A stretch of DNA of 64,000 bases from Dacryopinax spathularia (Eukaryota; Basidiomycota; Dacrymycetes; Dacrymycetales; Dacrymycetaceae), in the NCBI GenBank assembly GCA_037974965.1, contig JBBPFI010000018.1, positions 434,001 to 498,000 of the forward strand, given 5' to 3'. The notes beneath the pieces are model-generated. The model did no database searches, was not told where the DNA came from, and was given only the letters and a program-made list of their open reading frames with translations. Below, in pieces: positions 1 through 64,000 of the stretch (position 1 is its first letter; each line of letters begins with the position of its first letter). Made by a program: the position numbers and the translations under genes.

Positions 1-802
1 ACACGCTCCGCCACCTCGGAGTTGTCCGGAACCCAGTCCTCCATCGGCGGGCCCCACGGCGTCACCTCCTGCTCCGGTTTCCGCTTGCCCTTCTTGCCCT
101 TCTGACTCACAGCTGGTGCATCAGCCGCATCCATATCCACATCTCCCGCCGCCTCGTTACCTTCCTCCTCATCCTCAGGCAGGACAACATCAACCACGTT
201 CCCGTCTTTGTCTCGTATGATACGGCCAAAACCCTTGCGTAGCGGCTGCTGAGCCTTCGCGGAAGCCGAGGACCCTGCAGGGATCGGCGATTGCTGCTGG
301 TCCGGAGAATCGGAAATGACGTCCTCAGCATCAAGCGGTTGTACAGGTTTGAGCGAGGCAGCCTTGTCCTCTGTCCCGCCAGACTCGCGTGGTGCCAGCG
401 TGGGAGCCAACCCGAGCGCGGCATAACTGTACGCCGAGAACGCGAATGCGGTCAGCGGAGCCCGAGGCTGAGGAGGGCCGATCTTACGCACTTTTGCCTG
501 ACTGTTTTACGCACATCCCATGCTTTCTTCAGCACCTCCGGCCCGTTGATCGCTGGGATGATCAGAGGTATATCAGCTTATGTTCTAAACGGATCGGGCA
601 CGATCAAGGCCATAGGATAAAACGGGCTATCGCCGACTGATTGGAAGGCGCGTCCATCGCACAGGAGGCTTGCATCGAAAATGCAATGGAAAAAAGGGAA
701 ATCCCACACACCTGGATGTTTCCGCAACTTCTTTGCGTTTGTGGTCTTGACCGTGCGGTGAGCCGTTGACCGTGCTTTCCGACGCTGGCGTGGATTTGCC
801 AT
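1..802 (-). CDS. NOP16: Nucleolar protein 16 (60S ribosome biogenesis), 3' end outside window
   Basis: Nop16 acts in the nucleolus in assembly of pre-60S ribosomal particles. Three exons are visible on the minus strand. Exon 1 (802-712) begins MANPRQRRKARSTAHR, the family's typical start. Exon 2 (576-492) encodes the conserved block GPEVLKKAWDVRKTVRQ. Exon 3 (from 426 leftwards) gives NYAALGLAPTLAP, a long acidic linker, then LRKGFGRIIRDKDGNVVDV and TPWGPPMEDW before the window edge. The introns at 711-577 and 491-427 have GT..AG ends and keep the frame. The C-terminal part is missing only because the window ends. The family call is very secure; the exact acceptor of intron 1 is less so. It is transcribed away from the large gap on its right. 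Confidence 0.93.
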
Positions 803-3789
803 GTGTGCAGACCAAAGATGGTGCGTTCAGGGGGCGCCGATTGGGTACAGATATTGTGCTTGGAAGACGGCGCTTCGAATCGAAAACGAATGTGGTGGAG
901 GCCTTGCGCGTTCTGTGCGTGTTTCGAGTTGCAATCGGCGCTAGAAGGCTCGGATGTACGCGATGTAACGGGTGTGCCGTCAGAGGATGAGGAGGAGAAG
1001 GATAAGCCGGAGCTGTGCAAGGCAGGTGGGATAGAGTTGCGAAGGATGAAGCCCTTGATGGGTGGACCCAATTGTGGACCCAAGACCCAAAAAGAAGCAA
1101 AGAAGCCAAAGGGGTCCGCGGCAAAACTGCTGGCAGACGGCAGACGAAAGAGGCCGAGTCGATTGTTCTGTTCTGAAAAGGAAATTGGATGTGGGGGTTG
1201 ATATGCAGCAGAACGAATGGGTCAATCGCGATCGCTGATCTTCAATAACGGCTGTGAAAGATTTGAGATGACCACAAAAAAGAAGCACCGCGCTTGCCGG
1301 CGGTTCGCGCACGTGGCTCAATCTATAACTGGACCCGCGATTGCAGCCGGGATATGCCTCGCCGCTCTCAACAGCGTGACATTCCAGTCACGCAAGGTCT
1401 GCTCTCTTCAGGGGGCGATCTCTGTCGTCACAGCAAAAGATGAAGCTGGCGGCGTAAGTGGAGAAAAAAGCAAACAGGAGGGGAAAGACCCGGTCAAGAA
1501 GCTATCGGGGTCCTTCCACCACCGTCACTGCTTCTGATTGGTTCTTGCCTCAAAGAAGCCATTTTAGCGCCGGCATCCTCTCTGTCTCACAAAAGCCCCG
1601 AGTGCTTCTTTATCAGGCCACCAGCTCACGGCCGCCACTCACTCCTTCTCTCGACGGGCCCGTTCCAACTGGTCAGGGTTGGAAGATGTGGGTTGATGGG
1701 TGGAGATCAGAGGTGCATTGCCTTGCCTCATTGCTGATCCACTCTTCCTGCTTCTTTACCACTCACGTTCGATTGGAACGTTCCTGGATCCCACAGATTC
1801 AGCTCATATCGACGTCCTTCTGCACCAGGCAGCTTTATCAAGTTGTACGGCTACCACAGTGCCGTATACTGCCTACCCTACAACATAGACTTATCGACAG
1901 TGGTGCACGATAACATACGTTCCCAGCTCATCCAGTCAGCGTCCTCCCCTCCCAGAGCGCGTCAAAACAGCAGCAACCTGGAAGCACGCACGGCTCCCAC
2001 TTCGGGACAAGTCCCAACCAGTCCAGAATCCCAATCCAGCACGCGGAAACGGATATCCAGGAACATCCCGCAGATTCCGACCACGCGTAAACGGGGCTAA
2101 CAATGACGACACCGGCTCCTTCCCCCTTCCCTTTCAGAGCTCAGCTACCATACCGCTTTCTACCCTACCGCTCCTGTACATGAATGCAATGCCTAAGTGG
2201 CGACTGCTAAAGTGGCACTTAGCGCTAGGCTCTGGTATGTAGGGAGACCGTGCCCTCCACATTCTAGCTGACAAAAGATCCGGGCTTGGATACGGGCGTT
2301 GCCGAGCACCACCGAACACGTTCCTCCGGCGCACGCTAAAATCCGAGCTGTTTTCGGAACTAAGGGTTGTCCGGCATCGCTCCAATGCTGCTGCGATCCG
2401 AGCTTGCAATGTGTTTGCGACCGGAAGGCAGGAGCCGGAGAATGTATAGACATCTGCATAGTTAGGAAGACATGCGGCGCTAGGAGCTGCGAGTTCATGC
2501 TGGGCGAACCGTTGTCTTGGTTTTAGCGCTCAGTATAAGGGGGTCAATGGTGCCCCAGATGTAGTAAGTCGTAGTCCACCATTGTAGCAGGTGAGAAGGT
2601 CAGCAGTGAAGCTGGTAGGATCCACAGCCAACAATAGATCAAGTCGTGCAACCATGACTTCGAAAGTGATCGACGGCATTGGAAGACCAGGACACGTTCA
2701 CTGTGGGCGATAGAATGGACGCTGCGACCGCAAGGCTTACACCGCGGATAATAGCACCATGCAGTTCATCCTGAAGATCCACCGTCGTACCAGTCGAAGC
2801 GCGATCGGTGGAATAGCGGAGAGCTCCAATAAAACGTTTGTTGCTGCACGACCATGGCGTGCTCTCAGAACCGCCGATGACGAAGAGCGCACGCTTTTCA
2901 TGCAGCATTCATGCACATAGTAGCCCCGTAGACGCGTGTAGCCGTGGAGTTGCCGATCCGCTTCCACAAGCGCAAGCCATGACCAGACAAGCAAGTCCCA
3001 CGATGTCGCTGGCCGAGCGGTGGCCGCTGCACCCTTGATGCCAGAACGTCGTACGGAACATTCGGAAAGTCGAATCGAGCGATGTCCGAGATTGGACAAG
3101 GAGACCCCATTCGTCCGGCAGAACGAGAAGGACGGATCGAAGATCAAGATCTCAGCAAGCCACCATCAATGGGAAATGCGTGGTTGGGCGCCACGACCCG
3201 TTTTTCCGGAACAATGGCCTTCGGGAATCTTGGGGGCTGTCCATTCAGAGATGAAAGCTCGCAGGCCTCCAGCGTCCAGCGTGTTGAGACGGATCAATGG
3301 AAAGAAAGGAGCCTCCATTGTGTACTCTGAAGAAGCCTGCAATGCATATATCCTGTGCGAGAAGGCGCAGAGATTGGTATTGTTGACCGCCGACATTTCT
3401 GCGCTCAGCGTTCTCCGCGGGGTCATTACGTATCCGGCCGGCTGGAGACGTAAACGGACGTAAGAAGACGTAAACGAAGTCCATCCAGCAAAGACGTCAA
3501 CAATCACAGATGCTGGAAAGGGTATATGAAGCAAGCCAGCTCAATCGAAGATATGGAAGACAAACCGCGACTTCGACACGTCGACTTCCACAGCCAAGAA
3601 CAATAAGGCTGAAGGTGGCGGTGCAATCGGAGGCAAAACCCAGCGCTTCCCGATCAGCCCCGATCATTGCGCGAACTCAGGGTCACGTAAGTCGCTCGCT
3701 TCCCCGCCGCTACTGCTTCTCATACCCGTCATACAACAGCGCTCCTCCGCCCGAGCTCGCTACCTATTCTCTCTTGCTCGCCGTTGACC
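803..3789. other. Gene-poor stretch, no convincing gene
   Basis: About 3 kb between divergently transcribed NOP16 and ISA2. Several ORFs of 75-150 codons exist on both strands (for example minus 2737-3147 and plus 3020-3463), but none shows a recognisable domain, a consistent exon chain or a protein-like composition. It must contain both promoters. A small direct repeat of AGACGTAAACG lies at about 3446-3478, just upstream of the ISA2 leader. An unrecognised or decayed gene cannot be excluded. Confidence 0.5.
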
Positions 3790-4504
3790 ATGTCGACACT
3801 CGCACGCATCGCCCTACGAAGCGTCGCTATCGCTGGTACACGCGGCATGGCCACTGTTGTTGCGCGAAGCTATATAACTTCCGCCGTATCGTCTGCGGCC
3901 TCGACTTCATCCGCTCACCACTACCGCTCGTACGCTACTGCACCACCGCTTCCGACGATCACTGGCGCCGACCAGGCCATTCTCATCCATGCGCCCACAC
4001 CAAAGGAGCTAGAGGCATTGGAGATGGATGTCGACCCAGAGCTCACAAAGCAGGCAAAGCTAATCATAACAGAGCGAGCGGCCGAGGTATGTTACGCGGT
4101 TCCACTATTTCGAGACGGCTCCGCTGATACGCGTATTAGCAACTGCGACGTGTTGCAGAGAAGTCAAACAATCCAAACATTGCGCTCAGAATTGCCGTTG
4201 AATCCGGAGGGTGTCATGGATACCAATATAAGATGGAAGTTACCGACAAGCAGCAGCCCGATGATTTGTAAGCCTATCTTTCGCTCGATTGATGAGCTTT
4301 GGCCTGATAGACGATAGTGTGTTCTCGCGAGCAGAAACGCAGCCATCGAGGGTACTCATAGATGCAGTCTCACTAGGTTTGCTGAAGGGGTCAACGGTAG
4401 ACTATGCCACCGAGCTAATCGGTAGCTCTTTCCGGATTATGAACAATCCCCAGGCCAAGGGAAGTGGTTGCGGATGTGGTGTTAGCTGGGAAGCTGTCGT
4501 ATGA
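3790..4504 (+). CDS. ISA2: Mitochondrial iron-sulfur assembly protein Isa2 (A-type carrier)
   Basis: A HesB/IscA-type protein that works with Isa1 in the mitochondrial matrix in late [4Fe-4S] cluster assembly. There are three exons: 3790-4086, 4140-4267 and 4318-4504. Exon 1 encodes an Arg/Ser/Ala-rich leader (MSTLARIALRSVAIAG) typical of matrix targeting. Exon 2 gives NPNIALRIAVESGGCHGYQYKM with the first conserved Cys. Exon 3 ends NNPQAKGSGCGCGVSW, supplying the CxC pair. The introns are 53 and 50 bases and both joins restore the conserved reading frame. I chose ATG 3790; the in-frame TTG two codons upstream is not a normal fungal start. The gene converges on CTF4, with 136 bases between stop codons. 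Confidence 0.94.
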
Positions 4505-4640
4505 GTCTCTAGGTCGGGGTCCCTGCTTCAGGTAAGGTAGCCCAAGTCTGTGCGGGTTTCACTCGCTAATATTCAGATAGATACAGATGGAGCCACGAAT
4601 GGGTATATGTACACACATGTATAACAAGCAGTAATGGGAA

Positions 4641-7600
4641 TCATGATGCAGCGACGTTCATGCGGAATGCAGCTAATTTGGCTTTACCGCTACCGCCTAG
4701 TCCATGCTCCTCTGTGGCCTTCGCGGATACGGTATCCTCCTCCCAGTTTTCCTTATCCGATGAGGTCGGGCTATCCGGCGCTGTCTGCTATAATGTGGTA
4801 ATCAGTATCCCGACACGAGGCAGGAACGGAACAAGTACCGTTTTCAATGTTGTGATATCGTCCTCGTGGTCATCCATATCAGCAAACTTGCTGACTGGAT
4901 TCACCTCATTATCAGCAGGCGCGGTGTCCTCCCCATCAGCCTCAGTGGCCAGGGTGGCATCTTCAGCTTGTGATTCGACGGCGGATTGCGTATCGTCCTT
5001 TGGCAGAGAGTCTGACGTCTTCTGTGACTCCCCGGCCTTTGTTGCAGCTTTAGGGGGTCTCCCACGACCCTTCTTGGCCACAGGGTCACTTGCAGCAGGT
5101 GGTAAACCGAATAAGGTCGACTGCCGAGCCGGACCTTCCTTCTTCTTCGGATTAGCTCCCGACTTCGGCAGAACTAGCAGAGCCCATCAGATGGAAATAC
5201 ATCGCAGCCAACGCGGGGACAACGTACACGCCGAATCTCCCCTATTGTCCACATTAGGCTCGCCAGCATTTTGTGCTCTCGACCTCGAGAACGGGTTCAT
5301 GGGCGCGATGGGCTTCCGGGCAAAGGGGTTCGACGCTAGGTAACGCCACAATCAGCTACTCTGGACATGCACGCGGCAACATGCTTACGTTTTAGTGGGG
5401 CGGGTTTTGGAGCTGGCATTTCTTCTGACGCCTTGCGCTTGACCGGCGGTGAATCGTCCCCTATCGGCGGTATTTCTCCAACTCCCTCGTTATCACGCTT
5501 GCGTTTGCCATTCGAAGGTGGGGTGGGCGGCCATTCCAGATCCATCGGATCATCGTCGGCTGTTTGGGCCGTCTGAGTCTCAGGAATGAACGAGGCCTCC
5601 CTCGAAATCGGCGGTGCCGTTGTTTGTGAGAAGGCCGCGGAGCTGAAAGAGGGCATAGGTTGGGGTTTGCTACGAGGGGCCGTAGGTACAGCTGGCGCCA
5701 GAAAAGACCGCTCCCGTGCGGGAGGAGGGAAGCTCTCAGGACCCCCGGAAAGCCAGCCGTCCTTTGCGGGACGAGCAGCTGCTGCCAGAGGAGCTCGGTC
5801 AACACCCCACTTCTGTCTCTGTTTACGGTGCTCCTCGAGTTGATCGCGATCCTCCAATTCTTCGAGTAGTGTTAAGATCCTTTCCTCGAGGCCCTTGTGA
5901 TGATAACGCTGAGCGGGCTGCAGCGCAGTTCGCAAGGACGCCGGTCGTTGCAGCATACGGCAGAGGTCGAACGCCCGCTGGACCTTGTTGGTCATGCAAG
6001 CCTTGCCAATGAGCCAGACAAGCGCCTTGTCCATCTCCAGCTCTTTGGCAGGTATATCCTCGTCGTCTTCCTCATCGTCGGCAAGTGCGTCTCGGAGTGA
6101 GCTGATGGCTTCACGCTCCCGTATGACTCTGCGCATTCGAATGAGCCAACATCCTACAAGGGAATTGCCTTGTGAGACTGCTTACTTTTCCTCGAAGAAA
6201 CCATCGCCAGGCTCGCCCTTGTCGTTCTTCTCCATGCGCAGGAAAGGCATCATCAGCTTATGCTCCGTGACAGGCGGCTTATTGGGCGAAGGATACTCTT
6301 CCAAGCCCTATACCACACCGTTTAGTACGTAGCACATTTGAGAGATGCGGGTGCAACATACCTTGAGAATAACACAGTGGAACTCCGTATCCGTCACCCC
6401 GACCGGCCAATAGCTTTCTTGCTTTCCGGCACGACGCTCCATCAAGTTCGTATCGAGTGCCGGGACCCACATGCCTTTCCCTGGTCTGCGAACATGTTGA
6501 AGGACGTGAAGCACGCCGTTGGAGTCATATATCGCTGGAGCCTGCCAAAATTCAGCACTTTCCAACGAGATTCGCGAGGATTGAACGCACTCCGCCCTCG
6601 GTGACGCCCATCCACTTCAGAGTGACTCTCTTCACCAGTGGCAGTCGGCCTTCTTGTATCGGCTCGAAGGTGTCGAAGGCAATGAGGGTGTATCGGAGAT
6701 TTTGGCAACCTGGAGGACATCAATACTTCAGCGCCGTACGAAATTTCAGTACGTACCGTCCAAGCTGACGCCTCCTTCCCGATAGACAATAAACGCCCAC
6801 TCCTCCCCAGCAGCCAGAGCGACCACATCCGCCCCCGCCGACCAAATAAACTCTTGTATCCCACTCCCAGAAAAGAACCGAACATATCCTTTGCTGGTCG
6901 CAACGACCACCTGACCACAACCAGCCGCGTCGTCCCCTCCTCCGTCTTCGTCGTCTGTCTTGTCGAGCCGGAGGCCACCGGCCGCGACCGCGAGGACTTC
7001 TTCGCCCTCGGGCAGCTCGTGTTTCCACCGCGTGTCGGGGGCCCAGGAGGCTTGTCGGTAGGGGCGGTATTCGATTATGCTTGGGTTGCCGTCTGCTGCA
7101 GGGGCGGCGTACAGAGCACCTCGTTCGCCTAGGGCAATGTCAGTTCAACGAGCTGGCGGAAATGACAGCGTCGTACCGAGAGAAGCCATAGTGAAGTGGC
7201 TGTAATCTTGGAATCGGTCGCCGGTCCGTACGCTCTTGTCGTAGAACTCAACAGTCACGTAATGATACGAGCCTTGGTCAATAGCTTGAATATACCCGAG
7301 AAGGTTCCAGGCTACAGAGACATCAGTGTCATCGAGGCATCAATAAGAGGGAACTTGCCTAGGTAGCACTTCCCATCTCGCATAGGTGTCGACCCAGGTT
7401 GGAACGGCGGTTGGGCCGGCACGACGGCCACTGCAAAGTTATATGAGCAACTCATGACTATCCCAAGGCTTTGCGCGTACCCATCTGCCTAGCAGCGCTC
7501 GCACTCTCCCCCATCTTCGCCTCCAATTCCTCTTCCTCCTCCTCTTCCTTCTCGAAGTCTGCCATGTCGAAGTCCTCCCCCCCAAAGAGTTCATCCTCCA

Positions 7601-9036
7601 GAGCCTTATCCTCCTCGGTGATCGTCACTTTCTTCTGCTCTGTAGCGGACTTGATCGGACTGGGCAAGGAAGAGGGGATCGGATCTCGCCAGCGCTTGAA
7701 GCTGCCGTCTGCGTCGACGAAGGCGATTATGTTGGCTGTGGGCGACCATGCGATGTTGGTGATGGCAGATTTCGATCCAGCGGGCCTTTCTCTGGATAGC
7801 TCTCAGCAAAGATGCAGATGCCGATGAACGTTGTACGTACCTTTCGAGGACCTTCTTCTTCTCCACATCCCACACGATGACCTGGCCATCTTCACCTCCG
7901 GATGCGAGATATAGGCCATTCGGAGAGAAGGCAAGGCTTGAGATGAGCTGTAAGAAGTTCATTATCATTATATGTCGCGGCACGGGGCAGGGTACGACTT
8001 ACTCCTACATGCCCGTCTCCCGCAAATGTCCCTGCTTTCGACCAAGTATCGCGCATATAGATGGTGATTTCTAGCATCCAATAAGCGCCATATCTCTGAC
8101 ATCGTCCCGACGTACCTACCATTCGTCTTCGTCGGAACCACAAACCACTTCCCACTAGGATGCCACACCGCCCGAACCTCACAAACCGCCGTCTTCCCCC
8201 TAAACTCACATTCAGCACTTGGCATCATTCTTTCGCCCCACACAAACGTCCACGCACTCATTATCAACAGCGGGACAAACATCCAACACCTTCGACTGCA
8301 CCGGCTGCTCGCCATGCAGCAAATCCCAGACCATGATCTTCCCGTCCGCGCCCGACGTCGTCAGATAGGCACCTTTTGGGTCCCAGCTGGCTGATCGGAT
8401 CGCGCTGGTGTGGCCGGTGACCTTGATGATCTCGGTTGGGTTGGAGACGGAGATGATCTTGAATATCGTCTCGCTGTGCCCTGTGTCAGCTGGTTCTTGG
8501 TTAAGGAGGTAGAAGGAGGGAGCGTACTCGGAGGTGACGACCGCTCGCTCGCCCTTGGGATCCAGGACTACGCTCCGGATCGGCACGGCCTCTGTCCGTG
8601 TCAAATACCCTTTGTACTCCACACTTGAAGCATCGTATATCCGAACAGTCGCATCCTCACACGCCGTCAAAAGCGTCTCTTTCTGTTCCCCCAAACACCG
8701 CCCATCAGCTTTGCCCAAGCCAGGAAGGAACCGAGCAGGGACGCACGGTACAGTCCAGCCAAGTAATACCCTCATCATGCTCCGTATACGTATCGCACTC
8801 CTGATCCGTAGGCGCATCGGTGACCCAAACACGAAGGGTCATATCCGTCCCGCCGGTGAAGATCCTCCTACGCCCCCCGGCACGCTGGTCAGCCTTCTTC
8901 CTACTCGCTTTTCTCGCAGGTACAGAGAGAGGGTAGGGACGCACTTTCCATCTTTGGAGAAGACGAGCCTTGTTATTCCCGGTCCGTGCACGGAGGGGAT
9001 CGCAGCTATTTCATGCTGCTGTTGCTGCTCGGGCAT
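4641..9036 (-). CDS. CTF4: Replisome hub Ctf4/Mcl1/WDHD1 (WD40 plus SepB domain)
   Basis: Ctf4 is a trimeric hub that links the CMG helicase to DNA polymerase alpha and to cohesion factors. The gene is split into many small exons. The N-terminal half (about 9036-7450) holds WD40 repeats, such as IFTGGTDMTLRVW, LLTACEDATVRIYD, SASWDPKGAYLTTSGADGK and LAFSPNGLYLASGGEDGQ. An acidic linker follows near 7460-7660. The middle (about 7450-6300) has the conserved blade segment around GYVRFFSGSGIQEF and the helical SepB region. The C-terminal part (6136-5336) is helical (REREAISSLRDAL, CMTNKVQRAFDLCRML), followed by a long basic, Ser/Pro-rich tail. A last small exon ends KAKLAAFRMNVAAS at 4641. The tail contains RQSTLFGLPP and an AT-hook-like KKGRGRPPK. 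The start is ATG 9036 (MPEQQQQHE). The family is sure; some of the middle exon edges are not. Confidence 0.93.
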
Positions 9037-9263
9037 TGTCGTTGTTCAGGAAGGGTATGAAGGAGGAGCACCTAGTGCACAAGCAGGCGCAGGATTGTAG
9101 ACTGTACGGCGCGTGGGGAATGGAATGACGGACGCGTCGACGCGTCGCGCGAATGACCGGGTGCAATCGGGTTATTACATGCACGTGTCATCCATCACCT
9201 CCCCTCTCCCCTTTTACAACCCAAACGAAACCCAAAGGATTAATAGTATTATCCAGCTGACTA

Positions 9264-10990
9264 CTATTCTACCTTCTCTGCAGACTTGTGATCAGGATCC
9301 TTCATCGCCGCAGGAGTGGGATCATCAACCCCACAAGCCCCACCAAAGAACACCCCCAACAGCAACGCCGCATTCCCCATCAACAGCACAGCGGACGAGA
9401 AACTCGTGCTAGGATATACATTCCACGCATACTCAATTCCAGCCCAGATCGACAGCCTACCAACGCACTCATTAGCTTTCCGGGAAGGGGAAGGCAAGGG
9501 AGAGGGGGAGAGGGGAAGAGGGACAGACGTACTTTAGTGGTACGGGGTAAGGGGTGCGCCAGAGGAGGAAAGGGATTTGGAGGGCGTACCAGGCGTAGAA
9601 CTGATAGTGGAGTGATCGGGCATATGTGATACCTATCAAATTAGCCGTAAAGAGGACCGTAACAATATCTTTCCCTCCTATCAGCTCATGCCGCCTGAGG
9701 AGGGAGAGAGAGAGAGAAAGGCGTACAGTCACTCGTCGGCCTTGCCAATTGCGCAGGACTCCACGGCCTCCTCAGCCCTCTCCCGACCAAAGCGAGTACA
9801 CCCCCGTCCTTCCTACTCCACCTCTCCGCCAAGAACACCCCCAGCATAAGCACATGCGCGCCCAACAACAACCCCGCAAACTCCCTACTCAGAAATATCT
9901 CCTCTGGTACGAAGCGCCAATTGACAGTCCATTTATAGAGGAAGACACGGCCGAGGTCGTACGCGTTTTTGAGGTACGACCGGGGGTTGGCGAGCAGGAA
10001 GGGCAGGGCGGGGAGGACTTGGAGCGGGAGGACGAGGGTGATGAGCTGGAGGAGGGTGTTGATTAGCCCTAGGGACTGGAATTGGAGGAGGAGGATGGCG
10101 GGCAGGTAGAGGAGGGCGTTCATCTTCATCAGAAGTGCCAGACTGTCCTTCCATCAGCACCTTATCCTCTCTCGCAGCCCAGAGGAGCCAAGGTAGAGAG
10201 AGTGGAGGTGGTGAGGTAGGGGAGAGACCCACCTAAACAGAATACTCCCCAACGTAAACCTCCTCTTCCCATACGCCCACACAGCTCCCAGAGCCGCAAC
10301 AGTAGTCCAACAATCCCCAAACATCCTCAGCACATAAATACTATGCAGCCGCTTACTCATCGCGAGCAATACGAGCGCATAATTCGGGACGTTCCCCGCT
10401 GTGCTGTATATACCCATAGCGAGGAACTGGGATAGAGTGTAGAGGAGGGCGTAGATCTGTTGCAGGAGGAACTGGTCGCGGCCGGAGTTGGTGAGACGGG
10501 AGAGGAGGGTGTGGACGTAGATGTGGCCGGCTGGGTATCTGTCTTCCTGGTCAGCATCAGGGGAAGATACTGAAAGGAGCCGGAGAACAACATGGAGAGC
10601 AGGGAGGGCAGAGCAGGGGAGGGAAGGGACGGGACAGAGGAAGAGGGACGTACACGACCGGCCCAGTAGCCCCCGTCAACCTCCCATAATCCCTCTCCCC
10701 CTTCTCATAAAGCGCAATCTGCTCCATATAAGTCGAGAAGTCGATCTCCGTATCTACCGCCAAAGCCCCATCAGTCCAGTCCAGTCCAGTCCAATCTCCC
10801 CCGGGGAACGAAGTCGGCGAGGCAGAGGGAAGGGGGACGTACAGGGCACATAGCGGATTATGAGCTGGGTTAGGAGCGCGTCGCCCAACAGGACTAAGAA
10901 GCCTACGTGCCAGAAGTAGGCTGGGTGGGTTAGCAGGGTTTGGAGGGCGAGGAGGGGGTTATGCAGGCTGAGGGGGGGTCGGGCGCTCAT
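9264..10990 (-). CDS. ALG3: Dol-P-Man:Man5GlcNAc2-PP-Dol alpha-1,3-mannosyltransferase
   Basis: Alg3 is a GT58 enzyme of the ER membrane. It adds the first lumenal mannose, from dolichol-P-mannose, to the lipid-linked N-glycan precursor. The hallmark region spans exons 2-3: [38 protein letters not shown], split by an intron after GPVV. Downstream exons give a chain of hydrophobic segments ([75 protein letters not shown]), as expected for a polytopic protein of about 10-12 helices. The stop is at 9264-9266. I start at ATG 10990 (MSARPPLSL); an in-frame upstream ATG at 11080 would add about 30 residues rich in Arg/Ser. The introns are short with GTACGTCC donors. It is transcribed toward CTF4, 227 bases away. 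Confidence 0.92.
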
Positions 10991-11197
10991 GGTGGTGCGC
11001 GCTGGGCGACGTGACGTGTTCCGGGTCAGGGATCGAGGAGAGTCGGCCGTGTTCAGGTTAACGTTGCTTCTAACCACCACCTATGAGACTGGTCGATGTG
11101 TGCTAATGACGGTCTGCGCGGTCTTTCATTTCACTTGTACAAGCTCTGAATCTTATGGCGATATCATGGTTCTACTCCAGCCTTGCGAACGGGAAAC

Positions 11198-12481
11198 TCA
11201 GTACTCCTCATGCCTCCGCTCATGATGATGATGCCTCCTCCTCTCCCCCTCCCCCCGCCTACCCTCCCTGCCCTCCTCCCTCCCTCCCCTACCCCCAGAC
11301 CTCTCATCCTCCCCACCCGCCTCCCCATTCCCTCCACTAGGATACTTCACAGGATACTCGATCCCCTCATCGGGACAATTCGAGTTCCTAGTCGGATGAC
11401 TCTGCACAAAACTCCCCTCTTGCACGGGCCCTTGCGCGCGCAGATAATACTCGATCGAGCTGAGCGTGCTGCCCTTGCAGACGAAATCCGGGACATAGCC
11501 GGAACCTTGCTCGATCGCGCTCTGCAGTTGGGCGAGAGTGTATGTCGCCGAGGAGCTGGGAACTATGCCGGCGGAGGAAAGCATCTTGTATGTGTCTAGT
11601 TGGCGGAAGAGGTTGACGACCGTCTCGAAGAAGAGCGGCACTTCCTGGGCGGGCTGATAGTCCGTAAAGCAGCTCGGGTCGAGTGTCGATATCCTCACTC
11701 CGTGCGTCTTCCACTGTCCAACAACCATCCCATCAGCCTCAGCTGGCAGGCACATATATGCGCATATACGGACCTCGTGTGCCCAGAACTCGGATGGAGA
11801 ATCGTCGTTACTCAGCCAAACTTGGTTCATATAGTCCACTAAGCTCTGCCCGTCCGGTCCAGAGCTGGTAAGGACGTCCTCGATCTGCTGGGGCGAGTAG
11901 GCGCGTCCATCTCCATCAGAGCTCTCGTCATAGCCGCCATTACACAGATCCGGCCTTCTCACCCCGGGTCAGCAAAAGCCGCATATATGCTGCTTTCGGA
12001 GATCTCACCAGAGTCCGTGGATTCCCCAGCTCTCGGGTAGGCCGATGCCGACGTCCCACAGCTGGACGTGCAACAACACCCCGCCTGGCTTCTGCACGCA
12101 ACAGGCCGAGGTGGACTGCGCTTCGTTCGTGCACGAGATCACAGGTGGCTGAGGACACGTCTCGGCGGAAGTGAGGTCCAGCTCCTTCCTGTGCGTAGCG
12201 CGGATGCGGAGGTTGGTGTTGAACTCCGGTCGCTTGGCATGATGGTTGATGATGTTCGCTTCGAGCGAAGGGTCGGTGCGCTCGGGGACGGGGGCGTCGG
12301 AGGCGAGTTGGCTGAAGGGGTTTGCAGAAGCTCCGGTGGAGGCAAGGGAGACAGGGGCGAAGGGCAGGGAGAGGGAGAGGGAGGAGGCGTTCTTGCTGCT
12401 CAGGACGGGCTTGGAAGAGAGAGGACACTGGCTGAGCGCGAGAGCGTTCACAAAGGCATGGGAGAGGTAGTCGGCTTTCAT
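11198..12481 (-). CDS. Ribonuclease T2 family endoribonuclease
   Basis: T2 RNases cleave single-stranded RNA in the secretory or vacuolar space. Both catalytic segments are visible. The first is VQLWDVGIGLPESWGIHGLWPDLCNGGY, whose second half comes from the next exon. The second is FWAHEWKTHGVRISTLDPSCF, joined across an intron at about 11712-11772. The His of each block and the acidic HE are present, but the usual HGTC of the second block reads HGVR. Cys residues near the N-terminus (TCPQPP..CTNEAQSTSACC) fit the family's disulphide pattern. The C-terminus is unusual, with Gly/Arg/Glu-rich sequence ending in a His/Arg/Glu cluster. The start is uncertain: ATG 12481 (MKADYLSHAF) lacks a clear signal peptide and in-frame ATG 12556 is also possible; a spliced upstream signal exon may exist. 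Both visible introns carry an ATATATGC motif. Confidence 0.88.
11751..11770. repeat. ATATATGCGCATATAC motif inside RNase T2 intron
   Basis: A near-palindromic stretch with the core ATATATGCGCATATA lies just after the donor of the second RNase T2 intron. The first intron of the same gene has GCATATATGC at 11981-11990. Similar copies occur elsewhere in the window (see the findings). Function unknown. Confidence 0.6.
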
Positions 12482-13104
12482 CCTGTCCTCTTCTCTCCAG
12501 TTACAGCAGCAAGGACAAGTAGGTCGAGCGAGGAAAGGAGAGGAGGGACCCAGCATCCATTATATACACCCCAGACCGGGCATCCCCAAGGCCCGGTCGC
12601 CAAGGTCCAGGTCCAGAACGTGATCCGTATCGCCCCATAGCAGACCACCCACCTCGCCCACGCCCAGTCAAGTATAGCCTGGTCGATCAGAGTCGACGTC
12701 ATCCATGCGTAGGCTCTCAGTCCCTATCGCACTCTGGGAGAAACGTTGTTCAGCTGTCCCAAGCTCTCTAGCCCTTCTTCCCCTATTCGCGCTCCAATTG
12801 ACAGCACATAAGCCCGGATGACATAGCGCCGCCGATTAAACCATCGAGCGACAATCTCAAACCAGCAAACTCCATCTCAGAGACTGACAACCCGACCGAG
12901 CAACCGGTATTAACGTTCGTCAGCCCACCCAGACCGGCCAGCCAGAGGAGAGAGAGGAGCCAGACCGATAGGCAGAATTCAGCACGTTCGTCCCCTTCTC
13001 CCCCGTTGGGCGTCATGCGTTCACTGGTTGGTGGTGTAGCGAGGAGCGCGTCCCTGATCGGCGGTTCATGTGCTTGAGAAGCACGACGCTAATGGGAGAA
13101 GAGG
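12482..13104. other. Intergenic, upstream of RNase T2
   Basis: This should hold the RNase T2 promoter and perhaps an upstream signal-peptide exon. A minus-strand ORF at 12783-13016 has a hydrophobic middle (LSVWLLSLLWLAGLGGL), but no domain or splice partner that I can support. One copy of the MITE's target duplication (GGAGAAGAGG) is at 13095-13104. Confidence 0.4.
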
Positions 13105-13702
13105 GAAGAATTTAGTCGGATGCCATCGAGAAGGGGGTTTATTAGGCGGATGCCACCGAATTGACATATTTAGTCGGATGCCATCCGGCTAGGGTCTTTT
13201 TCAGCGTGCTAAGTCGAACAATGCATGAATATGGTTGATTGTAGGAATGTTAATTGTTGGCACAGTAGTACAGCAGTCAGCTTACTCTATCTTCTGCACT
13301 ATTATTCTTTTGCCATTGAGAAGCTATTTGAGTGTAGTCATGTATAAGCAAATAGGCTTATCAACAAATGGAGTAATATACACTTAAAACCGCTTATCTC
13401 GAGTCACATATTTACTTATTTACCACTCAAATCAGGCCGATTTCAGCCCCGTTGAAGTTTGAAGTGCCTCCATAGGTACGCTGTGGAGAATTGGAAACAT
13501 ATTTATCAATTTTTAATTTACTTATGTATATGATCTGAACCTCACTGTCAACAATTAACATCCCTACAATCGATCATATTTATGCATTGTTTGACTTAGC
13601 ACTTGAAAAAGACCCTAGCCGGATGGCATCCGACTAAATATGTCACTTCGGTGGCATCTGCCTAATAAACGCACTTCTCAATGGCATCCGACTAAATTCT
13701 TT
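13105..13702. mobile_element. Mutator-like MITE with ~155-bp terminal inverted repeats and 10-bp TSD
   Basis: A non-coding AT-rich element of about 598 bp. The left arm (13105-13259) and right arm (13548-13702) are inverted repeats of about 155 bp with only scattered differences, beginning with AAGAATTTAGTCGGATGCC at the left and its complement at the right. The sequence GGAGAAGAGG flanks it directly at 13095-13104 and 13703-13712, a 10-base target duplication. Long inverted repeats with a 9-11 base duplication are characteristic of Mutator-like elements. Each arm also carries three spaced copies of a GGATGCCA-containing motif near its outer end, possibly transposase binding sites. There is no transposase inside, so it is non-autonomous. 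The class assignment is inference; the structure is directly visible. Confidence 0.85.
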
Positions 13703-13991
13703 GGAGAAGAGGCGGCGCTGATGAGCGCAGGTGTTTTTTGCGCTATATTTAGCTAGAACGCTTCTGACCTTGTGTGCTGCTGGTGTGTCTGGTGTGTTAC
13801 TCGGTCTTGGAGGGGAGGCATGGTGCTTCTACTCCTGTTTCTGAGGAAACTCGGTAGGAGATGTCTTGCGTACAGGTGAACGGCGGTTTGAGCCACTTTT
13901 CTGGAAATGAGACGGTTGACATCAAGGCTCTGATACAGCTGTGCTCCGCTGAGATGACTCCGAACCTTCACTCAAGCAACAAAAGAAAATG
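13703..13991. other. Short intergenic between MITE and direct repeat
   Basis: Host-like sequence of about 290 bases after the right target duplication. I see no gene or site in it. Confidence 0.3.
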
Positions 13992-14120
13992 ATCCATCCA
14001 TCTATCCAGACATACTCCAATGCATTCCACGTCCCTCCAAATAAAATACCCACCAATCCATCTATCCTTGCACCTACAAAGCCCCTTCCAACAACCCTCA
14101 ACTTCCATTCACTCAAATGC
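13992..14120. repeat. Left copy of ~129-bp direct repeat (aminopeptidase 3'-end-like)
   Basis: Same orientation as 15681-15809 and roughly 85-90% identical by eye. It begins ATCCATCCATCTATCCAGAC and ends TTCACTCAAATGC. The right copy contains the stop and last few codons of the M18 aminopeptidase, so this left copy is a displaced duplicate of that gene's 3' end and trailer, or the two are terminal repeats of an inserted element. Confidence 0.8.
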
Positions 14121-15680
14121 AGATACCAGGCATGCATGAACCTGGTGCAACTACACCGCTCATCCCAGATGCATCATTCACAACCCTCAATGCTGTTTGA
14201 GCTACACAAAGAACTATCACTTCACAACACTGTCGGTCCTGTTTTCCCGTTAAACACAGTACTACAAACCATGACCATTACTCCTATTTACAACAACTTG
14301 CCTGAGATTGAATGTCTGTTAGTGCCCAACAATCCTGCAAATCTGACTGGTTTTGGAAATGCCCATAAACACTTGCTCACCATCTGGAAAAACAATGGGC
14401 CCACCTTCCTGATTCTCTCAAATTACAACAATGCTGACCTTTAAACTCAGGGATGAATGAGTAGCCTCTCAACATTGTACATTCCATTATCATGTTATGG
14501 GGTGCATATCATTTTATTAGTTAGCTAGGGTCTATCCTATCTGTTTTCAGTGAGACCCATGGGTCTCCCTTCTTTCTTTTCTTCCTTCCATCCATGATGA
14601 TACCAACCCATCCTTTATCTTCCTCAACCCCTTTCCTTTCTTAGCCACTTTAATCAACAGCCCTTTGCTCTACCTTATTGTACTTGCAACCCGCACCAGG
14701 AGCTGTTTCCTCAAGTGCGGTCCAAAATCAGTGCAATCAACATTCATGCAGGTTATGAATGGGAAGTGGCAGTTGGTGGTGGCAGTAGGGAACAATTAGT
14801 GTAAGCATCACAACTCTTATTGTCTTCATTGCTTCTAACAGAAAGTGCAAGATAGTGGCATGCTTGGAGCAGTCAATACCATTGCCTGGGAGAATATTTA
14901 GCAGGTTGCCAGCATCAAGTTGGATATGCAGGCTTTTGATGGCAAACTGGTGCAGGTGCTAGAGCAGCCAGCCTATATCTGCATAGCTGCAAGAAATCAT
15001 GCAAAGGGGCACTTGCCACTGTGCTGAACCCAGACACTCCTCCAGCTTGCTTTCTGCAACCACTCCTTAATGCTACTGTGGCAAAATTCCAGGTCACTTG
15101 GCAGCAACAGCTAGCAGACACTATCACAACCACATTAGCTCCATTAGATACCTCCATTTATGGTGTTCAGGGGGGTATTTGTGCTCTCAAAGGTAGTGTT
15201 CAACAGCTGGAGAGTAGTTTCAACAGCTGGAGAGTAGTGTTCAATAGCTGGATATAGTCACAGAAAAACCTCTATTCTTTTCATAAAGGTTGGTCTTCAC
15301 TCACGTTTTGCCAACTTCATCTTATCCTCTTGCCAGAATCACAACTGTTCTCAGCACAAGGGACCATTTGAGGCTGTACCAACTCCTGCTCCACCTCACT
15401 TGCACTTATATGAGGTGAGGGTTTATTAACATCCGCCCATCACAGATTTAAATCAGTATCTTGCCTAGATGGGTTTACCACCAAGCTCCAATGTTGACAT
15501 GGTTAATGGTCTGGATGGAGCAAGGCTAACTCAAATTCAAATCTTCTTTGTGTACTTTCCTGGGGAAGCAGTTTCACAGTCACTTAGCCATAGGTGCAAG
15601 TGGATCTTGCTTACTGTTGGATGTTATTTGGTGTCCATGTAATGTCTGATTGATCCTGAGCGCCTATGCCAGCCTATTCT
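14121..15680. other. AT-rich island of foreign composition between direct repeats
   Basis: About 1.56 kb with clearly lower GC than the neighbouring genes. An open stretch on the plus strand (about 15021-15257) reads like a coiled-coil protein fragment (TWQQQLADTITTTLAPLDTS, GVQGGICALKGSVQQLESSF). It resembles low-complexity hypothetical proteins common in mushroom-type fungi; this is from memory and not checked. A 22-base unit containing CAACAGCTGGAGAGTAGT is repeated about 2.5 times at 15199-15251. A plus ORF at 13989-14444 reads through the left repeat into the island but has no recognisable domain. I take the island to be a decayed insertion. Confidence 0.5.
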
Positions 15681-15809
15681 ATCCATCCATCTATCCAGAC
15701 ATACTCCAACACATCTCACGTCCCTCCAAATAGCATGCCCACCAATCTATCTATCCTGGCACCTACAAATCCCACTCCAACAACCCTCAACCCCCGTTCA
15801 CTCGAATGC
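15681..15809. repeat. Right copy of ~129-bp direct repeat
   Basis: Partner of 13992-14120. It overlaps the last four codons and stop (15798-15800, minus strand) of the M18 aminopeptidase gene and extends into its 3' trailer. Confidence 0.8.
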
Positions 15810-17744
15810 GACGTAACTCGCCAACCCCCCAAACTCCCTAAAAAGCCCCTCCATCCACCTCACCCCCAACCACGGATCCTTCGCCCCCGTCAGCCCCCGG
15901 ATAGAGTGCATCGACATCTGCGGGATCCCGATGTCTACACAGGGGATGCCCAGGCGCTCGGAGAGCATGGGGCCGACTGTACCGCCCGAGCGGGAGTCGT
16001 TTCGGATGTGGAATACTAGAGCGAGCGTTAGCGAGCGTGCCGACAGCGGCGTATAGCGCTGGCCAGAATGGGGGATAAGGGAGATTGCGCTCGTGCATGG
16101 GCAAGTTTTTCAGAGAAATTGGGGGAGGGACAGGCGAGACCGAGGGAGTCGGCGAGGAGATAGAAAGGAAGAAGAAAGTCGACGTACGCTGAACCTCCGT
16201 CCCGACCTTCTCCGCAATGGCCCTCACAAGCGTAACACTAGGCGCGTTACTTGTCATATGCCCGTTCGGGTCGACTTTGCAGGCGATCCCTTTGTTCAGG
16301 ACGGGTGCGGCGGTGGAGAGGTAGATCTCGGCGAAGTTGGGGTTGAGGGCGTGGGTTACGTCTGCCGAGGCCTGCCATCATTATGCGTTAGCCAGTTCCG
16401 TGGAGAGAGAAATGGAGAGAGATGGTAGACGGGAGGTGGGGAGATGACGCATGGATGGTAGTTCGGAGATGGTAGGTGGTGGATGGAACTGGTGGACGGG
16501 GGAAGTGGGCAGGAGTAGAGCGCACCATGAACGAATTAGCCATCACCCTCCCCACAGTCTCCTTCCCCGGCTTCCCATCCAGCACCTCCACAACCCTCTC
16601 CACCACAACCTGCATAAAATTGCTCTTCGCCCCTTGCCTCAGGCCACTCCCAACTTCCTCCGTATCAAAGCATCCGACCATGCTGATCGTTTCGCTGCTT
16701 TCTAGGAAGTCTTGGTCGCTTGAAGAGGCGAGGAGAGCGGTCATGGCCGCGTAGGAACAGAGCTTGTCGTCTAGCCGAGGGGCGGAGATGAACTCGTTGT
16801 CGAGCCCGAGGAAGGAGGAGGGGGTCGCGTCGAATAGCTCGAGGTCGAAGTCGACTATGTCCTGCGCTGTCGTACTACCATTAACAAACTCTCTTCATTC
16901 TCCTCAGTGATAGTGGGCATACCCGAAACCCCTAATTCCTTGGAGATCGCTCGGAGGAGACGGGCAGAATGCTGCTTCCCGATCACACCGGGAACATCGC
17001 CATCCTCAGTCTCGAGCGTCATCCCAACAACGGGAACCATATTCGTCTCGAAGTTAAACGGCCCAAGCGCCGGCTCGCCAAAATGTCTTGCCAAGCTGGG
17101 AATCCTTGCGACTTCTCCAGCATCAGCACGCACGACGATGGCCCAGAGAGCTTAGACGCACCAGGCTTGCCCAGATTCACCAGCTTCTGCGTAATCTTCC
17201 CCTCCCTATCCCTCACCAGCACCCTCCCTCCTAGCCCCAAATCGCGATCCCACCAAGTCGAATGGCTCGCATCCCACTTCGTGCTCGCCCCTCCTCCCGA
17301 ATAGGGCGCCGCGGCCAGGCGCATATACCCGCCTTTCTCATCCTTCGAGTACGGCTTGAGCTTCCAGCATAAGGCATCGATGTGCGCCACGACGACTGCG
17401 AACCCGTTTGGCGGCTTGTATTGCCCTCCGACGGCGAAAGCGATTATGGCGGATGAGTTGCGCGTGGTGTAGTATTTCCCACCTGGGTGGATGAGAGACG
17501 TCCAGGAAGTGCGCTCGGGGAGCTCGACGTAGCCTTGTTGCTTGAGCTGGTGGGCGAAGTGCGCGCAGGCGTGGTACGCTGTAGGAGTAGAATCGATGAA
17601 CGAGATGAAGTCCTCCGCATACGGCGGGGGAGAAGCCTCATCAAGGGAATGGACATCATCCTCTCTCTCCATCTCATCCACCTTAGGCTTGGGCGGGTAC
17701 ATGCCGAACATCCTGCTAAGACTGGTATGGGAAGAGAGCAGCAA
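15798..17744 (-). CDS. Aspartyl aminopeptidase, M18 family
   Basis: M18 enzymes are dodecameric zinc aminopeptidases that prefer N-terminal Asp/Glu (DNPEP, yeast Ape4/Lap4 kin) and act in the cytosol or vacuole. Family signatures appear in order: FISFIDSTPTAYHAC; the metal-ligand segment VVAHIDALCWKLKP; STWWDRDLGLGGRVLVR; after short introns, NFETNMVPVVGMTLE; FISAPRLDDKLCSYAAM; SMVGCFDTEEVGSG, with the catalytic Glu pair; KVDPNGHMTSNAPSV; FHIRNDSRSGGTVGP; and SMHSIRG, with the last His ligand. The C-terminus is EGLFREFGGLASYVAFE. The start could be ATG 17744 or ATG 17711 (MFGMYPPKPK). The stop codon lies inside a direct repeat that may have replaced the original 3' end. It is transcribed divergently from COG5. 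Confidence 0.92.
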
Positions 17745-18008
17745 GAGAGGGAAGTTCGATAATGGAAGGGGAAGTTGGTTGGTGATTGATATGGGACGGT
17801 TGGATTACGGGATTGATCAGGGATCGGGGATACGGTCGATTCATTTGGAAGGCGCGGGGCACGTGAAACCACGTGGATCACAAGTCCACCATATCATCCC
17901 AACTGGACCAATACAGCATACATTCAGCTTGACTATACCATACCACATCGCATCAAATATAATTGCATGAAGAACTGAAGAGGGTCGAGCTGATAATACT
18001 GGAGGCTG

Positions 18009-21000
18009 ATGTCGAGCGACGCGCCAGTCGGTACGTCCAATGGCGCTAGCATCACCAGGACCAGCACTGAACAGCATACAGACTATGACATCTTCGCGCA
18101 CCCCTCCTTCGACTCAAACGACTATGCCCACGCGATCCTCTCTCGCCAGCCCTACAACCCCTCCGCCCCCAAAGCCAAGCCCTCATCATCATCATCAACA
18201 ACCGCGGCCGGCACCCGAGCAGGGACAAACATATCGAGCGAAGCAGGAAAAGAGGATATAAGCCTCGCCATAGCCAAGCTGAACTTCGCGATCGACGACG
18301 TCACGAAACAGCTGCAGAATGTCGTTGTTACGCATTATGAGGCTTTGCTGGCGAAGGCGGGTACGGTGACGGATCTGGAGAGGTCTTTGGGGAGCGTGAG
18401 GCGGGGGTTAAATCAGGTTGAGACTTCTTTGGACCGGTATGTCACCCACTCTCTCCAACCGACCGCATCTAGCCTGGTGCTGATGAAAAAGCAGACTAAA
18501 AGCGAAAATCCAAGTCCCGCACGCAACGCTCGAGAAACACGTCGTCCTCCTCCAGCGCTTACAGATGGCGACAGACGTACTCCGCCGGACGTCGAGGTTC
18601 ATCATTATCGCCCGGAGGCTGGAAGTGCAGATGGCGGAGGTGGACGCTGAGCCCGCACAAGCGAATGGGGATGGGAAGGGTACGACGGGAGAGGTGCTGG
18701 AGGGCGATAAGGAGCGGGCGATCGCCAAGGCCGCCCTTAGTATCGCCGAACTCGGTACGCCCTCACCTCTCCGCTCAAATCATGATCAGGGCAAGGTGCT
18801 AATGGCTGGCGGTAGTATCCCTCTACTCCGCCCCCTCGGAAACCTCTCCCGACCCCGCCTCCGACCCCTCGACCGCCAAAAACAGCAGCAGCACAACCCG
18901 TATCCCCCTCAGCCAGATACACGCCGTCGCCCGACACATCCCTACCATCGAAGCAGCCCGGACAAAAGTAACGACCGAAATGGAGACGATGGTCTCGAAC
19001 GGTCTACGCGACCTGGACCAATCCCTGCTCGCCTCGTCACTCCAAACTGCCTATAATCTCGGCGTATTACCAAAGCTCGTGCAGAGCTTGATGGCGGATC
19101 TGACGGGAGCGGTGGATGACCGGATTAGGGCGGCTTTTGACGTTGGGAGGATCTCGCGCGAAACGGCTGTGAAAGGTACGTTTCCCCTTCCTCTTCCCTC
19201 CTCTGGCCGATGGGAAAGCGGTTCTGACTAGCGATGTTTGGCAGAAACGGCCCCCTCGTCAGTCCCCAGCCTGATGTACAAATCCCGCGTCCGGACCGAG
19301 CCGACCAACATCACCGCTCCTCAGTGGGCGCAAGCGCTGTGGTCAAGGCTCGAGCTTCTGGTGGAGGACATGGCCTCCTGCTGCGTTAAGGTTTACACCC
19401 TGGAAAAAGTGCTCCAGAGGAAACGAGACCCGGCGACGGGTGTGATCTTCCTCGATGAAGGGATGAAGTTGCTGGAAAATAAGCCGAGCTCGACGTTCTG
19501 GATGTCGTTGGCGCAGGCTATCGAGCGACATACGAGGGAGAATGCGAAGAGTGCGTGTTTGCTACCTTGCTGGGATGCTTTTAACGGGGGTTACTGATGA
19601 GAAGGCGGGTAGATTCGACATTCTTGCAGCAGACGCTGAGCCATTCCTACCCCCGGCTATTGCGCTTGTTCCATGATTTCTTTGCAAAAATTGCAGTGCA
19701 TACCGATACTGTCTATACCCTTTCACAACAGAGGTGCGCCCCCTTCTCCCTTCTTTCTACCGTCCCTTTCTTTCCCTTTCTTTGAATACAGAGTGCTGAC
19801 CCTCCGACAAAATAGCCCAGAAACCGTCCTAATCCTCCGCTCCATATCCCAGTTCGAGACGCAATACCTTTCCCGCACCACCCAACGACTAAACGAAGCC
19901 GTCTCCACCACAGTAGCGAACAAAGACGCCACCCAGATCGTTCGCACAATTGCGAATGAGCTGGATAAGGCTCGGTTTGACCCGCTGCTCGTACGGTCCG
20001 TAGCTAGGAACGTGGTGACGGCGCTGGATACCTTGATCACAAGGCTGGACTCTCAGGTGCGCCTGATCGGATGCTACATAAAGCGGCGATTGACGGATGG
20101 GGATGGCAGGTGATCAAGGACAGGCAGGCTACGTCCCTACAGGGCCCAGGGGCGACCCTGCAGCAGATAGGGAACGCCCAAGTGATCAGCACGCTTTATC
20201 AGACCTGGTCTCGCCTTTGTAAGCTGAAGGACGAGTTCCATGAGAGCGTATGGACGATCCTCGAGCCGAGCACCCGGGTACGGCCTTTGGTTTTACCCTG
20301 ATAGATGGGCATTGTACTGAGACAAGCGCAGATGATCCAAGCAGCCTATCAACGAGCAGTCGAGCCACTTCTCTCTGCCATCCGCCGCGAGACAGCAGCA
20401 ATAATCGCCCGCCTGCACAGGGTAGACTATGGAAAACCGTTCGACGCAACGATCGGCAGCGGGTCAAGTGTGTACATGGATGATCTGATCGGGAAGCTTA
20501 CACTTGTGCGGACGGAGATCTTACCGCGGTTCGATGTGGGCGAGCTGAGGAAAGAATGGTTCGTCTTGTCCCCTGCGTTCCCCACTCTTCCCACCCTCCT
20601 TCTCCCCGTGCATTCCTGAACGGGATGGAGCTGACGTGGCGGACAGGATACTATCCATAACGAAACACGTCCTGAAACATTTCGTCCTCCATGCCTCCAT
20701 TGCCAGCCCGCTAGGAGAAGGCGGCAAGCTCCAGCTAACGAGCGATATGGCCCAACTCGAGTTCGCGCTTAACCAGTTTGTGAGTGCTGGTGATACGAGC
20801 GGGGGGAAGAGGGGGTTGGAGATGGCCGGGGAGGATTTCCGGGCTTTGCGCGGATTCCGGTACGTTCTACCTTTCCCAACACTATCATTACAGTTGCATT
20901 GCACTGCTGTGGTGTATATCCACGAAAGAAAGAGGCTGATATGATCGCATGACAGACCACTCCTCTTTCTCGACCCGCCCAACCTCGCCTCCCCCCAACA

Positions 21001-21313
21001 CACCGCAGGCCTCCCACCCCTCATAGTCCTGCACCACATCCTCGTCCTCTCCCCCCTCCCAATGCCGCACACGACGCACGGCTGGACCGAAGCGGAGTAC
21101 GTCCGGTGGGTCGACACGCACTCGGCGAGCGAGGCGTGGGATTTGATCGAGGGATGTCTTCTGCGGTGGGAGAAGAACGCTCGTGGAGCGGAAGAGATGG
21201 AGAAAGAGGAGAAGGAGAAGGCGGAGGAGTTTGTCAGGCTTGCTAGGAGCGTGCTGGAGCATGCGAGGGATCCGTCTGGCCCTCTGAGTCCTCTAGCCGT
21301 GAATGGTCGATGA
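18009..21313 (+). CDS. COG5: Conserved oligomeric Golgi complex subunit 5
   Basis: Cog5 belongs to lobe B of the COG tether, which keeps Golgi enzymes in place by retrograde vesicle capture. A short exon 1 (MSSDAPV) is probably spliced, with donor GTACGTCC, to DYDIFAHPSFDSNDYAHAIL, the conserved N-terminal motif. The family helical region follows: AIDDVTKQLQNVVVTHYEALLAKAGTVTDLERSLGSVRRGLNQVETSLDR. Later exons carry LVQSLMADLTGAVDDRIRAAFD, PTNITAPQWAQALWSRLELLVEDMASCCVKVYTLEKVLQRKRDP and SLAQAIERHTREN. The last exon ends SGPLSPLAVNGR. At least ten exons are present, joined by 50-70 base introns. The stop at 21311-21313 is 84 bases from the convergent RCL1 stop. Confidence 0.9.
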
Positions 21314-21397
21314 TCCTCCACCAGCCGAACTCATACGCAGTCGAACTAGAGCGGCAATGTGACGTGGTGTGATGTGTAGTTTGATAGGAGGAGGAGG

Positions 21398-22734
21398 TTA
21401 CGCCAGCGTCCGGTTCGCATTGACGTACCCCACCCCAACACAAGACAGCAGCAGCTCCGTGTTCTCCCTATCCATCTTCTCCGCCGGGGCAATCTTGAAC
21501 ACAGTCCCAAAGAACGTCCTTATATCCCTTAGTTGCTGGATCCTGCCCCCCACAAACTGCATCAGCACCTACATCTCCTCGTCACTGTAGAAGCAGGGAC
21601 GTACGCTCTTGGACTGAGCTCGCCCATTCTGCATCGGCCTACGTCCTCACTCCCTAATACCATGTAGAGGAGTACGAGCGGCTGATGTAGCCTATCTACG
21701 CAGCCGCCCCGCTTCAGCTCAAGCAGAAGTGAACGACACGCTTCGAGCGCTACGTCCTCCGGAGTCGTACCGGGCGAAGATACAGCCTCTGCACAATGGA
21801 GGGCAGAGGTGGTCGATTCCGCCACGAGCGAGAGTCCATACCCCGGCGACCTAGGCATATGGTCAGCATGCAGGCCCACACCATCCAAGCGATAGACAGG
21901 ACGAGGGAAAGGGAGAGGGAGAGGGAAAGGACGCACTTCCCAGATTCTTCTCCCTTGAAGACATCGCTATACAGATACACATCCGGAATAAACCGGTTCA
22001 ATACTCCCCGAGCAGCCTCTATCATCCGGTTCGAGAACTGCGGGCTCACTCTCACCGAGTGCGCGATCCCTCGGATGCGCTTTATCTTGCCAGGGTCCAC
22101 AAAGTTGAGCGTCTGGAGTGACTTTACAACGGGGCAGGTGAACTGAACTTCCCCACCACCGAGGGGCGGGGCACCGCGTTTACGGATCTTGAGCTCCACC
22201 CCTTCTAGCACTCCAAATGGCGCCAATGTGGGAAGCGTAACAGTCCGGATCAGGTCGGCGCTGAGGTCTTTATCGTCGCTCGTAATCCCCTTCAGCGTCA
22301 GCTCGAGCCTTTGCTTGCAGAATGGTGCGAGCGCCACCACGGGCTCGAGGAAATAGCCGATAGAGCGGGAGAGCGGGCAGTCGTGTGTTACTTGACCGCC
22401 GGATAGGAGTCCGGGGCGGAAGAGGACGGATGTGCCGGTGTAGGAGATCTCGATGTGTGTCCCGTTGGTGAGTTTTTCGAGCAGGCGGAGGAGGGAGGCT
22501 TCGTAGTCTGCGCGCAGCGCATCAGCATCACTACTATTTGGGCCCACACTTCTGACGTTGCGAGGGTGTGAAGAGGCGCGCACCTCGTAAACCGGGATCT
22601 TTATCATCACTCCTGATCTTATCGATCCTCACCGGTTTCCCACTCAGAAGTGAAAGGACAAGCCGATTCCGAAAATATTCATGGCCTTCAAATCGGATAA
22701 GTTGTTGCGTCGCGAAAGGTGTTGCGGCGGGCAT
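21398..22734 (-). CDS. RCL1: RNA 3'-terminal phosphate cyclase-like protein (18S rRNA processing)
   Basis: Rcl1 is a nucleolar member of the RNA cyclase fold without cyclase activity. It binds Bms1 and is needed for pre-rRNA cleavage at site A2 in the small-subunit processome. Exon 1 (from 22734) reads TQQLIRFEGHEYFRNRLVLSLLSGKPVRIDKIRSDDKDPGLR. Exon 2 begins DYEASLLRLLEKLTNGTHIEISYTGTSVLFRPGLLSGG and includes HDCPLSRSIGYFLEPVVALAPF and KRGAPPLGGGEVQFTCP. Exon 3 has SPGYGLSLVAESTTSALHCAEAV. The last exon ends VGVGYVNANRTLA at 21398. Four exons and the length match the family (about 370-400 residues). Confidence 0.94.
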
Positions 22735-24432
22735 CGTTGGATCTTAGACAGAGACAGAGGAGGGTATATCGCAAAGGAAGAAGAGGAGAAGAGTGCCGAT
22801 GTAGGTGCGAGGGGTGCAGGAGGTGCAGGAGGTGCAGGAGAACGAGCGCCCAAAATCTCGCTCTCTGCAGGAGAAATGGCTCCGCTCGATCACCGCCGAT
22901 CTCCCTTCGGACATAATCTTCACCTCTTTATCACCGATCAAGCCTCTAACGCCGAGAGCCGCCTTACCGCCGAGAGACCTCTTATCGCCGCCCCTTCCAG
23001 TAAACCGGAGCTCACCATCCCACCGCCATCAGCTGACCGCCAAAACACCTCCCAACCCCTAGGCGAGCCTGCTTTCCCCGCTTTTTGAATAGAGGAAGGT
23101 TTGCCAGCGTTGGAGACATGCTGACCACGTTGGCGTGCGCCCCTCGGGCACCACCGACTGAGCGGAACCTATGGGTGTCGGATGGCTCCAGGGTCTCAGA
23201 CGATGGGCTACATTACGATAGGTAACTACCCCTTCCCTGCCCCCGCAGCTCACCGTGGTTCACTACATTCTTCAGGTGCAGCTGTACTGGCGTGCTGGAC
23301 GATAGAGAGAGAGAACGTAGGATAACGGAAAGATGAGGTGGACGGACCGAGCCAAAACCGAACTTATGCCCGAGTGTGGGCATCGGAATGTGTGCCTGAG
23401 CGGGAGAAGATCATGCGTGTTCGCGTTGCATTCCTTGATCGGGGCAGGCAATCAGTTTCTCTCTTCTTCCGTGTCCCAATCCAGTCTTCACCTTCCCTTT
23501 GGCCACGCAACCTTCAACATCCTGTCTGCTGGCTCTCCAGCCTTCTCCAGGCTGATATGTACAGCGATGGTTCTCGTTCGGCAGCTATCTCCCACTCCTG
23601 CCGGCCGAAAGTGAGAGATTCCCAAAACCCGCCTTTGCGGCACTCCAACCCACACGGGATCAAGTGTAGTCTATAAATGGTAAGACTACCCTTAACGCTG
23701 TGCAGCCGGGAGCAATCGCAGCGGGAGGACTACGCCTTCTTGCACGCTTTCCGGGCTGGAGGGCTGGCCACGAGGCCACAGACAGCTGAATTAGAACGAG
23801 AAAACGCGGGAGCAGAATGGGTTCCTTCTTCTTCCTGCCTGTCTGGTGCTCAGGGTCTAGGGGACCGATGCGTGGCCAGGCAGGAGCCAAGCGAGAGAAG
23901 GGGGAGGAACGGGGGGAAAAGAGAGGCAGGGTCGCACACTGCTGGATGGGATCGGACGCCCCCCCTGTCCTGAATAAAGAGGACAAACGCGGCGGCCCCC
24001 TGCTCGGAGAGATCTCGTGAGAGGAAGCACCGGACGGAGGAGGAGAGGGACGTGCTTCTGAAGGAGAGAGGGTATATGATCCCTTCCTCCCTCCTCTCCC
24101 TCACTGGCCTCGCTCCTTGTTGTTCTACCCTTCACATCCATCCCATCCCGCGCTCCCCATCCCCTCCTCCTCGGTTGTCCTCCTCGGGTAGCTAGTCCAT
24201 CTGCCAAAAGCGGCATACAAGCGACGACCCTCCCGCCGCCCCCGTCCACCTCACACTGTCTCCCCACCGTCGTCTTCCCGTCTCTCTTCCTCTCCTCTCT
24301 CAGCCCCTATACCCAGTCGCGGCCACCACTGCCTCGGGTCATCCATCCCATCCACCCCCGCTCGCAGCGACCAGCAGCAGCAGCAGCAGGTTTCACCCCC
24401 TTCCAGCAGACATACTCCGTCTCCTACCCGGC
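22735..24432. other. Intergenic, no convincing gene
   Basis: 1.7 kb upstream of RCL1. It contains small overlapping ORFs on both strands with no domain or exon chain, a purine-rich zone near 23880-24070, then a long pyrimidine-rich zone (24070-24430) with a CAG run near 24376. Pyrimidine-rich tracts often mark fungal promoters and 5' leaders, and this one precedes the doubtful ORF at 24433. Confidence 0.4.
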
Positions 24433-24705
24433 ATGTCTCCCCCGAGCAGCAGCTCAACCCCGATGTCATCCTCCTCCTCTTCCCCCGCCGCCTCAGCCCC
24501 AATGGCATCATCCAAGGCGAAATCCGCGTCGCAAGAAACAGTCGTCCTCCCTCCCCGTGGTCCCCCACCAAAGGGGATTCCGCGACTCCCTCAAACCCTA
24601 CTGAAAGCGCACGCACAAGGACCGCTCACAAGTCCACCGCCTTTCGCTGCTGCGGCCGCCAATGGAACGGATAGGCCCGTACAGCCAAGGACGGAGAGCA
24701 AGTAG
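24433..24705 (+). CDS. Putative Ser/Pro-rich small protein or first exon, function unknown
   Basis: Ninety codons rich in Ser, Ala and Pro with a central segment VLPPRGPPPKGIPRLPQTLL, following a pyrimidine-rich leader. A donor GTAGCT at the stop and an acceptor near 24748 could extend it by an exon ending in HRQQ before a GTGCGT donor, so it may be the 5' end of a longer gene. No domain is recognised. It could equally be a chance ORF. Confidence 0.25.
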   Translation: MSPPSSSSTPMSSSSSSPAASAPMASSKAKSASQETVVLPPRGPPPKGIPRLPQTLLKAHAQGPLTSPPPFAAAAANGTDRPVQPRTESK

Positions 24706-26619
24706 CTCTTTCTTGCCCTTTTCGTGATTGGCTGGGCCAGGGACGCAGGATGCGGGGAAGATTTGGCTAGGCCGGGTAATGAGAAGCGAGCGGCGAGGCC
24801 CCACAGGCAGCAAGGTGCGTCTCGCTTATCCCTCCTTCGCGCGGGCGCCGGGTCTGACAGGAGGAAACAGGCAGCTTCTTTCATTACTTGGTGGCAAAAT
24901 CGATATATGCGCATATATGCGCATATACGAGCGTGCCTGGGCCGTATGGACCCGGTTGGGGCGCATATACGAAGCTGGCGCTTCTTTCTTGCTTCTCGCC
25001 CGCCCGCATCGAGCCTTCATCCTCCTCCTCCAGTCCGCCTGTCATACCCCGACGCCAGATTTCCTCACTCGTTCTCTTGTTAGTCCACCTGAGCCTTCCA
25101 TCTCCCTTCTTTCTCTGGTTTTCTATCTTTCACTCCATTGGTGGTCTCGCCTTCTCTCCATTTTCGCCCTTCCGTCTCGACGCGGCGCCAAAACGCCGGA
25201 TATATGCGCCTCGTTCGCCAATGTACAACCAGAGAGCGCATACACCCCAGTCGCGCACGGTGCGAACGCTCAGAAGGGCGAAATCCCAAACTATCAAAAC
25301 ACGAAAACACGAAAATCTACGTACTTGACACCCGCAAACACACATACCTTCCATCTGGCGCGGCTCCATCCACATCATTTCACTCCAAAACACATCATAT
25401 CTCTGTACAATCATCCATTTCTCGTCTCCTGGCTCTTCTCTCTCCCGTCTACCTCGCTCTCGAGTGGAGCGGCTCTTTTCTTCTCCCTGGTTGATCTTCT
25501 GTTTCTTTCCTTGTATGCTGGGGTCTAGATGATACATTTGGGGCAATCTGACTACATCTTACCATCCATCGCTCTCCCTGAGCCTCCTCTCGCTACCCAA
25601 CATCATCTCATCATCCCCCAGCATCCTCAGCATCCACCGTTCGCCGCATCGCCATCTCCCCTGTATTCCTAGGCGATCCACTTCCCACCACCATCGCCCC
25701 GCCCCCGGCTTCGGCGCCAAGTCGTGGGAGTCAACCCAATAACCCCGTAACGGCATCCCACCTCCCAACACCCTGACAATCTGACAGCGCACTCCCTTCC
25801 CACCGCACCGGATCCATCCTGCCATGCACGAATCAGCGGGTGCCTCGACGCTCCGCAGGCGCTAGCGACGCTGTGTGTGCCTGCAGGCACCGGACTACAA
25901 CTGAGGAAAGTTGCCCGCCCTGGACTACTAGACGAGGAAGTCTATTTGTAGAGCTCGTATCGCTCGCCGTTCGTCGTTCCTTGGATGGCTGCCTCTTTGC
26001 GCCCCGTGAGTCCTTGCTAGCGATACTCCACTCGGGGGAAAGGACTTCTTCTAAGCTTGGCTGAGCTGTTTGACTGCTTCACGCCTATAATTGGGCTCAC
26101 TTGGATGGTCTGCGCGGGACCTTGTCTGCTTCATGTGTCGGTCAAGGGCTGGTTGATGTCCGTCTGGACGGGCTGGTCTCCTCTGAGTCTGCTTCAGCTT
26201 CAACCGCGAGCAAACCCGAGGCATCCGAGGGAAACCGTCAAGCCAAAAACACAGCCTAAGCCCGCTGAATCGCTCCCGCACTCGGAGATCAGTCGCCAGC
26301 AGTAGGCGACCGTAGATGCTGGTTTCTCCGATGGGCAAATGTGATCTTGCCCTGCTCTGTGACCCTCCCTTGATGTCAACGGTGTCAATTCCAGCTCACC
26401 CGTGCACAGGCGAGCGAGAGCGAGACGGCCGAGCGTACTGCTGTGCGACGCTCCTCTGTCTCGTCGCACAGCGCAGCAGCGCGAGAGATATGCGCCTTGG
26501 CGCACGAGGGAGTACATTGCATGCATGTATGCGTATATGATACAGTTGTTAAATTACTTGCTTCTCATCCTTTGCTCCGATCACAATGCTCCATCCACCG
26601 AATCAGCAATACAGGAATC
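24706..26619. other. Gene-poor stretch with ATATGCGCATAT motif copies
   Basis: About 1.9 kb. A plus ORF at 24728-25528 has a composition set by pyrimidine-rich DNA and lacks any domain, so I do not call it. Tandem copies of ATATATGCGC lie at 24903-24929, with more at 24961-24970 and 25199-25208. The remainder looks like promoter and leader sequence for genes I cannot identify. Confidence 0.4.
24903..24929. repeat. Tandem ATATATGCGC motif
   Basis: Two and a half head-to-tail copies of a 10-base unit ATATATGCGC, making a longer palindromic tract, with an extra partial copy at 24961-24970. This is the strongest instance of a motif seen across the window. Confidence 0.7.
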
Positions 26620-27828
26620 TCACGAATCCCTCTCCAACCTTCTCGCAAGCCTCGCACTCCTCCTCCTCCCAGGCATCCTCGGACTCAGCACCTCAGACTT
26701 AACCACAACCACCCCACCCTCCGCATCAGTCCCCGCCCCAGCAGCTTCCAGCTCCACCGCCGGACTTGGGCTTCGGCTGGGAAGACGGCTGCTACTCGGA
26801 CTCGGCACCAAACTGCTAGTGACGCTCGGACTCCTCCCCCTTCCTCCTCCTCCTTCTCTCCGTTCTTCTGCTTCTTCTTGCTCTTGCTCTTTTCCGCTCC
26901 CTCCCCCACCGGCTTTTATGAGCCGAAGCCAGGGGAGGAATGACCAGCGCTTGGCTTTCATCCTCTTTGCTCTGCTCCTTTCGAATCCTGCTCGGTAGGC
27001 TTCATACGCTTCCCTGAACGAGGGCGGTATCCTCGAAGAAAAGATGAGTTCTCCTCTCGGGTTACTAGCGGGCGGCAGAGGCTGCAGCGGCGAGCGAGAG
27101 GACGGATGTAATGGCGGAGGGAGAGCGAGTGTAGCGGCCGGTGTAGTTGGTTGGGATGGGGACGAGGTGGGCGGGAGCGGGCGTTGGAAGATGAGCGAGA
27201 GGAGGGAGAGCGGGTAGGGCAGGATGGAGGGTTTGCGGATGTTGAAGTACATGTTGAAGTTTCGTAGTGCGCGGTTGGCGGAGGGTACATATCTGTCCAT
27301 CAACTGATCAGCATTCTGTCTCTCTCCCTCTTCCTGCCCCTTGGCAGTAGCCGGGAGGATGGACAGGATGGACAGGAAGTAAGAGGCAGAGGGCAGGGAC
27401 GCACCGATTCGCATACCCGATCTTCTCGGCATACATCCCACTCGCGAAGAACAAGATCAGCGTCGTGCTTGCTATGAGCAACAAGCCGGGCACGACATAA
27501 GGATGCGGCGTCCACACGGGCTGCCAGAGCGGGTGCGGGGCTTTGAGGGCGATGTTGATGAGGTACGGGGTGAAGTATGTGTCGAGGAGGAGGTCGGAGG
27601 TCAGGAGGGCGATGCATATCAGTAATATTAGGAGGAAGACTGCATTGGGGTCGTCGTTAGGTGGAGTGTAAGATGGGCAAGGACGGGGGACGAACATTGG
27701 TACCGCGCCTTCTGCTTTTTCAAACGAGCATTATTCGTCTTGAGCCGCTCTTCGAACCGCAGCAAATCGCGGAATGTCGCATGGTCTGCCGGTGGGTGGT
27801 ATGGTGCGGGTTTGGCCCGCGGTGGCAT
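26620..27828 (-). CDS. SPO7: Spo7-like regulatory subunit of the Nem1-Spo7 lipin phosphatase
   Basis: Spo7/CNEP1R1 sits in the nuclear/ER membrane and activates Nem1, which dephosphorylates the phosphatidate phosphatase Pah1 (lipin) and so controls phospholipid versus storage-lipid synthesis. Exon 1 carries the family signature FRDLLRFEERLKTNNARLKKQKARYQ. Exon 2 has two transmembrane helices (VFLLILLICIALLTSDLLL and VVPGLLLIASTTLILFFASG) and GMYAEKIGYAN. Exon 3 starts RYVPSANRALRNFNMYFNIRKPS, again diagnostic, then has a long Ser/Pro-rich tail ending RRRSARLARRLERDS. The start at ATG 27828 (MPPRAKPAPYHPPADH) is likely; in-frame ATG 27972 would add a Pro-rich stretch. The tail is longer than in yeast. 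Confidence 0.85.
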
Positions 27829-28054
27829 GAAGAGAGAGCGCCGAACGAGAGGAGGAGGAGGAGGGGGAAGAGGAGGAGAGGGAGGAGCGGAAATGTTAGC
27901 AGAGTGACGTGGGGGGGGGCGGCCGCAGACCCTATGCAGCACGGAAAGAGGCTTGTGATCTTTCTCCCGCAACTAATAACTACTCTGCCGGACAACTACA
28001 ACAACCCCTCAAACAAAGCACGCTATACTATACTATACTGATACACGACAACAA

Positions 28055-28980
28055 TCAATCGCTCTCCGACCCCTCATTATGCCCAACCGTAACGCTCGGT
28101 CCAGCCCCAGACCCCCTCCGTATAAAACTCGACAGTCTCCTTCCCCTCCCCAGCGGCGTCGGCGGCGGCGGCGGCGGTTCAGCATACATAACGGAGAACA
28201 ACACCCTCCAATCGATCTTCAGCACCGCTTTCGTCTTCTCGCCCTTTCCCCTATCAACCCTATACCCTACGGGCTTCTTCCCGCTCTTGACCTTCCTGTG
28301 CGCCGCGTCGTAGAACTTCACCGTCCCCGCCGCCGCTGGATCCCTCCCACCAGCCGGGGGAAGGACAACGTGGATCTTCCCCTCCCGGAGCAAGTCCTCC
28401 CACTCTGCATTCGCCGCCCGCGTCCAATAGACCTCATTCCCAAACCCGCCTCCCATAGCCGCTTGTTGTAGAGGACTGCGATATACCGGCCGGCGAACAG
28501 CACGCGCGTCCGCGGTGGTAGGAGCAGCAACCAACATCGGTTCTGCCGGCGGCCTGGGAAACCAAGGGAGAGCATAAACGAGCCATCGGTCATCCTTTCT
28601 CAGCAGGGGCCAGCGACCGGTTGCGCAGTCGTAGATCCTGAACGCACTGCGTGCTTTGTCGGAGCGCTGATGAGCCGGCTCGAAGGATATTGAACTTTCG
28701 GCGAGCCAGGAGCGAGAGGAGAGCCGCTCGATAGAGGTCTTCCAGTCTCTGCAGACTCGGCGGAGTCGCCAGAGGGCGGGGCGTGGGAGGTGGTGGAATA
28801 TCTCTATTGCTATGTCGAGCGGGATTGGCCTGGGTGTTTGGTCTTTGGTCGGGGAGCTGCTCTACTTGGAGGCGTCAGCGGTTTATTGGTATCAGATTAG
28901 ACTTGGGAAGGACGCACGGGTAATTGGGCCGTTTTGGAGGTACTACTGGAGCCACGCCGAAAGGTATTTATCCGCGGCAT
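28055..28980 (-). CDS. F-box domain protein, target unknown
   Basis: Two exons: 28980-28918 (MPRINTFRRGSSSTSKTAQLP) and 28861-28055, with a 56-base intron ending CAAGTAG. Exon 2 opens with an F-box: PIPLDIAIEIFHHLPRPALWRLRRVCRDW, which in this family binds Skp1 in SCF ubiquitin ligases. The remainder (FRIYDCATGRWPLLRKDDRW, then EVYWTRAANAEWEDLLREGKIHVVLP) looks like a substrate-recognition region of no known repeat type. The Pro-rich C-terminus ends VTVGHNEGSESD. The substrate cannot be predicted. The F-box call rests on the P..(I/L)..EI...LP...L.....VC..W pattern. Confidence 0.75.
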
Positions 28981-29925
28981 GCTCGCTGAAGAGAATGAAG
29001 ATGATATTGACAGTGACGGTGAAATGCAGCGGGGCTGCTAACGTCCGTCTGAGTGCATGGGCTTGCCAGCCGCCAAGCACCGACGTAGGATGGGTGAGTC
29101 AAAGTACGACGACGATGGATAGCTCCGCCAGCGGGGGGTGTACCGCATCAGTCGGCTTGCAAGCTTGGCTGTAGGTTGCGTGCATATTGCGGAATCGAGC
29201 TGATAAGGTTATTGTTGATCCTAACTGATCAGTGATAGGATAGCTTGTAAGGCCATCGAAGAGGTAGGCCCGCGCTGATTGGTGGCTAGCTAGTCAACAC
29301 TCTGGCACGACAAAATATTGTGAGCTGTAACTAGGTCGGGTTCTTGAAGCTCCTGTGAAGTTGACATGTCGATAGAAGAAAGCCGACAGCGAAAGATTGT
29401 GTTCTGATCGGTGCTCACATTTCGGCGAGGACGGACTGCCACCCTTCAGCGTCGTTTAAAGAGGAGCAAGTCGCGGATTGCATTCACTGTCTGCGGTTAG
29501 AAGAGTAACAAGAATGATGATCCGGGTGCAGACGCACACTGGACATAGCAGCTCTCGTATTAAACCACGGGATCACTCGGTTGTTATGTGGCTAGAATGA
29601 CCAGTTCGCAACGGCCACTCATTGGCTCTCGACTGGGCGAAATGCAATTGCGAATTCCAGAGACGTTGTGAAGGCAACAAGAAGAAGCGCTGGCGGGTGA
29701 GAAGTGTCCCATTCCACGAGCCCATCACGTGACCTTCTCATCATCGCTGCTATTTCATCAAAGTCTAAGTTCACCCTCCATACCATATCCCGCCAACGCG
29801 TACATTGCATGCCAATCCCAGCAATATGTAAACAAGTCGTATATTGCCCGCTCTCAGAGCGTGGCTCTTTCCTACTTGGCCTCTCTCAACGGCGTCCGAC
29901 GACGACCTCGAACGGCTGACGAACG
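28981..29925. other. Divergent intergenic region, F-box gene / GT15 gene
   Basis: About 0.95 kb that must hold both promoters. I see no gene. A plus ORF at 28812-29174 is antisense to the F-box exon and is a shadow. A tract of CATATCCCGCC near 29780 lies in the GT15 leader. Confidence 0.4.
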
Positions 29926-31533
29926 ATGTCCTGGCACGACACCCCCTCCCCCACCTCCTCCTTCCCGACTCTCGCACGATACGGCCTAATAATCCTCCTC
30001 GTCCTGCTCATCTCCACCTACACGCAATACACCTTCCTCCGCAATCCCGAGGAGATCAGCCTCACCTCCGAATGCGCGCCATTATTGGAGATCTACCAGT
30101 CCTTTACGGAGGTCTACAACCCGGATGTCGCCGTTGAGGGCGCTGCTGAAGGCGGCGTGGGTTTTGAGGAGTTTGGGATTGATGGGGTTGAGGTTGCTAC
30201 GCCGAAGGAGGAGATGTTCCCTCTTCTTGGTGGGTTGGCGTTAGAGCACGCGAGGGACGACATAGACAGGCTGCACGACCAAGCCGTCCTCTACGGTGCG
30301 CCCCACCCCACCCCATCCTCCACCCATCCACGCTCGAATTATAACTAACTCTTGGGCATGGTACCGCAGAACGAAGGCTCGAAGCCGACATCTACCAAAC
30401 CGTCCTCCAATGTCCCTACACCGCCGCGATCGTCTACCTCGTCAAGCCCTCCCAGATCTCAAACCTCCTCCTCTCCCTCTCCCTCCTCTGGCACAACATC
30501 CCCATGCGCTGCTCATACCCTATCATACTATTCCACGACGGCTACTTCCGCCAACCCTACATCCGGCGCGCGTTCCGGGATAAGCTGTTGTTGCTCTTGA
30601 TGGGACGGATGGAGAGGGATGGGCATGCGAGTGTTCTGAGGGCGCTGGAGGCGATTAATGGGATCGAGTTTGTCGAGCTGCACCCAACGCTGCCTAAGGG
30701 GATCAGTAGCGACGTTAGCGTGGTGGACCCGGTGTTCCCGGACGTTTGGCCTGGTGCGTCGCCCTCCTTTCCCTCCTTACGCCTCATGATGGCAGATGCT
30801 GATAACGCGGTAGGATATCATCATATGTGCCAGTTCTTCTTCTCGGGCATATTTGACCATCCCCGCATAAAGAACATCGACTACTACCTCCGCCTAGACA
30901 CCGACAGCTTCATAGTCGATCGCATGTCCTACGACCCCATCGCCCTCCTTCACAGCAAGAAAAAAAAATACGGCTTTTTGGCAATAGCGACAGACCCGCC
31001 TTTCGTAACGGAGGGGTTCTTCCCTTTCCTCCGTGCTTTTGCGGCTCGGAGGCCGGGGGTGATGAAGCAGATGGAGAGGAATGGATGGGTCTGGCCTGGG
31101 CCTGAGCTGGAGAAGATGGGGGAAGCGAGGCCGTTCACGTACCAGAACAACTTTGAGGTCGTCCACGTGCCGAGCTTTAGGACGCGGGAAGTGGCCCAGT
31201 GGGTAGGGGCGGTCAACGCGAACCCGCTGAGGATATACAAGTATCGATGGGGTGAGCTTGTCTTTTTCCTTGAATTTCTCCGGGCGATGCGAAGGCTTAC
31301 GGCGTGCAGGTGATGCGCCCCTCCGGTACGCGACGGTCCAGATGTTCTTCGACGTCGAGCGGGACGTGGAGATGTTCTGCGATTTTCCGTATTATCATCA
31401 GGTGCGTACCCGGTCCACACATTGCCACCTTCTTGTCTGTCTTTCTATTGGACGCGTGCTGATGCGTGGCGCGTAGGTGCATATCCCGAGCTGCTCGTCG
31501 GGGGACAATAGCACGCTTTCGCAGACGTTCTAG
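29926..31533 (+). CDS. Alpha-1,2-mannosyltransferase, GT15 (KRE2/MNT1/KTR) family
   Basis: GT15 enzymes are type II Golgi membrane proteins that extend O- and N-linked mannan from GDP-mannose. The N-terminus has a short cytosolic tail and one anchor (YGLIILLVLLISTY), then an acidic stem. After an intron at 30296 come ERRLEADIYQTVLQCPYTAAIVYLVK and FRDKLLLLLMGRMERDG. Next are YHHMCQFFFSGIFDHPRIKNIDYYLRLDTDSFI with the DxD-type motif, FTYQNNFEVVHVPSFRTREV, and KYRWGDAPLRYATVQMFFD across an intron. The last exon ends HIPSCSSGDNSTLSQTF. Five exons; the length of about 420 residues fits the family. It probably builds surface mannoproteins along with ALG3 and COG5 functions, but which linkage it makes cannot be told. 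Confidence 0.9.
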
Positions 31534-31750
31534 ACGCGAGAGCGAGTGGAGCCGTGGTGGATGTGATTAGATACCTCGTACACTTTATACCCAGCATAAT
31601 AACGGTAATGCATAATGCAGATTGTCCCCATCAACCCCCTCCCTTCACCCTTCGCTCCTTCCTTCCCCTCCTCCCATCACCGCCCCTTCAGTACCCCGCA
31701 AGCCCTAAACCCGTAACCTGACATGCTAGCTCCCTCGCCAGCTGGTCTGC

Positions 31751-32628
31751 TCAAGAACCCCCCAGCGCACTCCTCGGATAATCCTCCCTCCCGTCCAACC
31801 AGCTCGTACACAAATAACACCTCTTCGCCTTGACCGATATCTCCTTCCTGCAGTACGCGCAGCGCACCGTATGCTTTATGATCGAGTCTTTCGAGATCAT
31901 GCCGTAGAGCTGGGCGAGGAGGTAGAGCGAGAGGCCGAGCCCGAGGAAATGGAATATGTTGTTGAGGAACAACCTTCACTCGGCAGGTTAGTCTGTCTGT
32001 CTTGTTGGCGCATGGGGGGCAAGAGAGACGTGCCCATAAGCCATGGTGACGGCTCCTGCATCCAAAGTCAGCAAAGGTCAGATGCAGAGACAGGGAAAGG
32101 CACACCATCCTCAGCAGCCTGCTTAAGCGTCTCATACCTCCCCCTTGAATGTCCTACCCCCCACGCACCAACCCACATCAGCACACCCGAGCTCCGCACC
32201 AACACCCCACCAAGCAAGAGAAAGGAGAAACGCACCATGTTTCAGAACCCAGAATTTCTCCTCTAGGTTCTTGCCCATGAATGGGAGCAACGAGAGTGGG
32301 GGGAGGAGGATATCGGATACGAGGGATGTTACCACTGAGGTGAATGCCGCCGCCAGCCTATTCTAGCCTTAGCCCAGGCCTTTCTCCTCCCTCAGGCGAG
32401 CAAGAGAGGGAGAGGACGCACATGAGACCGACGGCGACTTCGAGCACATTGTCCCTCGCTGCGAACTCTATCGCACATGTGAGCCGAGAAGGACAAGGAG
32501 ATAGGTTGTTGGGAAAAGTGAGAGCACACACCGATAAACCCCCTCCAAGCGCTCCTCACTCTCGTTATGATCTTCTGGTTGTTCTCGAGCAGCGACTCGC
32601 GCGCTTCGTCCCAGTGGTCCGTGCTCAT
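31751..32628 (-). CDS. Fungal MscL-family mechanosensitive channel with zinc-ribbon tail
   Basis: MscL forms stretch-activated pores that release osmolytes. Exon 1 (from ATG 32628) reads MSTDHWDEARESLLENNQ..VRSAWRGFI. The next exon gives EFAARDNVLEVAVGL, the conserved first-helix motif. Another gives RLAAAFTSVVTSLVSDILLPPLSLLP, matching the pore helix and the following PPLGLL block, and KNLEEKFWVLKHG. The second membrane helix is FLNNIFHFLGLGLSLYLLAQLY. The C-terminus is not bacterial-like: VRCAYCRKEISVKAKRCYLCTSWLDG forms a CxxC..CxxC zinc-ribbon-type finger. Five or more small exons are present. Upstream in-frame Met codons exist, so the start is moderately sure. Localisation in fungi is unknown. 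Confidence 0.85.
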
Positions 32629-32929
32629 TCTTAGTGTGCTGTCCGGGATTGGCTCCAGTATGGGAGGTGGCCTTGGCAGGCGACAAGGAGGGGAAGGCAA
32701 AGGTGGACTACAGCGGAGGGAGGGACTGCGGGGAGGGGAGGTGAACTCTGTTAGGCGCCTGGGAAGGACCGGTGATGTCATACGCGACGCGTTTGGTCTT
32801 GGCAGGGAACGAGGCGCGTTGCTTCTGCTAGAATGAAGAGGTGTATCATTTGCACGGTGAGATCTGCAGTGGTGATTATGCCTAAATCCTACAAATACAT
32901 ATGAATGGTGTGTGTCCACCTCGAAAACT

Positions 32930-35536
32930 TCAATCGTACACCTTCAACCCCGCATAACTCTTCGCCCCAAGGACCTTATTCATCTTATCCGCCGGCTGCA
33001 TTTTCTCCTTCTTCGGTTTCTCCACTTGTTGCAGCTCGACATCGGCGTCGTCCCACTCTTTCTCCTGCTCCTTCTCCTTCTCCCCCTGCTCCTCGTCGTC
33101 GGCGACTTCCTCACCCACGAAAGCTTTGAGCATGCTCCCCGAGAACCCGCTCATCAGGCTCACGCCCTTGACATCCTTATCCACCGGCGCAGCCATCCCC
33201 ATCCCCTCGCCATACCTCCCCCCCGCCAAATTCCAATACACAAGCTCGGGCATGTCATACCCCGCCCTCCTAAACTCTCCCTCAATCACATCATGCGCCG
33301 TCTCCCATTCCTCATCCCATTCCTCATCCCCTCCACCTGATTGAGCAGCATCGAACTGCATGTCACTGAACACAAACACGCGCTTGACCATCTGCTCCTT
33401 GGAGAGCTTATGCCGCTTAGCCGTCTTTAGAATGAGATCCCTGAAGACAGCAACAAAATCCGTGTTCATCTCCCAGTGCGTGCGCACCATCGCATCCACG
33501 ACTTCGCCCAACGAGGCCTCGCTCCCATCCGCGCTCTTCAGGAGGAGCTCGACAAGCTCGGGCTTAGAGGAAAAAGTGATGAACATGTTCTTCCATGGCG
33601 CCTGGGCGAGCTGAGCGACCAGGATGCTCAGCGCAAGAGCAGGGAAGATCGGCTGGACCCACGGCCTCTTCACAACCTGCCCATCCTTGATGTACGCCCG
33701 TGCGGAGCTGGTAGAGCCCATAGAGCCCGAGACGTCGCAGATGGCAATACAGTTCTCCAGCGCCCCTAGGGCGGCAATATGCTCCCGCATGGATGCCCAC
33801 TGGGACTCGTATATCCCCGAATAGAGCTTGCCGAGCGAGGCCTTCATCTGGCGCTCGTACTTCGCTTTGACCATCTTGCCCAGCTTGGCTCTCGAGGCCG
33901 GGCGGTAGGCCGAGCCGCCTAGGTCGAGAGGGCCGCCCGAGTCGAGAGCGGCGATGAGGATCTCGTGTGGAAGGAGGGAGGAGCCAGAGACGGTCTTCTT
34001 GCCCTTCCCGATCGCCTCGAGGTGCTGGATGAAGCGGTGTTGGTCATGGTGCCAAAACAGGGATTTGTTCGAGCTGAACGCCACGGCCGGGACGCGGGAA
34101 TAGGCAAGTTTGTCCCATTTCCCCGGGTGCATGTTCGCCTCGGGGATGGCGATATACTCGCGCAGCGGAGTGAGGACGAACCGGCGGAGCATGCTCCGCG
34201 CTTTGAGCATCTGCTCGGTCCGGTCGGGGGAATCGGAGGGGCCGTTGAATGGGAAGAGGACTTGGGCGATGGCGGACGTCATTAGGAACTGGCGGTCAAA
34301 CGTCTTCCCGTGTGATGGGGCCCATTTTGCAGCGAGGGAGATGGTATTGCTCAGGCGCCGCTCTTGTCGGGCGATCTCGTGCTTATCGCCGGAGCTCTTG
34401 CGCAGGTTGACGATCTCGACCAGCGTCTTGATATCGTGCACCAGGGCGTCTCCGTAGAGACGAGCGACTGCGACATAAAGCGAGCGGAACTTGGGGTCCT
34501 CGTTGAGCTTACGCTCGAGAGTCGAGATCCGCTCTTCTTGCTGCTCGTGCCGACGCTCCCTTGCCTTCGTCTTCCACTCCTCAAGGTGTTGGGCCATCAT
34601 CTGCCTGTGCAGCTGAGCGTACTCCTCGTCCCTTGCCCGCCGAAGCGCGGTGCTCAGCTTGTTGTACTCTTTCAAATTCTCCCTGGGCACTGGCATAGGA
34701 TGATCACACTTCGCATGATTCGGCGGGTGCGTCGGAACAGGCCCAAAAACAGTCTTCAACGACTCCGGGTCCATCTTCGGATCACCAAGCTGGTCGTTGA
34801 ATGCCAGAGAAACAAGGCTGAGCAAGTCCTTCCAGCATCCATGCGACCGCGCGGGCCTCTCCACAAACTCCATATCCTCGGGGTCGAGCTGTTTTTGAAG
34901 CATCGCCTGCTCCCACTTCTTCCGCGCTGGAACGTTCCGCGGGTCTTCGCAGACCTTCGCGACCAGCTGATCGAGGTTCCAGATCGCCGTCACCGGGTGC
35001 TCGCGGTACAACCAGCCAAAAGCGTGGAAGAAGATGTTGCGCGAGTTCTTCCCTTCGTGGATCGAGCGGAGGTTGAAGATGAGCTTTAGGGTCTTCTCGG
35101 GGTCCTGAGCCCACGCGTCGGCAAGCCGAGCTTGGACTTCCTTACCGTCCGACCATTGACCAAGGCTGAAGAAGGCGTCCAGCACTGCGTCGCCTGTGCC
35201 TGAATAGGCGCCGGCACCGTTCGTCGTCCATGTGCGGTTGTCAGCATCGGTGTAGAGAACGCCCTTCTGCGAGTCGGAGCGGAGCACGTCGGCCAAGGTG
35301 CTCGATCCAGAGGAAGAGGCGACAGTCTTGCCCGACAGCGATGCAGTATCAAGCTTGACCCTAGCCGACTCACGTAGTTTTGTAATGTACTGCGAGTCAC
35401 GCAGGTCGCCAAGCACAGATGCCGGAAGTAAGACCGAGAAGCTCGACTTGGCCGGCGTCTGTTCCGGCCTGAACTCGGTAGTCGTTGGGGGAAAGGCAGC
35501 AGAAAGGACGCGGATGTCAACAGCGGGATTGGCCAT
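32930..35536 (-). CDS. DUF2828 protein with vWA-like metal-binding domain, single exon
   Basis: About 868 residues in one exon, unusual in this intron-rich window. The DUF2828 signature is clear: WTTNGAGAYSGTGDAVLDAFF, TLKLIFNLRSIHEGKNSRNIFFHAFGWL, GCWKDLLSLV, FVLTPLREYIAIPEANMHPGKWDKLAYSRVPA. The C-terminal third is von Willebrand A-like with a MIDAS motif, NCIAICDVSGSMG, followed by LALSILVAQLAQ, MFITFSS, TDFVAVFRDLILKTA and VFVFSDMQFDAA, ending in an acidic KE-rich tail. The architecture resembles Ro60/TROVE proteins (helical N-half plus vWA), suggesting an RNA-binding scaffold, but that is inference. I chose ATG 35536 (MANPAVDIRV); ATG 35647 is in frame and would add 37 residues of leader-like sequence. 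Confidence 0.88.
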   Translation of the reverse strand: MANPAVDIRVLSAAFPPTTTEFRPEQTPAKSSFSVLLPASVLGDLRDSQYITKLRESARVKLDTASLSGKTVASSSGSSTLADVLRSDSQKGVLYTDADNRTWTTNGAGAYSGTGDAVLDAFFSLGQWSDGKEVQARLADAWAQDPEKTLKLIFNLRSIHEGKNSRNIFFHAFGWLYREHPVTAIWNLDQLVAKVCEDPRNVPARKKWEQAMLQKQLDPEDMEFVERPARSHGCWKDLLSLVSLAFNDQLGDPKMDPESLKTVFGPVPTHPPNHAKCDHPMPVPRENLKEYNKLSTALRRARDEEYAQLHRQMMAQHLEEWKTKARERRHEQQEERISTLERKLNEDPKFRSLYVAVARLYGDALVHDIKTLVEIVNLRKSSGDKHEIARQERRLSNTISLAAKWAPSHGKTFDRQFLMTSAIAQVLFPFNGPSDSPDRTEQMLKARSMLRRFVLTPLREYIAIPEANMHPGKWDKLAYSRVPAVAFSSNKSLFWHHDQHRFIQHLEAIGKGKKTVSGSSLLPHEILIAALDSGGPLDLGGSAYRPASRAKLGKMVKAKYERQMKASLGKLYSGIYESQWASMREHIAALGALENCIAICDVSGSMGSTSSARAYIKDGQVVKRPWVQPIFPALALSILVAQLAQAPWKNMFITFSSKPELVELLLKSADGSEASLGEVVDAMVRTHWEMNTDFVAVFRDLILKTAKRHKLSKEQMVKRVFVFSDMQFDAAQSGGGDEEWDEEWETAHDVIEGEFRRAGYDMPELVYWNLAGGRYGEGMGMAAPVDKDVKGVSLMSGFSGSMLKAFVGEEVADDEEQGEKEKEQEKEWDDADVELQQVEKPKKEKMQPADKMNKVLGAKSYAGLKVYD

Positions 35537-37606
35537 GATAGTGGGACTGCAAGCAGCTGAAGTGTAAAGAGTGGGGAGGAGGGGAGGTTTATATCCCATG
35601 AGAAAGGCGGACAGCGCTAAGCGGGAGCAATGCGTGGTCAAACTCATGATGACTCTTCCGAATCGGGCTTGTCAGGATGACTAAGCCCGCTGCCAGAAAT
35701 GGTGCTGTCGACCAATGCTGCTGTTGACGGTTTCTTACGCCTATCAGGCTATAACTTGCACGTTATCAGTCAAGTGAGGACGTACTGAGAACCAAATGAC
35801 TGACGGACACCAAATTCCCACCGCCCGCTCTAACGGCTCCCGTGTTTCACCTCAAGCGATAAATCCGTCCTGGTTCAGCACCGTTCTCCCGCAGCACCGA
35901 AGCTGCAGGTTACACGAATGGTTGTTCACACATCCATGGTCGCTTAATCGAGGCCCGTGACGAAATACCGAGTTGTGCCCAGCACAGAGCAGTCACACTG
36001 AACTGGCCGTCGTCGAGGTGAAAGTCATGTTGACGTGCCTTTGACTCGGAGACAAAGGGTCTTCTGGTCTTCTGCCCGAGCGCGCCGCGCCACGTGTGGT
36101 CAGCCTTCTTGCATTCTTGTGCTTGTCCACCACTAGGCTCTTGTGCTGGTTTCCGCTGTAACTCTTTGGACGATCGCACCATCGGAATTTACAAGGAGGA
36201 CAGCGGCTGGTCATTGCTATATTCTTACCTCCTTCCTATCGAAAATCGCCAGAGATCGCAACGGCGATTACCTGGATCACTCGACTTGGATCCGTCGTGG
36301 CCGTCTGCAGGAGCCCATCTTGCCTCTTAAGGAGGTGGCCTACTTGCATGGCCCCCACAAATCCGACGATCATCCAGCACATCTATAAGCACGGCATATA
36401 CTGCTGGATGTTCTAGAGGTTGGTTTCCCGCGAGGATGTCCGCATATGGCCCACCGAAGGAATGTCATTTACGACCCACGACGGAGCGGCAATAAGCAGA
36501 GCAACGTGTTTACTGCGCGCTTTGCGCCGCTTCCCACGTACTATGGCTTGCCCTCCCAGCGCGATATTCTCGTGGTGTCTTGAAGTGATGCGTAATGCTG
36601 TGTCGGCCTCCACCGTTCCCTCCCTTCGCACAAAGCCGAGCTCACCTTCAAAGGATGCGGCGATAGATCGGACGGACCGCCGCAAGCGTGGACCACGGCA
36701 GCTCCGACGTGAGTCCAGCGGAGCGTGCCTCTCACGCTCTCGGGTCCATCCGGAAACTGCCGCCCTTTGTCGTGAACTCGTGGTCTGATGCCTGAATGCA
36801 CGCTGTCTGCCGATTCCTCTGTATCGCCGACCAAATGCACCGCGAAACGCCCGAGGACACCAGGCTGGCGACACAGAACCTGGCGGGTAGCCATCTGGCT
36901 TTCTCATGTATTCCGAGAAATTCATTGCACTACATCGGTCAACGTCATGGACTTTCACCACTGCTGATCCCTGCTGGGTAGGGCGGAACTTCTACAAAGA
37001 CCATGGCTCCACGCTGGACGTGCATGTGTGAACTTCAAGCATGGTCTAATTTGCCAAAAGGTTGCGCTTCGAGAAGCGCACTAACCCCAACCGGCCTTAC
37101 CTTTACACCGCTGCAAGCTGAGAACTCTCCATCAACCGGTGCTTCGTGTTGGACGGAAGTGACAAAGGTGCGCCTGGCATGTTACCTCACGGTGGGTTGG
37201 CGGAAGCGTGGACTAAAGGCGGTTTCCTGCAGCACTTCACGGCAGTCGTGGAAAGCGCGAGTTTTTGCTACAGTAAACGTCACCTATGCTGCAAATTGGC
37301 CTTTCCTTGTAGTGATGCACGCATATCATGCACGAATGCTGGCCCTGCGATGCCGCAATACACGATAGTCGTGCAGACCGCTCCGCCTACTGTTGTAGGC
37401 CGCATTGCAGGAGGGTGGGATAGCTTTCTCGGCCGACATGAGTGTGCCATTGTGCGGCTAGAGCTGGTCAGTCTATTTAAGGGGGATCCATCGATCTGCG
37501 ATCTGCCCAGGACCAACCAGAGTCGCCTCCAACCTCTCGGGTAAGCTCTAGCCGTTCTTTCGCTCTTCATAGCGCTGATAGGTCACTCAGCAAGCTAACC
37601 ACACCA
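35537..37606. other. Gene-poor stretch of about 2 kb
   Basis: Divergent intergenic between the DUF2828 gene and orphan gene 1. A minus ORF at 36413-36961 (about 180 codons, Arg-rich) and overlapping plus ORFs show no domain. A TATA-like TATTTAAG lies near 37476. A probable intron in the 5' leader of the next gene (GTAAGCTC..CACTCAG, about 37541-37590) sits just before its ATG. Confidence 0.4.
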
Positions 37607-38170
37607 ATGGCTCAACGTCCGCTGCCCCCGAACGTCACCCGTGACGCATTACGCAAGATGAACCGCAAAGCGAGACTCGATTACCAGCGCTGGTCGGCCA
37701 ATGGCCACAGCCCCATTGACGGCCCGGCTCCGATGAACCGCCTCTACCTCGCTTGCTACAACCGCGGCAATAGCCCCATCTGGAAGCTTTTGCTCTGTAC
37801 GCCGCAGTCCGACGCCGCTGCCATGGGCACCCTTTTCGGCATCGTTCCCGCTCCGAACTGGGAATTTCGGGTGGAAACTGCCACAGCCCCACCGTACACG
37901 CGCGTGCTTCTCACGGAAGTCAACGACTATTACGCATCGTGGTTGCAGACCCACCTCGCCAACGTCAATGTTTCCGGTATTCGGTACACTCAGGAGTGGG
38001 TGTGGGAAGCCATCCGATACTTGCAGGATTTTGCAGGATACTATGGCTTTATCCGTGGTACAGATGTGCTAGAGCGCGGGATTCGCGAGTTTCTTGCTAG
38101 ACCTCCGTACCAGCCTGGTCAGGTGGCTACGCTTGATTTCAGGCCAGCTCCTAGTGAGTATCTAGCGTAG
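37607..38170 (+). CDS. Orphan protein 1, 187 aa, function unknown
   Basis: Single-exon ORF starting MAQRPLPPNVTRDALRKMNRKARLDYQRW and ending FRPAPSEYLA. The start is supported by a leader intron ending 16 bases upstream and by a CACACCAATGG context. Features are an Arg/Lys-rich first 30 residues, then a soluble alpha/beta-looking body (MNRLYLACYN.., IWKLLLCTPQ.., EVNDYYASWLQTHLANV.., YTQEWVWEAIRYLQDFAGYYGF). There is no signal peptide or membrane helix. No family is recognised. The order of elements (short strand pair, polar linker, aromatic helix) loosely matches orphan protein 2 just downstream, so the two may be diverged copies; that is inference. Confidence 0.6.
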   Translation: MAQRPLPPNVTRDALRKMNRKARLDYQRWSANGHSPIDGPAPMNRLYLACYNRGNSPIWKLLLCTPQSDAAAMGTLFGIVPAPNWEFRVETATAPPYTRVLLTEVNDYYASWLQTHLANVNVSGIRYTQEWVWEAIRYLQDFAGYYGFIRGTDVLERGIREFLARPPYQPGQVATLDFRPAPSEYLA

Positions 38171-38451
38171 TCCAGTCTCAGAGTTTTGCGCAGTGTAGCA
38201 GGGCTCGCTGTAAACGTTCCTCCGGCGTCGCTAGCGATGCTCACTAACCTCTCGTCAATTGAAACTCCGCCGCCATAGATCGCGGCATGGTCCATTGTTC
38301 CCAGCTTGATCAGGACTGATTTGATCGATAAGAGAGGTACACCAACTCGGGCCAGTAACTCAACGTCCATCAAGCGGCGATCAACACGTGTCGTATGCTC
38401 ACTTTGGGCCATTAAGCTCGTGTAGCGTACACGTCCGCTCAAACGCCACAG

Positions 38452-38539
38452 CAACTGCCAGTGCGGTCCAACACCTGTTGCGCGACCCACAACTGCCAGT
38501 AGTATATTAGCTCTTGGCTAGATGTCGACAACTGCCAGT
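38452..38539. promoter_or_regulatory. Three regularly spaced CAACTGCCAGT repeats upstream of orphan gene 2
   Basis: Exact CAACTGCCAGT copies begin at 38452, 38490 and 38529, spaced 38 and 39 bases. They lie 190-275 bases upstream of the ATG and about 80-165 bases before a TATA-like element. The regular spacing suggests an upstream activating element bound by one factor. Its function is not known. Confidence 0.6.
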
Positions 38540-38616
38540 GTATTTCCAATAGTCATCGTACTGAACACGAATGAGCAACAACTGAGGATGGCCTTTCGCG
38601 CCGCCAACAATTGCAG

Positions 38617-38623
38617 TATAAAT
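38617..38623 (+). promoter_or_regulatory. TATA-like element of orphan gene 2
   Basis: TATAAAT at about 110 bases before the ATG at 38726, in a stretch otherwise free of such motifs. The spacing suits a leader of roughly 50-80 bases. Confidence 0.55.
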
Positions 38624-38725
38624 GTCGTCTTCCTGCGTCCTCTACGTCCTTCACAACAGCTCTAACGACTTCTCGACAACTCGAACAACAACTTGTCAAC
38701 GATTACCCGCTAGTCCGCCCACGCC

Positions 38726-39478
38726 ATGGCTTCTTACCCTATCTTTGTCGATCGATACTTGGATCTCCCGGCTCTCCTCGCAGCCCAGGAGAGAGCGTTC
38801 AAAGGCCGCCTCCTCCCGACCGAAAAGCCCGAGGGTGCTGAATGGGGCCACATCTATATCGTTCGATTCCGCGACGATCCCAGCGGCGGCGACCCATTCC
38901 CGAGCGAAGACTGGGACGACGCACCCCCAAACGAACACTGGGGTATCCTCGTCGGCAAGCCCGTGCCCTACCAGCGACCTGACTACAAGTTCGTCAACGA
39001 CCGCGCATATCAGCAGGAGAAGTTGATGGACGAAGAGAACGTGATCCACACTCTGACCTACGACGCCAACCGCAAAATGTACAAGCACAAGGCTCTGAAG
39101 AACCTTACAGACGAGCAAGCCGGGGCGTTGATCGGCGGTTTTGGAGTGGTCAAGTTCGCGCTGACGGCCGAGAACGTGCGGAAGATCGAGAATTGCCTGG
39201 AGTGGGCACCGCACATGTCCCAAGCGGGCTTGGAGTGGAAGGAAAATCGTACGCTGCGCTGGTGCTTCCAAGGACTGTTCGAGCTCCGTCTGCACGCAGG
39301 GTTCGCCGGTACCATCCCTCCGACCCACGAGCTCGTGAAGCAGTACAGGGAGTTCCAGCAGTGGTTCAGGCTTGTGAAGCCCGGCTTCGATCGCTTTACG
39401 GTCATCAAGAACCCGATGCCCACATCTCCTACCAAAGAGTACTGCAGCTGCGACGAGGAGCACTGCGTCATTCAGTAG
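38726..39478 (+). CDS. Orphan protein 2, 250 aa, with CaaX-like C-terminus
   Basis: Single-exon ORF starting MASYPIFVDRYLDLPALLAAQERAFKG, with TATA-like and repeat elements upstream supporting this start. It contains WGHIYIVRFRDDPSGGDPFPSEDWDDAPPNEHWGILVGKP, a charged middle (LMDEENVIHTLTYDANRKMYKHKALKNLTDEQAG), an aromatic helix (LRWCFQGLFELRLHAGF) and a Cys-rich end, CSCDEEHCVIQ. The last four residues fit a CaaX box, so prenylation and membrane attachment are possible; the extra Cys residues nearby could be palmitoylated. No family is recognised with certainty. It follows orphan gene 1 in the same direction, 555 bases downstream, with its own promoter. Confidence 0.65.
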   Translation: MASYPIFVDRYLDLPALLAAQERAFKGRLLPTEKPEGAEWGHIYIVRFRDDPSGGDPFPSEDWDDAPPNEHWGILVGKPVPYQRPDYKFVNDRAYQQEKLMDEENVIHTLTYDANRKMYKHKALKNLTDEQAGALIGGFGVVKFALTAENVRKIENCLEWAPHMSQAGLEWKENRTLRWCFQGLFELRLHAGFAGTIPPTHELVKQYREFQQWFRLVKPGFDRFTVIKNPMPTSPTKEYCSCDEEHCVIQ

Positions 39479-40021
39479 AGAGATCTCGCAGATGTCGGAT
39501 GTTCATCACCCGTAGTCGTAGTAGTTGCCCGCGCGAATGCCATTCCATTGTCTATGCCACATGCAGCCCCGAAATGCGGGCCACAACCGCACACATGATA
39601 GTGTAGGAGGAGGACCCCGTACCGTACAGTCCGTAGTCCGTCCGAGAGCACAAGTCCCGCCAGCAAGGTTCAAGAAAGCAGATTAGAAATAAAGGAGAGG
39701 TAGAGAGTAGAGTCCATAGGGAGAGACGGAGAGAGAGGATAGGATGTACAGCTCTGAGAGTGAGAGTGAATGAGAGTGAGGGTAACGAGTGTGTGTCGAG
39801 TAGTATGTCGCGGTAGAAATGAGAAATGCGAGTCCGTTGGTGCTCGGCGGTGCTGGTTGTAGGCCGCGCTTGATGCAAATACGGGAAAGGGATGCGAAAC
39901 GGCAGAAGATGATACGGAGATAGCTTGGCTGGGCTTGGTGTGACAAGATAGACAGGAAGGGCATTGCACGGATGGCGAGAGGACGGCTGCGTGCAGCGAA
40001 GGAAGCGGGCAAGTCGGGCCC
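39479..40021. other. Convergent intergenic, no gene
   Basis: Trailer region between orphan gene 2 and the glucanase, about 540 bases. The minus-strand ORFs here have compositions set by GA-rich tracts (39690-39790) and no domain. Both genes should terminate here, but no clear signal is seen. Confidence 0.4.
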
Positions 40022-43000
40022 TCAAGCCCTCTTGAACCGCATAACAGGCGGCGGCGTCGGCCCCGCCCTCTCCACCTCCACCTCCAAACCCCTCTTCCCA
40101 GCCGTCGCAGTAGGCCGACACTCACTAGCAGGCGGGATAGTCGTACTCTGCGCATTCCACGGATCCGGATACGGACAGCCCTCAATAGGGACATAATACC
40201 CCTGGGTATCACTCGAGTCGGCCCACCCTGAGCCCGCGTCCGCGGTCTGGGTCGAGCTGGGGGTGGTGAATGTGGGGCCGGGGAGGGTCAAGATATCGCC
40301 TGTCGGAGTGTACTGCGGGAGGAGGGAGACGCTCGCAGGGTTGATGTACGGGATACCGGAGACGCTCGCCATACTGGTGATAGGCCACACCCCGAAGCTC
40401 TCCAGCTGGTCGGCCGCTATAGTCCCAGCACCAGCGCCGCCCGTCTGCCAGCTCTCCAACCCCGTAACGGGGAGAGTCATGCTCACCCCCGCGCTAGCCT
40501 CGCAGAACCCGACCGCCTCCCTCGGATCTGCGGGTATCCAGCCTTCTGCAAGACCGAGCGAGTATGACCAGGAAGGAGCCTCGATATTCCCCGAGATGGA
40601 GGAATTGCCGATCTTCCATGTCCAGAAGAACCAGTGTTGGAGCGCGTCCATAGAACTCATTACGAGTTCCTTGGTTTGTTGTTTGGTCTCGGAGGACCAG
40701 AGCCAGTATTGCGTCCATGTGCTGCAGTTGCCTATGACGGTGGTCGAGCCTTGGTACGTCCCCTCGTAGCGCGTGCCGAGGCCGACGCCGTTCACCCATT
40801 TCCCGCAGTCGTTGATCGCTGCGCTCCATTCTCCCGCATGGGAGAACCCAAAGGCGGTCATTGACGTGTTGAGCTGCGGCCCCCAGCCCTGACATGGGGA
40901 AGGGATGAACGAGGACAGCGGGGCGGTAGAAGGGTCGTTGAACGCATTGTACGGATGCGTATCCATCGCAATCCTATCGCTCCCCTGCAAGAAACCCGCC
41001 CATTTGTCCATCCCGATGAACCCGTCATGTATGCCGATGAAGGGCCCGTTCCCCTCGCCGACGCCGGTGATGTTCCGGATCATGTTGTACGCCTCCAAGT
41101 AGAACGTCTCTGTCTGACTCTGCCCGATCGTCTGGACAAAAGCTTCATTGACGATCCCGAAGTACTGCACGACGTTCTTGTACTGCGACTGACTGACGAA
41201 TTCCGTCAGGGTGCGGATGTACGCCAGGGCGCGCTGGGCATTGGCGATGCCCATCACGCCGAAGAGGAAGTTGATCGGGCCGAGTTTGCCAGAATGATTC
41301 CACCCGTTTTGGCTGCCTGGGATGGTGTGCAGGTCCATGTTGATGCGGAGACCGTACTTGCGCGCCCATTGGATCGCCTTGAGGAAGTATTGCCATGCGA
41401 GATGGGGGACGAAGGGCTCGCCGGGGTAGACTTCGATCGCCCAGTACGGGATGGGGATACGCACCCAGTTGAGGCCCGCCGCGGCGATGGCGGCAAAGTC
41501 GTCTTCCGTCTGCAAAATACAATAGTCAGCCGTTTATTCTTCTCAAGCTGCCAGGGGAGGATCGCTCTCTCCCTCTTCCTCTGTCTCTCGGCATCTCTCT
41601 TTTTCTCTCGCAAGTGTGCGGTCGAGCTCGAGACGAAACAGCGCGACCAAAAGAGCGAGAAAAGGAAGAAAAAAGCGAGGGAGAAAGGAAGAGATCGAGA
41701 GCCACTGAACAACAAGAGGGGAGAGAGGGGAGAGAGGAGAGAGAAGAGGACTCACGATAAAAGTCCGATAATGCTCCTCCATAAGCGCAGTCGCATTCCC
41801 CGTCTTGTTCATCGCGACCGTCAGCGTCCACTCATCGACCGCATTGTAGGGCGATGCAAAGTCGCCTGACTGGTAGGGCTCGTACAGGGCGGGGACGATG
41901 AAGGGCTCTGTTACGAGCCAGCCGCCGATGTTTACTCTGAGCGCAGCGGGGGGTCAGCTTCTGAGCGATGGGACGGGAAGGAGATGGGAGGGGGGAGGGG
42001 GAGCTGCGTCTGCTGGATGGGCAGACTGCGAAGCAGCAGCAGCAGCAGCGCCGAGCGAAAGCAGCGAAGGAGAAGAACAGCGAGAGAAGTGGAAGGAGGA
42101 AGAGGAAGTACTCACCCCCTAACCTGATCCACCCCCCACCTCCAACTCTCATTCAACCCCGGCGTCCAAGCTTGCGCCTTCGCACCATCATTAAACGGAT
42201 CCGAAGGGTCAAAATACCACCACCCGCCAAACGGGTTCGTATACGTGAACGTGGTCCCATCGTCCCTCGTTACGGTGGATCCGTCGCCGCCCGTTATGGC
42301 GCCTGAGAAGGCGGGGGCGGGCTGGGTGGACTGTCCGCCGGAGGTGTTGCCGCCGGAGGAACCGGTGCCGGAGGAGCTGCCTGAGGAGCCCGAGTGGGAA
42401 GAGGAAGAGGAGGTGGAGTGGGGCTTGATGATGAGGAAGTAGACGGGGACGATTACGGCCACTACGATTATGGCCAGTACGGCGGCGGCGAGGAGCCACC
42501 ACCACCACGTCCGCTTCTTCTTCCCCCCATACAGAGGTTTCTCCGTTCCCGTATAATACCCCCCCGCTCCTCCTGCTCCGTCCACTCCGTCCCCTCCTGC
42601 ACCTGCACCGCCGAAGCCGCGCATTGTAGACCCGTCGAGCTCGTCGCTCCTACTTGCCCCCAAGGGGATCATAGGTGTACCAGGCTTACTCCCGTCGTCT
42701 GAGTAGTACGGCGTGCCCACTCCTCCCCCCGGGGTAGCAGCTCCAAACGAAGACGGGTCATCCCTATACCCTCCTCCCTGATAGGCCAGCGCTCCGGGGT
42801 TCAGAGCCCGTGTGGAGGAAGAGTACTCTGAGTTCCTGTACGTTCCTCCAGGGGCTGGGTAGCCGTATGTCCCTAGGGATGAGGCTACTGAGTCCCTCGC
42901 CCCTGGGAGACTGGGGGGTTGGGCGCCGAGAGGGAGGGGGTTGAGGATGGATGAACGTCTGGCTTGGGGGGGCGAGTCGGTGAGGTCGTCTGTGTATGTT

Positions 43001-43164
43001 TGGGGGTTTGGGTTGGAGGAGGGGGAGGATGCGTCGGGGATGAAGGGTGCGCTGGGGTCGGTGGGTGTGTGCGGGGAGGGAGGCTCGGGGAAGTCTGAGG
43101 GTGTGCGGGCGTGTGTTGGGAGGGAGGTGTATGGTTGGTGCGATTGGGAGAGGGGGAGCGACAT
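40022..43164 (-). CDS. Type II membrane exo-1,3-beta-glucanase, GH5
   Basis: Secretory-pathway or cell-surface enzyme that trims beta-1,3-glucan during wall remodelling. Exon 1 (43164-about 42114) encodes a long Ser/Pro/Gly-rich cytosolic tail and a single anchor (WWWWLLAAAVLAIIVVAVIVPVYFLII). A Ser/Gly stem follows, then NPFGGWWYFDPSDPFNDGA..AWTPGLNESWRWGVDQVRG. Exon 2 gives VNIGGWLVTEPFIVPALYEPYQ. Exon 3 gives DDFAAIAAAGLNWVRIPIPYW and INMDLHTIPGSQNGWNHSG. It also carries FGIVNEAF with the acid/base Glu, and HAGEWSAAINDCGKWVNGVG with the nucleophile Glu. The C-terminus is a Pro/Thr-rich extension. An in-frame upstream ATG (43347) would add a hydrophobic leader; I prefer 43164 because the anchor then gives a normal type II topology. 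Confidence 0.91.
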
Positions 43165-45265
43165 CGTGTCTTGCTCCTGCTGGTGATGGGGGAGGGTAGA
43201 GGGCGCGACGTAGGGGGGACTTAGCGAAGGAGAGTGATGTACGAGCGAGCCTTGAGGCCGCACAATGAGCGAGGCGAGCAGAGAGTAAGAGAGGAAAAGG
43301 GCGAGCAAACAGCGAACACCGAGCGACGAGAAAGAGATGCCGAGCAAGTGACCCCGGATCGAAACACTCCAGAGTGAAAACGATACACATCACACCGCCA
43401 TCACACCGCGCCGCGCTCGGCCATCTCCGTCCACTCTATGGACTCTCAGGCCATTTATGCTCTCATGGTACCGGCGTCAATTTCATTGTCCTCTTATTTG
43501 CTTATGTAGTTTGATCAATAACTAAGCATGTAATCTACAGCGCAGATGCGGTTCTGCTTATCAGCTTACCACTTCTCCGGACAGAGAAGTGCTGCTGCTG
43601 CTGCGGGTTGTCTCTCGCTCTCAATTGGACGGTACCAAGTAGAAGGACCCTCTTTTCCTCTTCCCCTCCCCCCCTCTTCGCGCAAGAGAGCGAGCGCGAC
43701 CAAGAGAGCGAGTGAGCGCGTCTCATGTCAAAAAAGCCGTCAAGAAACACAGCCACCATCACGAGCCAACCCAACCCGACGTTTGTGTCCTTGGGGAGGT
43801 TGCCAAGCAGCTGAGGAGAGATGCCTCGTCCCTCTGCCTCCCTGTTCTCATAAGAACAACACCTCTGCCAACTTTTCTTTCATCACCCTCACCCTGAGGA
43901 ACTTTCTTCCCTTCCTGTGCGTGCGGGGAAGAAAAGCTGACGAGAGGATGTCACTGTGGGTCAGCTGAGAAGGTCAGGGTTCGTGCCAAGCCAGCAACGC
44001 GCCGCCCTTAGATTCTTTTTCGACGCGTTCAGCGCGTCGCGATATGACCAGACATCCCCGACTGTATCGGGAATGGAGTTTTGGCTCGTGATTACCCCGT
44101 CTCTCTTTCTCCTCCTCTGAAAATGGGAGCGATTGCGGTGGGGGTGGTTATGGGCGGGCTGATGAGTCGTTCTTGAAGAGTGAAGGACGATGGTGCGGGG
44201 AGGCTGTAGAGGGTTTGGACGGCGGAGCGATCAAGTACGGTCAACGTAGCAACATCGAAGCCAGCACATGTCGTCTCTTGGCCCCTCCTCCATGCTCCTG
44301 CTCGACACGGTCAGGGGAACTTAGGACGACGACATGCGTCTACTCTCGCTGCACCCGCCTGCATGAGCTCACACTCCCGACGTGAGCGCCCTGCGAGCTA
44401 CTAGACATATGTGTAGGTCTTGAAGTGTAGACAACCCCTCTGCCCTCCCCGCACCCCTCAAGTACACGAAATCACAGGAGATCTCGCACCGCACCGAACC
44501 CAACCATCCGTGTCAGCGTCGTACCTGTTCAATAGGCTAAAGGAGAATGCAGAGTCAAGAGACGGCGATCCGCCGCTCACAACGGCCTTCCTAGAAACTC
44601 TAACCTTTCGCCTCAGACATTGGCAGGTGAACATCACAGTTATTAGGAAGCGCCCTGTTTTCTGCGTCTCTTAAGCCTCATCATGTATGCGCCTCCTTTT
44701 CAAGATCGAGAGCGCCTTCGGGGACCGATGTCGTTCCCTCAAAACGGCTCAAACAGAGAGAGGGGCCAGGTCTGAAGATCCTGCGCAACCCTGGAAGAAC
44801 ACTCGCAGGCCCGCCGTTGAAGTTCGGTGCAAGAACACAGCGTTTGACCGTCCTGAGCGGGACGTTCTCTTGTCAGAGTTCTATAGTACGCGATCCAATC
44901 CGTATCGGCGTGATATATGCTGGTCGGGACGGGTAGAAGGTGATGTACTAGTAGTAGGGTCCGTGCGCGCGAGGATGTTTGCGAGTCTGACTGTTCGCTC
45001 ATGTGCGCAGCTCGCTCTTATACGAGCAAGTCTCATGCTGATATCTGTATTATCGGTCGATTATATGACAGAGAATACAAAGGGGAGTAAGACGACAACT
45101 TGACATGGTTGGAATCAAGATGAGTGTCCCGTGAGTATCCACCGTTTCCTTCTGGACCGTAGGGCCCCTCCCCTAACCTTTATCACTGCCGTTCCGAACC
45201 GCCTCCCTCCGGCCCCATCACCATCGTCAATCCAAAACTCCAAACTCCCTCAAGCGCCCACCTGA
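43165..45265. other. Gene-poor stretch of about 2.1 kb
   Basis: Upstream of the glucanase. Small ORFs on both strands without domains. A CTGCTGCTGCTG run is near 43590. I see no supported gene, RNA or element. Confidence 0.4.
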
Positions 45266-45553
45266 TCATCCTGTCAAACTGCACTGCGGCATTACACCCT
45301 CCCACCCCTCCTCCGCCCAAAAGCAGGAGTCAGCCAGATCCCGCGCGAGTGGAGGTTCCCCCCAAAACGGCGCGCCAAGCCCTGCGCACGCAGCCGGAAC
45401 AAAATGCGTCGCAGCACTCGCAGCCAACTTATTCATTCGCCCACCAGGGAAGGCATACATATCCTCCTCTTGCTCCTGTTCGCTCGCGTCTTTTAACTTC
45501 CCAAGGTGTGCGCTTGGCCGATTCGCCCCGGCTGCTCCATCTTTGTTAGCCAC
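45266..45553 (-). CDS. Doubtful small ORF, 95 codons, divergent from MARVEL gene
   Basis: The ORF begins MANKDGAAGANRPSAHLGKLKDASEQEQEEDMYAFPGGRMNK and lies 53 bases upstream of the MARVEL gene on the opposite strand. A different frame just beyond (45270-45170, minus) reads QFDRMIRWALEGVWSFGLTM.., which looks protein-like. One could link the two by an intron (donor GTGGGCG after YAFP), giving a protein of about 70 residues. No domain is recognised and the splice is unproven. Confidence 0.3.
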   Translation of the reverse strand: MANKDGAAGANRPSAHLGKLKDASEQEQEEDMYAFPGGRMNKLAASAATHFVPAACAGLGAPFWGEPPLARDLADSCFWAEEGWEGVMPQCSLTG

Positions 45554-45606
45554 GCAGCAGACTTGAGAGCATATAACCTGTCGATTGAAGGTTACTCGAG
45601 CCCGGG

Positions 45607-46618
45607 ATGTCGAAGCCTTCTACGTACCCGTACCCGTACGCCTACGCCCCCGTCGCGGTCGACGTCGACGAAATGACGCAGGACATCACCATAACGATGA
45701 AGTTCCCTTCTCTCCGAAAAGTTCGCGCGATCGCTTTTCGTACGTACATCCTCTCCCCGTCCCAGTTCTCGGCCGTGGCATTGTGACGATAAATGTTTGA
45801 CGGATGAAATAGTGGCCCTGGTCGTGTTCTCGGTTATTGTTTTGGGCATCGCCCCCGCTCTTACGCAGAGCAATTATCCCGGTGCGGGGGATAACGCGTT
45901 CGGGATCGCTTGTGCGGTCCTGACGCTCGTCATACCCGTCGTTGCGTGAGCCTTCCCACTTCCATCGGCAGCAGAGATAGACAAGAGATGCTGATGACTG
46001 CCCGTGGAACAGACTGGCGCGTGAACAGACTCGGCTGGATACGTTCACTTCGTGGAGCGCGTTCGAGGTGTCTTGGTTGTTCGTGACGATGGTCTTTTGG
46101 CTGAGTAGGTGCATCGATGCCCGTGCGTATTCTTCTGCTGACAGGCCCCAGCCAACGCCGCTCTCTCGACCCAGTACTCCCGCTGGACATGCAACGGCCT
46201 CTGCTTCCGCTGGTGGTCTCAAGGTCGGCCTAGCTGCTGTCAGTCCCTCCCTTCTTCCCCACACAACCCAACCTGACCCATGACGTACCGCACTACAGCC
46301 TCTTTCTCCCGCACAATCTGCCGCGAACTCCAGACCGTCGCCCTCTTCAGCTACTTCAACTTCCTCATCCTCCTCTTCCTCCTCATCTGGACACTCGTCA
46401 TAGTCATCCGCGCACACAAGAAAGGCGACAAGTCCGTCTGGAAGACACCGGCGTTTGCGTATGTCGGACGGGCGATTTATCTGGATCAGCCTAGCCCGGC
46501 GTTTAACGCTTCGGACGCTACGTTGGCCAAGGGGAAGAGTATTGATGTTGAGCAGCCGCAGCAGCAGCAGCAGCAGCAGGAGAGACCTCGTACGCCCAGC
46601 CCTATCCTCACCATCTAA
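45607..46618 (+). CDS. MARVEL-type four-helix membrane protein
   Basis: At least five exons. Exon 1 (45607-45739) encodes a Tyr/Pro-rich cytosolic start and KFPSLRKVRAIAF. Exon 2 (45813-45945) gives two hydrophobic segments, LALVVFSVIVLGIAPALTQ and FGIACAVLTLVIPVVA. The next gives FTSWSAFEVSWLFVTMVFWL. Then comes a short exon with ANAALSTQYSRW. The last has CRELQTVALFSYFNFLILLFLLIWTLVIVIRAH. Its tail holds a polyglutamine run and ends RPRTPSPILTI. Four helices with a small second loop and a conserved Trp/Tyr/Phe pattern are typical of fungal MARVEL proteins (eisosome and plasma-membrane domain factors, Nce102-like). The exact relative is unknown. Confidence 0.75.
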
Positions 46619-49600
46619 CGAAGCACGCTTGGTGGTTGCCTTCAGTCACAGGCTATGGTGTCAAATCATTTTCAAGCCCTTCCAGAAACGATATGCTTAC
46701 GTAGCTTTCCACAACTCTCTTTTGCCTCAGACTTCAGTAGGTACAGTAACGACCATGTTGTAGCAGTTCAGTGTGTCGCTGACAAACAACGGACAATGTT
46801 TTCTTTCTTTGCGGGGCCGGTGGGGACGGTCATGACCACTCCGACAAACTGAGCAGCTCATGCAAACCTGCGGACCGTCGCACGCATGCAGGGAAAAACC
46901 ACGGCTTATTCTCGTGCTTTGACGGGATTCATGACTTCTGGTCGATCACTCTGAGCTCTCGTGGGGTGCCGTCTAACTGCGACGGAGAACCGGTGCTTCA
47001 CTGCTGCCGGCGGGAGAAGCATCATCTCCGTCCACGAGCTCCTCTCCGCAGCCCCTGCATCTAGCGTTCTTTCCTCCAGCTCCGCCCGCAGGAGAACAAG
47101 TACTTCTCCGTGCTTCTCGGCAAGCTAAATACGGTCTATCATCCCTCGGTACTCCCTCCGACCTGCCCATGACAGCCAGCCGCAAATGAGCATCATGTGC
47201 CCAGACTGTCGCCAACTTGCACTCCGAGCGTTTCCGCTCCCTTCACCCTTCCAAGACCTTGCGCCGTAAGGCAACGAGAGCATTTGGGTATCCGCACCTG
47301 AGGAATCACATTTCCCCGGGATCCGTCGGTGATGTGGAGGTTGACGACTCAAAGCGGATGACAACGATCAGACGACGCAAGACGATCTCCAAGGAGTTTA
47401 CGGAGCGGGAGATGCCAGCTTCTTCTCGCGATCGCGACTGAGTATCCATATCGTTGGCCCTATCCTGCCAGCTGCCAGCGCACGAACCTATTGTAAGTAT
47501 ATGAAACAGAGCGATACATTACCTTACCTGCTCTGACTGAAACGCACTGCTGCATGACGACCGATATATGAAAGGAAGTAATCCTAAAGTAGGTACTAAA
47601 CGCCCATCAGAGACGCCAGAACCCAGAAGCAGGAAGCAGGAAGCCAGAAGCCCGCGCATGCCGCAGGTAAGCGCGAAGCCAGAAGCCACCAAACCAGAAG
47701 CGTGGCAGGCGGATCATCCCGCCCAAGCCAATCATCACTTCTTCGCTGGCTGCTTAGAAGTCGCGCCTCCCAAGGACTTGCAATGCATGATGTGCGTGTC
47801 CAACGCGTGCAGAGGGCGAGGGTGACTCCTCGAGGAATTGTATCAGAAGGAGGGAAGGCACAAGGCACGGTGCGCAACTCTAATTAGCTGTAGCCAACTT
47901 GGAGGGCGGTATGGTTCTAGGCTGCGTCGTGTAATACCTGCTGGAGATGAGCGCCGGATGGCAGCCCCGAGAGTCGCGCGTGAGCCGGAGGAGAGGAGAC
48001 CCTTGAGGAATGGGCGAGGCGCCTGGGCATGCTGTACCGCATTTCGTTCCTCCTGCGAGGAGGAGTTGGACGGCGGACGGGGAAGATTCGGGGTGGTTCT
48101 GACGACGAGACGGGCCGTCTAATGTCCCTTGCATGTACAGGAGCGGTAAGCTGGTCGGTGAGGCATATTTGTTTGGTGGAGGAAATGGGTCGTCAGAGGT
48201 TACCGCCTTTGTCCATCTCGGTATACCGGCGAATGGATATTGCAAGCCGCAGCGATCCCTCTCTACTGAAAGGGAGGATTCGTATCCAAAAGGAGTCGTG
48301 AGGATCGTCAGTCCGGCAATAACATTCGACGAGATTTACTGGCAACCAGTGGAGTGATGCGGTCCGAAAGGAGGGGAAGCGCGGCCGGCTCCGCAAGAGC
48401 CGGACGGAGCCGGTCCGATCGTCCTCCCGCTCCTTTTGCAGCCTTGCGTGAAGATCAGCAAATCAGTCATTGATCAATACGGCGAGAGGATCAACATCAG
48501 CCCGTGTTACAGCCGATTTGTTGATCTTCATCTTTTCCTCGCGGCCCTGAGCTGCCAAAGAGCGAGCGGCCTTAGCTTGCTCGTTTTGCAGACTTCCCAC
48601 GCCGACCAGCACGCAGTCCTCCGCCGCTCTGTTGGCGCCCTAGCGCATGTACGAGTGACGCGCACCATGAGCCCACAACCCAGAAAAGAGGGAGACGAAC
48701 AACGGGCAAAAGCCGAGGATAGGGGACCGGCGGAGGATGCAGAAGAGCGGGGATAAAGCGGGCCAACCCAGCGGGACGGAACTTGTCTTCTTCTTCTCCT
48801 CCCTTCTGCGACAGATCGGGATCGGCGACACGAAACAGACACGAAAGGACACGACGCGACGCGTGCACGGGCTGATGGCTTGCTTCTTCCCGTGACTTCC
48901 GCGGCCCTTGCCCTCCTTGCATATCGACGGAGAGGGGGGGAAGCAGCAACGGAAGACACGGGATTGGCCGCAAGGTGTAAGCCAAAAATTTGCTCAATGG
49001 CGAGCGAATGTATTGAGAACCCGGGAACGCGGCCTGAAGCAGGACAGGGGTTGATGGTTGATGAGATCCCGATTCATCTGCGGTAGACCACCCGGGCTGC
49101 GCTTTTGACTTTTTGGGTTTTTCGCTGCTTGGGTGCGGTTGCTCGCGCCCAAATGAGAAGGAAAGGATTGGGATTGGGATCGAGCCTACTGTACTGTCTT
49201 TCTATTCGGCCAGCAGAAGATGTGCAAGATTGCTAAAGACGACTGAAATACGACCAATTCGCGCGCGCCGGGCTGGACTCTGCACATCAGCGCCTGCGCG
49301 CCGATTGACTTCGTTTCAGGACGATCAACACGCGTCGAACCCGCCCAACGCCCGCTTCTGCTCTTCGCGCTTCCTTCCTCCTTCCTTCCTCAGAGGACGC
49401 GCATCTTCTCAACTCGTCCCTACACCGCCTTCCAGCATATCAACACGGATATAGACAGAATTCAGCGTCATTCTATTTCATTGGGCATTGCCCGTTCTGG
49501 TCCTGATGATTGGCGATTACGCATACAGACGCTTATGCTTCGCGTGCCGGCGCTCTGGCAACTCTGCACACTCGAGCGGCCAACACGCCGTGTCTCACCT

Positions 49601-50108
49601 CACGCTCTGCTCGCTCGCTCGCTCAATCCCGTTCCCGCTGTCTTGGATCTCTCGCCCGCCCAGGCCCATCGACCCATCTCATCACCCCATCACCCCATCT
49701 TCAACTCGCGATGACCCGCGCTCCGTGTCCGTTCCGTGTTCGCTGACTCGTATACGATATACGACCCGATGACTGGGATGCCGTACCGCTGCCGAGGACC
49801 ATCGTCGGGGCGTATAAGACACCCGCTCTCTCGTGTCTCTCTCCCTTCACTCCCTCTCGGCCGGCATTTCCCTCTGTGTCCTCGTTTTCTGCTGAGCATC
49901 TGTACCCTTTTCACGCACGCACAAACACATCTCTTACGACCCCAAACCCCACATACACAAACAGTCACACGTACAGTACAGTATACTCATATCCCCCTCC
50001 CCTTCCTCTCCTCGTCCTCTCCCCACCGTCTCCGACCTCGACTTCCCGACCTCGCTCGACAACGACCCCGGCACCGCCAGCCCAATACTCGAGAAGAAGG
50101 ATAGCAAG
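46619..50108. other. Gene-poor stretch of about 3.5 kb
   Basis: No recognised gene on either strand. Visible items are a degenerate CCAGAAGC/CAGGAAGC repeat near 47610-47700, small ORFs with arginine-rich or chance compositions, and a pyrimidine-rich leader (about 49590-50080) with a TATA-like GTATAAGA near 49811, consistent with the promoter and leader of the gene at 50109. A decayed or unfamiliar gene could be hidden here. Confidence 0.4.
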
Positions 50109-50873
50109 ATGTATCCCGCTAGGTCTGCTCTCCCGCCGTACTGCACCTTCCTCCAGGCGCGGTTCCAGATGGTGAGGGATGACTGGGCGCAAAAGACGTC
50201 TCCTGGTGCGTTCCCTTCCTTTACCCTCCCTTTCGCTCCTTTCCTCTATATCATCCCTCCATCCACTACGTCGCCCTTCAGCGCCCCTTCGATGGATGCT
50301 GACCAGGAACCCAGGCTCGCCATTCCTCTCATCCCTCAATGTCCTCTCCAACGCCCTCCGGTGCACATCACTCATGCTCGCCCTCTCACTCCTCTCCCAC
50401 CTCCTTCCAGCAGCATCAGGCACGCTTCCCCTCCTGCGGGCTCTGTCGACCCTCCAGCTGCTCGCAGCGTTCTCCCACGCCGTCCTGAGTACGTCCCTCC
50501 CCCTGTCCCCCCTTCCCTTCCCAGGCAAGCGCTGACGAGCAGAGCAGGCCGTTGGGTACACCATAAAACCCGAGAACGCACCTTCCTCTCCCTCTCCGTC
50601 CTCCTGGCATACGGCGTAATAGCCTTCCTCGTCCAGCGCGCAGTGACGCTCGCGCTCCCCGAGGACGCGCCCACCGCCGGGCAGGTAGCGCTGATGCTAG
50701 AAGTTGCGAGGAGTCAAGGTTGGCACTTGATGTTTGACGTTGCGTGAGTCATCCTCCTCTCCAGCGGTCTGAGAAGAAGGAAACCGCTGACGGTTGGATT
50801 TGGGTGGGATAGCGATGTCGCAGCGCCGAAAGAACACTGCACGCCGAGGCCGTCGTTGTTGGTCTCTTTCTGA
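50109..50873 (+). CDS. Small multispanning membrane protein, family not recognised
   Basis: Four exons. Exon 1 is MYPARSALPPYCTFLQARFQMVRDDWAQKTSP. Exon 2, after an acceptor at about 50312, is GSPFLSSLNVLSNALRCTSLMLALSLLSHLLPAASGTLPLLRALSTLQLLAAFSHAVLS. Exon 3 has KTRERTFLSLSVLLAYGVIAFLVQRAVTL and GQVALMLEVARSQGWHLMFDV. A final exon reads ADVAAPKEHCTPRPSLLVSF. Three or four hydrophobic helices. The start is uncertain: the frame is open upstream with protein-like residues (SLDNDPGTASPILEKKDSK), so a 5' exon may be missing. The introns have GTGCGTTCC/GTACGTCCC donors and a GCTGAC branch. No known family; confident only that it is a membrane protein gene. Confidence 0.6.
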
Positions 50874-51448
50874 CGTCGGGCCCTCGTCTTCCGTTGTGCC
50901 ATACTATCCGCCGCGTCCCCCAGCACTGCGAACGAATCCGGGATGACCGAGCGATATGAAAAACCCAAGTATATGCGCCCCGATCCAGTGTTTATGATCA
51001 CCTCAACCAACCCTTCCACTTCCAACTCAGCTCAAGAGCACGACCGACCCGACCTTATCATACGCGTACAATCAATTGCCTCTCCCTCCTTCTCCCACCC
51101 ATTCCTCCGCATGCGTCTGGGGCGATGGTGAGGAGCAGAAAGAGCAGGACGACCGACCGAGATCGACGACACCCGACCCCTTTACTCTAGCATATACAAT
51201 TATTTAACTTCCCTTCCCCGCCCCTCTCACCGTTCGCTGGTGAATGTAAGTGGGTGGTATGCTGTGAAATTGTACATGTAGAGAGTAGGAATGAGAAATC
51301 AAGCCAGTGAGTATACGAACTGCGTCTGATCTGCGCGCTCGCTGCGGGAATGCATTTCCGGAGATACGTATGTGTTGCGGGGTGCGTTCCGAAGGTGGAA
51401 GTGTTGCACCATGTTTGGCTTGTCCCTCTGCACTAGGGTCCCGATACA
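50874..51448. other. Intergenic trailer, no gene
   Basis: About 575 bases after the membrane-protein gene, with an ATATGCGCC motif at 50970-50978. No gene is seen. Confidence 0.4.
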
Positions 51449-51617
51449 CACTGACTGTCAGTGCGTGGAATAAGTGAAGCGAGTGCTGGTAATCAGTGCA
51501 GAAGGTACTGTGTTCTCAGTGCAACCATACACTGAGAATCAGTGCAAAATGAACGATTTCAGTGTACCACATCACTGATAGTCAGTAGTCGAGACACTGA
51601 ACATCATTGTGTTTTGC
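51449..51617. repeat. CACTGA/TCAGTG hairpin cluster, left of retrotransposon
   Basis: About eight CACTGA or TCAGTG half-sites in 160 bases, several forming perfect inverted repeats. CACTGAC/GTCAGTG is at 51449-51463, TTCTCAGTG/CACTGAGAA at 51513-51538, CACTGA/TCAGTG at 51530-51544, and ACTGA/TCAGT at 51574-51586. Matching hairpins occur on the far side of the retrotransposon, so this may be one end of an older repeat split by the insertion. Confidence 0.65.
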
Positions 51618-51622
51618 GCTGC

Positions 51623-51852
51623 TGAAAGAGCTTTAATGCTCTTTCGCACGTAAGTACACTGAACCAGTGTAATTAGGTAGTCCTAATACAATGGTCGTGT
51701 ACAAACGAGTGTACAGTAAAAAATGGGCTACGCCCAACTACTACAACGAGCGACTAAGCCGATCCTTAAGGGAGGCTGTGTTACCTAAGAAGGTAAGGAA
51801 ATGTCCCTTAAAGGGAAATCGATGGATAGCCCGATAAGGGCATATCCTTACA
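51623..51852 (-). repeat. 3' LTR (230 bp)
   Basis: Identical by eye to 60419-60648. It contains nine consecutive non-overlapping perfect inverted repeats, at 51624-51645, 51655-51671, 51672-51687, 51699-51714, 51724-51736, 51764-51771, 51781-51796, 51804-51816 and 51829-51841. Confidence 0.95.
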
Positions 51853-51865
51853 CTCTTCCCCCTTC
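51853..51865 (-). other. Polypurine tract of the retrotransposon
   Basis: On the minus strand, 13 purines in a row (GAAGGGGGAAGAG) directly abut the 3' LTR. This is the usual position of the plus-strand DNA primer. Confidence 0.8.
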
Positions 51866-51896
51866 AAAAGAGGAGAAGTATATCGTACTAAGTACG

Positions 51897-54119
51897 TTAA
51901 TACTCGAGATGGATCTCTTCATCCATTCGAGCATAGCCGTCGTCGTCATACGGCTCTTCCTCGCGAGCGGGGGAGGACCCACGGTGTCTGTACACCGGAT
52001 CGTTCATGATGCTGGCCACGACGGCCTCCATGGATCCTCCTGCACGGGAGTTCGAGGGACCAGCCACGATTGGTCCTACCAATGCGGTTTGCGCGTTGGC
52101 GGCCGCCTGTCGCTCGTCCTCGACGGTAAGACTGTACCAGTCATTTTCCTTAAAGGAAGCGAGATTCGCCAAGTCCTCGTCGATAGAGGAGACTGGCGCT
52201 TTGCCCTTGGCAAACGTAGAGCCACGGGCTTTCTTCTCGGCCATTTTAACGGCGGAAGGATATGGCTCTGTCCACAGAGTAACGCCTCGACGTAGAGGTC
52301 TCTTTTCCGTGCCGCACGGATCCATCCAATGGACTGTGGAGGTTTTCCACCGAGCAAAGTATTGCTCCAAGCGTTTTCCCGTTTCCACGGGCACCCCAGA
52401 CTCTGCCAGGACGGCACAAATCCGCTGGGCGGAGAATACCAGATCTCCGTCTGGTTTATCGGGATCTTCAGGCGCTAAGGCCTTCTTGAAGTTCGGCTTA
52501 GCCGGGGTTGACGCTGGTGTTAAACCATACCCAAACAGGGCGCGTTCGTAGCCCCCAGGCTCGCCGAAGATCTGCTCACGCAGTATTGTCATGAACTGCG
52601 TACATTGACTGCGAGTCCATCCGTCTCTAGACGTAATAGGGCGATTACGCTCCAACCAGTACCAGAGGTCGAGGTCTGGTTGGAAGTATCGCCCTTCGGG
52701 TGAACGCCTGACGGCGAGGGGAGCGGCCTTGTGAGGATTGCCATCCTCGTCTTCCCGGTTGCGGGACTTCAAGTCAAGATACTTGTAGTAAATCGGCGAG
52801 TTTTTCCCTTCCGGGTGAGTGGCGAAATGCCGATCTGCTTCAGCGAGTAACTGTTTCCAGTGTTCGCCGTTCGCCAGCCAGGCGTTGTAGAGGTCGGTCG
52901 CATGATGGATCGACCCCCAAGGCATCATGCCTCTTTCCCAGAAGGGAGCGTTCTGTGCGCCCTTTCGAGGGGGCCTGAACAGGTTTTTCGGCCTCGCCGT
53001 CTTTGCACTAGGTGCAGTAGGGTTTTGAGCCCTGGATTTACCCGCAGCAGCCCGTGCTTGTGGGGTAAAGATCTCCGGAGGGGGAGTTTCCTCTGGAAGA
53101 GGAGCGTCTTGATATACCCCCGGAGAGGGCATTTGTCTCCCGGAGGGAGGGTTTTCAGCCTTGCGCTTGCCTTGCGCGACAGCGCTATAGGAGAGGGGCT
53201 GAGCCTCTGCAGGACCGGAGGAGTCCACGTCCATTCGATCGAGTAGATCGTTTGATGTAGCTTGAGGCGGGGGGGCGTCTCGAAGCTCGTAGTATTTATC
53301 GCGATACTCATCGCGCTCTCTCTTCATAGAGTGATACCTATCTTCGAAATAGGAATGATTCTCCTGGGCGGCGGAGAGCTTTTCGCGTGTCAAGGCGAGT
53401 TCCTTTTGAAGGTCGAGTAACTGCGTATGCAGTGAATTGGTTCTCTCAGTTTGCACGTTGAGTGACTCCTGAGTTTTCGCGAGGCTCTCCGCGTTAGAGT
53501 TCAGTAACTGAACTAAAGCCGCACGTTCGTTGCGATCAACGTCGTGGACTGAGGATAACTCCTTACGGAGACGAGTCAACGATGCCTGATGGATCGTATT
53601 CTCCCTTTGGAGACGATCCACCTCGGCATGATGGCCATCGTTTTCATCGCGCAAGCGCTCAATCTCCCGACGGAGAAATCGTACCTCGTCGCGGAGGTCT
53701 TCCCTTCCCAGGTCGTCGACATGTGTCCTCGACCGTTCCTCCGGATCGAGTCGCACATTGGCGTTCCAAACCCAATTGTCGTACCCGTTGTCGGGGTAGG
53801 AATTGGGTGGATTGCCCTGTGGGTCGACAGCCATAGGCTGGACTGAATCTGCCGTGGCAGGAGCGACTGCCGCTAGGGCAGAGATAGACGGCTGGGGAGC
53901 CGAAGATGTCGTTCCGGACTTCGTCGCCGACGGTCCGGATTGTGGCGGAGCCACCATTGTTTGCGGCATTCCCGCTGGTGCAGGAAGTACCGCTGAAGCG
54001 GATGTGGCTTCAATAGCCAGTGTAGTAAAAGCTTTTTTGAAGCTTTTATAATTCGCCTTTAAGGCGTATAACTGTACTCCACCGGGGGAGGTGGGAGTAC
54101 GGGATAGAGAAGGCGTCAA
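51897..54119 (-). CDS. Retrotransposon ORF2, 740 aa, coiled-coil protein of unknown function
   Basis: Same strand as gag-pol and placed between it and the 3' LTR, where retroviruses carry env. It has no signal peptide or membrane helix, so it does not look like an envelope. The N-terminal ~135 residues are Ala/Pro/Ser-rich. Residues about 135-280 are a strong coiled coil (DEVRFLRREIERLRDEN.., LHTQLLDLQKELALTREKL). A disordered Pro-rich linker with a basic patch (RPKNLFRPPRKG) follows. Then comes a compact Trp/Tyr-rich region (WGSIHHATDLYNAWLANGEHWK, YFQPDLDLWYWLERNRP, QCTQFMTILREQIFGE), and the C-terminus is acidic (EEEPYDDDGYARMDEEIHLEY). No family is recognised. It could be an extra structural or nucleic-acid-binding protein. 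Expression may need a separate transcript, splicing or re-initiation. Confidence 0.85.
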   Translation of the reverse strand: MTPSLSRTPTSPGGVQLYALKANYKSFKKAFTTLAIEATSASAVLPAPAGMPQTMVAPPQSGPSATKSGTTSSAPQPSISALAAVAPATADSVQPMAVDPQGNPPNSYPDNGYDNWVWNANVRLDPEERSRTHVDDLGREDLRDEVRFLRREIERLRDENDGHHAEVDRLQRENTIHQASLTRLRKELSSVHDVDRNERAALVQLLNSNAESLAKTQESLNVQTERTNSLHTQLLDLQKELALTREKLSAAQENHSYFEDRYHSMKRERDEYRDKYYELRDAPPPQATSNDLLDRMDVDSSGPAEAQPLSYSAVAQGKRKAENPPSGRQMPSPGVYQDAPLPEETPPPEIFTPQARAAAGKSRAQNPTAPSAKTARPKNLFRPPRKGAQNAPFWERGMMPWGSIHHATDLYNAWLANGEHWKQLLAEADRHFATHPEGKNSPIYYKYLDLKSRNREDEDGNPHKAAPLAVRRSPEGRYFQPDLDLWYWLERNRPITSRDGWTRSQCTQFMTILREQIFGEPGGYERALFGYGLTPASTPAKPNFKKALAPEDPDKPDGDLVFSAQRICAVLAESGVPVETGKRLEQYFARWKTSTVHWMDPCGTEKRPLRRGVTLWTEPYPSAVKMAEKKARGSTFAKGKAPVSSIDEDLANLASFKENDWYSLTVEDERQAAANAQTALVGPIVAGPSNSRAGGSMEAVVASIMNDPVYRHRGSSPAREEEPYDDDGYARMDEEIHLEY

Positions 54120-54366
54120 GCCTTGGTCGAGTCCCTTATTTCAAGGGAGATTGCCTCCGGATAACGGAGGCAGATCGGTCCTTTGCTTAGGACCCTTGAC
54201 GACGCGCCACGCGCGTGAATTCCTGGTTTGCCAGGCACGTGATACACGTATATGCGCGTCTAACGCGAATGACTTCTTTTCATCCGTGCCAAGCACGTAA
54301 TGTCTATGCGCGCTAAGCGCGAATGTCTTCTCCTCATGCGCTTAGCGCAAAAGGAGAGTTGCATAC
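54120..54366 (-). other. Spacer between gag-pol and ORF2, rich in GCGC palindromes
   Basis: 247 bases with several short palindromic segments such as GCGCGCTAAGCGCG and GCGCTTAGCGC, plus repeated CGAATG(T/A)CTTCT units. It lies between the two ORFs, so it may contain a promoter, a re-initiation or splice signal, or a structural RNA element for ORF2. Confidence 0.5.
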
Positions 54367-57300
54367 TCATGTATGCCTCTTCCCCTCTCCCTTTTTAGGG
54401 AGTTCATCTGGGTCTTGGACCCCTTGCAAAGCAAGATACTCGTCCAACTGGACGAGCCTATCGGCTTTGTCTAAGGACTCCCACGTCCTATCACCGTCTG
54501 ACCAGACGAAGTGGAAGAACAACTTCCCCCGCTGCCAGCGGTGATCGTCGATCAAGTCGACATATTGTTCCCCTTCGGGAGCGTCGCCAAAGACAACATT
54601 GGCGTCCCGGTCAGGGAAAACCAGTTCGTCGTTGGCGACGTACGGCCGTAACAGGCTGGTGTGGAAAACGGGGTGAATCCGCCGTTTGACCATACTCTCT
54701 GGCAAGGCCAGTTGACAGTTATCTGTCTTCGTCACCTTGGTGACTAAAAATGGGCCGATATAGCGTGGCATTAGCTTTGCTATACGGCCTTTTGGCACAG
54801 CCAAATTCCTCGTAGAGAGGTATACTTTATCGCCCACATCATAATGTGGCGAGCCTTGTCTACGCCGGTTGGCGTGAATGGCCTGGTTGACCCGGGATTC
54901 AATGATCGCATCCGTAGCGATGCGTACATTGTACCTTGCATTCTGCAAGAAGCGGTCGACACCGCGATACTCAGATTCTGAGTGTTGTACCAGTCTCATA
55001 AGAGACGGTACATGTCCATACACGAGTTCGAAGGGTGAAAACCCAGTCGAAACACCTTTACTCGCGTTTATCGCGTATTCTACCATAGGTAGACGGTTGT
55101 ACCAGTCAGATTGGTCATCCGCAACTACGGATCGCAAGATCTGAGTTACGGATCGTACCATCCGCTCGGTAATGCCATCCGTTTGAGGATGAAACGCGGT
55201 CGACATCAAAAGTGTCGTACCCATCTGCTTATGCAGGTCTTGCCAGAACGCGGCAGTAAACTTCGTGTCTCTATCAGAGACTATGCTCTTAGGCATACCG
55301 TGCAGTCGCACTATTTCCCTTAGGAAAATCGCAGCTATATCTGCTGACGAAGAAGTCGTCATCACCGGCAAGAGGTGGACCATCGACGTCAGTCGACATA
55401 CTACTATCAATAGATAGTCATATCCGCCTGAGAGCGGCAAAGGACCCATGAAGTCCATCGCTACTGATTCCCAAGGGGATGTAGCTAACTGCAGAGAATG
55501 CAGAAGTCCATACGGCTTGGCCGTAGAGTCCTTAGATGTTTGACATCTATGGCAAGACAAGCAATACGTCTTGACTTGTCTTGTCATTCCTGGCCACCAG
55601 TATTGGTGTCGCAGGTACTCTACGGTCTTGACCGATCCATAGTGTCCTACGGACACATGAGCTTGCTCTATGAGCACAGATCGTATAGATCTATCTTTGT
55701 AGTTTCCCTCAGGGACGTACAGTACGTTCGTACTGTCGGCGGTCTTCAACTTGAAGACGCCATCCTCTAAGAGGAACATGGACGAGCCGGGCAAGATAGC
55801 TTGGAGCTTCTTGGCGAACCGATCTGCCGAATAGGCATGTCTAATAGCTCGCAAGAGCTCCAGGCTATCTAGCGGCCTGTACCGTGTTACCTCTGTATAG
55901 GTATTCGCCTGATCAGGCGCTTGTGGGGCCGGGGAATCCGGTATTGCCGGTTCAACGGCCTTTGGTTCATGATGAACCTTTCCACCCTTTGAGGTAGATT
56001 TACCCGCGTTAAGCAGTGCGCTTTCCCGTGCTCTGGGCTCGCGCAAGTCCACTGCTTTACGGGTGGTATTTATAACCTCTACGGGTTGAGGCCTCTCACG
56101 AGGCGGTACCTTGGTACCTCTAAATCTGGTCGTCATTTGACGTACAGCTGCCTCAGGCAGTAATTCAGCCATTCGGGCTAAGGATAAGGTATCCCCATCC
56201 TTATCTATCCGCACATCCGCGGTAACTGTGTCTCGGACACTGGTTAATCTGGACATCCAGTCCGCTAGTACGTTGTTGCACCCTGCAACGTGCATCCATT
56301 CCTTTATGGAAAACCGTTGCAAGTATTCTTGCCAACGTACTACGCGAGGACTCGCGAGTGCTCCCTTAGTGAGGAGAAATCTTAAAGGCTCATGATCAGA
56401 GCATATAACTATCGGTTTCCCGATTAGTTTATCCTCCCATTTGAGGAGAGCCTCGAGCACCGCGAGGAATTCTTGTTGGTATGTCGGGTACGACATTTGC
56501 GCGTCTGTAAAACGCCTGGAATGAAATCCAGCTGGACGAACTTTGTCCCAACTCGGTCCTTGACCGTAATAGCATCCAACCCCACTGGTGGATGCGTCTA
56601 CGACAACGTAGATGTTCTGGTCGCAGCCAGGATCAATGGGCTTCAGCACTGGATAGCGCGTAGCCAGATCTATGATCTTTTCAAAGCACCATTTATGGTG
56701 AGGGGTCACAACAAACTTGTTGTGCTGGTGCGTAAGCGCGGACAGCGAACTGCTGTATTTTGCCACGTCCGGCAGATATGGGGCCAAATAGGTCACCATA
56801 CCAAGGAACCGTTGGACGGCTTTTATATCCTGAGGGAATTCCGCTTTGCGGATAACTGACATCTTGTCATCATCGGCATATATGCCGTCATCGGTAATCC
56901 GATGTCCCAAGCATTCAATGCTAGGGGAGATTAAATCTACTTTGTCCTCGGACAAGTAGAGTTTCTGCTCTCGCAGAATTCCGAATACAATTCGGAGATT
57001 GTTTATCGCCTCGGCGAGAGTGGATCCCACGACGAAGATGTCGTCGAGGTAGCATACAGCTGACCTCATCCACTGTTTGGACAATATGTCCATCATCATC
57101 CTTTGGAAGGAAGCGGGGAGATTACAATCCCCTTGCTGGCCGACATGGCTAACGAAAGTCCCAAAGGGGTTTCGAAAAGCTGTCTTCCAGACATCTTCGG
57201 GTTCCACCCGCTGCATTTCAAATGCATTCCTTAGATCCAACTTGGATCGAAAAGGATGTTCGGCAACCCATTGCCGTATTTCGTCCTGATCGGGCATCGG

Positions 57301-60255
57301 GGTTACGTCCCGCACAGTATTCGAGTTTCGTTCTCGACAATCTACGGTTGTGCGTAGTTTCCCATTACGTTTGGTGACGCAGAGCATGGGCAGGGCATTG
57401 GGCGCTTGTGCGCTCTCCCACCAGCCTGCCTCAACATAACGTTGGGTTTTCTCGTGAAGTTCCTCACGATGAATGTCCGGGACGGTCGGACGGCGAGTCC
57501 TATAGACTGCCTTATCATCGATCAAGTTGATACGATGATTGATTTTCCTCAGGGGAGGAAGGACAGGGGGAATGGGACCCATCAAGTCCTTGATCTCGTC
57601 TCTTAAGACGATACGGATTTCCTCCAGGGCTTCTTCCTGGTAGGAATTAAGTCTTTCCCTATCAGGGACGCTTCCCGCCGTGGCTTTAGCCGTAGAGGCT
57701 CGCATGGCGAGAAGTTTATTGTTCGGCTTTGCCGATTTTCTAGGTGTTTTCACCTCGGACTTCTTGTCCGGTTTTGGCAAAGCCAAATTTGGGGAAATGG
57801 AAGCGCCCGAGGCGAACCATTTGCCATCTCTTCCTCCGAGGAGTATTCCCTTGCGGAACAGGTCTATCATGACCCTAAATCTTGTGCCAAAAGGCAATCC
57901 AAGTATGACTTGGTACTTGTCAGTGTTGACAATATCAAAGTAGTGTTGTACTACTTGATTGTCAATATTGACATCGGCTCTAACGCCGTATTGAATAATC
58001 GTGCGACTGCCACGACTCATTTGCTGTAAAGCAACAGGGCATTCCAGCTTTTCAAAAGCTAAGCCATGAGCTCTGACGAAGTCAGCATTGATAGTGTCGA
58101 TCTCGGCACCACTATCAATCAGCGCTAGGGCTGGATATCCATTAATGCTAATATAGCATTCAATGGGGGCTGATGCCTCGCCGTCTCTGGCGGAATTTGT
58201 CTTTTTAAGACGTGCCGTACTATCGTGTTTCCACGTAGACGGCTTTACTCCTTTGTCAGGAGTGAATGACGGGCCAGCCTTCGCGGCACGAACTACTACT
58301 GGCCCGATGGGCTGTAGAGTCATGACGCGTACGCTTGCCTGTACGTACTCATCTTCCCCTTCGGGGAATTCGTCTTCTCCAGACGCTTCGTATTCCTCTC
58401 CAGAGGCAGGATGATCGGATACGGGACTCTCCCCGCTATGATCTTCATGATCTCCTTCATCCGAAGGAGTTTGGGCGGAGCCCGAGGATCCTCCATGGAG
58501 AATCTGACCGACACCTCCGTCGTCGAGATACTGATCTCCATCGATGGGATCAGCGCCCGCTACGCGTATTCCCCTCTTATTGGGGCAATTATTGGCCCAA
58601 TGGCCGGTTCTCCCACAGGAGAAGCAAGTGCTCTCTTTCGAGGGCCTGCTATCCTTCTTTTCAGAAGGTTTAAATGCCTGGTTAACAGGCCTAGTAAATC
58701 CTGACCTCTGACGGTCATTCCCACTCGGGCGAGGAGGGATGTTAACCGGCTTGGCCGGAGTACGGACTGTAGTCCGAGTTTGGGTCGCTGTAAAGCGAAC
58801 ATTCTCCTGTTTAGGAGCACGATGAGGGTATGCCTGGGACGGGCCAGCTGACGCATTATCATGCGGTCTCGCCTTATTGGCGTTAATCTCTCTAGATAGG
58901 GCTTGAGCCCTTTCTACCTCAATAGAGCGAGCATATAGCTCCTCAAAGAGGTGGGTATCTAGATTATACCCGCTTTCTAGGACCTTAGTCCTAATTCCCT
59001 CTCGGAGGGCTAATAAAAATCTACGTCTGACGTAGTATGCGCCAGGGCGCTCATGCATCCGTCCAAGGATATTGTTGAGCTTGTCCTTAAGGGCCTCAAC
59101 CGTCATACTTCCCTGGGACAGGGATTCGAAAGCAGTGTATGCTTTATGAGTCTCCTCCGCGGAGAAGAACCGATAGTACATTTCCCAAATGACATCGGAA
59201 AATGACCAATCGGTCCGGGGAACATCCCCCAGCTCAATATTCGCTTCAAACCAGCGACTTGCTTCACCAGTGAGGTATTGCCCCATGGTGTTGATTTGCC
59301 ATTCGCCGTATCCGGCGCCGCTGGCTCCTACGAGCCGAAAAGCTCTGACTAGGAGAGCAAGCCATTCGACAAACTTGTCGATATCCGATTCCCCACTGTA
59401 GGGTTCCGGGAATCTAGGCTTTAAGCCTATACGCGATGGAATCGCTTGTAGAGTTGGCTCTGAGGCAGCCTGAACCCAATGGGTAATCCTCGTATGAGGA
59501 GTTTCTGGATCCAGGGTCGGAGCACCCAGATCAGCTCTATCCCTCATCATAGGGAAAAAACTTTCATGGGCATTGGGAGCCCTTGATCTCCCTCCGGGAG
59601 TAACACGATTTCTCCTTGCCCAAGGAGTTTCGTATCTTTCCCTGAAATGGGAAGTATGGGGTGTCGTTACCCCTTGGCGTCGTTCGGTCCTCCCTACGGG
59701 AGTCTGTTCCCTATTGGGATCATTAGCCTCATAGGCTGGTCTCGGTTCTTCCCTCGGAGCAGGGATATGTGTTTCCCCCACAGTAGGTGGGGGATTGTAA
59801 TTACGCGCCTCGGCGCGAAGTTCCGCGGACGCGTACCTAGAACGCGCTCCGTACTCATGGGCTAAGTCCATTTGTAAACGGGCGACTTCCGTCGCAAATC
59901 TGACCAGTAACGATCTATCCGGGAACCTGTGCAGGAGTCTCGTATAATCGTTGGAGATCCGCCACAACCATTGTGCGTCTTCGCGCATATTGGCCATAAC
60001 GGTCGCTGGGTCTAACGTGGCTACATCTGGGCGCGACCCATTCTCCATTACAGGAGATCCTGCTTGTACAGCAGTTTCAACTCTGGCTCCTTCCGGAGCA
60101 TCTCCTAGTAAGGAGCCAGATGGAGAGCGACTATTCGCCGACTCCACCTCTACGGCGCTAGGCCGAGTCTCCCCCATTGGGGAGCTTGGTATCCCATGCG
60201 GGAATGCGCGTTCCGCGCTAGTCCCCGGCACTCTAGGTGTCGAGGGTTGAGCCAT
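54367..60255 (-). CDS. Retrotransposon gag-pol polyprotein, 1962 aa
   Basis: One continuous frame. Gag covers about residues 1-530, with a capsid-like helical part near FRLVGASGAGYGEWQINTMGQYLTGEASRWFE. A CCHC knuckle (CFSCGRTGHWANNC) lies near residue 547. Aspartic protease (ALIDSGAEIDTINADF) is near 715. Reverse transcriptase runs from about 900, with the YLDDIFVVG catalytic box near 1072. RNase H (YVVVDASTSGVGCYYG) is near 1218. Integrase has an HHCC zinc domain near 1538 (GHYGSVKTVEYLRHQYWWPG..CLSCHRCQ) and the catalytic D,D,E at MDFMGPLP, SDRDTKF and TDGITERM. After these come GPFLVTKV and HPVFHTSLLRPY. The C-terminus (about 1900-1950, FVWSDGDRTWESLDKADRL) is chromodomain-like. Gag and pol share one frame, as in several fungal Ty3 elements. 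Confidence 0.95.
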   Translation of the reverse strand: MAQPSTPRVPGTSAERAFPHGIPSSPMGETRPSAVEVESANSRSPSGSLLGDAPEGARVETAVQAGSPVMENGSRPDVATLDPATVMANMREDAQWLWRISNDYTRLLHRFPDRSLLVRFATEVARLQMDLAHEYGARSRYASAELRAEARNYNPPPTVGETHIPAPREEPRPAYEANDPNREQTPVGRTERRQGVTTPHTSHFRERYETPWARRNRVTPGGRSRAPNAHESFFPMMRDRADLGAPTLDPETPHTRITHWVQAASEPTLQAIPSRIGLKPRFPEPYSGESDIDKFVEWLALLVRAFRLVGASGAGYGEWQINTMGQYLTGEASRWFEANIELGDVPRTDWSFSDVIWEMYYRFFSAEETHKAYTAFESLSQGSMTVEALKDKLNNILGRMHERPGAYYVRRRFLLALREGIRTKVLESGYNLDTHLFEELYARSIEVERAQALSREINANKARPHDNASAGPSQAYPHRAPKQENVRFTATQTRTTVRTPAKPVNIPPRPSGNDRQRSGFTRPVNQAFKPSEKKDSRPSKESTCFSCGRTGHWANNCPNKRGIRVAGADPIDGDQYLDDGGVGQILHGGSSGSAQTPSDEGDHEDHSGESPVSDHPASGEEYEASGEDEFPEGEDEYVQASVRVMTLQPIGPVVVRAAKAGPSFTPDKGVKPSTWKHDSTARLKKTNSARDGEASAPIECYISINGYPALALIDSGAEIDTINADFVRAHGLAFEKLECPVALQQMSRGSRTIIQYGVRADVNIDNQVVQHYFDIVNTDKYQVILGLPFGTRFRVMIDLFRKGILLGGRDGKWFASGASISPNLALPKPDKKSEVKTPRKSAKPNNKLLAMRASTAKATAGSVPDRERLNSYQEEALEEIRIVLRDEIKDLMGPIPPVLPPLRKINHRINLIDDKAVYRTRRPTVPDIHREELHEKTQRYVEAGWWESAQAPNALPMLCVTKRNGKLRTTVDCRERNSNTVRDVTPMPDQDEIRQWVAEHPFRSKLDLRNAFEMQRVEPEDVWKTAFRNPFGTFVSHVGQQGDCNLPASFQRMMMDILSKQWMRSAVCYLDDIFVVGSTLAEAINNLRIVFGILREQKLYLSEDKVDLISPSIECLGHRITDDGIYADDDKMSVIRKAEFPQDIKAVQRFLGMVTYLAPYLPDVAKYSSSLSALTHQHNKFVVTPHHKWCFEKIIDLATRYPVLKPIDPGCDQNIYVVVDASTSGVGCYYGQGPSWDKVRPAGFHSRRFTDAQMSYPTYQQEFLAVLEALLKWEDKLIGKPIVICSDHEPLRFLLTKGALASPRVVRWQEYLQRFSIKEWMHVAGCNNVLADWMSRLTSVRDTVTADVRIDKDGDTLSLARMAELLPEAAVRQMTTRFRGTKVPPRERPQPVEVINTTRKAVDLREPRARESALLNAGKSTSKGGKVHHEPKAVEPAIPDSPAPQAPDQANTYTEVTRYRPLDSLELLRAIRHAYSADRFAKKLQAILPGSSMFLLEDGVFKLKTADSTNVLYVPEGNYKDRSIRSVLIEQAHVSVGHYGSVKTVEYLRHQYWWPGMTRQVKTYCLSCHRCQTSKDSTAKPYGLLHSLQLATSPWESVAMDFMGPLPLSGGYDYLLIVVCRLTSMVHLLPVMTTSSSADIAAIFLREIVRLHGMPKSIVSDRDTKFTAAFWQDLHKQMGTTLLMSTAFHPQTDGITERMVRSVTQILRSVVADDQSDWYNRLPMVEYAINASKGVSTGFSPFELVYGHVPSLMRLVQHSESEYRGVDRFLQNARYNVRIATDAIIESRVNQAIHANRRRQGSPHYDVGDKVYLSTRNLAVPKGRIAKLMPRYIGPFLVTKVTKTDNCQLALPESMVKRRIHPVFHTSLLRPYVANDELVFPDRDANVVFGDAPEGEQYVDLIDDHRWQRGKLFFHFVWSDGDRTWESLDKADRLVQLDEYLALQGVQDPDELPKKGEGKRHT

Positions 60256-60418
60256 CGCTGTACGCGAAGGCGATTCGGCCGTCGGCCGTGAAGATAAATT
60301 GTCCGCCCCGAAAGGGGCAATGGACTATGCCTTAAAGGCAATATGTTCCCAGCTTTCTGGGTAGGACTTTCCTAATAAAAATCGGAGCGAAGCTCCCACA
60401 CCGACGAGTGTAAAAAAG
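60256..60418 (-). other. Retrotransposon 5' leader / primer-binding region
   Basis: 163 bases between the 5' LTR and the gag start. The bases just inside the LTR read CTTTTTTACACTCGTC on the element strand and do not begin with the TGG usual for a tRNA primer site. A similar TACACTCGT occurs within the LTR in the same orientation. The priming mechanism is unclear. Confidence 0.5.
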
Positions 60419-60648
60419 TGAAAGAGCTTTAATGCTCTTTCGCACGTAAGTACACTGAACCAGTGTAATTAGGTAGTCCTAATACAATGGTCGTGTACAA
60501 ACGAGTGTACAGTAAAAAATGGGCTACGCCCAACTACTACAACGAGCGACTAAGCCGATCCTTAAGGGAGGCTGTGTTACCTAAGAAGGTAAGGAAATGT
60601 CCCTTAAAGGGAAATCGATGGATAGCCCGATAAGGGCATATCCTTACA
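60419..60648 (-). repeat. 5' LTR (230 bp)
   Basis: Upstream LTR of the minus-strand element, identical by eye to 51623-51852 and followed at 60649-60653 by the GCTGC target duplication. Confidence 0.95.
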
Positions 60649-61160
60649 GCTGCAATGTAGTCAGCGCTCAGAACACTTATTGCTGCAAACAATCCATTAT
60701 TTACGTGCTAATAACCCATACTACAATATATGTAAGCAAGTTAACTTAGATATATATTCTAAGTGCCTTAAAATCACGACGATGCGCTAATCTTGCTCTG
60801 AAACTTCTTGATGCGAGAATGGCGCGCATCTATATGCAATGTCAGCTGTAAACATTGAGTCACACATGGAATGTGCGCACCAGGTTCCCTCGCAGTGAAC
60901 ACTCTAATTCTATTATGATCATGAGCCCAGATTAAGCAGATATATGCGCATATACGTACCTTTGTACCGGGAAAAGTGGTGGTTGTGGAAAGGGAAGACG
61001 GCGCGGCATGAACCCTTTGATCATGACTTAGCCATACTTTTGGGTGCACACTGATCCACCTACAAATGCCTCACGACGCTCAAATTGGGCAATCAGTGCC
61101 GTACGCACGGAGACACTGACAGTCAGCGATGAACTCGCTGATAGTCAGTGACGCGAGGAA
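60649..61160. repeat. AT-rich, hairpin-bearing flank right of retrotransposon
   Basis: From the target duplication to about 60780 the DNA is AT-rich. An ATATATGCGCATATAC motif is at 60940-60955. At 61092-61160 it again shows CACTGA/CAGTG half-sites and inverted repeats: CTGAC/GTCAG at 61116-61126 and CAGCGA/TCGCTG at 61124-61140. This resembles the left flank and suggests the remains of one interrupted element. Confidence 0.5.
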
Positions 61161-62197
61161 CTCCAGTGCTGGGGCGGGAGAGCGATCAAGAGCTTGGGTC
61201 TGCCGGGGCTTCTCGGCTTCTGCTGAGTCAGACGAGCGGTTGGCCGATACTGGGAAGATCGAAGATCCCTTCTGAGAGTCGGAGTGAATGGGGAACAACC
61301 ACGATCGATACTTCATCCATAGCATAAGCGTGATATAACAGCGCTGAACAGGGACTATCTTGCTTACTCGCCCTTGATAGAAACCTCGTCCCACACACCG
61401 AGGCCGGCTCTCGATCGAGCAAACCCACCCCCTTCCGTTCCAGTGCCCAAGCGCAACTACGGACATTCACTCGCCCTCGAGTCACCTGACCTCCCTCTCG
61501 CATACGAACTGCATTCAAATGCAATCCCCTAGCATACAGAGTCAGGTGCGGCTCTCAGCCAACAGGCAGCTCAGGCTGGAACGCAATTCAATATAACCGG
61601 GTCCCTGAAGCCGGGCCGTCCCCAAAATTCAGGTGCACGGCGGAGCCCCAGGGTCTCAGCTGAGAACCCTTCGCAAACTTACGCCCAGACGTGGACCGAC
61701 CGCAAGAGCCAGGCAAAGGGCGCATCATAAGCCAGCGGGTGTCATCCGCTTCCTCCTGTCAAAGTGCAGAGGCGAGTGGTGGACGGGCGATCGGACGTCA
61801 CCTGCTGCCGGTAGGGGCCGGTTATTCAGTACGCGCGTGCGCCCCCCCTTTTTACCCCGCTTTCGTCGCCTTTGCTCCGGAGAAGACGAGCTTGGGCTTG
61901 TGAACGCGTTGGGCTGAAAGGCGACCGATTGGGTGGCTCGGTGGATGGTCGGTTATTCACGCAGACCTACGACGAGCGGTTGAAGACTTGAGCTTGACTT
62001 TACACCCCCAACCACTTGTCCCCTGTTCCTTCTGTGTCGACGACGACCAGTACTCCTCTTTCTGATCTACGGTGCATCGCCCATCCCGGATATCAGAGCA
62101 GCGTCGCTGTCTGCTTCCTACCCCTCGCTCATCTACCACCACCACTCGCCCGTCCAACCTACGAACTTGCGCAAGTGAAAGACAGTAGACTGTCAAG
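61161..62197. other. Intergenic, promoter of acyl-CoA synthetase
   Basis: About 1 kb without a supported gene. The last 250 bases are a pyrimidine-rich leader (TTCTGTGTCGACGACGACC.. to ATG 62198), typical for a well-expressed fungal gene. Confidence 0.4.
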
Positions 62198-64000
62198 ATG
62201 GTCGTCGCTACCAGCTCTGCTAATACGGCTTTCCCTTGGCCAAAGCCGATCGATTTCTCCCATCAGTCATTCGAGGTGCCAGGAACTCGTCGGCCAGGGC
62301 AGACAGGTACGCATCGCATGCGCTGGCAGGCAGAGCGCTCTGCGCTGCCTCCTCGCAGTCCTGGCCCGGCATTGAGGTGGAAGGTTAACGCACACACGCA
62401 GGTCACTACAGGAACATCGCCCACCCCGAACTCGTAACGATCGACTCTCCCTCCCTGCCCTACCGGACCCTCCCCGAGATCCTGGACTACGCCCTCTCCC
62501 GCTTCCCGCCCACCTACCGGATGCTCGGCCGTCTCCCAATCCTCCAACCCGCGACTCTCAGCACCCCAGCCGTCTACGCAGACAAATACGACTGGCTCTC
62601 GTACGGCGAGGTGGACACGCTCCGCCGAGAGCTGGGCGCGGGCGTGGATAGATTGTATGAAGAGGGCTTCTTGGCCCCGAATGACGAGGGACTCCAGACG
62701 GCCGGGATATGGAGTATCAACCGGCCTGAATGGCAGATTATCGATTATGCGCTGATGAGCTACGGGAGGGTCAGTGTCTCGCTGTACGACACTTTGGGGC
62801 GAGATGCGTGCGGTACGTCCTCCGCCCACCTCCATCTTCCTGGAAAGCCGCATATATGCGCCCCCTTTTGCTTTGCTTTGCTAGGCAGGTGCTGATGGAG
62901 GAATGCAGAGTATATCATCAACCACGCCGGTATACAGCTGGCGTTCACGACCGCTAACCATATCCGCGACCTACTCGCGCTCGTGGGGAAGTGCAAGTGC
63001 CTGCGCGTGGTGGTCAGTATCGACGAGCTCGAGCCGGTCGCTTTTGGGCTGTATGAGGCTTGGGCTCGGGAGAAGGGGTTGAAAGTGCTACTGTTGAGCG
63101 ATCGTGCGTCCCTTCCCTTCCCCTCGCCTGTCTCCCTGCGCCGGCAGACAGGAATATGCAGTGCATATACTAATGCGTTTGGCAGTGTACAAGCTGGGCC
63201 GCCAACATCCCCGCTCGGTCCGCTACCCTAAGCACTCCGACGTCGCCACCATCTCCTATACTTCGGGCACGACGGGTAACCCCAAGGGTGTCGTCCTCAC
63301 CCAGGGCAACCTCGCGACGGCCATATACTCGCACTGTATTGGCAGCTTTGCGCGTGAGTCGCAGAATGAGGCGATGTTTAGTTATTTGCCATTGGCGCAT
63401 ATCTACGGGGTGCGTCTCTGCCTTGCCTCCTATCACGGCGAAGGGCCATGCTGATGACAGCTCGGGTTGGTTTTGTGATGTAGAGGACACACGAGCAAAT
63501 TGCGATAACGATGGGCATGGCCATCGGCTACTCGACGGGCGATATCACCCGTCTACTCGAGGAGACCCGGATCTGCCAGCCGCACTTCTTCATCGCCGTC
63601 CCGCGCATCCTCAACCGGATCTACAACGCCGTCAACCCGGTCCTGAACGCCCCCGGGCTCAAAGGCAACCTCGCACGCCACGCACTCAACGTCAAGCTCC
63701 GCAACCTACACACGACCGGCACCATCACCCACCCCGTGTACGACCGGCTAATATTCAACAAAGTCAAGCAGCTCCTCGGCGGCAAACTGGAAGTGATGAC
63801 CTCCGGCGCGGCGCCCATCTCGGGCGAAGTCCTCGATTGGTTTAAAGTTGTGTTTGGCGTGGAGATGATCCAGGGGTGGGGGATGACGGAGAATGCGGCG
63901 TGTGGGAGTCATGTTTTCATGTCGGACCCTCTGCCGGGAGGGACGGTAGGGGCGCCGAGCCCGGGGAACGAGATGAAGCTGGTTGATGTGCCTAGTATGG
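62198..64000 (+). CDS. Long-chain fatty acid-CoA ligase (FAA1/FAA4 type), 3' end outside window
   Basis: Activates long-chain fatty acids to acyl-CoA with ATP, feeding lipid synthesis and beta-oxidation, at ER, lipid-droplet or peroxisome membranes. Exon 1 (62198-62306) is MVVATSSANTAFPWPKPIDFS..GTRRPGQT. Exon 2 (from 62402) starts HYRNIAHPELVTID and includes LGAGVDRLYEEGF, GIWSINRPEWQIIDYALMSYGRVSVSLYDTLG. Later exons have EYIINHAGIQLAFTT, the AMP-binding P-loop ISYTSGTTGNPKGVVLTQGN, MFSYLPLAHIYG, RICQPHFFIAVPRILNRIYNAV, MTSGAAPISGEV and the adenylate-binding QGWGMTENAACGSH. The window ends before the C-terminal domain. Two introns contain ATATATGC-type motifs. Yeast paralog assignment is not possible from this part. 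Confidence 0.93.
62850..62863. repeat. GCATATATGCGC motif in acyl-CoA synthetase intron
   Basis: Another copy of the recurring motif, about 55 bases before the acceptor of the intron that ends near 62908. Confidence 0.6.

Follow-up and report, generated by a model that had tools for sequence, protein, structure and literature searches.

Hundreds of small hairpins in a clade of Ty3/gypsy retrotransposons of Dacryopinax spathularia: a candidate genome-scale ordered structure

The window considered here is a stretch of 64,000 nucleotides from the basidiomycete Dacryopinax spathularia (contig JBBPFI010000018.1, positions 434,001 to 498,000). It carries on its minus strand a complete Ty3/gypsy retrotransposon, designated family A (Table 1). 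The element is bounded by direct long terminal repeats (LTRs) with TG...CA ends and by a target-site duplication, and its pol domains succeed one another in the order protease, reverse transcriptase (RT), RNase H and integrase (Pfam positions 681-808, 961-1120, 1213-1315, and 1521-1690). Pfam matches above cut-off in gag-pol comprise a CCHC knuckle, protease, RT, RNase H, an integrase zinc domain, and a Tf2-1-type SH3 domain. The match to the integrase core (31.9 bits) is slightly below its cut-off of 32.6, the zinc domain being well above its own, and a capsid match also falls below cut-off. The Pfam scan of the element returned no RNA-dependent RNA polymerase (RdRP), and an Rfam scan of positions 51000-61200 at the gathering threshold gave zero matches. 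A search of the genome for the LTR retrieved just the two LTRs of this element, so that family A is single-copy by this measure.

Table 1. Features of the retrotransposon in the window. Stems are perfect inverted repeats with arms of at least 5 and loops of 3-8; expected counts come from 30 dinucleotide shuffles of each part or from 100 shuffles preserving protein, codons, and dinucleotides.
Feature	Positions	Strand	Stems	Expected (dinucleotide)	Expected (codon)	Remarks
Target-site duplication GCTGC, left copy	51618..51622	.				Read directly from the sequence
3' LTR (element orientation)	51623..51852	-	9	0.8		230 bp, TG...CA; 8 of the stems non-overlapping
Purine-rich tract adjoining the 3' LTR	51853..51865	-				Probable polypurine tract, from its position
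ORF2	51897..54119	-	50	12.1	15.9±3.6	740 aa from TTG (putative start)
Spacer between gag-pol and ORF2	54120..54366	-	10	1.2		
gag-pol	54367..60255	-	171	29.1	38.4±5.9	Single open frame, 1962 aa
Nine-hairpin run in pol	57545..57787	-				Named in the original prediction
5' leader	60256..60418	-	6	0.7		
CTTTTTTACAC immediately following the 5' LTR	60408..60418	-				Probable primer-binding site, from its position
5' LTR	60419..60648	-				230 bp, same sequence as the 3' LTR
Target-site duplication GCTGC, right copy	60649..60653	.				Read directly from the sequence

A search of the 29.2-Mb genome with gag-pol returned at least 43 matches. Among them are two sister families, represented by two copies (B) and five copies (C), at 49-69% protein identity and ~66-72% identity in alignable coding DNA. 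Elements of the A-B-C group are 9.0-9.4 kb long. A tree was built from 26 pol sequences, namely those of the three families, of five control elements, and of 18 of the 120 database matches listed. Families A, B, and C come out as a single clade (support 1.00). The controls group in a separate, long-branched clade beside A-B-C, a placement with a weak support of 0.47. Six distant gypsy loci, L038-L043, represent three lineages (L038/L043; L039; L040-L042, the last nearly identical in the tree). Basidiomycota Ty3/gypsy elements (Trametes, Phanerochaete, Mycena, Tilletia, and others), known here by their proteins alone, share the domain order and a homologous pol, with 41-49% identity among the 120 of 412 matches listed. 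A search of viral contigs for relatives returned none.

The three families have in common the TTTTTTAC sequence after the 5' LTR (one copy examined per family), the post-LTR sequence being CTTTTTTACAC in families A and B and TTTTTTTACGC in family C. CTTTTTTACAC does not start with TGG, and neither post-LTR sequence looks complementary to the 3' end of a tRNA. A TTTTTTAC-like sequence also occurs within the LTR of the window element. Outside the element, the left flank (51501-51617) is rich in CACTG/CAGTG motifs in both orientations and is possibly a remnant of another mobile element.

The second frame, ORF2, is also present in all three families. It evolves very fast, with 30-31% identity between A and B and no match between A and C. 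Database searches with the ORF2 protein found no relative, and the Pfam search gave nothing above cut-off, with sub-threshold matches of coiled-coil type only, at ~residues 120-280. Three distinct pol/ORF2 junctions are observed across the three sister families. In the window family, the two ORFs are ~250 bases apart. In family B, the two frames share a few bases around ATGA (L032 6488-6494, L031 6424-6430). In family C (L033, L035), a single frame runs through the gag-protease part, pol, and ORF2, interrupted by two TGA codons (L033 3081-3083 and 6687-6689), with equivalent sites in L034, L035, and L036. The context of both codons is identical across the four copies compared, the second reading TGACTA, which we take to be a leaky-stop context. 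Judging from this arrangement, pol and ORF2 of family C may be translated through readthrough of the stop codons.

The window element harbors a large excess of small hairpins. With stems defined as in Table 1 (and below, unless stated), 258 are found in the whole element, against 45.5±5.9 in 10 dinucleotide shuffles, i.e., 5.7-fold. The original prediction that the pattern crosses LTR, gag, pol, and ORF2 is borne out, and the leader and the spacer are enriched as well. It had also named counts within the range of shuffles preserving codons and dinucleotides as a refutation; 100 of these shuffles, which also preserve the protein, reached at most 53 stems in gag-pol and 26 in ORF2, and the observed 171 and 50 are thus outside their range. 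Chance, base composition, or codon use, contradicted by both types of shuffle and by the folding energies given below, is hardly credible as an explanation. Host sequence does differ from the element: 26 two-kb tiles of the window outside it are at background, their observed counts being 0.24-1.38 times those expected from 5 shuffles per tile.

Sixteen individual hairpins of the original prediction were checked by coordinate; all are present, and the seven with specified arms are perfect. In the nine of the run in pol, arms measure 4-6 bases and loops 2-5. The nine hairpins announced for the LTR correspond to its largest non-overlapping set at arms of at least 4 and loops of 0-6, for which 200 shuffles give a mean of 3.9 and a maximum of 8; at arms of at least 5 and loops of 3-8, this set counts eight, against 1.07 (maximum 3) in shuffles. 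The suggested density of one hairpin per 26 bases, a tenfold excess, describes the LTR (11-fold) and the spacer (8-fold) but is too high for the whole element, in which loops of 3-6 yield 226 stems, one per 40 bases, against 33 expected (6.9-fold). Hairpins are indeed dense, but "tiled end to end" was too strong an expression: the 240 non-overlapping hairpins take up 40% of its length, leaving gaps with a median of 11 bases and reaching up to 176. At the scale of 21-mers, 73% touch a stem of at least 5 bp in the element, versus 17% in the shuffle and 13% in host DNA.

The hairpins are mostly of 5-7 bp. Enrichment depends on loop length, being 9.1 at 3 bases, 7.7 at 4, 3.6-4.7 at 5-7, and 1.8 at 8; it is mostly gone by 9, with values of 0.5-3.0 for loops of 9 to 40. 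Stems are G+C-rich and loops A/T-rich, and C-G closes the loop more often than G-C (278 vs 155 in three elements). The loop-length peak, the C-G closing excess, and the A/T-rich loops are as expected for real hairpins. With respect to the reading frame, the phase in which wobble positions face each other is the rarest in gag-pol of family A (46 of 171 stems, vs 57 and 68 for the other phases), although it is the commonest in shuffles; in family C, the three phases hold 56, 54, and 68 stems, vs 18.9, 12.7, and 17.9 in shuffles. This pattern fits stems built largely through synonymous choice.

All seven sister loci are hairpin-rich, with 22.0-26.5 stems/kb over the whole fetched loci. In contrast, the six loci L038-L043 contain 4.4-6.7 stems/kb, and fifteen shorter distant loci (L016-L030), whose lineages overlap with these, 3.1-7.6. 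Within this genome, the hairpin trait belongs to one clade: it is shared by the two sister families, and the three distant lineages are without it or nearly so. L039 (1035-7209) is mildly raised, with 49 stems vs 27.9±4.7, and L038/L043 are ~2-fold up at arms of at least 6, not at 5 or more; the trait is therefore perhaps not all-or-none.

Predicted folding was quantified as the mean folding-energy excess (MFED) of 350-base fragments over 8 dinucleotide shuffles. The MFED of the window element is 28.3%, with 25 of 25 fragments positive, and that of its antisense strand is somewhat lower (24.6%). One B copy reaches 22.3% and two C copies 22.0% and 20.4%. For reference, the same computation yields 30.2% for the RNA phage MS2, and 4.3% and 5.0% for the 16S and 23S rRNAs of E. 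coli. Host DNA stays at 0.3%, and five control gypsy loci range from 0.4 to 5.0%, L039 having the 5.0%. The window element is thus predicted to fold about as strongly as a small RNA phage genome. Published values (PMC7642675) are ~15% for SARS-CoV-2 and, as the record among vertebrate RNA viruses, 23.4%, a maximum that the four copies (20-28%) approach or exceed, the shuffling methods being similar but non-identical. Strong folding is accompanied by a low content of unpaired G+C: per 100 nt, 13.2 in A (shuffled 16.4), 13.5 in B (15.6), 15.3 in C (16.9), and 11.7 in MS2 (15.4), the control elements staying within 1 of their own shuffles. In a study on Q-beta replicase (PMC6913131), the combination of "fewer unpaired GC" and strong folding is the design that lowers the formation of double-stranded RNA (dsRNA) in the course of replication.

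The folding gain is about the same on both strands. Over codon shuffles, it amounts on the sense/antisense strands to -9.29/-9.33 kcal per 120 nt in A, -6.78/-7.18 in B, and -8.63/-8.32 in C (sense minus antisense 0.05±0.65, 0.40±0.66, and -0.31±0.59), and to -8.21/-8.13 kcal, with a wide error, in MS2. Furthermore, G-U pairs are not preferred over A-C. In stems of 5 with one mismatch, G-U/A-C enrichments are 1.31/1.47 in A, 1.31/1.41 in B, 1.53/1.69 in C, and 1.41/1.71 in MS2, versus 1.51/1.04 in E. coli rRNA, a contrast between rRNA and the elements of only ~2 standard errors. One-sided changes between families lead to G-U about as often as to A-C (e.g., 83 and 74). The elements hence behave like MS2 and unlike rRNA, being two-strand symmetric with no preference for G-U. 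MS2 copies itself through complementary RNA and has no DNA phase. The absence of a G-U preference was considered as evidence against RNA structure and rejected, since MS2, a known folded RNA, behaves alike; with rRNA as the contrasting control, "two-strand symmetric" is the description retained. The G-U/A-C ratio also has causes besides folding, as three of four control loci favor G-U (1.22-1.85, with A-C at 0.70-0.84) without any stem excess.

These measurements bear on which nucleic acid the hairpins serve. The main rival to selection on both strands is that the sense genomic RNA alone is served, by making this ~9 kb molecule more compact, through Gag binding and packaging, or by stabilizing it. 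The clade elements are long and retain a CCHC knuckle, and MS2, which packages its RNA, reaches a similar MFED, all of which speak for it; however, a sense-RNA function would be expected to accept G-U more readily than A-C, which is the case in rRNA and not in these elements; both strands gain about equally, and the 7.3-kb controls L040-L042 manage without such structure. We therefore regard it as rather doubtful. Another proposal is that the hairpins matter in single-stranded DNA, i.e., the minus strand or both cDNA strands, during reverse transcription, protection, or strand transfer. The sense strand leans weakly towards A-C over G-U, equivalent to G-T on the minus strand, and DNA hairpins favor C-G closing and loops of 3-4, which suits those observed. 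As this lean is small and is displayed by MS2 as well, a DNA function appears unlikely.

Between families, hairpin positions turn over while their density stays. In a codon alignment of gag-pol with one copy per family (159-178 hairpins each), 23 (A-B), 18 (A-C), and 23 (B-C) hairpins have the same exact center, i.e., 10-15%, vs 2.1-2.5 in shifted controls; with one base of slack, 31, 30, and 32 centers are shared, vs 5-21 with shifts. Part of this sharing is plain conservation, since the amino-acid identity is higher around the shared hairpins (69-84%, vs 53-60%). Stem pairs changed on both sides remain Watson-Crick in 57/136, 87/192, 39/128, 72/186, 77/207, and 81/189 cases in six comparisons (30-45%), vs an average fraction of 0.23-0.25 in shifted controls, five of the six comparisons exceeding every shift. 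A plain compensatory change is found at the LTR end, where the stem GAAAGAGC/GCTCTTTC of A corresponds to GAAAGGGC/GCCCTTTC in B.

Constraint on stems was also assessed among close copies. Of the 224 gag-pol differences between C9 and C5, 160 are at third codon positions; close-copy changes, falling mainly there, probably arose for the most part in replicating lineages. Raw counts, in which stem sites are ~0.3-0.6 times as variable as others, were discarded as a measure: only one copy of each pair had served to define the stems, and much of the effect is ascertainment. A smaller effect is left with the union of both copies' stems, tested against simulated nulls and against a null preserving phase and clustering (200 draws). 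The stem/rest substitution ratio is 0.92 for C9/C5 (null 1.10±0.16; 17 of 200 draws as low), 0.58 for C16/C4 (1.14±0.21; 0), 0.77 for C16/C3 (1.20±0.30; 10), 0.90 for C9/C3 (1.22±0.27; 23), 0.79 for C4/C5 (1.05±0.13; 3), and 1.10 for C11/C2 (1.27±0.22; 49). Stems thus change modestly less than the null: all six pairs, which share copies and are non-independent, lie below the null mean, two of them clearly. The private changes of four recent copies display no constraint (27 losses vs 30 in the null), as expected after insertion, but they lend no support either.

A mutational process could in principle yield the same pattern with no function at all, for example if intrastrand template switching by the clade's reverse transcriptase makes and repairs inverted repeats. 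The trait is limited to one clade, strand-symmetric, mostly Watson-Crick, and alike in coding and non-coding parts, as such a process would have it, and a 17-nt tandem duplication in copy C3 doubled one hairpin. Among close copies, however, the original suggestion of a replication process creating inverted repeats is unsupported. Variants in near-identical copies fall into 468 clusters, 331 of them in family C and 137 in family B. The 22 clusters with at least three sites, which include the C3 duplication and two small indels, show by eye no inverted-copy signature of template switching, no arm being replaced by the reverse complement of its partner. Stem gains by private substitutions in C5, whose changes are unpolarized, show no clear excess (22 vs a null of 15.9±3.5), and those of the other four copies sum to 7 vs 7.8. 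Double Watson-Crick changes, 0-2 per close-copy comparison, are too few for frequent arm-to-arm copying, which is thereby disfavored. Finally, in gag-pol of family A, enrichment is lowest for the wobble-to-wobble phase, the one that offers synonymous pairing the least scope. A purely mutational origin is accordingly quite unlikely. It is very probable, instead, that folding is selected in the A-B-C clade. The original idea of a nucleic-acid property, in the form of an ordered genomic RNA structure, finds support in the excess in every part, which persists over codon-preserving shuffles, the turnover at kept density, the compensatory signal, and the somewhat slower change of stems.

Among known systems, the genome-scale ordered RNA structure (GORS) of RNA viruses is a close parallel. 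As described in the available part of PMC3950689, GORS comprises hundreds of local stem-loops through coding sequence, a folding energy far above that of shuffles, positions and pairings poorly conserved among relatives at a kept level, and less variable paired sites. The clade likewise displays folding energies above order-shuffled controls, turnover of positions at a kept level, and paired sites that are modestly less variable. It differs in its very small hairpins, in the about equal gain of both strands, and in the carrier, an LTR retrotransposon that passes through DNA and not a positive-strand RNA virus; because of this carrier, the structure works like GORS outside the set in which GORS was described. 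RNA phages (MS2 as computed here; Q-beta as far as the accessible text of PMC6913131 goes) resemble the elements in MFED (30% in MS2 vs 28%) and low unpaired G+C, and MS2 also in its similar gain on both strands and its lack of G-U preference; that both strands fold alike without preference for G-U is a feature of RNA-phage type. Perfect short stems are nevertheless 2.4 times denser in the element than in MS2 (28.6 vs 12.0 per kb), and phages copy RNA to RNA, with two RNA strands. Viroids are tightly folded, which has been argued to let them escape RISC (PMC3185485), the same benefit as proposed below; they are small, circular, and non-coding, unlike a coding 9-kb element with local hairpins.

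Among LTR retrotransposons, yeast Ty1 and Ty3 have, judging by titles (PMC9503155, PMC5454406, PMC4974528), been studied for the folding of their genomic RNA and its packaging signals. They are likewise cases of LTR retrotransposon RNA with functional structure. To our knowledge, LTR retrotransposons have no RNA-to-RNA copying step.

A mechanism can be proposed on this basis. Weak selection would act on every stretch of the nucleic acid, largely via synonymous and non-coding sites, and would maintain the hairpins, hundreds in number and each small and local, in all five parts of the element, so that the sense RNA and its complement would both stay folded. Folded sense, antisense, and small guide RNAs would anneal poorly, resulting in less dsRNA and in less RNA cut by a Dicer/Argonaute/RdRP pathway. 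The host genome does contain matches to Piwi, RdRP, and Dicer-dimer domains, i.e., candidate silencing genes identified by sequence. On the same contig as the element are two RdRP-like genes (PF05183, the type active in RNA silencing), apparently next to each other, ~19-24 kb to the left of the window (C18:410394-415482).

Strand symmetry leans towards RNA silencing over packaging. Control gypsy elements inhabit the same genome without such structure, which counts against an RNAi benefit, and it is possible, though we would not wager on it, that the benefit lies in poor annealing of sense, antisense, and guide RNAs, with less dsRNA and less host cutting. The more specific idea that the genomes of the clade have come to be designed like that of an RNA phage, with both strands folded, few unpaired G and C, no annealing of sense with antisense RNA or of RNA with guide RNA, and an RNAi counter-defense residing in every part of the nucleic acid and not in a protein, is tentative. 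Taken as a whole, from one genome and three families, the evidence leaves evenly poised the full statement that the clade keeps a genome-scale ordered structure, with both strands folded by selection and avoidance of annealing as the likely benefit.

Genome-scale RNA structure has been described for RNA viruses. For LTR retrotransposons, a title-level search, outside which most subscription papers lie, turned up no such report. As far as we know, its purpose is still an open question in virology. If the present reading is true, hairpin-rich and hairpin-poor gypsy elements residing in the same genome, together with Dicer/Argonaute/RdRP-type matches, would constitute a natural experiment on what such structure is for.
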